Source: a virus. Taken from it: 28,286 nt of DNA. Below, piece by piece: positions 1-28,286 of this stretch (its first letter is position 1; the number at the start of each line of letters is the position of its first letter). A model generated the notes under the pieces. It had not been told where the DNA came from. It ran no database searches and worked only from the letters and a program-made list of their open reading frames with translations. The position numbers and the translations under genes are program-made. The stretch is from IMG/VR virus record IMGVR_UViG_3300047495_000053, positions 1-28,286 of that record. The stretch is one strand, 5' to 3'.

Positions 1-62
1 TCAACCGCATCCAGGACGGCCGCCGGTCGCCCGAGACCGAACTGGAGGCGGCGCATGGGTGA
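1..62 (+). CDS. 3' end of an unidentified phage gene (partial)
   Basis: The third reading frame is open from the window edge to a TGA at 60-62 and ends in ...ETELEAAHG. Only about 19 residues are visible, so no family can be named. It overlaps the next start codon (ATG at 55) by 8 bases, the tight packing seen throughout this operon, which is the main reason for treating it as real. Confidence 0.5.
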   Translation, partial: NRIQDGRRSPETELEAAHG

Positions 63-342
63 GAAGTCGAGCGCGATCCGCATCGCCACGCCCTCGGTCG
101 ACTTTGAAATCGACGCGATCGATTTCCTGGCCCGCGTCCATGTCGAGCACCGTCTTCAGCTCACCGGCTCGGAAGATCCTCCCGTCAGCGTCCATGTCGA
201 CGGCGATCACGTCGCCGTCGTCTCCGAGCTGATCGCCCTCGCCCGCTTCGGCGTCCTCGTCCGTGACGAGGCCGTGAAGGCGCCAACCCGGCGCATAGCC
301 GACGTCGTCAACGACGTCACCAGCAAGCTCAGGAGGAGCTGA
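55..342 (+). CDS. hypothetical phage protein (95 aa)
   Basis: I do not recognise this 95-residue protein. It is acidic in its first half (VDFEIDAIDFLARVHVEH) and ends in a basic tail (TSKLRRS). No membrane segment, signal peptide or metal-binding motif is visible. The start is supported by GGAGG at 45-49, about 5 bases before the ATG. It overlaps the end of the upstream frame by 8 bases and lies 2 bases before the HTH regulator gene, so it is probably co-transcribed and translationally coupled in the early operon. Function unknown. Confidence 0.7.
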   Translation: MGEKSSAIRIATPSVDFEIDAIDFLARVHVEHRLQLTGSEDPPVSVHVDGDHVAVVSELIALARFGVLVRDEAVKAPTRRIADVVNDVTSKLRRS

Positions 343-344
343 AC

Positions 345-782
345 ATGAGCCAAGACACCCACACCCCCGACCCCGTGGACATCCACGTCGGCGAGCGCAT
401 CCGGCTGCTGCGCAAGAACGCCGACATGAGCCAGCAGCAGCTGGGCGAGCTTCTGGACGTCACCTTCCAGCAGATCCAGAAGTATGAGCGCGGGACCAAC
501 CGCATCAGCGGCTCGATGATGTGGCGCGCCGCCGGTGCGCTTGGGGTCACGCCGAACGACTTCTACGAGGGCCTGCAGGGACCTTCGGTCAATCCGGACT
601 CCGTCAAGATCGTCGCGCTTCAGGCCGGCGCCGCGGCCCGAGCCTTCGCCATGATGCCGGTCCTGGCGGAAATCCCGACCCTGCCGCGGCATGCCCGCGC
701 CGCCCTCAAGGGCGTGATCGACTCGCTCGTCCACCTAGCCCGGTCCCCGGGCGGCGAGGAAGACGAGAAAGAGGCGGCCTGA
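345..782 (+). CDS. XRE-family helix-turn-helix transcriptional regulator
   Basis: This is a 145-residue DNA-binding protein. Residues about 12-68 form a Cro/C1-type HTH: VGERIRLLRKNADMSQQQLG, then TFQQIQKYERGTNRISGS as the recognition-helix part, then a helix ending in GVTPNDFYEG. The pattern with 'FQQIQKYERG' is typical of a large alphaproteobacterial XRE group found in both chromosomes and prophages. The C-terminal half (about 80-145) is Ala-rich and acidic; I see no LexA-like Ser/Lys peptidase domain, so a self-cleaving CI repressor is unlikely. AGGAGG at 331-336 is a strong ribosome binding site. It may regulate the early operon, but no operator is evident. Confidence 0.88.
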   Translation: MSQDTHTPDPVDIHVGERIRLLRKNADMSQQQLGELLDVTFQQIQKYERGTNRISGSMMWRAAGALGVTPNDFYEGLQGPSVNPDSVKIVALQAGAAARAFAMMPVLAEIPTLPRHARAALKGVIDSLVHLARSPGGEEDEKEAA

Positions 783-784
783 TC

Positions 785-1123
785 ATGACCGCTCTGGCCA
801 GCACCGCTGCATTTCCATACGCCCTCGCCCGCGCCTGTTCGGAATCGGTGTGGGCGTTCGAGACGTCGGCGGCGCTGGCCGAGGCCATTCTGCGGCGCTG
901 CGCCGGCCGTCCCTACCGCATCGTGCGCGCGGCGACGATGCTCAGCAGCGAGGCCACCCAAGCGGCGCTTACCGTCTACGCCATCGACGATGCGGGCGAG
1001 CGCATCGCCTTCGCCGGGTACGTGCTGGGGTTCGAGCACGACGTCGATGGGCTGAAGTTGGTCCTCGCCGCGGCCGCAGCCCCGCCAAGCCCCTTCAACC
1101 TTCAACCCGCGAAAGTCGCCTGA
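785..1123 (+). CDS. hypothetical phage protein (112 aa)
   Basis: This is an unrecognised 112-residue protein starting MTALASTAAF. Residues 15-70 look like an alpha/beta segment (AEAILRRCAG, YRIVRAATML, ALTVYAIDDAG), followed by a second hydrophobic strand (ERIAFAGYVLGFEHD) and an Ala/Pro-rich tail. The open frame extends further upstream, but the upstream part lies within the HTH gene; the ATG two bases after that gene's stop is the natural start. Its stop overlaps the next start (ATGA). Early-operon context only; function unknown. Confidence 0.7.
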   Translation: MTALASTAAFPYALARACSESVWAFETSAALAEAILRRCAGRPYRIVRAATMLSSEATQAALTVYAIDDAGERIAFAGYVLGFEHDVDGLKLVLAAAAAPPSPFNLQPAKVA

Positions 1124-1464
1124 TGATGTCGCGCCGCCGACCCACCCCCGTGCTCGATTTCGAAACCGGCCTCGACCCCTCTCTCGCACCGCTTGCCGGC
1201 GGCGTCCGAACCTGTCGTGAATGCGGCTGCGGCGCAGACCACGCCTGCTACCAGCTAGATCGCGGCGTCTGCGGCTGGGCCGAAAAGGACCTCTGCACCC
1301 ACTGCGTTCCCCGCGTTGAGGCCCGGCGTTGGCGCCGGCGCTTCTGTATCGCGATCGGGATTTTCGCTGGGCTTTGGGCGCTCTGCATCGCCGACGCCCT
1401 GTATGACGCCCAGGTGCACGCCGGCGAGGTCGAACACGCCGTCACCTACATGCAGGCCGCGTGA
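1123..1464 (+). CDS. Cys-rich, membrane-anchored hypothetical protein
   Basis: The protein is about 113 residues. Near the middle it has a Cys cluster (CRECGCGADHAC, then GVCGWAEKDLCTHC) that looks like a small zinc-binding module; comparable Cys-rich segments occur in uncharacterised phage proteins. A single hydrophobic stretch follows (FCIAIGIFAGLWALCIADALY), preceded by a run of Arg, which suggests a membrane anchor with the Cys-rich part in the cytoplasm. ATG overlaps the previous TGA by one base (a second ATG follows immediately). A much longer upstream open frame is a shadow of the previous gene. Function unknown. Confidence 0.65.
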   Translation: MMSRRRPTPVLDFETGLDPSLAPLAGGVRTCRECGCGADHACYQLDRGVCGWAEKDLCTHCVPRVEARRWRRRFCIAIGIFAGLWALCIADALYDAQVHAGEVEHAVTYMQAA

Positions 1465-3023
1465 TGGGCGAGGCCAAGCAACGCCGCGACGCCCTGGCCG
1501 TTGGCCAGCCGCTCAGCCGCGATCTAAATCGCTGTCCAGACTGCGGCAGCCGCAACACCGTGGTGCGCCCTTCGGGCCCGATCGCGCTGTCGCATACGCC
1601 CACGCTCATGGCTGGGTGCCTGGACTGCGAGAGGGTCTGGGAGGCGTTTCCGCCGGACTGGCGGCACGACGCGGTAGGCGCCCCGCCTTGCGATAACTGC
1701 GCCTTCGCCGCCGGCTCGCCCGAGAGCAGCGATCGCGAAGCCTGGCGCTCGCTTCTGGCGAAGCTGCGCCTGGGCCAGGAGTTCAAGTGCCACAAGGGCG
1801 CGCCGCTCGTCGTAGATCGCGAGACCTCGACGGTCGAGTTCGACGCCGACTGGATCCGCGAGCACGGCCGCACCTGCGCCGGCTTCCTGCGCGTCATGCA
1901 GCAATGGCCCGACTGGCTGGATAACCGCTTTAGCGTCAGCCACGTGCTCACGACCTACGACCAGGACCAGCTGCTGGGCGAGACGGCCGACAAGGAGGCC
2001 GAGAGATGGCGCGCGCGCAATGTCGCTTCTCGCCGGCGCCTGAAGCGAGCGCCGTCCAGCGCAGCGAGGCCTCCTGTGGCTGAACATTCCTCTATCGAAT
2101 GGACGGACGCGACCTGGAACCCGATCACGGGCTGCAGCGTGATCTCGCCCGGCTGCACCAATTGCTACGCCATGAAGCTCGCCGGCGGCCGCCTGCAGCA
2201 TCATCCCTCGCGCGCCGGCCTGACCGTACCGAGCAAGGCCGGGCCGGTGTGGACGGGCGAGGTCAGGCTGAACGAGACGATGCTGTTCGATCCCATCAGG
2301 TGGGCGAAACCGCGGCGAATCTTCGTCTGCGCCCACGGCGACCTCTTCCACGAGAACGTTCCCGACGGCTGGATCGCCCGCGTCTGGGACGTGATGGGCC
2401 GAGCGCCTCAGCACACCTATCAGGTCCTGACCAAGCGCGCCGACCGTATGCGCAGCTGGGTCAGCCGGTGGGCCGACCTCCAGGGCGAACCGGAAGACCC
2501 GAAAATGGTGCGCGGTCCAGATGAGACGCGGGCGGCACATCCCAGCGGACGCGGGCAGCTGTTCGCCGACATGCTGGCCAGCATGGGCTCGCCACCGTCG
2601 GGCGCGGCTTATCCTACGTTCGATTGGATGGACGGCCAGCGCTGGTGGCCGGATTACCTGCCGAACGTCTGGCTGGGCGTCTCGGCTGAAGACCAGGCGC
2701 GCGCAGACGGGCGTGTCGCCGACCTGGTGGCCACGCCTGCCGCCAAGCGCTTCGTCAGCTACGAGCCGGCGCTCGAGCGCATAGACTTCGGACCGGGTCT
2801 GTCGGCGATCGATTGGCTGATCTACGGCGACGAGTCCGGACCGCGCGCCCGGCCGGCGGACGAGGACTGGGCGCGGTCCGCGCGCGACCAGTGCGCCGCG
2901 GCGGGCACAGCCTTCTTTCTGAAACAACGGCGGATCGACGGCCAGATGGTCTCGCTCCCGCTTCTCGACGGCATGGTCCACGACGCCGTGCCGGACACAC
3001 CCAGTTCAGCGAGGGCGGCATGA
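1464..3023 (+). CDS. DUF5131 (phage Gp37/Gp68) protein with an N-terminal Cys-rich extension
   Basis: About 519 residues with two parts. Residues 1-130 are Cys-rich: a zinc-ribbon-like pair (C24/C27 and C52/C55), then CDNCAFAAGSPES and FKCHKG, a layout seen in separate small phage proteins. From about residue 205 the sequence is a full DUF5131 domain, opening with SSIEWTDATWNPITGC. Cysteines at about 224, 231 and 234 give C-x6-C-x2-C followed by Tyr, resembling the cluster-binding triad of radical-SAM-like proteins. Family members are common in phages; the reaction is not established. An in-frame GTG at 2076 sits where free-standing DUF5131 proteins usually begin, so this may be a fusion or may have an internal start. 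ATG 1464 is preferred over the GTG just before it because TGATG couples it to the previous gene. Confidence 0.85.
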   Translation: MGEAKQRRDALAVGQPLSRDLNRCPDCGSRNTVVRPSGPIALSHTPTLMAGCLDCERVWEAFPPDWRHDAVGAPPCDNCAFAAGSPESSDREAWRSLLAKLRLGQEFKCHKGAPLVVDRETSTVEFDADWIREHGRTCAGFLRVMQQWPDWLDNRFSVSHVLTTYDQDQLLGETADKEAERWRARNVASRRRLKRAPSSAARPPVAEHSSIEWTDATWNPITGCSVISPGCTNCYAMKLAGGRLQHHPSRAGLTVPSKAGPVWTGEVRLNETMLFDPIRWAKPRRIFVCAHGDLFHENVPDGWIARVWDVMGRAPQHTYQVLTKRADRMRSWVSRWADLQGEPEDPKMVRGPDETRAAHPSGRGQLFADMLASMGSPPSGAAYPTFDWMDGQRWWPDYLPNVWLGVSAEDQARADGRVADLVATPAAKRFVSYEPALERIDFGPGLSAIDWLIYGDESGPRARPADEDWARSARDQCAAAGTAFFLKQRRIDGQMVSLPLLDGMVHDAVPDTPSSARAA

Positions 3024-3152
3024 GCGCCCTCGCCTCATCCATCCTCCCGGGCGTCGGCGGCGCGCCCGGTTCGGATCACCGCACACCCGCGGTGTCTCAT
3101 CTCGCCCTCGCGCCTTCGCGAAGCCGCCATTGGCAACCCCTGGAGACCATCC

Positions 3153-3386
3153 ATGTCAGAACTCACCACAGCTGCGCGCGCACTCGGTTTCGGCTCGACG
3201 CTCGACGCTATCGAGGCGGCGGAAAAGGCGATCGCGGGCGTACCCGCCAACCCGGAAACTCTGGGGGCGGCGATCGCCTCCGTCGCAGCGGCCAATACGG
3301 CCGTACAGATGGCGTATGCGGCCCTGTCGCCGCTCTTCTCCGGCCTCGAGGGTCTGCTGAAGCCCGCCCCCGCGCCGCAGGGCTGA
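3153..3386 (+). CDS. small hypothetical phage protein (77 aa)
   Basis: This is a helical, Ala-rich 77-residue protein (STLDAIEAAEKAIAGVP, then LGAAIASVAAANTAVQMAY) ending in a Pro/Ala tail. No known family is recognised. There is no transmembrane segment of clear length, although the second half is quite hydrophobic. TGGAGA lies just before the ATG. It is preceded by a 129-base gap, the largest in this operon, and followed at once by a strong terminator-like hairpin, so it may close the first transcription unit. Confidence 0.6.
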   Translation: MSELTTAARALGFGSTLDAIEAAEKAIAGVPANPETLGAAIASVAAANTAVQMAYAALSPLFSGLEGLLKPAPAPQG

Positions 3387-3401
3387 TCTCTCTTCCTCAT
3401 A

Positions 3402-3430
3402 GCCGCCGGCTTCGGTCGGCGGCCCCTTTT
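3402..3430 (+). terminator. Rho-independent-like terminator
   Basis: A 9-bp GC-rich stem (3402-3410 with 3415-3423, one G-T pair) closes on a TTCG tetraloop and is followed by CCCC and a short T run (3427-3430). It lies 15 bases after a small gene and 39 bases before the next one. The stable UUCG hairpin is clear; the T tract is short, so termination may be partial, with read-through into the downstream early genes. Confidence 0.55.
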
Positions 3431-3468
3431 CAGGGCCGCGCGCTGCTGGAAAACCTCGGAACCCGCCC

Positions 3469-4482
3469 ATGACCCAGACCGGCCGCCCTGATCTCGACCA
3501 CAAGGTCCATTTCCTGGGCCGGGACACCCAGACGCCGCACTTTGTGCTGAAGGCGGGCGACAGTTGCGCCGCCATGGCTGTGCGCGCCTACGCCCAGCTG
3601 CTGACGACCGCCGGCGGCGATCTGGCCATGGTGGAGCTGGCGCATCGCCAGGCCGACGCCATGGCGCGCTGGCCGCACCAGAAGCTGCCGGACATGGAGT
3701 TCGCCGACGAGGCGCAGCGCAAGCGCCTGACCTATGAGGGCGAGCGCCGCGCTTGGTGTTGGGGCGAGCTCAGCGACGTCGCCATCGCCGAGCTGCGCGG
3801 CCGCAACGAAGCGCTGGACCTGATGGCGGATGTCCTGGGAGCGCTTGAGCCTCACGACGACGGCACCTTCGTCTACACGCCCCCCGAAGGCGCCGTGGAT
3901 CCGCTCTCCATCCTGGCCGAGCTGATGGAGGCGCGGCGCGACGGCGCGCCAAAGCCGCCCACCAACCCGCGCGTGGCCCGCGCCGAGGCCGACGCCCGAG
4001 CCTACGCCAAGACCTGTTACGTCGGCGGAAAGCGCCTGGCCGAAGTGGAGGTCCAGCTCGCCGACGTGCGACTAAAGCTCGAACAACAGGCGGCTGCTCG
4101 CGACCGCAGGCAAGGCGACGTCGCCGCCTGGTGCGCCGCGGCCTTTGGAGTCGGGCACGCCAGCTCGCTGCCCCAGCGCGGGGTTCGCCTGTTGGAGGAG
4201 TCGACCGAGGCCTATCAGGCAGCGGGCGGTGGCCGGGAGATGGCCCACCGGCTCATTGATCACGTCTTTGATCGACCCGCCGGCGCGCTGAGCCAGGAAC
4301 TGGGCGGCGTCGGCGTCACTCTGCTGGCCCTGGCCAACGCTGCGGGCCTCAGCGCCGACGACGCCGAAGCGGATGAAGTAGCGCGGATCAGGTCAAAGCC
4401 GTTTGAGCACTTCACCGCACGCAACGCGGAAAAGAATGCGGCAGGGTTCAACTGCGAGCCTGCGGCGGAGGAAGCGCCATGA
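3469..4482 (+). CDS. phage protein with C-terminal MazG-like NTP-PPase domain
   Basis: About 337 residues. The C-terminal ~110 residues match the MazG-like all-alpha nucleotide pyrophosphohydrolase type found in phages: VAAWCAAAFGVG, then RLLEESTEAYQA (E-E-x-x-E metal-binding motif near residue 243), HRLIDHVFDRP, and QELGGVGVTLLALANAAGL. The usual E-x-x-D of the second metal motif is ELGG here; the GG form also occurs in other phage relatives, as I recall them. The N-terminal part (1-200) is helical with a possible coiled coil near 175-215 (AEVEVQLADVRLKLEQQ) and is not recognised. MazG enzymes hydrolyse (d)NTPs to monophosphates; a role in nucleotide-pool or alarmone control is inference. 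Its stop overlaps the next gene by 4 bases. Confidence 0.75.
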   Translation: MTQTGRPDLDHKVHFLGRDTQTPHFVLKAGDSCAAMAVRAYAQLLTTAGGDLAMVELAHRQADAMARWPHQKLPDMEFADEAQRKRLTYEGERRAWCWGELSDVAIAELRGRNEALDLMADVLGALEPHDDGTFVYTPPEGAVDPLSILAELMEARRDGAPKPPTNPRVARAEADARAYAKTCYVGGKRLAEVEVQLADVRLKLEQQAAARDRRQGDVAAWCAAAFGVGHASSLPQRGVRLLEESTEAYQAAGGGREMAHRLIDHVFDRPAGALSQELGGVGVTLLALANAAGLSADDAEADEVARIRSKPFEHFTARNAEKNAAGFNCEPAAEEAP

Positions 4483-4736
4483 CGACATCCCCCGATAGCA
4501 TTTCAACGCGGATCGCAGCGTCCCTGGAGGCGCGCGGCGCGCCACCTCTGACCGATCCCTTCACCGACGCGGAATGGGCCGTGCTCGCCCAGTTCGGCAA
4601 ACCCGCCGTCGATCTCGAACTGACCCGCCTTGAGCGCCGCCTACAGGATGACGGCTTCTACCGCTCGGGTTTCACCAAGGGCCTTTTTCCACCCGTCGAT
4701 CCGTTCGAGGGCTGTGATCGGGAGGAAGCGCCATGA
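4479..4736 (+). CDS. hypothetical phage protein (85 aa)
   Basis: This 85-residue protein is acidic and soluble-looking. The middle, DPFTDAEWAVLAQFGKPAVD, reads as a compact helical segment, followed by LELTRLERRLQDDGFYRSGF. I do not recognise a family. It starts within the stop of the MazG-like gene (ATGA overlap) and its own stop overlaps the J-domain gene by 4 bases, so translation is almost certainly coupled to both. GGAGGAAG just before the ATG supports the start. Confidence 0.65.
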   Translation: MTTSPDSISTRIAASLEARGAPPLTDPFTDAEWAVLAQFGKPAVDLELTRLERRLQDDGFYRSGFTKGLFPPVDPFEGCDREEAP

Positions 4737-5308
4737 CGACGGCCTATCCCCTCAGCTGGCCCGAGACTATGCCGCGGACCAAGACGCGCGAGAAGGGCGC
4801 GTTCAAAACGTCGCTGGCCGGCGCGCTCACCAATGTGCAGGAGAGCCTGCGCCTCTTTGGTGAGAACTCGGGTAAGCCGATCACCGACATCGTCCTGTCG
4901 TCCAACGTCACCCTGGGGAAGACGGCGCCGGAGGATCCTGGCGTGGCGGTCTGGTTTGTCTGGGAAGGCCAGCAGATCTGCATCCCTGTGGATCGCTACC
5001 TGACACCGGCGGCGAACCTACAGGCGATCCACCACGTCATCGAGGCAAGACGGGTTGAGCTTCGCCACGGCACGCTGGCGCTGGTCCGCGCAACCTTCCA
5101 GGGCTTCAAGGCCCTGCCCTCGCCCGCTGGGTCGCACTGGTCGGATGTCCTGGGCCTGCCGCGATCGGCGACCAAGACGCAGATCGAGGCGGCCTTCCGC
5201 GACAAGTCCAAAAGCGCTCACCCGGATCAAGGCGGCTCGAACGACGCCATGGCGCGCCTGAACGACGCCCGTGGCCAAGGCCTGCGTGCAATCGGGGAGC
5301 AAGGCTGA
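4733..5308 (+). CDS. J-domain (DnaJ-like) phage protein
   Basis: This 191-residue protein has a C-terminal J domain (about 135-190): SHWSDVLGLPRSATKTQIEA, then FRDKSKSAHPDQGGSNDAMA. The HPD tripeptide, at about residues 163-165, is the signature that stimulates Hsp70/DnaK ATPase. The N-terminal 130 residues (DIVLSSNVTL, VAVWFVWEGQQICIPVDRY) form a beta-rich domain without a DnaJ zinc finger or client-binding domain, as in other phage J-domain proteins. It may recruit host DnaK to a phage complex; the target is not visible. GGAGGAAG precedes the start, with a 4-base overlap with the previous gene and 1 base with the next. Confidence 0.85.
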   Translation: MTTAYPLSWPETMPRTKTREKGAFKTSLAGALTNVQESLRLFGENSGKPITDIVLSSNVTLGKTAPEDPGVAVWFVWEGQQICIPVDRYLTPAANLQAIHHVIEARRVELRHGTLALVRATFQGFKALPSPAGSHWSDVLGLPRSATKTQIEAAFRDKSKSAHPDQGGSNDAMARLNDARGQGLRAIGEQG

Positions 5309-5610
5309 TGGCGCAGGCTACGACACCTGATGATATCCGCGACAAGCTCGCCGCTGCCTTGTCCGCCGCCGGCGCGGCCGTGACGGGCATGGCCGAGCTC
5401 CTGCGCGATGATGAGCGCCTTAATGGCGTTATATCCCATGCCGCCGCCTTCGATCTGAACCCGGGCGGCGATTTGCTGCCCCTGGGTGAAGAGGTCATCG
5501 AACCCCTGATCGATGCCTTGGTCCTGGCGATTGACGCCGGCGGCCTGGTCCGACCGCTACATCGGATTTCCGCCGCCCTGGAGCGCTTCCGGCTTGGGGA
5601 CGACGACTGA
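5308..5610 (+). CDS. hypothetical phage protein (100 aa)
   Basis: This is a 100-residue acidic, mostly helical protein (DDIRDKLAAALSAAGAAVTG, then EEVIEPLIDALVLAIDAGGL) of no recognised family. Two hydrophobic helices separated by an NPGG turn suggest a small bundle; they are too interrupted for confident membrane segments. It is joined to the J-domain gene by TGATG and to the next gene in the same way. Confidence 0.65.
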   Translation: MAQATTPDDIRDKLAAALSAAGAAVTGMAELLRDDERLNGVISHAAAFDLNPGGDLLPLGEEVIEPLIDALVLAIDAGGLVRPLHRISAALERFRLGDDD

Positions 5611-6011
5611 TGCCCGCGCTCGGCTTCAAACCCCGCTTCGCCACGCCGATCCGCGACGGCCGCAAGACGCACACCATCCGCGCGCGCATGCCGGCCGGCT
5701 TCACGATCGGCCATTGGGCGCCGCTCTACACCGGCATGCGGACCAAGCAGATCAGCCTGATCGGATCAGGCCTGATGAACCGCGCCTTCGCTGTCCGCTT
5801 GGACTTCGACGCCGGCCTGATCGATTCGACGAAGACCTACTGGAAGAGCGCCCGTGAGCTCGACGCCTTCGCCGCCAGCGACGGCTTCGCCGACTGGCGG
5901 GACATGGAGGATTTCTGGGCAGTCAACCACAAGGGCATCCGCCAGTTTACCGGCGTGCTGCTGGGTTGGGGCACGCTCGTGCGCGAGCACCGCATTGGGG
6001 CCAAGCCATGA
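5610..6011 (+). CDS. ASCH/PUA-like domain protein
   Basis: This 133-residue protein opens with LGFKPRFATPIRDGRKTHTI, the strand-helix entry of ASCH-fold proteins (hydrophobic strand, phenylalanine, then G-(K/R)-K-T). After a central strand (QISLIGSGLMNRAFAVRLDF) comes the FADWRDMEDFWAV segment that phage ASCH-like proteins also show. ASCH domains are PUA-related RNA-binding folds and some members are amidohydrolases acting on N4-acetylcytidine; which applies here cannot be told. It is tightly packed with the preceding and following genes. Family assignment is from motif recall only. Confidence 0.7.
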   Translation: MPALGFKPRFATPIRDGRKTHTIRARMPAGFTIGHWAPLYTGMRTKQISLIGSGLMNRAFAVRLDFDAGLIDSTKTYWKSARELDAFAASDGFADWRDMEDFWAVNHKGIRQFTGVLLGWGTLVREHRIGAKP

Positions 6012-6304
6012 CCTTCACGGCCGCCCCGAATGTCCTCATCACGCCGGCGACTTTGCGCACGTCCAAATGGCGGTTCGTCATGCACCTCAATATGGGGCGC
6101 GTGCACGTGACGAACCGGGAATGCGTGGACTTCGAAGGCCTGACCTTAAGCGACAGTTACGATCGGAAGATGCGCACGACGACACGCACCTTCTTCGTCG
6201 CGGGTGACACGCGGGAGTTCGAAACGGTTCAGGACGCCGCAAGGGCCTGGAATGATCAGCATCGCCGTTGGGCGGAAGAGGCTCAGGGGAGCGAGGCGGC
6301 ATGA
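6008..6304 (+). CDS. hypothetical phage protein (98 aa)
   Basis: This is an unrecognised 98-residue protein, beta-rich at first (WRFVMHLNMGRVHVTNREC, then DSYDRKMRTTTRTFFVAGDT) and ending in a helix (QDAARAWNDQHRRWAEEAQG). ATG 6008 is chosen over an in-frame ATG at 5966 because it overlaps the ASCH gene's TGA in the ATGA arrangement used across this operon. It ends with an ATGA overlap into the next gene. Confidence 0.65.
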   Translation: MTFTAAPNVLITPATLRTSKWRFVMHLNMGRVHVTNRECVDFEGLTLSDSYDRKMRTTTRTFFVAGDTREFETVQDAARAWNDQHRRWAEEAQGSEAA

Positions 6305-6633
6305 ACGTTGTGAACATGATCACCGGCAGGCCTGTGCACGTCCCCTCAATCGCAGTGATGGAACGGGCTCGCGTGGAAATCGCCGCAAACACCGCGCGGC
6401 TGCACGAGTGCCGCCGGCGCGATCGCGAACGCAAGCGCGCTTGGCGCTACCTCAAAAAGGGCGGGATCATCCTGAGGGAGGATATCGGCGGCGTCGTAGG
6501 CGTACGGTGGTGCAAGCCCACGAGGTCGGGTGGCTTCGATGCGCCGACCTGCGCGCGCTGGGTTGCGGCCGGCCGCCTGATCCAAGCCGACGACGTGGCC
6601 AATGGCTACCGGTGGCACGAGGTGTCGGCATGA
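6301..6633 (+). CDS. hypothetical basic protein (110 aa), possibly nucleic-acid binding
   Basis: This protein has 110 residues. The first half holds a strongly basic helix (LHECRRRDRERKRAWRYLKK); the second (GIILREDIGGVVGVRWCKP, then GRLIQADDVANGYRWHE) looks like a small beta/winged segment. The basic charge fits DNA or RNA binding, but no known family is recognised. The start at 6301 uses the ATGA overlap with the preceding gene and GGAG just upstream; an upstream in-frame ATG at 6268 lies inside that gene. It ends with an ATGA overlap into the next gene. Confidence 0.6.
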   Translation: MNVVNMITGRPVHVPSIAVMERARVEIAANTARLHECRRRDRERKRAWRYLKKGGIILREDIGGVVGVRWCKPTRSGGFDAPTCARWVAAGRLIQADDVANGYRWHEVSA

Positions 6634-7304
6634 TGGCCAGTAGGGTCGGTGGGCGACCGCCAACAAAGGAGCAAATCGCGGCGCTCACTGAGCTAGTCGC
6701 CGTGACAGACCTAAAGGACGCAGTCGAGAAGTCGATCGCGCATATCGAGGCGCAGCTCGACTTCAGCGATCGTGATGAGGGCTGGGCGCGCGGCGCCGTG
6801 AATGCGCTCGCTCTGCATCGGTATGCGGCCCGTCTGCTGGCGCGCAGGATCGCGCAGCTTCGCTCGCCGGATGAACCTGTGCGCCGCCCTCGAGAGGCCA
6901 ACGACGCGCTGACGAATTACGCCCTGGTCGAGCGGCCGACGTTCGATCCGGCGGCAAGCAGAACAATCGTCCACGTCGATAAGGTTCTACAGGAATTGAC
7001 AGATCTGATCGCGGCGATAGATCTCGATCGCGGGGATGAAATCGCCAACGGGCCCGGGCGACGGGACGAGGGCTTCCTTGCGATCACGAGCGGCATCCTA
7101 AAGCGCCTCCGCTGTGAACGTCACGAGCTCACGCTGCGGCGTGCTTCGCTGCTCAAGGATCAGCGGCAGACTGAGCACAGCATAAGGCAAGTCGGGCGCG
7201 AAAGCGCTTTCATCGAAGCCGCGCAGCTGGTCCTCGATCGCGAAACCTACCTTCGAGTGTGGGCGACGGCCGATCGGATAAGGTCAGAAAGCGCCGCCGC
7301 ATGA
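6630..7304 (+). CDS. hypothetical helical protein (224 aa)
   Basis: About 224 residues and almost entirely helical: an N-terminal segment rich in Glu and Leu (KEQIAALTELVAVTDLKDAV), a long Ala/Arg-rich centre, and a C-terminal helix pair (RCERHELTLRRASLLKDQRQ) that could form a coiled coil. No catalytic motif or family is recognised. The open frame extends upstream to 6204, but that part overlaps two other genes; ATG 6630 fits the operon's ATGA pattern (a second ATG follows at 6633). It is coupled by 4 bases to the downstream methylase gene. Confidence 0.65.
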   Translation: MMASRVGGRPPTKEQIAALTELVAVTDLKDAVEKSIAHIEAQLDFSDRDEGWARGAVNALALHRYAARLLARRIAQLRSPDEPVRRPREANDALTNYALVERPTFDPAASRTIVHVDKVLQELTDLIAAIDLDRGDEIANGPGRRDEGFLAITSGILKRLRCERHELTLRRASLLKDQRQTEHSIRQVGRESAFIEAAQLVLDRETYLRVWATADRIRSESAAA

Positions 7305-8149
7305 ACGCGCCCTTCAGACCCGCGCTGCGCTATCTTGGAGGCAAGTGGCGGCTCGCACCCAAGATCATCGCCCACCTGCCGCCGCATCGCGTCTATTGCG
7401 AACCCTATGGCGGGGCCGCCAGCGTGCTGCTGCGCAAGCCCCGGTCCTATGCGGAGATCTACAACGATCTTGACGAGGAGGTCGTGAACCTCTTCCGCGT
7501 CCTGCGAGACGAAGAGCTGGCGCAAAAACTCGTCCGGTTGGTCGAACTGACACCGTTCTCCCGCGCCGAATTCGAAGCGGCCTACCTGCCGGCGGACGGC
7601 CCGCTGGAGTCGGCTCACCAGCTGATTGTGCGATCCTTCAGGGGTCATGGATCGACAGCCGTGGGCAAGCGCAGCCGGACCGGCTTTCGCGCCGATAGCA
7701 ACAGGTCAAACACCACGCCCACCCACGACTGGGCCAACCTGCCGCCGGCGATCGGCGCGCTTATCGACCGGCTGCGCGGCGTGGTGATCGAGCGCCGGCC
7801 AGCGCTGGATCTGATCGCGCGCTTCGATACGGACGACACCCTCTTCTATGTCGATCCGCCATATCTCCAATCCACCCGAAGCCAGAAGAAGGCGCGGGGC
7901 GAGCTCGAGTGCGCCTATGGCCACGAGCTGACCGACGAAGACCATGCGGAGCTGCTGGAGCAGCTGCTGCATGTCCGTGGCCTGGTGATGGTCTCGGGCT
8001 ATCCATCGTCGCTCTACGACGACGCGCTCAAGGGATGGCGCCGGGTCGAGATGGACGCCCACGCCGATGGGGCGCGCCCCCGCGTCGAGGTGCTTTGGAT
8101 CAACCCCGCCGCCTGCGCGGCCCATGGCCTGTTTGGAGCGGTGGCATGA
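7301..8149 (+). CDS. D12-class DNA adenine N6-methyltransferase (Dam-like)
   Basis: This 282-residue enzyme has the D12/Dam-type order of motifs. YLGGKWRLAPKI near the N-terminus is the SAM-binding segment, CEPYGGAASVLL follows, YNDLDEEVVNLFRVLRD is the conserved Asn-Asp region, and YVDPPYLQ places the DPPY catalytic motif at about 185-188. It transfers a methyl group from SAM to adenine N6 in duplex DNA. The family length is normally 260-290, so it looks complete. No partner restriction endonuclease is adjacent, so it is a solitary phage methylase that may shield phage DNA or alter host gene control; the recognition site cannot be read from sequence. ATG 7301 overlaps the previous stop; the next gene overlaps its stop. 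Confidence 0.93.
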   Translation: MNAPFRPALRYLGGKWRLAPKIIAHLPPHRVYCEPYGGAASVLLRKPRSYAEIYNDLDEEVVNLFRVLRDEELAQKLVRLVELTPFSRAEFEAAYLPADGPLESAHQLIVRSFRGHGSTAVGKRSRTGFRADSNRSNTTPTHDWANLPPAIGALIDRLRGVVIERRPALDLIARFDTDDTLFYVDPPYLQSTRSQKKARGELECAYGHELTDEDHAELLEQLLHVRGLVMVSGYPSSLYDDALKGWRRVEMDAHADGARPRVEVLWINPAACAAHGLFGAVA

Positions 8150-8373
8150 CCGTGGCCGACAACATCGCCGACGACATGCTGGTCGGCGCGGAAGAGATCG
8201 CCCGAGTGCTTGGCTGGAAAGCTCGCCAAGTCTACGCCATTAGGGAGGTCGGGGGAGATGCGCCAGTCCGCAAGCGTAAAGGCCTGGGCCTTTACGCCTT
8301 CAAGAGCGAGCTCGTCGCATGGCTGACAGCCAGCGAGACTCTGCCGCATGCCGGCGACGGTCCCACCGCGTGA
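8146..8373 (+). CDS. small MerR/AlpA-type HTH protein, putative excisionase
   Basis: This 75-residue protein has a DNA-binding fold typical of excisionase-like proteins: DDMLVGAEEIARVLGW, then KARQVYAIREVG, and LYAFKSELVAWLTA, the usual 'wing then helix' end. Its position immediately before the integrase gene supports a role in directing excisive recombination, or as a regulator of int. The same fold is used by terminase small subunits and AlpA-type activators, so excisionase is an inference from context. The start overlaps the methylase stop (ATGA). Confidence 0.65.
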   Translation: MTVADNIADDMLVGAEEIARVLGWKARQVYAIREVGGDAPVRKRKGLGLYAFKSELVAWLTASETLPHAGDGPTA

Positions 8374-8407
8374 CCGCTGCGCACGATCATGCGTATCATC
8401 GACCCTG

Positions 8408-9652
8408 ATGGCCAACGTCCGAAAGATCGTCACCGCGCCACGGCGCGACGGCTCGACCAAGGTGAGCTGGCGCGCCACCTGGTCGTCGCCCGACGGCAAG
8501 CGCCAGTCGAAGAATTTCACCCGAAAGGGTGAGGCCGACGCATGGCTACGCGAGATCGCCGCCGGCCGGCAGGGCGGCTCGGCGACGATGACCGTGGCCG
8601 CTCTTGGCGCCAAACATCATGCCTGGTTCGATGGCTTGGTAAAGGCCGGGATCCGCGAGCCGGGGACGCTCGACGGTTATGCGACCGCACTGGACCTGCA
8701 CGTGGCGAGCGACGTCGCTTTCGCAAAGACGCGCCTGGCCGACCTCACCTCTCCAAAGGTCCAGCGTTTCCTCGACGACCTATTCCTGCGGGCAGGTTCA
8801 GCCGAGGTGGCTAAAAGGACGCGCAAGGCGCTCGTCGTCTGGTGCGGGTTTGGACAGCGCTCGGGCTGGCTGATCAGCAATCCCGCCGAGCCGTGCAAGG
8901 TCATGACGACTGACCGACCGGAAGAGGGCGATGAGCGGTGCACGTTACCGCCCAAAGCTCAGCTCGGCGCGCTGCTCGCGGCGGCCGAGGCTGGACCCTT
9001 TCCCATCCGCGACACCGCCGTGGTGCGCCTGCTCATGTTCGGCGGGCTCAGGATCTCCGAGCTGCTTGGGCTGGCCAATGATGCGGTAAAACCAGGCGCC
9101 AACGGCGGAGTCGTGGTGGGCGTGCGGGAGCGGCTGGAGCGCCGCCATGTCGTGCTCGGCCGCGTGAAGTCGAAGAAGGCCAGCCGGGATGTGCCGATGG
9201 GAGAGCTCGCCGGCCGCGCGGTGAAGGCTTGGCGGCTCTCCCGCGGGCCCGTCAAGGGGTTCGAACATGTTGCGTTGAACGGAACGCGGACGCGAGTCAC
9301 GGGACGCCTTTTTCCCAACCCGTCAGGCGGTGACCTTTGGAAGTACGACGACTTCGTCCGGGACTGCTGGTTGCCCATGATGGCCCGCGCAGGCCTGGTC
9401 GAATCGATCGCGGACAGCAAGGGCAAGAACCGGCCAACTCAGGCCTTCGGTCCCCACGCGATGCGCCATGTGGCTGCGAGTTTATGGATCGAGCAGGGCT
9501 TGGCGCCGAAGAAGGTCCAGGAACTGCTCGGCCACTCGACGCTCCAGCTGACCATGGATCTCTACGGTCACCTATGGCGCGACGACGAGCAGGACTATGC
9601 GCTGGCCCAGGCTTCAGAGGCCTTGATCGCTGTCGCCAAGACGACCGCCTGA
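8408..9652 (+). CDS. int: tyrosine site-specific integrase
   Basis: This 414-residue recombinase is of normal phage-integrase length. Residues 1-60 resemble an arm-binding beta domain (SWRATWSSPDGKRQSKNFTR), about 65-165 the SAM-like core-binding domain, and about 185-400 the catalytic domain. Active-site residues are visible: R215 in GGLRISELLG, H350 and R353 in PHAMRH, H376 in LGHSTLQLT and the nucleophile Y386 in MDLYGHL. The open frame extends to 8348, but that part overlaps the excisionase-like gene; MANVRKIV at 8408 is the likelier start, although no strong ribosome binding site precedes it. A tRNA-Leu 3' fragment lies 79 bases after its stop, the expected place for its attachment site. 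Confidence 0.95.
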   Translation: MANVRKIVTAPRRDGSTKVSWRATWSSPDGKRQSKNFTRKGEADAWLREIAAGRQGGSATMTVAALGAKHHAWFDGLVKAGIREPGTLDGYATALDLHVASDVAFAKTRLADLTSPKVQRFLDDLFLRAGSAEVAKRTRKALVVWCGFGQRSGWLISNPAEPCKVMTTDRPEEGDERCTLPPKAQLGALLAAAEAGPFPIRDTAVVRLLMFGGLRISELLGLANDAVKPGANGGVVVGVRERLERRHVVLGRVKSKKASRDVPMGELAGRAVKAWRLSRGPVKGFEHVALNGTRTRVTGRLFPNPSGGDLWKYDDFVRDCWLPMMARAGLVESIADSKGKNRPTQAFGPHAMRHVAASLWIEQGLAPKKVQELLGHSTLQLTMDLYGHLWRDDEQDYALAQASEALIAVAKTTA

Positions 9653-9666
9653 AAACGGCGTCTTTT
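9643..9666 (+). terminator. possible weak terminator at the end of int
   Basis: A short imperfect stem (9643-9649 with 9657-9662, one bulge) spans the int stop codon and is followed by TTTT and CT. The stem is only about 6 bp, so this is a weak call; it would separate int transcription from the attachment site. Confidence 0.3.
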
Positions 9667-9730
9667 CTCTGAGCGCCCCAGGAGCGCCGCACCCGGTCTA
9701 AAGGCTTGATTTATAAGCATCCGTTCCACA

Positions 9731-9785
9731 CTCAAAATCTGTTGGCTGTGAGGTCGTGTTGGTTCGAGTCCGACCCGGGGCACCA
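9731..9785 (+). other. tRNA-Leu(CAA) 3' fragment, attachment-site core (attP or prophage-end att)
   Basis: Bases 9731-9785 hold the 3' portion of a leucine tRNA: anticodon loop with CAA at 9733-9735, the 3' anticodon strand (9738-9742), a class II variable arm, a T arm (stem 9758-9762 with 9770-9774 around TTCGAGT), the 3' acceptor strand and encoded CCA (9783-9785). The 5' half is missing: the bases before the loop do not pair with 9738-9742, and no D arm or matching 5' acceptor strand is present. Phages that integrate into tRNA genes carry just such a 3' copy so the host gene is restored. Its closeness to int supports this reading. Confidence 0.85.
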
Positions 9786-10202
9786 CTATTTTCGTATGAT
9801 ATCAGTAACTTATCGCCCGACTGGGCGAAGGGGAGGACCTGAGCGGCCTTTCCGCCTGTTCCGTTGATTTCCCACGCTTTTCCGCCGTTTCCATATTTTC
9901 CGTTCTTCTCCGAGCGCCGCGACAGCGCCGCAAGGTTGGCCGCATGTTCTGCCGGATGACGCGTTGGCCGGCCCGCTGCCTGCCTTCTCGGGAACCGCGG
10001 TCATCCATCGCGACGCTGATCTTCGCCAACCTGAGAGCAGGATAAGGTTAGACAAAGTTAGAGCGGTAGACAGCCAATCAAGAGCGCTTCCCGCCAAATC
10101 AACGGGTTAGCCCAGCCGCACTGTCTACCCGAATCGCAAATCGCCGTTGCGGGCGCCTCAGGACTGGACACATCCCCCTGAACGGATGCAGAACGCGCGT
10201 CC
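9786..10202 (+). other. repeat-bearing non-coding region beside the attachment site
   Basis: No convincing gene is seen in these 417 bases; open frames on the minus strand have poor composition and no ribosome binding sites. It holds a 6-bp hairpin (9813-9828), several TTCCG-type repeats (TTTCCGCC at 9849 and 9879; related copies near 9858 and 9897), two GTTAGA copies 10 bases apart (10047, 10057) and a perfect 9-bp inverted repeat. This is the expected place for integrase arm sites, excisionase sites or an operator region. Confidence 0.5.
10065..10129. repeat. 9-bp perfect inverted repeat (GGTAGACAG / CTGTCTACC)
   Basis: GGTAGACAG at 10065-10073 is matched by CTGTCTACC at 10121-10129, 47 bases apart. 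The left copy continues a one-turn periodic series with GTTAGA at 10047 and 10057. Such arrays are typical of protein-binding sites near attP or at operators; which protein binds is unknown. Confidence 0.5.
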
Positions 10203-10493
10203 ATGGGACGACGCGCTCCTGATCGATGGCCAGCGGAAGAATGGAGGCGATGTGCGCCTACGGTCAGCAAGATGCGGGCGGCTGGATGGGACGTCATCTC
10301 CTACTGCCGCGCCTGCCACCTGACCATGCGGGTGAACCTGAAGCTTGTCGAGCGGATCTCCGGACCGGAGACGGTCCTGTGGAACAGGCAGTCCAAATGC
10401 AGGCGGATCGGCTGCTCGGGAACGGTGGAGTTTCAGGGCCGGGCGCCGGAGCTCATGACCCATATCCGGCTCTTCGCGCAGTGGGTGGACTGA
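10203..10493 (+). CDS. small Cys-pair hypothetical protein (96 aa)
   Basis: This protein has 96 residues. Its core has YCRACHLTMRVNL (C-x2-C) and KCRRIGCSGTVEF (C-x4-C), which together could bind one zinc ion in a ribbon. Proteins with this look are frequent in Caulobacterales genomes and prophages but lack a known function, as far as I recall. The ATG at 10203 has no strong ribosome binding site; an in-frame ATG at about 10272 is an alternative that keeps all Cys residues. It is followed two bases later by a second Cys-pair gene, which suggests a two-gene unit. Confidence 0.6.
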   Translation: MGRRAPDRWPAEEWRRCAPTVSKMRAAGWDVISYCRACHLTMRVNLKLVERISGPETVLWNRQSKCRRIGCSGTVEFQGRAPELMTHIRLFAQWVD

Positions 10494-10495
10494 CA

Positions 10496-10795
10496 ATGGA
10501 TGATCCGTCCGGCGTCCCGCTCGCCCACTATCTCGACGCGCACCCGGGCGCCGGCGTTCAGCTCAACTGCGAGGTCTGCGGCCACCAGGAAACCCTGCCG
10601 ATGGCGGGCGTGGTTGTGCGCCTCGAGGCGCGCGGGATCAACGCGCGCGCCTTCGGGATCAGGCGGGTGGCGAAGCTGGTGGACAAGGCGTGCGCCTGCG
10701 GCGCGAGGTCCTGGACGTCTCGGCCGGCCTGGCCGCCGTGGCGAGGACCAGACGCGCAAAAGCCCCGCCCGGCCGAAGCCGAGCGGGGCGAGTGA
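10496..10795 (+). CDS. small Cys-pair hypothetical protein (99 aa)
   Basis: This 99-residue protein has NCEVCGHQ (C-x2-C) at about residues 26-29 and ACACGARSW (C-x-C) near 69, a possible split zinc site. A helix between them (VVVRLEARGINARAFGIRRV) and a Pro-rich tail complete it. It begins 2 bases after the previous Cys-pair gene; the longer upstream open frame is a shadow of that gene. Its last 30 codons coincide with a strong hairpin. The function is unknown; nucleic-acid binding is a guess from the Cys pairs. Confidence 0.6.
   Translation: MDDPSGVPLAHYLDAHPGAGVQLNCEVCGHQETLPMAGVVVRLEARGINARAFGIRRVAKLVDKACACGARSWTSRPAWPPWRGPDAQKPRPAEAERGE
10758..10789 (-). terminator. minus-strand terminator-like hairpin
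   Basis: A long stem (7 bp 10762-10768 with 10783-10789, one mismatch, then 4 bp) closes on a UUCG-type loop when read on the minus strand, followed by TTTT (complement of 10758-10761). It overlaps the end of a plus-strand gene. It could block minus-strand transcription heading toward int; on the plus strand there is no T tract. Confidence 0.4.
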
Positions 10796-10860
10796 TAAAT
10801 GCTCTCGCTTTCAGGATGCGTGAGCGTCAGATTCGGTCATTCGAAACGATTCGGATTTGC

Positions 10861-11130
10861 ATGCCTCACTTCGACATCGCAGCACTTGCAAAAGCAGGCG
10901 TGACAGGTCCTCTGCTCGCCGGGTTCCTGCTCTTAGCTATCGTGGCACTCAGGTTGCCGAAGCTGATCGGAGCCATTGAACGATTTGTGGACAGCTACCG
11001 GCGAAGAACTCAGGAGTATCAACTCGCATGCCGCCGGATGGACGAGGCCCAACGTCAGCGCCTTGCCACGCAACCGGCGCCGATGCCTGGGCATTCAGCC
11101 GCGAAGAAGTCCAAGCGTAGGAAAAAGTAG
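10861..11130 (+). CDS. membrane-anchored hypothetical protein
   Basis: This is an 89-residue protein from ATG 10861 (an upstream in-frame ATG at 10816 would add 15 residues). It has one clear membrane segment (GPLLAGFLLLAIVALRLPKL), followed by a basic helical cytoplasmic part (IERFVDSYRRRTQEYQ...) and a Lys-rich C-terminus (AAKKSKRRKK). No family is recognised. The surrounding DNA is about 52% GC by hand count, clearly lower than the early and tail operons, so it may be a recent acquisition carried as cargo next to the attachment site. Confidence 0.5.
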   Translation: MPHFDIAALAKAGVTGPLLAGFLLLAIVALRLPKLIGAIERFVDSYRRRTQEYQLACRRMDEAQRQRLATQPAPMPGHSAAKKSKRRKK

Positions 11131-11162
11131 GGCCGCCCAACTCCAGCGCGAAAAACCTATCC

Positions 11163-11191
11163 TTGACACCTGACGCTTACATGATGTCCTA
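11163..11191 (+). promoter_or_regulatory. possible sigma-70 type promoter
   Basis: A perfect TTGACA occurs at 11163-11168, 47 bases before the next start codon. The hexamer at the expected spacing (GTCCTA) is a poor -10 match, so only the -35 element supports this call. Confidence 0.25.
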
Positions 11192-11214
11192 GGGCACCGA
11201 ATGAGGGATCTCTA

Positions 11215-11751
11215 ATGTCGTCAATCATTCTGATTGGCATTGCGGCTCTGGCCACGGCAGGAGTCATGTTCGGCCTACCGTCATGGCTCCGTGGACGCGC
11301 GCGTCACATGGCATGTGCCGCCAATCACCTGACCGAAATGACGCCAGCGGCGGCGGCTCTGATCGAAGACTTGACGGTTCCTGCAGAGATTAGCGAGTTC
11401 ATGGCGTTCGTGGTGCGAGACGCCAACAACCCGTTGCTGGCCCGGATCATGGTGCGGCACATTCTTGACGGGCGCTTCTTCAAGAAAGTTCAAAGCGCGT
11501 CGAGCACGCGCCTGAGCCGGGCCTTCGAGACTCTGAACCCGGAGCAAATGGAGCTATTTGCGGCTGTCGTTGGCAACGCGATGGTCGCGTCTGCCCATGC
11601 TGATCTTCTGCATGCCTCCAAGTACCTGAGAGTCATCAAATGGGGTCTGCTCCAGGAAAGCCCGGCCCGATTCGACCGCCCGCAGAAGGCCCGCGATGTC
11701 GCTATCGAGCTTCAACGAGGTCGCTCTCCTCGCGAACTCGTTCCGGCTTAA
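11215..11751 (+). CDS. membrane-anchored hypothetical protein (178 aa)
   Basis: This 178-residue protein has an N-terminal membrane anchor (SIILIGIAALATAGVMFGLP) followed by Arg residues (SWLRGRARH), which predicts a cytoplasmic C-terminal domain. That domain is helical (TPAAAALIEDLTVPAEISEF, NPEQMELFAAVVGNAMVA) and has no motif I recognise. It is the last plus-strand gene before the convergent lysis/tail operon and, with its neighbour, sits beside the attachment site in lower-GC DNA. Genes in that position often act in the lysogen, for example in superinfection exclusion; that is inference only. Confidence 0.6.
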   Translation: MSSIILIGIAALATAGVMFGLPSWLRGRARHMACAANHLTEMTPAAAALIEDLTVPAEISEFMAFVVRDANNPLLARIMVRHILDGRFFKKVQSASSTRLSRAFETLNPEQMELFAAVVGNAMVASAHADLLHASKYLRVIKWGLLQESPARFDRPQKARDVAIELQRGRSPRELVPA

Positions 11752-12013
11752 GCGAGCGTCGCGGCATCATTTAATTCCATGTGTGATTCTACCAGAGAGA
11801 GCACCCGCCGGTCGGACCGGTGGCGGGGCTGAAGGGGCGTGCACCCCCGGACGTGCGAGCTCCACTCTCGCGGCCCAGGGTGGTGAGACACCCTGGCCCC
11901 CGCCGTACATTCACGGCGACGGCTCATCCTATCAAATGCTGGCTCGGTTTGGCCAGCCGCTCACCTGCCGCACCGCTTACACATCGGCCAAGGTGAGCTT
12001 TGGAATACCCGAC
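11752..12013. other. hairpin-rich convergent intergenic region
   Basis: No gene is supported in these 262 bases. Several inverted repeats follow one another: CCGGTC-G-GACCGG (11808-11820), GGGG/CCCC around GTGCAC (11834-11847), an 8-bp stem 11875-11882 with 11889-11896, a 6-bp stem 11901-11906 with 11913-11918, and a 6-bp stem 11938-11943 with 11952-11957. It separates the plus-strand 11215 gene from the minus-strand endolysin gene. Bidirectional termination or a structured RNA are both possible. Confidence 0.4.
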
Positions 12014-12562
12014 TCACACATCCACGGTGAGCGGACGGGCGACGATGGGCGCCTCGCCGGTGGCCGCGGGCGCCTCGTTTGGACGGCCTACCGACGTGTG
12101 GGCCGGATCCTCATAGAAGGAATGTGCGCCTATTTTAACAATTTCGCGCGCCGTGCGGGCCCAGTCCGGCTGCGCCAGCGCCAGGTTGTCGTAGAGGACC
12201 GTGAGCTTGGTCAAGCGGTCATAGAGCGGTCCGTGGAACGTGCCGGCATCGACCTGGGCGACGATGGCGGCGGCGATATTCCAGCTCGGCGTGTGCGCCT
12301 TGGCTTGGGCGAGCAGCGTCGCCACGCGGGCCGCGGTCTGTGCGCCATCCTTCGCCACAGTCTCATAATGGCCGTTGGCGAAGGCGTGGGTGACCCAGCT
12401 GAACTGGTCATGCCCCTCGATCGTGCCGATCACCGTGCCGTTGGAGTTGTAGTGCAGGCGCGTGCGGTTATCGATGACGAGGCTGACGCCGCCCTGCCCT
12501 TCTGGCGGCTGGTTTCCGGCCTCCTGGATCACGCATAGGATATTGAGCTCGAGATCGGTCAT
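12014..12562 (-). CDS. SleB-like cell wall hydrolase (endolysin)
   Basis: The protein has 182 residues. The N-terminal ~110 residues resemble the SleB/CwlJ 'Hydrolase_2' fold: VIQEAGNQPPEGQGGVSLVI places the putative catalytic Glu at residue 14, followed by DNRT and HDQFSW, the usual strand end. These enzymes cleave peptidoglycan (lytic transglycosylase type) and are common endolysins in alphaproteobacterial phages. There is no signal peptide, so release depends on the upstream holin-like gene. The C-terminal 35 residues are Pro/Ala-rich and unassigned. The start overlaps the stop of a 37-residue membrane protein (ATGA). It is the last gene of the minus-strand lysis cassette. Confidence 0.8.
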   Translation of the reverse strand: MTDLELNILCVIQEAGNQPPEGQGGVSLVIDNRTRLHYNSNGTVIGTIEGHDQFSWVTHAFANGHYETVAKDGAQTAARVATLLAQAKAHTPSWNIAAAIVAQVDAGTFHGPLYDRLTKLTVLYDNLALAQPDWARTAREIVKIGAHSFYEDPAHTSVGRPNEAPAATGEAPIVARPLTVDV

Positions 12563-12672
12563 TTCGGGCGATGCCTTCTGGCCTGTGCGGCGCCGCGGTG
12601 CGCCAGCTTGATGATGCGCGCGACCAGCAGGGTGAGCACGGCCAGGCCGACCCAGAACCAGAGCGGCGGCAT
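12559..12672 (-). CDS. 37-residue membrane protein in the lysis cassette
   Basis: A short frame from ATG (12672-12670) to TGA (12561-12559) encodes 37 residues: MPPLWFWVGLAVLTLLVARI, then a basic tail ending RRHRPK. It is one predicted membrane helix with a positively charged C-terminus, and its stop overlaps the endolysin start by 4 bases. Position and composition suggest a small holin, antiholin or a membrane accessory of lysis; no lipobox is present, so it is not an outer-membrane spanin. The length is below the usual annotation cut-off. Confidence 0.6.
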   Translation of the reverse strand: MPPLWFWVGLAVLTLLVARIIKLAHRGAAQARRHRPK

Positions 12673-12699
12673 GGGCGACCTCGTACGGAGCGTCAGGGT

Positions 12700-13122
12700 T
12701 CAGTTCGGATCTGTAAGATCGGGCAGCGTCGGAGCCAGAGGGGGCGTGGCGCCCAGGGCGATCAGCCTCGCCTCGAGATCCAGGATGTGGCGGATCAGCG
12801 CCTGGACGAAAAGCTCGACCTTAGCCAACCGCCGGCGTACCCGCTGCCCCTCTTTCTCGAGCGCCTGAGCGTCGTCGCGCAGATTGCGGATCGACGCCAA
12901 TTGCCGGCCATTCTCCTCCTGAAGCTCATCAACGAGTTTTCTGAAGGCGTCGGCGATGTGGTCGCTCACCTCGGCCTGGACCACCTTCTTGTGGCGGCGC
13001 TTGGCGACCCATTGGGCGCAGACCGCCCCACCGGCGGCCAGGCCGCCACTGGCGAGAGCGCTTATTAAGGCCACCCACCAGGGCGTGCTCATCTGGGATG
13101 TCGCGTGGGCCATGATATTCAC
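12700..13122 (-). CDS. membrane-anchored coiled-coil protein (possible i-spanin-like)
   Basis: About 140 residues. An N-terminal membrane segment (WWVALISALASGGLAAGGAV) is followed by KRRHKK and a long coiled coil (VDELQEENGRQLASIRNL..., KEGQRVRRRLAKVELFVQ), ending in a Pro-rich tail. Anchor-plus-coil is the architecture of Rz-like inner-membrane spanins and of some Mu-type lysis-module proteins; the orientation is not certain, and no partner lipoprotein is seen here. A GTG at 13122 (overlapping the holin-like stop, with GAGAGGA upstream) or ATG at 13113 can start it. Confidence 0.65.
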   Translation of the reverse strand: MNIMAHATSQMSTPWWVALISALASGGLAAGGAVCAQWVAKRRHKKVVQAEVSDHIADAFRKLVDELQEENGRQLASIRNLRDDAQALEKEGQRVRRRLAKVELFVQALIRHILDLEARLIALGATPPLAPTLPDLTDPN

Positions 13123-13499
13123 CCCGCATCCTCTCTCTTGGAGGACGGCGCAGAAACCTCGTCCGCCGACGCCGCCCTCACCTCGGCGACCTCAGTCGTC
13201 GTCATAGCGATAGCGTTCGGGAGCTGCGCCGCCATGGCGGCGGCCTTCCTGGCGTTGACCCGCGTGATGACCTGGCCATAGACAATGGCGCCGATGCCGA
13301 TCACCCCGCCCAACAGCGACCCGATGGGCCCTATGAGCGTCGTCAAGATCGTGATCGCCCCGGCGGCCTTCGCCAGGCCAAACGCCGCTGCGATCAAGCC
13401 CGCCGCAGCGAGAACCTGACGAATCAACGCTTCGATCTGCGGCTGGGTCGGGGTGGCGTGCACGATGATGGGCGCCTCGACCGGGCGGGTCTCAGTCAT
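13119..13499 (-). CDS. holin-like membrane protein
   Basis: This 126-residue protein has two hydrophobic stretches (LAAAGLIAAAFGLAKAAGAI and TLIGPIGSLLGGVIGIGAIV), flanked by a polar N-terminus (MTETRPVEAPIIVHATPT) and a charged C-terminus (RVNARKAAAM..., SSKREDAG). Two membrane segments, small size and the position first in the lysis cassette fit a holin that would permit the endolysin to reach the wall. No particular holin superfamily is recognised. AAGGAGA lies about 7 bases before the ATG. It follows a strong terminator, so the cassette may have its own promoter, which I cannot identify. Confidence 0.65.
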   Translation of the reverse strand: MTETRPVEAPIIVHATPTQPQIEALIRQVLAAAGLIAAAFGLAKAAGAITILTTLIGPIGSLLGGVIGIGAIVYGQVITRVNARKAAAMAAQLPNAIAMTTTEVAEVRAASADEVSAPSSKREDAG

Positions 13500-13589
13500 G
13501 GGCTGTCTCCTTAAAAGTGCAGGTTTCGGAGCCGCCCACCTACAGCGTGGAATGGCGGGGTTTCGTGGGAAGGCCGGCCTGCGGGCAAG

Positions 13590-13612
13590 AAAAAGGGCGG
13601 CCGAAGCCGCCC
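13590..13612 (-). terminator. Rho-independent terminator between tail and lysis genes
   Basis: Read on the minus strand, GGGCGGC-TTCG-GCCGCCC (13612-13595) is a perfect 7-bp stem with a UUCG tetraloop, followed by TTTTT (13594-13590). It lies after the last tail-module gene and before the holin-like gene, so it should end or attenuate late tail transcription. Confidence 0.8.
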
Positions 13613-13753
13613 TGAAATTCAGATGATGGAGAAGATGAGGCTCGGCCGGACCGCGCCGATCAGATCAGGGCCGCTGCTCTCGCCGCTGAACGCATGCATC
13701 GCTCAGCGTGCGCCCGCGTGCAATGTGACGGCAGGTCGCTCCTATTATGACCG

Positions 13754-14092
13754 CTAAGTCGTCGGCGCGACGCCGCCGGCGGTGGTGTATTTGGAGCCGA
13801 TCACCGAGATGCCGTTCTCGATCGTGATCAGCATGTTGTTGACGGCCTGGCCGCTCGCCATGTCGTAGCTCATCACAGCCGCGAGGTTCGCCTTTAGGGT
13901 GGCGACGGTGGCGGCGAAGGTCGGTCCAAGGATCGTATTGATGGGCGTCAGCGCGGCAAGCGTCGCGGCGTTCGCTTGGGCCACCTCTGCGGCGGCGGCG
14001 GCGGCAACCACGGCCTGAGCGGCGGCGAGCTCATCGGCGGTGGGCGGCGCCGTGGGTTGGGGCGTCGAACCTGTCGTGCCTGTGTCGGACAT
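13754..14092 (-). CDS. Ala-rich hypothetical protein (112 aa)
   Basis: This 112-residue protein has a Thr/Pro-rich start, then a long Ala-rich helix (ELAAAQAVVAAAAAAEVAQA) and a more ordinary second half (FAATVATLKANLAAVMSYDM). AGAGGAGA precedes the ATG. It is the last gene of the tail-module transcript, followed by about 140 bases and a terminator. No family is recognised; position next to the fibre genes suggests a virion or assembly accessory, but nothing in the sequence proves it. Confidence 0.6.
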   Translation of the reverse strand: MSDTGTTGSTPQPTAPPTADELAAAQAVVAAAAAAEVAQANAATLAALTPINTILGPTFAATVATLKANLAAVMSYDMASGQAVNNMLITIENGISVIGSKYTTAGGVAPTT

Positions 14093-14110
14093 AGATGGTC
14101 TCCTCTGGGA

Positions 14111-14587
14111 TTAAGCCGCTTTGGGGCGGCGCTTGGATTGGCGGGCCGGGGCCGCGACGGCTATCGGCGTTCCAGCGCCTTCCCCGGTCATGCGTGCCGA
14201 TATCTCTGCGGCGTCAGCCTTGCCCTGCACATGCCCGATCGAGACACCAGCGACGACCAGGTCGATCTGCACTGTGCAGCCGTTGGACGCGGGCGCCTCA
14301 GGATCCAAAGCCTCGACGGCGATGGCGTCGGACGGCAGGAAGGCGAAGCGTTTGGAATTGGCCATTTCAGCGACGAATAAGTCGGGGCGGCCGGCGACCA
14401 GCATGTCGAAGTCCTCGGCGACAACCCGAGGACGGACCTCTGCGCCAGCCACATACCGAATGACCGCTCCAGCGGCCGGTGCGTCGCTGAAGTGGCCGAA
14501 AGGCAACTCCTCCACCGTATGCAAGGCGTCGCACACCACAGTTAACGCTGTTTCGGCGGGGACGTTAGTGAGTTTTAAAATCGGCAT
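14111..14587 (-). CDS. hypothetical tail-region protein (158 aa)
   Basis: The protein has 158 residues and is beta-rich in its first half (PILKLTNVPAETALTVVCDA, then GAVIRYVAGAEVRPRVVAED). A central helix-strand part (FAFLPSDAIAVEALDPEA) and a basic Ala/Arg/Lys C-terminus (RQSKRRPKAA) follow. I recognise no family. CAGGAGCC precedes the ATG. Its place between the tail-chaperone-like gene and the Ala-rich gene, on the same strand, points to the distal end of the tail operon. Confidence 0.65.
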   Translation of the reverse strand: MPILKLTNVPAETALTVVCDALHTVEELPFGHFSDAPAAGAVIRYVAGAEVRPRVVAEDFDMLVAGRPDLFVAEMANSKRFAFLPSDAIAVEALDPEAPASNGCTVQIDLVVAGVSIGHVQGKADAAEISARMTGEGAGTPIAVAAPARQSKRRPKAA

Positions 14588-14617
14588 GTTCGTCGGCTCC
14601 TGTTCGCGGATAATAGC

Positions 14618-15058
14618 TTAGGTCGGTCGATCAGGCCAGTATACAGTTCTGGGATTGCTGACGTATCGGGGCGTTATGATTGCAACCGCCGAACGATAAG
14701 CTGTCCAGGCGGCCTTTTCGTCCGCACTTACTGTTCCGTCGTCGGCCAGCACCCACATGGTGGCGTTGAGCCTTTCGCGCCGCTCGATGGCGATGTGCGC
14801 CCAAAGCTCCGCGTCCGACGTGACCATGTCACCGGCGGCTCTGCGATCCGCGTCCAGCCTGCACCAGTCGCAGGCCCACCACGGATGCGCCGTATGCTTG
14901 GCCATCGCGAACAGCGGCTTGGCGATCCCGCAGCAGGGCGCGGTCATGTGCGTGTGGCCGCCCGCGCTCCAGGACCGAAGCTCCTCATGCGTCGTCTCGC
15001 CCGCCGCCACCGCATCTTCCGCGGTCAAGGCCGGTTGCACGGTCAGGCTTGATCCCAT
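14618..15058 (-). CDS. tail-fibre-associated protein with a tail assembly chaperone-like C-terminus
   Basis: This 146-residue protein has a Cys/His-rich middle (TAPCCGIAK, then WWACDWCRLDADRR) and a C-terminal segment, ADEKAAWTAYRSAVAIIT...TVYWPDRP. The W-x-x-Y-R...P-x-x-v-x-W-P pattern is typical of the short phage tail assembly chaperone domain (Phage_TAC type) that follows fibre genes. Start 15058 is chosen over an in-frame ATG at 15070, because GGAGGA lies 5 bases upstream of 15058, overlapping the fibre gene's last codons. It probably helps fold or attach the large tip/fibre protein encoded immediately upstream. Confidence 0.65.
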   Translation of the reverse strand: MGSSLTVQPALTAEDAVAAGETTHEELRSWSAGGHTHMTAPCCGIAKPLFAMAKHTAHPWWACDWCRLDADRRAAGDMVTSDAELWAHIAIERRERLNATMWVLADDGTVSADEKAAWTAYRSAVAIITPRYVSNPRTVYWPDRPT

Positions 15059-15059
15059 G

Positions 15060-18000
15060 CTATCCTCCATTGGTCGGCCACACCGTCATGTTGCAGGACT
15101 CGCCATTCGGAGAGGCCGTCACCGCCGTCGTCCCGCTCTGGGTCAGGAAGGTGACCGGCCCCATCGCCGTGATCGAGCCGCTGGTATGATCTGAGTGAAC
15201 GCTGTCGTAACTCAACCCCACGGCCGTGATCGTGCCGGACGCGGCGTAGGTCACGGTTCCTGTAAATGAGGTGCTTCCAACGGTCGTCGAATTGTAGTTG
15301 ATGGAGCCGCCCTGATACCAAGTCCCCCCGATCTGAAACCACACAATGGCGGAGTTGACGAAAGGATTGGTTGAGTTGCCGCCGCCCGGCCCGGTCCCTG
15401 TAATCGTATAATTGTTGTTGTAGGCGTTTCCGTAGCTGTTGGTCAGCTGCATGGTCGGCCCGCTGCTCTGGACCGTGGTGGTCGATCCGAGCGACCTGGA
15501 CGTCGTCGTGCCGGGCGTCACCTTCTTGAGGCTCACCGTGCCGCCGTTCGGGGTCGGGGATGTCATGGACAGTTGGTAGGTCTGGCCAGACGACAGCGGA
15601 TTTAGGGTCGTCGCGTCGAAGGTGAGTAGCGGAAGCGTGCCGAGGTTGATGGGATAAGTCACGGCCTGCCCATCGGTGACTGTCATTTGGAAAGCCTGCA
15701 GCGCGACCTTGATGCCGGCCCCGGTCCCGACGATGATGTTGGTCGCTACCGAGAGCTGGTTGATATAAGCGGCGTTGATGGTGGTGATGCCATTGTTGAC
15801 CGCGAAGACCGCACTCTGACTCGTCCCGTTGTTGATGATGACGGACGCGGCGTCGAAGATAATCGATGATACCGTGGTCGCTCCAGATGCGGCCAGAAGT
15901 TGCATTGACGCCAGCGCACCATTCGCGTTGGCCACCAAGGTATAGGAGCTGTAGACTTGGCCTGTCAGTTCGGCGACCGTGGCGCTGGTCGCCGTGACGC
16001 TGGCGGTCAGCGTCAGCTGCGAGGCGTCATCTGACCAGCCAGTGTATAGCGATCCGCTTTCGACCTTAACCCGACTGACGTATTGAGTGACCGTCGCGGT
16101 TCCGGTGATCACCGTGTAGATGATTACGCGGACAGCAGCAGCATTGGTCGGCGCGACAAATGTAAGTGTGACGTTGGGCCCGCTCGACGACAGGGAATAA
16201 GCGGCTTGGGCTGAATACAGGTTCCCAGCGATGTATGCCCCGGCGCTGTTGAGGAACGCGAGGCTGATCAGGCATTGCGCAGTTCCGGTTCCCGACGTGA
16301 CGGTCGCCGCGATGTTGGCTGTCGCGGTGTATGTCGATCCGGCCTCGACAGCCGCCGACCCGGCGATCATGGTGTCGCCGCTGGCCGAGGTGCTCTTGTA
16401 GCCGAGCAAGCCTGGATAGCCGGCCTGAACGTAGACCGCTGAAGGCGGCAGCACCCATGACGTTCCGCTGGAGATCAGGCCGCCGTCTGGCACGAGGTTT
16501 TGATTGATCGTGACCTGGGACTGCAGGGTGGCGATCTGGCTTGCGACCGTCGCCAGCGCCGAGGCGTTGGCTGCCGCCGCATTGTTGATCTGAGATTGCA
16601 GAGAGCCGGCCGCGCCAGTAAAAACCGCAGCGTTTAGAGTGCTTAGCGACGTCGCGGTGGCTGTGTTGGTGGACGTCTGCGCCGCCTGGAAAGACGATAG
16701 CGAGGCCGACGTGGAGTTGGCGACGGTAAGCGCCTGATTGCCGGCGACCTCCGCAGAAGAGGCCACGCGGATGTCACATCTGTTCCATGTAATGGTTCGC
16801 GCGGCGGCTACGGAGCCCAGGCCGGAATAGGCCGAAGCGAGATATAGGTTTTTGGACTCCGAGACGGTGCATTGGATGAGCTTGCGGAAGTAGTAGACCG
16901 CGCCAACCGTGCCCGCCCCATAAGCGGTGTTGCCCGAGCTGGTGTCAGTCGAAAATATGCAGGTTACAGACTCGGAATTTCCCGAGACGAACATGCCCGC
17001 GCCGACAAGCGAGCCAGCCGTGAGCGTAATGTCGGCTTCGAGGACATACCACCCTGACTCCAGGGCAAGGCCTGCCGCACTCGTGACGTAGGCGTTCGCG
17101 CCCGCCGTGCTTGGCAGCTGGTAGGCAAACGCACTGACGGTTCCTGACACCCGAGATCCGGCGGCGCCGCCTGACACATCCGTCCAGCCGTTCGGTACGC
17201 CGGTCGCCGCCGCATAATTTGCAAAGGTCGGCGAGGTGTTGAGCGCCCCGATCCCTGCGCTGGCCGCCAAGACGGCGCTCGCCGAAGCCGCCGAGGCGCT
17301 GGAGCTGGCCGCCGCCGCACTGGAATTGGCGGCGCTCGCCGAGGTCGAGGCGTTTCCGGCTTGTGTCGTCGCCGTCCCAGCCGCCGAAGTCGCGGTGTTG
17401 GACGACGACGTGGCAGACGTGGCGGCATTCCCGGCCAACGTCGCGCTCGACGCTGCGTTGCTGGCCTGGGTGCTCGCCGAGGTCGCCGATCCGCCCGCCG
17501 CCGTGGCGGAGTTGGACGCGTTGGTGGCGTAGGTCGAGGCATTGTTGGCCGCCGTGGTCGCCGTCGATGCGGAGGTCGAGGCGCTTGACGCGCTGGTGGA
17601 GGCGTTGCCGGCAAAGGTTTGGGCATTCGTGGCCGAGGTATTGGCCGAGCTGGCGCTTGCGGCCGCAGCCGTCTGAGAGGCGGATGCCGCGCTAGCGCTG
17701 GACGCCGCAGCGGTTGCGGACCCTGCGGCGGCGGCTTGAGACGTGACGTCGGCCAAGGCCAGCAAGGCAAACTGGAATGTCCCATTGGACCAGTTGGAGG
17801 GCGACGTGGCCGAGGCCGTGCAATAGCCATATTGAGTGACCGGCCGCGCATAGACGGCGGTCGGATATGACGACAGGAGCGCTGACGTGGTGACCTGGGT
17901 CGAAAAGGTCTGCCACCCCATGGCATGGGTCAGCGCGGGCGTGGCCAAGGTGACCGTGCCGAGATAGGCGTTTGAGGCCGAGAACAGCGCGAGGCCGTAT

Positions 18001-20744
18001 GGGACCGCCTGGCCGGTCATGCTGGCGTTGGAACCGTCCACGGTCGCCTGGACCGTAACGGTCACCTGATAGGTGCGCGACGCGGCAAGCGTGAGGACGG
18101 CGAGCGATCCGAAAGAGCCAGGCGCCGCAGGGGTCGCGAACTGCGCAACGGTGCCCTCGCCGACCGCCGCCGGGAAAGTGGCCGCCGGCAGGCCCGACGT
18201 CGGCGCATAGGTCGTCGGGGCCGCCGTGAAATAGGCGCCTTGAGCCTGGAAATTGGCCGGCAGGAGAGACGCCGCCGTAGCGGTGGCCGACACGCTGGCT
18301 GTCTGGGCGGCCGAATTGTAAGTGCCGGCCGTCGCAGCATAGCCTTGCGCCGACGTGGCGTAGCCCTGGGAATTGCCGGCATAGGTCTGGGAGTTAGCCG
18401 CCGCCGTCTGAGCGGCCGTCTCCGCCGCCTGAGCATTGGTCAAGGCGGTCTGGGTGTTGGCCAGCGCCGTCGCCGCAGCAGACGATGACGCCGATGCCGC
18501 CGTTGCGCTCGCCGCCGCCGAGGCCGTGTCGCCATAGGTGGCGGTCAGGCTGGCGATGCTGGTGTTGATGTCGGCGATCTGGGTGTTAAGGGTTGCAACC
18601 GAGGCGTTTGCGGCCTGCCCTGCCGACACACCGGCATTGATCTGAGCGGCCGTCTGGGTGCCGACCGAAGCGGCGTTGGCGCTGGTCGATCCGCCTACCG
18701 TCTCCACTCCGAGGTCGGTGTAATCTTCATCCGCCGCTGGGTAGGCGCCGTTGACGGTGACGTAGGCGATCTGGACGTCGTAGGCGCCGGCGTTCAGGTC
18801 GAGCTGATACTGGCCAGTGCTGGCCGCAAAGCTCCTGTACGTCCACGAGCCGCCGCCGGTCGGCGTGACGACGCTGCCGGCGACCGTGACTGGCCGCCAG
18901 CGCAAGATAACGGTCTGCGCATAGACGTTGTCCGCGGCGCTCCCCACCACGCTGATAACAGCCGTGCTCTCGCCCGTGACCACATCCGCGACGGTAAGCG
19001 CGCCTGTCGTCCAGTTCGCCGCGAGCGGCGCTACGACGATAGTCGGGTCGTAGCCGCTAATCCCCGGCGTCGCCGGCGCCACACCTGTCAGGCCGAGGCT
19101 GTACGGATGCTTGCTGTCGGTCTCGGTGCGGACGGTGAGCGTGACGCCGCCGGTCATTGGGTCGGTGCCGCGCCGGGTCACCATGACCTTGGTCGTCGCG
19201 AGGCCGGCTTCGTCGATGTTCAGTGTGAAGCAGTCGCCGACGTCGTAATTGCGCAGCTTCGGTTTGCCCTGCAGGACGATGCCGGGGATTTCGCGCCCGT
19301 TGCAGATCGTATAGGCGGCGAGCTGGCAGGCCTGGTTGACAGCCGGGACGTATTGCCAGTCCAAGGTTTTGGACCGGACCGCGCCGTCCTCGGCGACATA
19401 GGTGGCCGCCTTAACGGGCGTATCGGCCTGGACAATCTGCCAGCGATGGGCTTCGGACGTGAACCGCGGGAAAATCGTGTTCACCCTGGCGGTGAAGCTC
19501 GATCCGGTCGGCAGGGTGATCGGACCGTTCAGGTCATCGGCCGTGACCGTGCCGAGCGAAGTCAGCGGCGTATCGACGATGCAGGAGATGATGCCGTTCT
19601 TGATGACGATCGAGCCGGACCCGGCCTTCGCCATCTCGGTCAGCACCGACCACTTGCCGTCGCTCGTGGTCCACTGGCCGCAGATCAGCCAGCCATTGGC
19701 GTCGGCGATGTTGGCCGCGCGCACGAAGGCCGCGATATCCACGCCCGTAACGCCGGCCCCGATGCCGGCATACAGCCGTCCCGGGCCGGTCTGGGCGTCG
19801 GGCAGGAAGTGGCCGAGCGCATAGTTGAGCGCGTGAATCCAGGGGTTCTGGTTGAAGGTCCAGGTGGCGCGCGCCGCGGTGATCGCCGCCGCTGAGGCGC
19901 CCTGGCCCGCCCAGCGCTGCGCGCCGGCCCCGCCGGGATAGGTCGCGTCCAGGCGCGGGTCATAGATCTTGATGCCCTGGAGCACCCATTGGTACTGGGG
20001 CACGCCGCCGGCGTAATAGCGCTGGTCGTAGACGAGCGTGAGGGCGGCGGCGCAAAAACCGCTGAAGCCGTGGGCCGTGGTCCACTCCGGCAGTCCGGCG
20101 TTGTCGGAGGCAAGTTTATCCGGCGGCGGGAAATAGCCGGCGTTCAGGGCCCCGAGCTGCAGGTTTTGCCAGGCCCGGTCCTGGTAGTTGTTGTTGATAT
20201 AGCTGCCGTCGGCATTCTGATGCGTATAGCCAGGGTTCCAGGCCTGGACCTCATCGTAAGGAATGTAGCCGCCGTTGCAGGCCTGGCCGTTCGGGTCGAA
20301 GGTCAGGATCGTGTCGTTGAAGCGCAGCGTCTCAAAAGCGTTGACCGGGCCAAGCGCCGACAGGATGACGAAGCTCGTCAGATACTCGTTGCCCTTGGCG
20401 CCGGCTGCGGTGGAGTTTCCGCCGCCCGATGTGGTTTCGTAGACGAGGTTGCCGCCGACGCCATAGCGGCCCATGACGACCGGCAGACCTGCGTTGGGAT
20501 CCGGCTTGAACTGCTGGGGCGAGCCCGCAGTGTTGACGTTGGGGTGCGGCGACAAGATCGCGGACACGCCTGCTAAGCCGCCAAGCTCGATTGCTGCCGT
20601 CGTAACGTCGAAGGCAACCGTTCCGATCGTTGCAAGGGCAGAGCCGCTCAGGCCGGCGGCAAAGCCGATGCTGACCGCGAGCGCTGAGACTTCCGTGGCG
20701 GCTGCGGCGATAGCCGTCACGATGAACGGCAGCACCATGGGCAT
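15060..20744 (-). CDS. tail tip / host-specificity protein fused to a fibre (lambda gpJ-like)
   Basis: A very long protein of 1,894 residues. Residues 1-65 are hydrophobic (SALAVSIGFAAGLSGSALAT). About 85-590 form the conserved tail-tip hub part: GRYGVGGNLVYE, GVDIAAFVRAANIADANGWL and FTARVNTIFPRF, as in lambda gpJ and related 'Phage-tail_3' proteins. Two fibronectin-like stretches follow. The rest is fibre-like: Ala/Ser/Thr-rich helical rods (about 725-825, 1005-1165 and 1335-1420) separate three beta-rich modules that look like carbohydrate-binding jelly rolls (for example VNGSYTAT-type strands near 855-1000, 1170-1290 and 1430-1560). It sits at the tail tip and likely recognises the host surface. 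Four bases upstream of its start codon lies the NlpC/P60-like gene's stop. Confidence 0.87.
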   Translation of the reverse strand: MPMVLPFIVTAIAAAATEVSALAVSIGFAAGLSGSALATIGTVAFDVTTAAIELGGLAGVSAILSPHPNVNTAGSPQQFKPDPNAGLPVVMGRYGVGGNLVYETTSGGGNSTAAGAKGNEYLTSFVILSALGPVNAFETLRFNDTILTFDPNGQACNGGYIPYDEVQAWNPGYTHQNADGSYINNNYQDRAWQNLQLGALNAGYFPPPDKLASDNAGLPEWTTAHGFSGFCAAALTLVYDQRYYAGGVPQYQWVLQGIKIYDPRLDATYPGGAGAQRWAGQGASAAAITAARATWTFNQNPWIHALNYALGHFLPDAQTGPGRLYAGIGAGVTGVDIAAFVRAANIADANGWLICGQWTTSDGKWSVLTEMAKAGSGSIVIKNGIISCIVDTPLTSLGTVTADDLNGPITLPTGSSFTARVNTIFPRFTSEAHRWQIVQADTPVKAATYVAEDGAVRSKTLDWQYVPAVNQACQLAAYTICNGREIPGIVLQGKPKLRNYDVGDCFTLNIDEAGLATTKVMVTRRGTDPMTGGVTLTVRTETDSKHPYSLGLTGVAPATPGISGYDPTIVVAPLAANWTTGALTVADVVTGESTAVISVVGSAADNVYAQTVILRWRPVTVAGSVVTPTGGGSWTYRSFAASTGQYQLDLNAGAYDVQIAYVTVNGAYPAADEDYTDLGVETVGGSTSANAASVGTQTAAQINAGVSAGQAANASVATLNTQIADINTSIASLTATYGDTASAAASATAASASSSAAATALANTQTALTNAQAAETAAQTAAANSQTYAGNSQGYATSAQGYAATAGTYNSAAQTASVSATATAASLLPANFQAQGAYFTAAPTTYAPTSGLPAATFPAAVGEGTVAQFATPAAPGSFGSLAVLTLAASRTYQVTVTVQATVDGSNASMTGQAVPYGLALFSASNAYLGTVTLATPALTHAMGWQTFSTQVTTSALLSSYPTAVYARPVTQYGYCTASATSPSNWSNGTFQFALLALADVTSQAAAAGSATAAASSASAASASQTAAAASASSANTSATNAQTFAGNASTSASSASTSASTATTAANNASTYATNASNSATAAGGSATSASTQASNAASSATLAGNAATSATSSSNTATSAAGTATTQAGNASTSASAANSSAAAASSSASAASASAVLAASAGIGALNTSPTFANYAAATGVPNGWTDVSGGAAGSRVSGTVSAFAYQLPSTAGANAYVTSAAGLALESGWYVLEADITLTAGSLVGAGMFVSGNSESVTCIFSTDTSSGNTAYGAGTVGAVYYFRKLIQCTVSESKNLYLASAYSGLGSVAAARTITWNRCDIRVASSAEVAGNQALTVANSTSASLSSFQAAQTSTNTATATSLSTLNAAVFTGAAGSLQSQINNAAAANASALATVASQIATLQSQVTINQNLVPDGGLISSGTSWVLPPSAVYVQAGYPGLLGYKSTSASGDTMIAGSAAVEAGSTYTATANIAATVTSGTGTAQCLISLAFLNSAGAYIAGNLYSAQAAYSLSSSGPNVTLTFVAPTNAAAVRVIIYTVITGTATVTQYVSRVKVESGSLYTGWSDDASQLTLTASVTATSATVAELTGQVYSSYTLVANANGALASMQLLAASGATTVSSIIFDAASVIINNGTSQSAVFAVNNGITTINAAYINQLSVATNIIVGTGAGIKVALQAFQMTVTDGQAVTYPINLGTLPLLTFDATTLNPLSSGQTYQLSMTSPTPNGGTVSLKKVTPGTTTSRSLGSTTTVQSSGPTMQLTNSYGNAYNNNYTITGTGPGGGNSTNPFVNSAIVWFQIGGTWYQGGSINYNSTTVGSTSFTGTVTYAASGTITAVGLSYDSVHSDHTSGSITAMGPVTFLTQSGTTAVTASPNGESCNMTVWPTNGG

Positions 20745-21179
20745 CTAGGCGACGCTCCAAGCGGTTAGCGGCGCATTCGGGTCGGTCAACGTCATGACCT
20801 TGCCGACACCCTCCAGGAAGCCGAACAGCCGCCCATTGGACAGCACGACAGTCAGCGCCGGCATGTCGCCGTCTACGCCAGGCAGGGCGACGATATCGGC
20901 TGGGAGAGCGAAGGCCGGCGGGATGCGCTTGAGCCCCCAGGAGTCCACCCAAGCCTCGAGCGTCGGCTGTCCGGTCCGCTTCAGGGCGCGTCGGGCGCCC
21001 AGCAGTGTCTTGTAGTCTCCGGCCTCGCGCAGGGGCGGCGACCGGCCAAGATCGCGCATGACATGGGCGACCAGGCGCACGCAGTCGCTAGAGCCCCACG
21101 CAAAGGGTTCGCCGGCGAACCGGGCCACAGCGGACTCAGCCGCCCGCATACGCCGCATGAGGGGCGTTTCATCGGACAT
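20745..21179 (-). CDS. NlpC/P60-like tail protein (DUF6950 type)
   Basis: This 144-residue protein contains FAWGSSDCVRLVAHVM, in which the Cys after SSD is the position of the nucleophile in NlpC/P60-like papain folds. Then PADIVALPGVDGD and a terminal LTAWSV follow, as in DUF6950 proteins next to the tail-tip gene. A clear catalytic His is not seen (strand LTVVLSNGRLFGFLEGV lacks one), so it may be a degenerate, non-catalytic member. Such proteins sit at the tail tip and may trim peptidoglycan during DNA entry or act structurally. It lies directly before the tip/fibre gene. Confidence 0.75.
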   Translation of the reverse strand: MSDETPLMRRMRAAESAVARFAGEPFAWGSSDCVRLVAHVMRDLGRSPPLREAGDYKTLLGARRALKRTGQPTLEAWVDSWGLKRIPPAFALPADIVALPGVDGDMPALTVVLSNGRLFGFLEGVGKVMTLTDPNAPLTAWSVA

Positions 21180-21235
21180 GGGTCGCCTCCGGTCGAAGCG
21201 GGTGTGAGGGAATGGCGAAGCGGGTTCGCCGGCTG

Positions 21236-21925
21236 TCAGAACCTGAGGGTCGTCGATCCGCCGCCGCGATCTTGCGCGGTCGTGTAGTTGTCGGCGTTGA
21301 TGGCCTGGTCAGGCCTAGGGCCCTGCGCGCCCCAGGGGACGGGGTGGGTCACGTAATCGACGAACTGAAATCCGAGCTCGTTCGGATAGAACTGGTTGTG
21401 CCAACTCGAGGTCAGCTTCGACCCATCATCGGTGAGCATGAAGAGCTCGGCTGCGCAGAAGACATCCAACGCTATGGTTCGCTGGTTGAGCCCAAGTGTG
21501 ATGTTGCCGATGTCGAGCATGCCGTTCGAGACCGTCTCTGGCGTGCCGAGCGGCTGATGCGTCGTCGGATCGAGATAGCCACTGTAGATCGTGACCGGCG
21601 CGCCCTGCGCCAGGGGCTGCCCGAGCTGCTGCTGGGCTTCATCGGTCAGCGGTCCGATGGTGACAGAGAACTTGGGCGCGTCGGTCGCGACCTGCTCGGT
21701 TATGGCTTCACAGCCCATCCAGGTCCCGTAGTCGCCATCGGCCCCGACGAAGGTCATGGGCTGCTGCGTGGCGGGATTTGTCCAGGTCACGGCGCCCGAC
21801 CCGTCCAGAAGCCGCAGCGTCTTGGCGGGGAGCGAGCTGGTGGCCGGGAGGTCGATCTCCATGGCGTAGAAGAGGATAAGGACCGGATTGTCCTGCACGG
21901 CCTGCATGGCCGCGGGTAGCGCCAT
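21236..21925 (-). CDS. tail tip / baseplate hub protein (DUF2163-like)
   Basis: This 229-residue protein is beta-rich. NPVLILFYAMEIDLP opens it, then LRLLDGSGAVTWTNPA, VTIYSGYLDPTT and FYPNELGFQFVDYVTHPVPW; the last is a segment that tail-hub proteins of alphaproteobacterial phages and gene transfer agents share, as I recall. The DUF2163-type assignment is moderate. It sits between the distal-tail-like gene and the NlpC/P60-like gene, the place of the lambda L/GTA gp13 class, and probably forms part of the tip complex. It is followed by 56 non-coding bases. Confidence 0.65.
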   Translation of the reverse strand: MALPAAMQAVQDNPVLILFYAMEIDLPATSSLPAKTLRLLDGSGAVTWTNPATQQPMTFVGADGDYGTWMGCEAITEQVATDAPKFSVTIGPLTDEAQQQLGQPLAQGAPVTIYSGYLDPTTHQPLGTPETVSNGMLDIGNITLGLNQRTIALDVFCAAELFMLTDDGSKLTSSWHNQFYPNELGFQFVDYVTHPVPWGAQGPRPDQAINADNYTTAQDRGGGSTTLRF

Positions 21926-21926
21926 C

Positions 21927-22556
21927 TCAGCGGTCCTCCGTAACAGTGAATTTGAGGCCCACCCGGCGGACCATCTCGATGGTCCAGTTCCAGTTCATGG
22001 TGACGAAGCCCTCGAACATGACCTCGACGAATTCGAGCGTATCGCCGTCGGCCGGCACGAAGCGCAGCGGCGGCTGGATCGCCAAGGTGGCCGTGCCGTC
22101 GGCGGCCGTTGTCACGTCGTCGCGCACCTGGTGCAGGTAGCGCCGGCCATCAACCGAAGCGTTGATGTGGAAGAACTGGCCAGACAGCAACCCGAAGATC
22201 GGCGTGGCATTCTTGATGACCAGCACGCCGCCGGTGTTGGTGGTCGAGGTCTGGGGACCGTTCACGGCGACCACTTGGCCCGCGGCGTTCGGCGACACCG
22301 GCTTGAAGCCGCGCTGCGGAAAGCCGATCGCCACCGGGTTGGCCTCGCCCGAAATCAATCGGGCCAACCATTGCCGGCCGTCGCCATAGACCATCGGCGC
22401 GAACTGGAAATCGACCTTGAACCTTGAACCGACGCGAAGCACCCGCTGCGTCGGGCCGCCTAGGGGTCCGCTCATCTCGGTGGACTTCGAGACAAGGGTG
22501 AAGGTGGCGTCCGTCGGAAAGGGCTGGCTCGGCAGGGTGACGATGGCGACGGTCAT
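21927..22556 (-). CDS. distal tail-type structural protein
   Basis: This 209-residue, beta-rich protein occupies the position just after the tape measure gene, where the distal tail (Dit or lambda M-type) protein is encoded. Recognisable segments are FKVDFQFAPMVYGDGRQWLA and NPVAIGFPQRGFKPVSP, followed by beta strands (TLAIQPPLRFVPADGD) and an aromatic end (FVTMNWNWTIEMVRRVGLKF). No named family can be given with certainty. It starts 2 bases after the tape measure stop, so translation is probably coupled. It would form a ring at the tail's distal end. Confidence 0.65.
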   Translation of the reverse strand: MTVAIVTLPSQPFPTDATFTLVSKSTEMSGPLGGPTQRVLRVGSRFKVDFQFAPMVYGDGRQWLARLISGEANPVAIGFPQRGFKPVSPNAAGQVVAVNGPQTSTTNTGGVLVIKNATPIFGLLSGQFFHINASVDGRRYLHQVRDDVTTAADGTATLAIQPPLRFVPADGDTLEFVEVMFEGFVTMNWNWTIEMVRRVGLKFTVTEDR

Positions 22557-22558
22557 CG

Positions 22559-25500
22559 TCAGTACGACATCAGGTTGCGCTGGGGCGCGCGCTGCGCCTT
22601 CTTCAGATCGCTGCGCGAGGCGGCGATGGCCAGCATCGTCCCCTGGTGGGCCGCCGCGCCGGCGATCTGGCGGATCGTCTCGTCGCCATTGGCGCCGGTG
22701 AGATCGATGGAGATGTTGTGGTTCATGGTCGTGTTGGTCGAGGCCTGAGACGCGGAGGCGGCGTTCAGCGCATTGAGTTCGGTGTTGGTGCTGACCTTCG
22801 CGCCGCCCGGCAGGTTCACGAGCTCGGGCCCGTCTTCGCCCACCTCGGTCAGGCCGCCAGGCGCATCGTCGGTGCCGTCTCGAAAGGCCGGCAGGCCGAA
22901 CAGCTTGCCGATCGTGCCGGCCAGCGAAATCCCCTGCCCTATGGTGCTGAGATCGCCGCTGCCGGACGGATCCATGCCATTGCGGTCGAGCGCGCTGTCC
23001 AAAGGTGCGCTGGATGTGCCCAGACCATACCAGCCGCTATTTCCCGAGGATGACCCGAGAGGCGGCGCCGACGCACCCCCGCCCTCGGCGCCGAATAGCG
23101 CGTTGGCCAACGGTTGTGTGATGCTCCGTTGAATCGCGATCTTCAGGAGGTCGGCGACGATGGACTGCGCGGTGGCGTGAAAGGCCTCACCGAGGTTCTT
23201 GGTCTGCGTGATCGCCGACGCGACATCGTCGCCGAATTCCTGCATAGCCTTGACCTGCTCGGTCTGCAGTTGCTGGCCGACGCCTTCGGTCGGATTGGCG
23301 TAACTGTAGAGCGGGTTGTCCGCTCGCTGATCCTGGACCTGCTTGGACGTAAACTCGGCGGTCTGGCTGGCCTGAAGACCGCCGCGCAGGGCCGCAGCTT
23401 GGTCGGGCGAGACATGATCCTTTCGGATCTGATCCTCTAACGCGTCGCGGGCTTCCTGCTGTTTGATCTGCAGGAGCTGAAGCTCAATCGCCTGCCGCTG
23501 CTGCACTGTCGTCGCCATCGAGGCTTCGGCGCTGAGCATCGACGTCGTATATCCGGTCAATTGATCCGCGAACGCCTTCTTGCGGTCCAGGACCTGCAGA
23601 TCGACATCGCGGCTGTTCTTGGACATCTCCTCCGCTTGTGCAGCGTCATATGCCGCGACCTCGGCTTGCGCCTGACCAGCGTCCAGATGGTTTGCTCCAA
23701 TCTCGTGCGTGCGAGCCGCCGTTTTGGCGGCGAAGTCGTCGCGATCGATTTTCTGCTGGGCGGCGAAAGCGGCCTTGGTCTCAGCAGCCCATTCATCGGC
23801 CGTGGTAGCGATCTGGGCCTGGGCCGACAGGTGCTTTATCTGAAATTTGATCAGGTCCTCGGCGTAGGTTCGAGCTTGGTTTGCGACCTCTTCTTCGTAT
23901 TGGCGCGCCTCAAGCGCCGCGCTGTCATCATAAGCCCGGTTGTTTGAGCCGATAACACTCTGAGCTGCGGTCGAGCTGATCTTTCCTGCGGCGGCGTCCT
24001 GCGTCGCTTGACGGTTCTTCTTGTCCCGCTCCTCGCCAAGCTCCTCGAGCTTCAGGACATGCTCCGCAGCGAGGTCGGCTGTGATGGCGATATGGGCTTT
24101 GAGTTCCGCCTTTTTCGCCTCCGAGATGGCATCGTCGGAGGCCTTGTTCTCCTCTATCGCCTTTCGGCTGGCCGCGGCCGCTTTCCTGGCTTCGCTTTCA
24201 CCGAACTTTGCGTCCTGGGACCGCGCGGCGGCCATGAGAGACGAGGCCTGCTCAGGCGAGATGACGGCGCCATTCTTGCGGTCGTCGTTGATCCGCTTCT
24301 GCATGGCTTCGGCATGGGAAGTGTGCGTGACGTACTCGTCAATCGCGGAGGTGAAATCCTCGGTGGCTTTTTTTGCCCCCTCCGCGGCCGCCCTTGTGCG
24401 CTCGCCGGCCCCTACTTCGCCGCTCGGTGCATGGGCCTTCCCTTCGCCGCCAGACATCTGCGGGAGGATGTCGCGCGGCTTGCCTATGTTCCACCAGCGC
24501 GCTTCAGGTCCCCCGACGCCAAGCAAATCAAGGATGCTTGTGGTCGGGTGTGTAATCGCCGTGTTGAATCGACCAAGCGCGTTGGCGCCGACGGCGCCGG
24601 CCTCGCTGCCGAGATCGCCGGGCTTTTTCGGCTGGTAGTTCGCCATGGCTTCGGCCGTCTGCTCAAAGCGCCCAAGGCCGTTCGCCATCACCGCGATCGC
24701 GCCTAGGGTCTTTTCGGCGACCGTGTCCCAGGCGATCCACAGCCCCTGGACCATGGGCGCGAGTTCGACGAGATCCGCACGAATCTTGTCGTGCATGATC
24801 GCGTGCATCCCCTCCATCTTCTGGTTGTTGCGTTCGATGGAGTCGGCCTGGGCGCCGCTGACGACCGACGCATTGCGTCGGAAGTCGTCGGTCATTCCCT
24901 GGATTTCCTCGCGTGTCTTGGACAGCAGCGGCATAGCGGACTGCATCCCGAAGGCGTCAGCGATCTGGATGCGCTCCGCGGGATCTCGAATCGCGGCCAT
25001 CTTCGTGATCAAAAGGTTCATCAGGTCGCCGGCATTGCGAGCCTTGGCTATGTCGCCGTCGGTGATCCCCAGCTCTTCGATGAAGGGTTGAATACGCTGC
25101 TCGCGAATTCCGCTTTTGAGCTTGCCCAGCGTCACGCTCAGGCCGTCGAACGACCTGTCCAGGTCGTCATTGCTCACATGGCTCTGCGCGGCGACGAACT
25201 GCCACTGCTGCAGGTCCTCGATGGGTATGCCGAGCTTATCCGCATTGATCTTAAGCGTCGTAATCTCTTGCGCCGCTTCTTTGACCTTGCCGAGCGCGAC
25301 GACACCGGCCACCGCGCCGGCGGCGATTAGACCAAGGCCAAGGTTCAGGGGCGTCATGAGGCCGAGCAGGGACTTGAAACTGCCGCCCACACCTCCCTCG
25401 CCTTCGGCGAAGACTTGAGCCAAGCGGCCGCCCTCGACGGAGAGTGCGCGCATCGGCGAAGCGCCTGCCGAGATCTGATCGAACAGCGATTTGGCGACGT

Positions 25501-25921
25501 GGGTCAGCTCCATGGTCTGGGCGCGGTTGAAGCCGCCGAGCCCGCTGCCATGCGATGCTTTGGATGCTTCCTCGGCTTCCTCACGTGCGGCGCGAACCGC
25601 GGCCATGTGATCTTGGGCGGCCTTAGTCGCATTCGCGACATTCATTCCTGCCCGACGTGCAAGTGCTATCTGGCGAGTTAACTCCAGCTCGTCCTGCAGC
25701 GCTTGGATTTGCTTCTGATTACCAGATACGTTTGCAACAGTGAGCTTGTTCTGAAGCTGCACCCGCGCATACATCTTCTCGATGCGCGATAAAGAGTCTT
25801 TATGCACCCCTTCGCTGTTTTTTGCGTAGTCCTCCTGTTTCGCAAGACCCGCTTTTAGCTGGCCGTCAATCTGCGAGAGATCAACGGATAAGCCAGTGAC
25901 CAGTTGGGGGATATCCGCCAT
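22559..25921 (-). CDS. tail length tape measure protein
   Basis: The protein has 1,120 residues. The N-terminal 180 residues are coiled-coil-like (KQIQALQDELELTRQIALAR), followed by FDQISAGASPMRALSVEGGR and LAQVF, the motif of the TMP_2-type tape measure family, and then a hydrophobic stretch (about 185-212, LNLGLGLIAAGAVAGVVALG). A long helical body follows, and near residue 1025 GLTEVGEDGPELVNLP, a common tape-measure end segment. It sets tail length and helps DNA passage. GAGGTAA lies just before the ATG. GC in the first ~300 bases of the gene is near 50%, much lower than the rest (about 67%), suggesting mosaic exchange at this end. Confidence 0.93.
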   Translation of the reverse strand: MADIPQLVTGLSVDLSQIDGQLKAGLAKQEDYAKNSEGVHKDSLSRIEKMYARVQLQNKLTVANVSGNQKQIQALQDELELTRQIALARRAGMNVANATKAAQDHMAAVRAAREEAEEASKASHGSGLGGFNRAQTMELTHVAKSLFDQISAGASPMRALSVEGGRLAQVFAEGEGGVGGSFKSLLGLMTPLNLGLGLIAAGAVAGVVALGKVKEAAQEITTLKINADKLGIPIEDLQQWQFVAAQSHVSNDDLDRSFDGLSVTLGKLKSGIREQRIQPFIEELGITDGDIAKARNAGDLMNLLITKMAAIRDPAERIQIADAFGMQSAMPLLSKTREEIQGMTDDFRRNASVVSGAQADSIERNNQKMEGMHAIMHDKIRADLVELAPMVQGLWIAWDTVAEKTLGAIAVMANGLGRFEQTAEAMANYQPKKPGDLGSEAGAVGANALGRFNTAITHPTTSILDLLGVGGPEARWWNIGKPRDILPQMSGGEGKAHAPSGEVGAGERTRAAAEGAKKATEDFTSAIDEYVTHTSHAEAMQKRINDDRKNGAVISPEQASSLMAAARSQDAKFGESEARKAAAASRKAIEENKASDDAISEAKKAELKAHIAITADLAAEHVLKLEELGEERDKKNRQATQDAAAGKISSTAAQSVIGSNNRAYDDSAALEARQYEEEVANQARTYAEDLIKFQIKHLSAQAQIATTADEWAAETKAAFAAQQKIDRDDFAAKTAARTHEIGANHLDAGQAQAEVAAYDAAQAEEMSKNSRDVDLQVLDRKKAFADQLTGYTTSMLSAEASMATTVQQRQAIELQLLQIKQQEARDALEDQIRKDHVSPDQAAALRGGLQASQTAEFTSKQVQDQRADNPLYSYANPTEGVGQQLQTEQVKAMQEFGDDVASAITQTKNLGEAFHATAQSIVADLLKIAIQRSITQPLANALFGAEGGGASAPPLGSSSGNSGWYGLGTSSAPLDSALDRNGMDPSGSGDLSTIGQGISLAGTIGKLFGLPAFRDGTDDAPGGLTEVGEDGPELVNLPGGAKVSTNTELNALNAASASQASTNTTMNHNISIDLTGANGDETIRQIAGAAAHQGTMLAIAASRSDLKKAQRAPQRNLMSY

Positions 25922-25968
25922 CGGTTACCTCATAATCGTGCTTGCAACGCCGGCGGTTTCCCCGCTCA

Positions 25969-25983
25969 AGTTGCAAAGCAACT
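25969..25983. repeat. 15-bp perfect inverted repeat before the moron gene
   Basis: AGTTGC-AAA-GCAACT lies 6 bases before the lipoprotein ATG and within the 68-base divergent gap to the tape measure start. TTGCAA also occurs at 25942-25947. It could be an operator or a small RNA hairpin at the 5' end of the lipoprotein mRNA. Confidence 0.45.
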
Positions 25984-25989
25984 ACAACG

Positions 25990-26475
25990 ATGGTGGGGGG
26001 AAATGTGAAACGGCTTTTGGCGATATTGGTGCTTGCCACGATGCTTGCAGGGTGCGCAGTCGCCCCGATGCAATTAGCAGTGGACAAAAATAGGACGATT
26101 CCAGCAACTAAGGATCAGGTATGGGAGCGTGTGGTTGAGTTCTTTGCCAGTAACAACATTTCGATAAAAACCATAGATAAGACAAGCGGGATTATCTATG
26201 CCGAACGCGCAGCTGGCGCGGGTGAGACTTTTATGCAATGGGCAGATTGCGGTGGGAATTATTTTGAGACACCGCAGCGACGACTTCTCGACTTGAACGT
26301 CTTTGTGCGTGAAGTCCCAAACGGAACGAGCGTGACCGTAAACGTGCACGTTCAGGAGGTACGCACAAGCGCGCTCAATAGAATGGTCACCGATACGGTG
26401 GAGTGCACCAGCGTCGGCACCCTCGAAAAGGCAATACTTGACGTTGCAAGCGGCTCACCAAATCCAGCCGGCTAA
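25990..26475 (+). CDS. lipoprotein moron (candidate lysogenic conversion gene)
   Basis: This 161-residue protein (from ATG 25990; GTG 26005 is an alternative) has a lipoprotein signal: KRLL, hydrophobic AILVLATM and a lipobox LAGC, with Cys at about residue 22 and no Asp at +2, which favours the outer membrane. The mature part starts with PATKDQVWERVVEFFASNNI, then SGIIYAER and LLDLNVFVREVPNGTSVTVN, reminiscent of a helix-grip/BamC-like fold; that is only a resemblance. It is the only plus-strand gene in the tail module, lies between the chaperone and tape measure genes, and is about 50% GC by hand count. That pattern is classical for a moron expressed from the prophage; its effect on the host is unknown. 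Confidence 0.8.
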   Translation: MVGGNVKRLLAILVLATMLAGCAVAPMQLAVDKNRTIPATKDQVWERVVEFFASNNISIKTIDKTSGIIYAERAAGAGETFMQWADCGGNYFETPQRRLLDLNVFVREVPNGTSVTVNVHVQEVRTSALNRMVTDTVECTSVGTLEKAILDVASGSPNPAG

Positions 26476-26482
26476 GTAAAAT

Positions 26483-26728
26483 CTAGCTCAGCTCGGCCAG
26501 CATCGCCTCTAGCTCGGCGCGCTCGTCTTTCGTGAGCGACCCCGCCTTGGGCTCATTAGAGCAGTTGGCGCGGCGCCAGCCGGCGAAGAGGCGGTTGAAC
26601 TGCCAGAGGCTGAGACGTCCAACGTCTGGGATGCCGATGGCGCCGGCGACCTCGTAGATAACGCCGAAACGGATTCGTCCACAGGGGAGAGGCTCGGCGT
26701 CGTCTCCCCCGTTGGCTCCCCCGGCGGA
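26483..26728 (-). CDS. -1 frame extension of the tail assembly chaperone (frameshift product, gpT-like)
   Basis: In the frame one base back from the chaperone gene, a stop at 26731-26729 is followed by an open frame to TAG at 26485-26483. It contains no ATG, GTG or TTG near its start, yet reads like protein: FGVIYEVAGAIGIPDVGRLS, then LWQFNRLFAGWRRANC and TKDERAELEAMLAELS. This resembles small tail assembly chaperones of the Phage_TAC class. If ribosomes slip back by one at the GGGGGAG heptamer, the fusion is 191 residues (114 from the first frame, 77 from this one). In siphoviruses such as lambda, the G/GT pair works in exactly this way during tail tube assembly around the tape measure. Confidence 0.75.
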   Translation of the reverse strand, partial: SAGGANGGDDAEPLPCGRIRFGVIYEVAGAIGIPDVGRLSLWQFNRLFAGWRRANCSNEPKAGSLTKDERAELEAMLAELS

Positions 26729-27057
26729 TCATCTTCGTCACCGACGACGCAGGCCATCAAGACCAGCTGCACGGTCACCAGGCTGTCGCCGAGGGGATTA
26801 CGCTCGGTGTCGAAATAGCGCTCGACCAGACGCAGGGCCTCGTTGGGCGACATGCCGCCGCCGATCAGCCCAAGGCGCAAGACCTCGCGTAGCTGCCGCG
26901 ACTTCCAATTTCCGCTGATGCCCTGGCTGACCAGGCCGAGCAGGTAACCCGGCCCGACTTTGCAGAGATCGTCCAACTCGTCGAGCTCGGCGATTCCGAG
27001 CCGGAAATCGCAGCGCCGGCCCGCGAAGGCGGCGCTGACCTTGGCGGAGCGTGACAT
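26509..27057 (-). CDS. tail assembly chaperone (GTA gp10-like, Phage_TAC_11 type), gpG-like product
   Basis: This is a 182-residue zero-frame product. Residues 1-105 match the gene-transfer-agent gp10 / tail assembly chaperone type: CDFRLGIAELDELDDLCKVG, then GYLLGLVSQGISGNWKSRQL, REVLRLGLIGGGMSPNEALR and LVERYFD. After residue 113 the sequence becomes low-complexity (SPVDESVSALSTRSPAPSAS), as expected when the other frame carries the selected sequence. It holds the tape measure protein ready for tube polymerisation in the cytoplasm. The start overlaps the tail tube stop (TGATG). Downstream in the transcript comes the tape measure gene, after the inserted opposite-strand moron. Confidence 0.85.
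   Translation of the reverse strand: MSRSAKVSAAFAGRRCDFRLGIAELDELDDLCKVGPGYLLGLVSQGISGNWKSRQLREVLRLGLIGGGMSPNEALRLVERYFDTERNPLGDSLVTVQLVLMACVVGDEDDPPGEPTGETTPSLSPVDESVSALSTRSPAPSASQTLDVSASGSSTASSPAGAAPTALMSPRRGRSRKTSAPS
26683..26722 (-). promoter_or_regulatory. programmed -1 frameshift signal (slippery heptamer, spacer, stem-loop)
   Basis: On the minus strand G-GGG-GAG (26722-26716, codons 113-114) is followed by a 5-base spacer (26715-26711) and a stem of 8 bp (GGGGGAGA 26710-26703 with TCTCCCCT 26690-26683, one G-T pair) around a 12-base loop. A second G-GGG-GAG copy forms the start of the stem. The P-site Gly codon re-pairs perfectly after a -1 slip; the A-site Glu codon does not, so efficiency could be modest. 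Confidence 0.65.
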
Positions 27058-27512
27058 CAGGCGCTGGCCGGTACCCAGGTGACAAAGCCGGTGGAGGCCA
27101 GGGTGATCGACACCGTGGTCTTTTCCGCCCGCTTACCGTCCTCCTTCAGGTCGGTGAGATAGAAGGAGCCGGCGTAATAGCCGCCGTCCTGGGCCAGCGG
27201 CACGTTCTTCTGGAGCTGACAGTCCATCGGCTGGCCGGACAGGAACCAGTTCCGCAGCAGGGCGCTGCTGGTCGTCCCCTGGTTGGTGATGCCGTCCGCG
27301 GTCACCTGCCAGGTGATGGTCTTGCCCTCGAGCTCGGTCGCCATCAGGGCGGAGTCGTCGGAGGCGTCCGGCACCTGGGTCGAGCCGGTCTCGAGCTTAC
27401 CGGCCATGCTGCGGCTGGTGAAGGCGCCGAGCGGCGTGAAGACTTCCGGCGTCGCCGTGTTGCCGATCGCCAGGACAAAGTTCTTAAAGGATAGGGACGT
27501 TGCCAGGGCCAT
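27057..27512 (-). CDS. major tail tube protein
   Basis: The protein has 151 residues. It begins MALATSLSFKNFVLAIGN and contains EVFTPLGAFTSRSM, DSALMATELEGKTITWQVTA, SGQPMDCQLQ and a terminal KRAEKTTVSITLASTGFVTW. The strand-rich layout with TWQVTADG and the late TVSITLASTG are typical of siphoviral and GTA gp9-like tail tube subunits. ATG 27512 is chosen because GAGGAGG lies 5 bases upstream; a longer open frame to 27650 runs through the terminator. The protein stacks as hexamer rings to build the tube. The 1-base overlap with the chaperone gene couples them. Confidence 0.85.
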   Translation of the reverse strand: MALATSLSFKNFVLAIGNTATPEVFTPLGAFTSRSMAGKLETGSTQVPDASDDSALMATELEGKTITWQVTADGITNQGTTSSALLRNWFLSGQPMDCQLQKNVPLAQDGGYYAGSFYLTDLKEDGKRAEKTTVSITLASTGFVTWVPASA

Positions 27513-27530
27513 GGCGGCCTCCTCTGCATG

Positions 27531-27559
27531 AAAAAGGCCGCCCCGGGATGGGACGGCCT
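27531..27559 (-). terminator. intrinsic terminator just upstream of the tail tube gene
   Basis: Read on the minus strand, a 10-bp stem (27559-27550 with 27544-27535, one G-U pair) around a 5-base loop is followed by TTTTT (27535-27531). It lies between the DUF3168 gene and the tail tube start. In a single late operon it would have to be partly read through, or a promoter must lie right after it. Confidence 0.75.
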
Positions 27560-27588
27560 GGCGTTGCGCGGTGTGGAAAATCGGGTCG

Positions 27589-28005
27589 TCAGGCCGTGGG
27601 TTCGGTTCCGTAGGTGACGGTGATGATGGAGCGGAACAGCTCGCCGTCACCCTGATCGAGGTGGCGGACCTCTTCGACCAAGGCGGTGACGCAGCTCTGA
27701 TGGTCCGGGCTGAGGTCCAGCTCGGTGTTTAGGATCGTGATCGCGATGGCGGCTATGGCCTTGGCCTCCGCCTTGCTGACGGCGCTCCAGCAGGTGACCA
27801 TCGACGTGACCTCGGCGCCATCCGTCACGTCCGTGGACTCGTCGCGGATCTCGTCGGCGCCGACTGTCATGTAGGGCAGGACGGCGTTGGCCGGCACGCG
27901 GTCATAAACCCTAGCAGGGGCGCCGATCACCGCCTGCAGGGCGACGCTGCTGCTGAGCGCCAGGACCTCGGCCCGCTGGATGGCGATTGAGGGATCGGCG
28001 TTCAC
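27589..28005 (-). CDS. tail completion/terminator protein (DUF3168, GTA gp8-like)
   Basis: This 138-residue protein matches the DUF3168 layout: AEVLALSSSVALQAVIGAPA, RVYDRVPANAVLPYMTVGAD, SMVTCWSAVSKAEAKAIAAI and DQGDGELFRSIITVTYGTEP (the last is the usual R-x-x-x-F-r terminal strand). Family members form the ring that ends tail polymerisation or joins the tail to the head. It overlaps the upstream HK97-gp10-like gene by 4 bases, and a terminator stands between it and the tail tube gene. The length is normal for the family. Confidence 0.85.
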   Translation of the reverse strand: MNADPSIAIQRAEVLALSSSVALQAVIGAPARVYDRVPANAVLPYMTVGADEIRDESTDVTDGAEVTSMVTCWSAVSKAEAKAIAAIAITILNTELDLSPDHQSCVTALVEEVRHLDQGDGELFRSIITVTYGTEPTA

Positions 28006-28286
28006 CTGGTGATGTCCTTCACGGCCTGCTGGGCCCTGTGCACGCGCCGGCGCACGAACGCTTTCCGCTTTGCGCGATACGGTCCGTAGAAGAACGGATT
28101 GGCGGGCGCGTGCTCGTTGCCGAACTCCTCGCCCACCGCATAGTCGTAGGGCGCGCCGGATCCCTTGCGCGCCTCCTTGGTGGTCGTCTCGCCGCCGGCG
28201 ACGACGAAGATGTGCAGGTCGTCGTCGCCCTTGATTTTGCGGATGGAGTCTCGGGTCTTGCCGCTCTTGACGCGCACCCGAGCGCG
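28002..28286 (-). CDS. HK97 gp10-like head-tail protein (5' end outside the window)
   Basis: The frame is open to the window edge, so the N-terminus is missing. The visible 94 residues include RVKSGKTRDSIRKIKGDDDL, PYDYAVGEEFGNEHAPANPF and FYGPYRAKRKAFVRRRVHRA, the order seen in HK97 gp10-family proteins ('...TGxLRxSI...YAxxxEFG...PAxPFlrPA...'). These act at the head-tail junction or as a tail component. It overlaps the DUF3168 gene by 4 bases, as in related modules. Capsid, portal and terminase genes would be expected further right, outside the window. Confidence 0.8.
   Translation of the reverse strand, partial: RARVRVKSGKTRDSIRKIKGDDDLHIFVVAGGETTTKEARKGSGAPYDYAVGEEFGNEHAPANPFFYGPYRAKRKAFVRRRVHRAQQAVKDITR

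Follow-up and report, generated by a model that had tools for sequence, protein, structure and literature searches.

Comparative evidence for a programmed -1 ribosomal frameshift in a lambda G/GT-like tail-assembly chaperone gene of the Phage_TAC_11 family

We conclude, with a probability of about 94%, that the locus at 26483-27057 of the window, by which we mean the whole 28,286-nucleotide stretch of viral DNA analysed here, encodes tail-assembly chaperones in the manner of lambda G/GT, by way of a programmed -1 ribosomal frameshift. A sequence-only reading had proposed that such a frameshift joins two chaperone parts, and the proposal is supported by the arrangement found in 113 of 116 loci, by in-frame fusions among the relatives, and by missing start codons. 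This comparison of sequences is the main support for the frameshift and the strongest of all lines of evidence.

The two overlapping chaperone frames were confirmed, all on the minus strand. The zero-frame open reading frame (ORF; 27057-26509, 182 amino acids) encodes a Phage_TAC_11 (GTA-gp10 type) chaperone: it matched PF11836 in a Pfam profile search (E=1.9e-15), with a score of 57.1 bits against a gathering cut-off of 27.8 that places it in the family, and it also matched phrog_8985 (E=2e-29). The chaperone itself comprises residues 1-114 and is followed by a 68-amino acid tail rich in Ser, Pro, and Ala. The zero frame had been described as turning low in complexity, and it does so beyond Gly113 (GGG) and Glu114 (GAG), which are encoded by a slippery heptamer at 26722-26716. 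Base composition agrees with this transition. The GC content by codon position is.69/.43/.84 in the zero frame before the junction, and past the junction it is.68/.52/.80 in the -1 frame and.55/.78/.70 in the zero frame. This comparison of both frames, which the earlier reading had suggested, showed that the pattern switches to the -1 frame at the junction. The length of the zero frame counts against the frameshift reading: it extends 211 nt beyond the slip site in the window, compared with 34-118 nt in the other 112 frameshifted loci, so that the unshifted product would nearly equal the fusion in length.

The -1 frame opens behind a TGA at 26731-26729, and its ORF (26728-26483, minus strand), which encodes a T-like COOH-terminal domain, consists of 81 codons plus a stop and would contribute 77 amino acids after the shift. 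The frameshift product predicted by comparison is thus 191 amino acids long (114 + 77), corresponding to join(27057..26716, 26716..26483) on the minus strand with base 26716 read twice. The segment had been regarded as a well-formed protein that lacks a start codon, and it is indeed a conserved domain, hereafter the C-domain, with the consensus DDLPNGKxRFAAIYGxGAAMGFTPQQVNxMSMWQFxAAxxGYxxAN. It gave E=2e-27 with a profile that includes the segment itself and E=3e-6 with the independent phrog_18467, which is the only catalogued family found for the C-domain and whose 50-residue profile starts near an internal Met. No Pfam entry was matched by the C-domain in the profile search. A structure model obtained with AlphaFold2 from the window segment and 41 relatives showed three helices, with a mean pLDDT of 78 and a pTM of 0.50; a Foldseek search with this model of BFVD and the PDB returned no significant structural match. 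The model indicates that the segment is probably a folded domain, not noise.

For comparative analysis, we assembled 115 related loci from phages, IMG/VR, and prophages, which together with the window gave a sample of 116. Annotated phages (L001-L010) were gathered by tblastn, and further scans led to IMG/VR contigs and bacterial genomes. Single-protein scans of IMG/VR with the window fusion, or with its tail-tube protein, yielded zero relatives, and the sequences of a nine-row alignment (A1) diverged too far for it to serve as a query, for which a closer relative and an alignment of three rows were taken instead. Profiles of the N- and C-domains detected both domains in all 116 loci. When chaperone genes of related phages were aligned in this way, as had been suggested from the sequence, the C-domain was found to lie in the -1 frame in 113 loci and in one frame with the N-domain in 3. 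An in-phase slippery heptamer is present at the junction in all 113 frameshifted loci, although most loci were found through similarity to both domains jointly and the loci are related, so that these are not 113 independent events. A partly blind check was provided by L154, which was fetched via a different tail gene (DUF6950) and which also contains TAC_11, the C-domain in the -1 frame, and an in-phase GGGGGAG.

The heptamers in the 113 loci are GGGGGAG (86 loci), GGGGGAA (14), an A-run (10), GGGAAAG (2), and GGGAAAT (1), whereas the background of in-phase slippery sites amounts to 8 in 11,074 upstream codons and 1 in 5,650 C-domain codons. When "fused" was counted as a fourth class, 11 changes of heptamer class were obtained on the N-domain tree, many forks of which are poorly resolved and the well-supported branches of which force fewer than 11. 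The class thus changes repeatedly on the tree, so that what has been conserved is slipperiness and not one inherited sequence. Clean in-frame fusions without a slippery run are found in Rhizobium phage RHph_X2_26, as a single annotated coding sequence of 573 nt (190 amino acids), and in L028. The third in-frame case, L031 from IMG/VR, was set aside; close to the junction its NH2-terminal part is also shifted in frame, which points to indels in a gene that looks broken or mis-sequenced.

Two explanations that dispense with ribosomal slippage bear on these data. Homopolymers are prone to error, and an indel introduced into the G run by sequencing or assembly could disguise an in-frame fusion as a frameshift, an appearance that L031, which resembles an indel-broken copy, would fit. 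The same -1 layout, however, recurs in 113 loci derived from isolates, IMG/VR contigs, and bacterial genomes and with differing slippery sequences, and we regard such an error as scarcely credible. The frames might also be joined not by the ribosome but by RNA polymerase, through transcriptional realignment on a homopolymer, for which the runs of seven to nine A in L006, L007, and L077 would be suitable. Merely five G are present in the window and 99 other loci, however, and GGGAAA is present in three; efficient polymerase slippage is not known on runs as short as G5 or GGGAAA, and this explanation is therefore extremely unlikely.

The -1 segment might instead be a separate small gene, with initiation that is its own or is coupled to the zero-frame stop, in the manner of gene transfer agents (GTAs), and free-standing small ORFs are indeed annotated in several relatives. 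In the window, the first ATG, GTG, or TTG of the -1 frame is an ATG near the end of the ORF, with none being usable ahead of the domain. Nearly the whole domain precedes the zero-frame stop, which is only 26 nt short of the end of the -1 ORF, so that re-initiation there is impossible. No possible ATG, GTG, or TTG start for the -1 domain exists in 103 of the 113 frameshifted loci, the window included. The starts annotated for the small genes of X2_25, TM3_3_14B, 16-3, and MseS-P1 are located inside the conserved C-domain and would truncate it. That phrog_18467 and the small genes of L002, L003, L004, and L008 begin inside the C-domain is attributable to the frameshift having been missed in annotation. 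The only annotated relative with a plausible additional start is Labrenzia phage vB_LagS-V1, in which a GTG overlaps the zero-frame stop. A separate gene would also leave the conserved slippery sites unexplained, and, even though the second chaperone gene starts independently in all 27 resolved GTA-like loci, at the TAC_11 stop or close to it (see below), we consider it very unlikely for the window. A free-standing -1 gene in relatives had been named in advance as evidence against a frameshift; such a gene is characteristic of true GTAs but not of most phage relatives. The frameshift reading also implies that annotations of TAC_11 pairs are wrong, either giving a "tail tube protein" and a truncated hypothetical protein or overlooking the second part. 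A further tail-chaperone-like pair was observed in L157 (5302-5482 and just upstream), seemingly with a -1 frameshift at an A-run shortly before the zero-frame stop (LSEAAEKK, then stop).

Returning to the frameshift and its signals, the heptamer, 5-base spacer, and 8-bp stem proposed for the junction are all present on the minus strand. The first in-phase G GGG GAG (26722-26716), whose position and phase are homologous in 113 of 113 frameshifted loci, is likely the main site of the -1 shift. It is followed by the 5-nt spacer CCAAC (26715-26711) and by a second in-phase G GGG GAG 12 nt downstream (26710-26704), which also forms the 5' arm of the stem and which may be a second-chance slip site or merely a stem arm. 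The pair is unlikely to be a chance occurrence: on its minus strand, the 28-kb window has GGGGGAG at just these two positions, 26722 and 26710, and in-phase GGGGGA was absent from all other tail-module genes scanned (eight genes, 4,121 codons altogether). A second copy at +12 is also present in L090, L096, and L101. The window heptamer departs from the strict X XXY YYZ pattern, which is frequent in chaperones of the lambda G/GT type without being obligatory; GGGAAA or an A-run is present in 13 relatives.

The predicted hairpin (26710-26683) has 8 bp, one of which is G.U, and a 12-nt loop, with GGGGGAGA (26710-26703) pairing with TCTCCCCT (26690-26683). The 45 nt past the heptamer gave a folding energy of -20.2 kcal/mol (z=-2.7 relative to dinucleotide shuffles), whereas 60 nt gave only z=-1.4, and the hairpin of the window is thus only modestly significant. 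Across relatives, the mean z was -0.98 for RNA downstream of the heptamer and +0.16 and -0.10 for upstream windows; control windows in the C-domain had means of -0.12 and -0.71, and the latter, at +150, fold well too, a point against the frameshift reading. No shared or conserved hairpin was found in the relatives folded, and the stem-loop noted from the sequence, although present in the window, is not retained as a particular stem. What the relatives keep, as judged by predicted folding, is only a general tendency to structure downstream of the heptamer.

In the mechanism that we infer, which extends to the occurrence of the shift in cells, its efficiency, the details of tRNA pairing, and the roles of the chaperones, most ribosomes would stay in the zero frame and produce the 182-amino acid "G" chaperone, consisting of the TAC_11 domain and a disordered tail, and a minority would step back by one base at G GGG GAG. 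Re-pairing of the P-site tRNA-Gly, from GGG to GGG, would be perfect. In the A site, tRNA-Glu would exchange GAG for GGA, with the outer pairs being kept and the middle one becoming G.U if its anticodon is UUC; this re-pairing is imperfect, which is a point against the frameshift reading. It is equally possible that the slip would precede occupancy of the A site, in which case the residue after Gly113 would be Gly rather than Glu. The hairpin, which is suitably spaced 5 nt downstream, and possibly also the second in-phase heptamer, would aid slippage, and slipped ribosomes would yield a 191-amino acid "GT" protein with the conserved helical domain at its end. By analogy with lambda, G might coat the tape-measure protein and the COOH-terminal domain of GT might recruit tail-tube subunits at a set ratio.

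The genes are arranged in the order major tail protein, tail-assembly chaperone, and tape measure. The major tail protein gene (27650-27057, minus strand; PF06199 and phrog_13196) directly precedes the chaperone gene, and the tape-measure gene (25921-22559, minus strand) is next in the tail module past one gene on the opposite strand. The latter is a lipoprotein-like gene (26005-26475, plus strand; MKRLLAILVLATMLAGCAVAP...) with weak NlpB/LPAM matches and for which a search for a phage homologue found none. A small opposite-strand gene was observed at the same place in L002 (2075-2392), L003 (2059-2286), L004 (2072-2365), L009 (2084-2251), and L010 (2036-2203). The window also contains repressor-like (345-782), DNA-methyltransferase (7259-8149), and integrase (8348-9652) genes, which mark it as a temperate phage.

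Tail chaperone 1 of the RcGTA type (g10, PF11836) belongs to the same Pfam family as the N-domain of the window, and the two chaperone genes of these agents are adjacent. Unlike the window, however, chaperone 2 (PF09550 type) has its own start in the 27 resolved GTA-like loci (Haematobacter family). The statement that the GTA genes are separate therefore holds for 27 of 27 such loci but not for most phage relatives of the window. The start of the second gene is located at the TAC_11 stop or close to it, and relative to TAC_11 this gene is in the -1 frame in 19 of the 27 loci and in the +1 frame in 8. A first scan of these junctions covered only G5A, A-run, and GGGAAA heptamers; a repeat covering all X XXY YYZ sequences and five-base runs, in which a different upstream ORF was chosen automatically at a few loci, revealed an in-phase run at a few junctions but none as a shared feature. 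At one GTA locus (L137), where the second gene is in the -1 frame, an in-phase GGGGGAA lies 10 nt short of the TAC_11 stop; this sequence may be the remnant of a frameshift. The C-domain of the window gave no Pfam match to TAC_6 (PF09550), and a relation between the two was undetectable with hhalign (score of 10, compared with a median of 9.4 and a maximum of 18.9 for the shuffled null).

In three phages, the second domain is of the GTA-like TAC_6 type and lies in the -1 frame, and a canonical heptamer directly precedes the zero-frame stop: A AAC CCT in L158 and L159, both of which also have a TTG overlapping that stop, and A AAA AAG in L160. Set against the independent starts of GTAs, these heptamers suggest that GTAs uncoupled the chaperone pair. 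Given that three phages are a small sample and that the C-domain of the window is not detectably related to TAC_6, we put forward only tentatively, and with some doubt, the idea that domestication of phages into GTAs uncoupled a TAC_11 frameshift. The sequences would then suggest that GTAs replaced slippage with an independent start, often in an ATGA overlap and in either frame, and such uncoupling, if true, would mean that slippage of the ribosome no longer sets the proportion of the two chaperones. The natural series of G5A, A-run, GGGAAA, in-frame fusion, and separate GTA gene bears on why slippage has been kept and whether GTAs lost it.

The lambda G/GT arrangement, with its conserved -1 frameshift in tail-assembly chaperone genes, was reportedly described by Levin in 1993 and by Xu, Hendrix, and Duda in 2004. 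As in lambda, the window pair is situated between the genes for the major tail protein and the tape measure, the second frame has no start of its own, and a small chaperone gene is predicted to give a short and, by a -1 shift, an extended product, with an in-phase slippery sequence in the overlap that is conserved across the relatives of the window. GGGAAAG, present in two relatives, is the heptamer of lambda itself. Unlike lambda, the window has G GGG GAG, a TAC_11 domain together with a C-domain that has no Pfam entry, and a long zero-frame tail past the site. The joining of two chaperone parts by a low-level -1 shift is an established feature of lambda and is widely conserved in long-tailed phages (PMC5009743).

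GGGGGAG had been called unusual, which does not hold for its class or for its second copy, given the three other loci with such a copy and about a thousand annotated actinobacteriophage frameshifts with a "fivetwo" motif that are recorded as GGGGGAA (PRFect, PMC10274946), sites that also depart from strict X XXY YYZ (PMC10274946). A chaperone frameshift of the GGGGGAA type has also been proposed for corynephage phi16 (PMC5506516). The window resembles these sites in having five G followed by A, a -1 shift, and a tail-assembly chaperone gene, but differs from them in having GAG instead of GAA, relatives that are mostly alphaproteobacterial phages, and a chaperone of the TAC_11 family. The p015/p016 pair of Rhizobium phage 16-3 is homologous to the window pair and also has an in-phase GGGGGAG, but it is annotated as two genes, with p016 starting near the internal Met of the C-domain. 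A comparison of RcGTA, MseS-P1, and phage 16-3 presented chaperone 1 and the gene downstream of it as two distinct genes, with no mention of frameshifting (PMC11409702), and no description of a frameshift in the TAC_11 group was found in the partial selection of literature covered. The mechanism and the heptamer class are already known, and the TAC_11 group is a new instance of the lambda G/GT arrangement, with which the tail-chaperone frameshift reaches the TAC_11 (GTA-gp10) family of rhizobial and other alphaproteobacterial phages.
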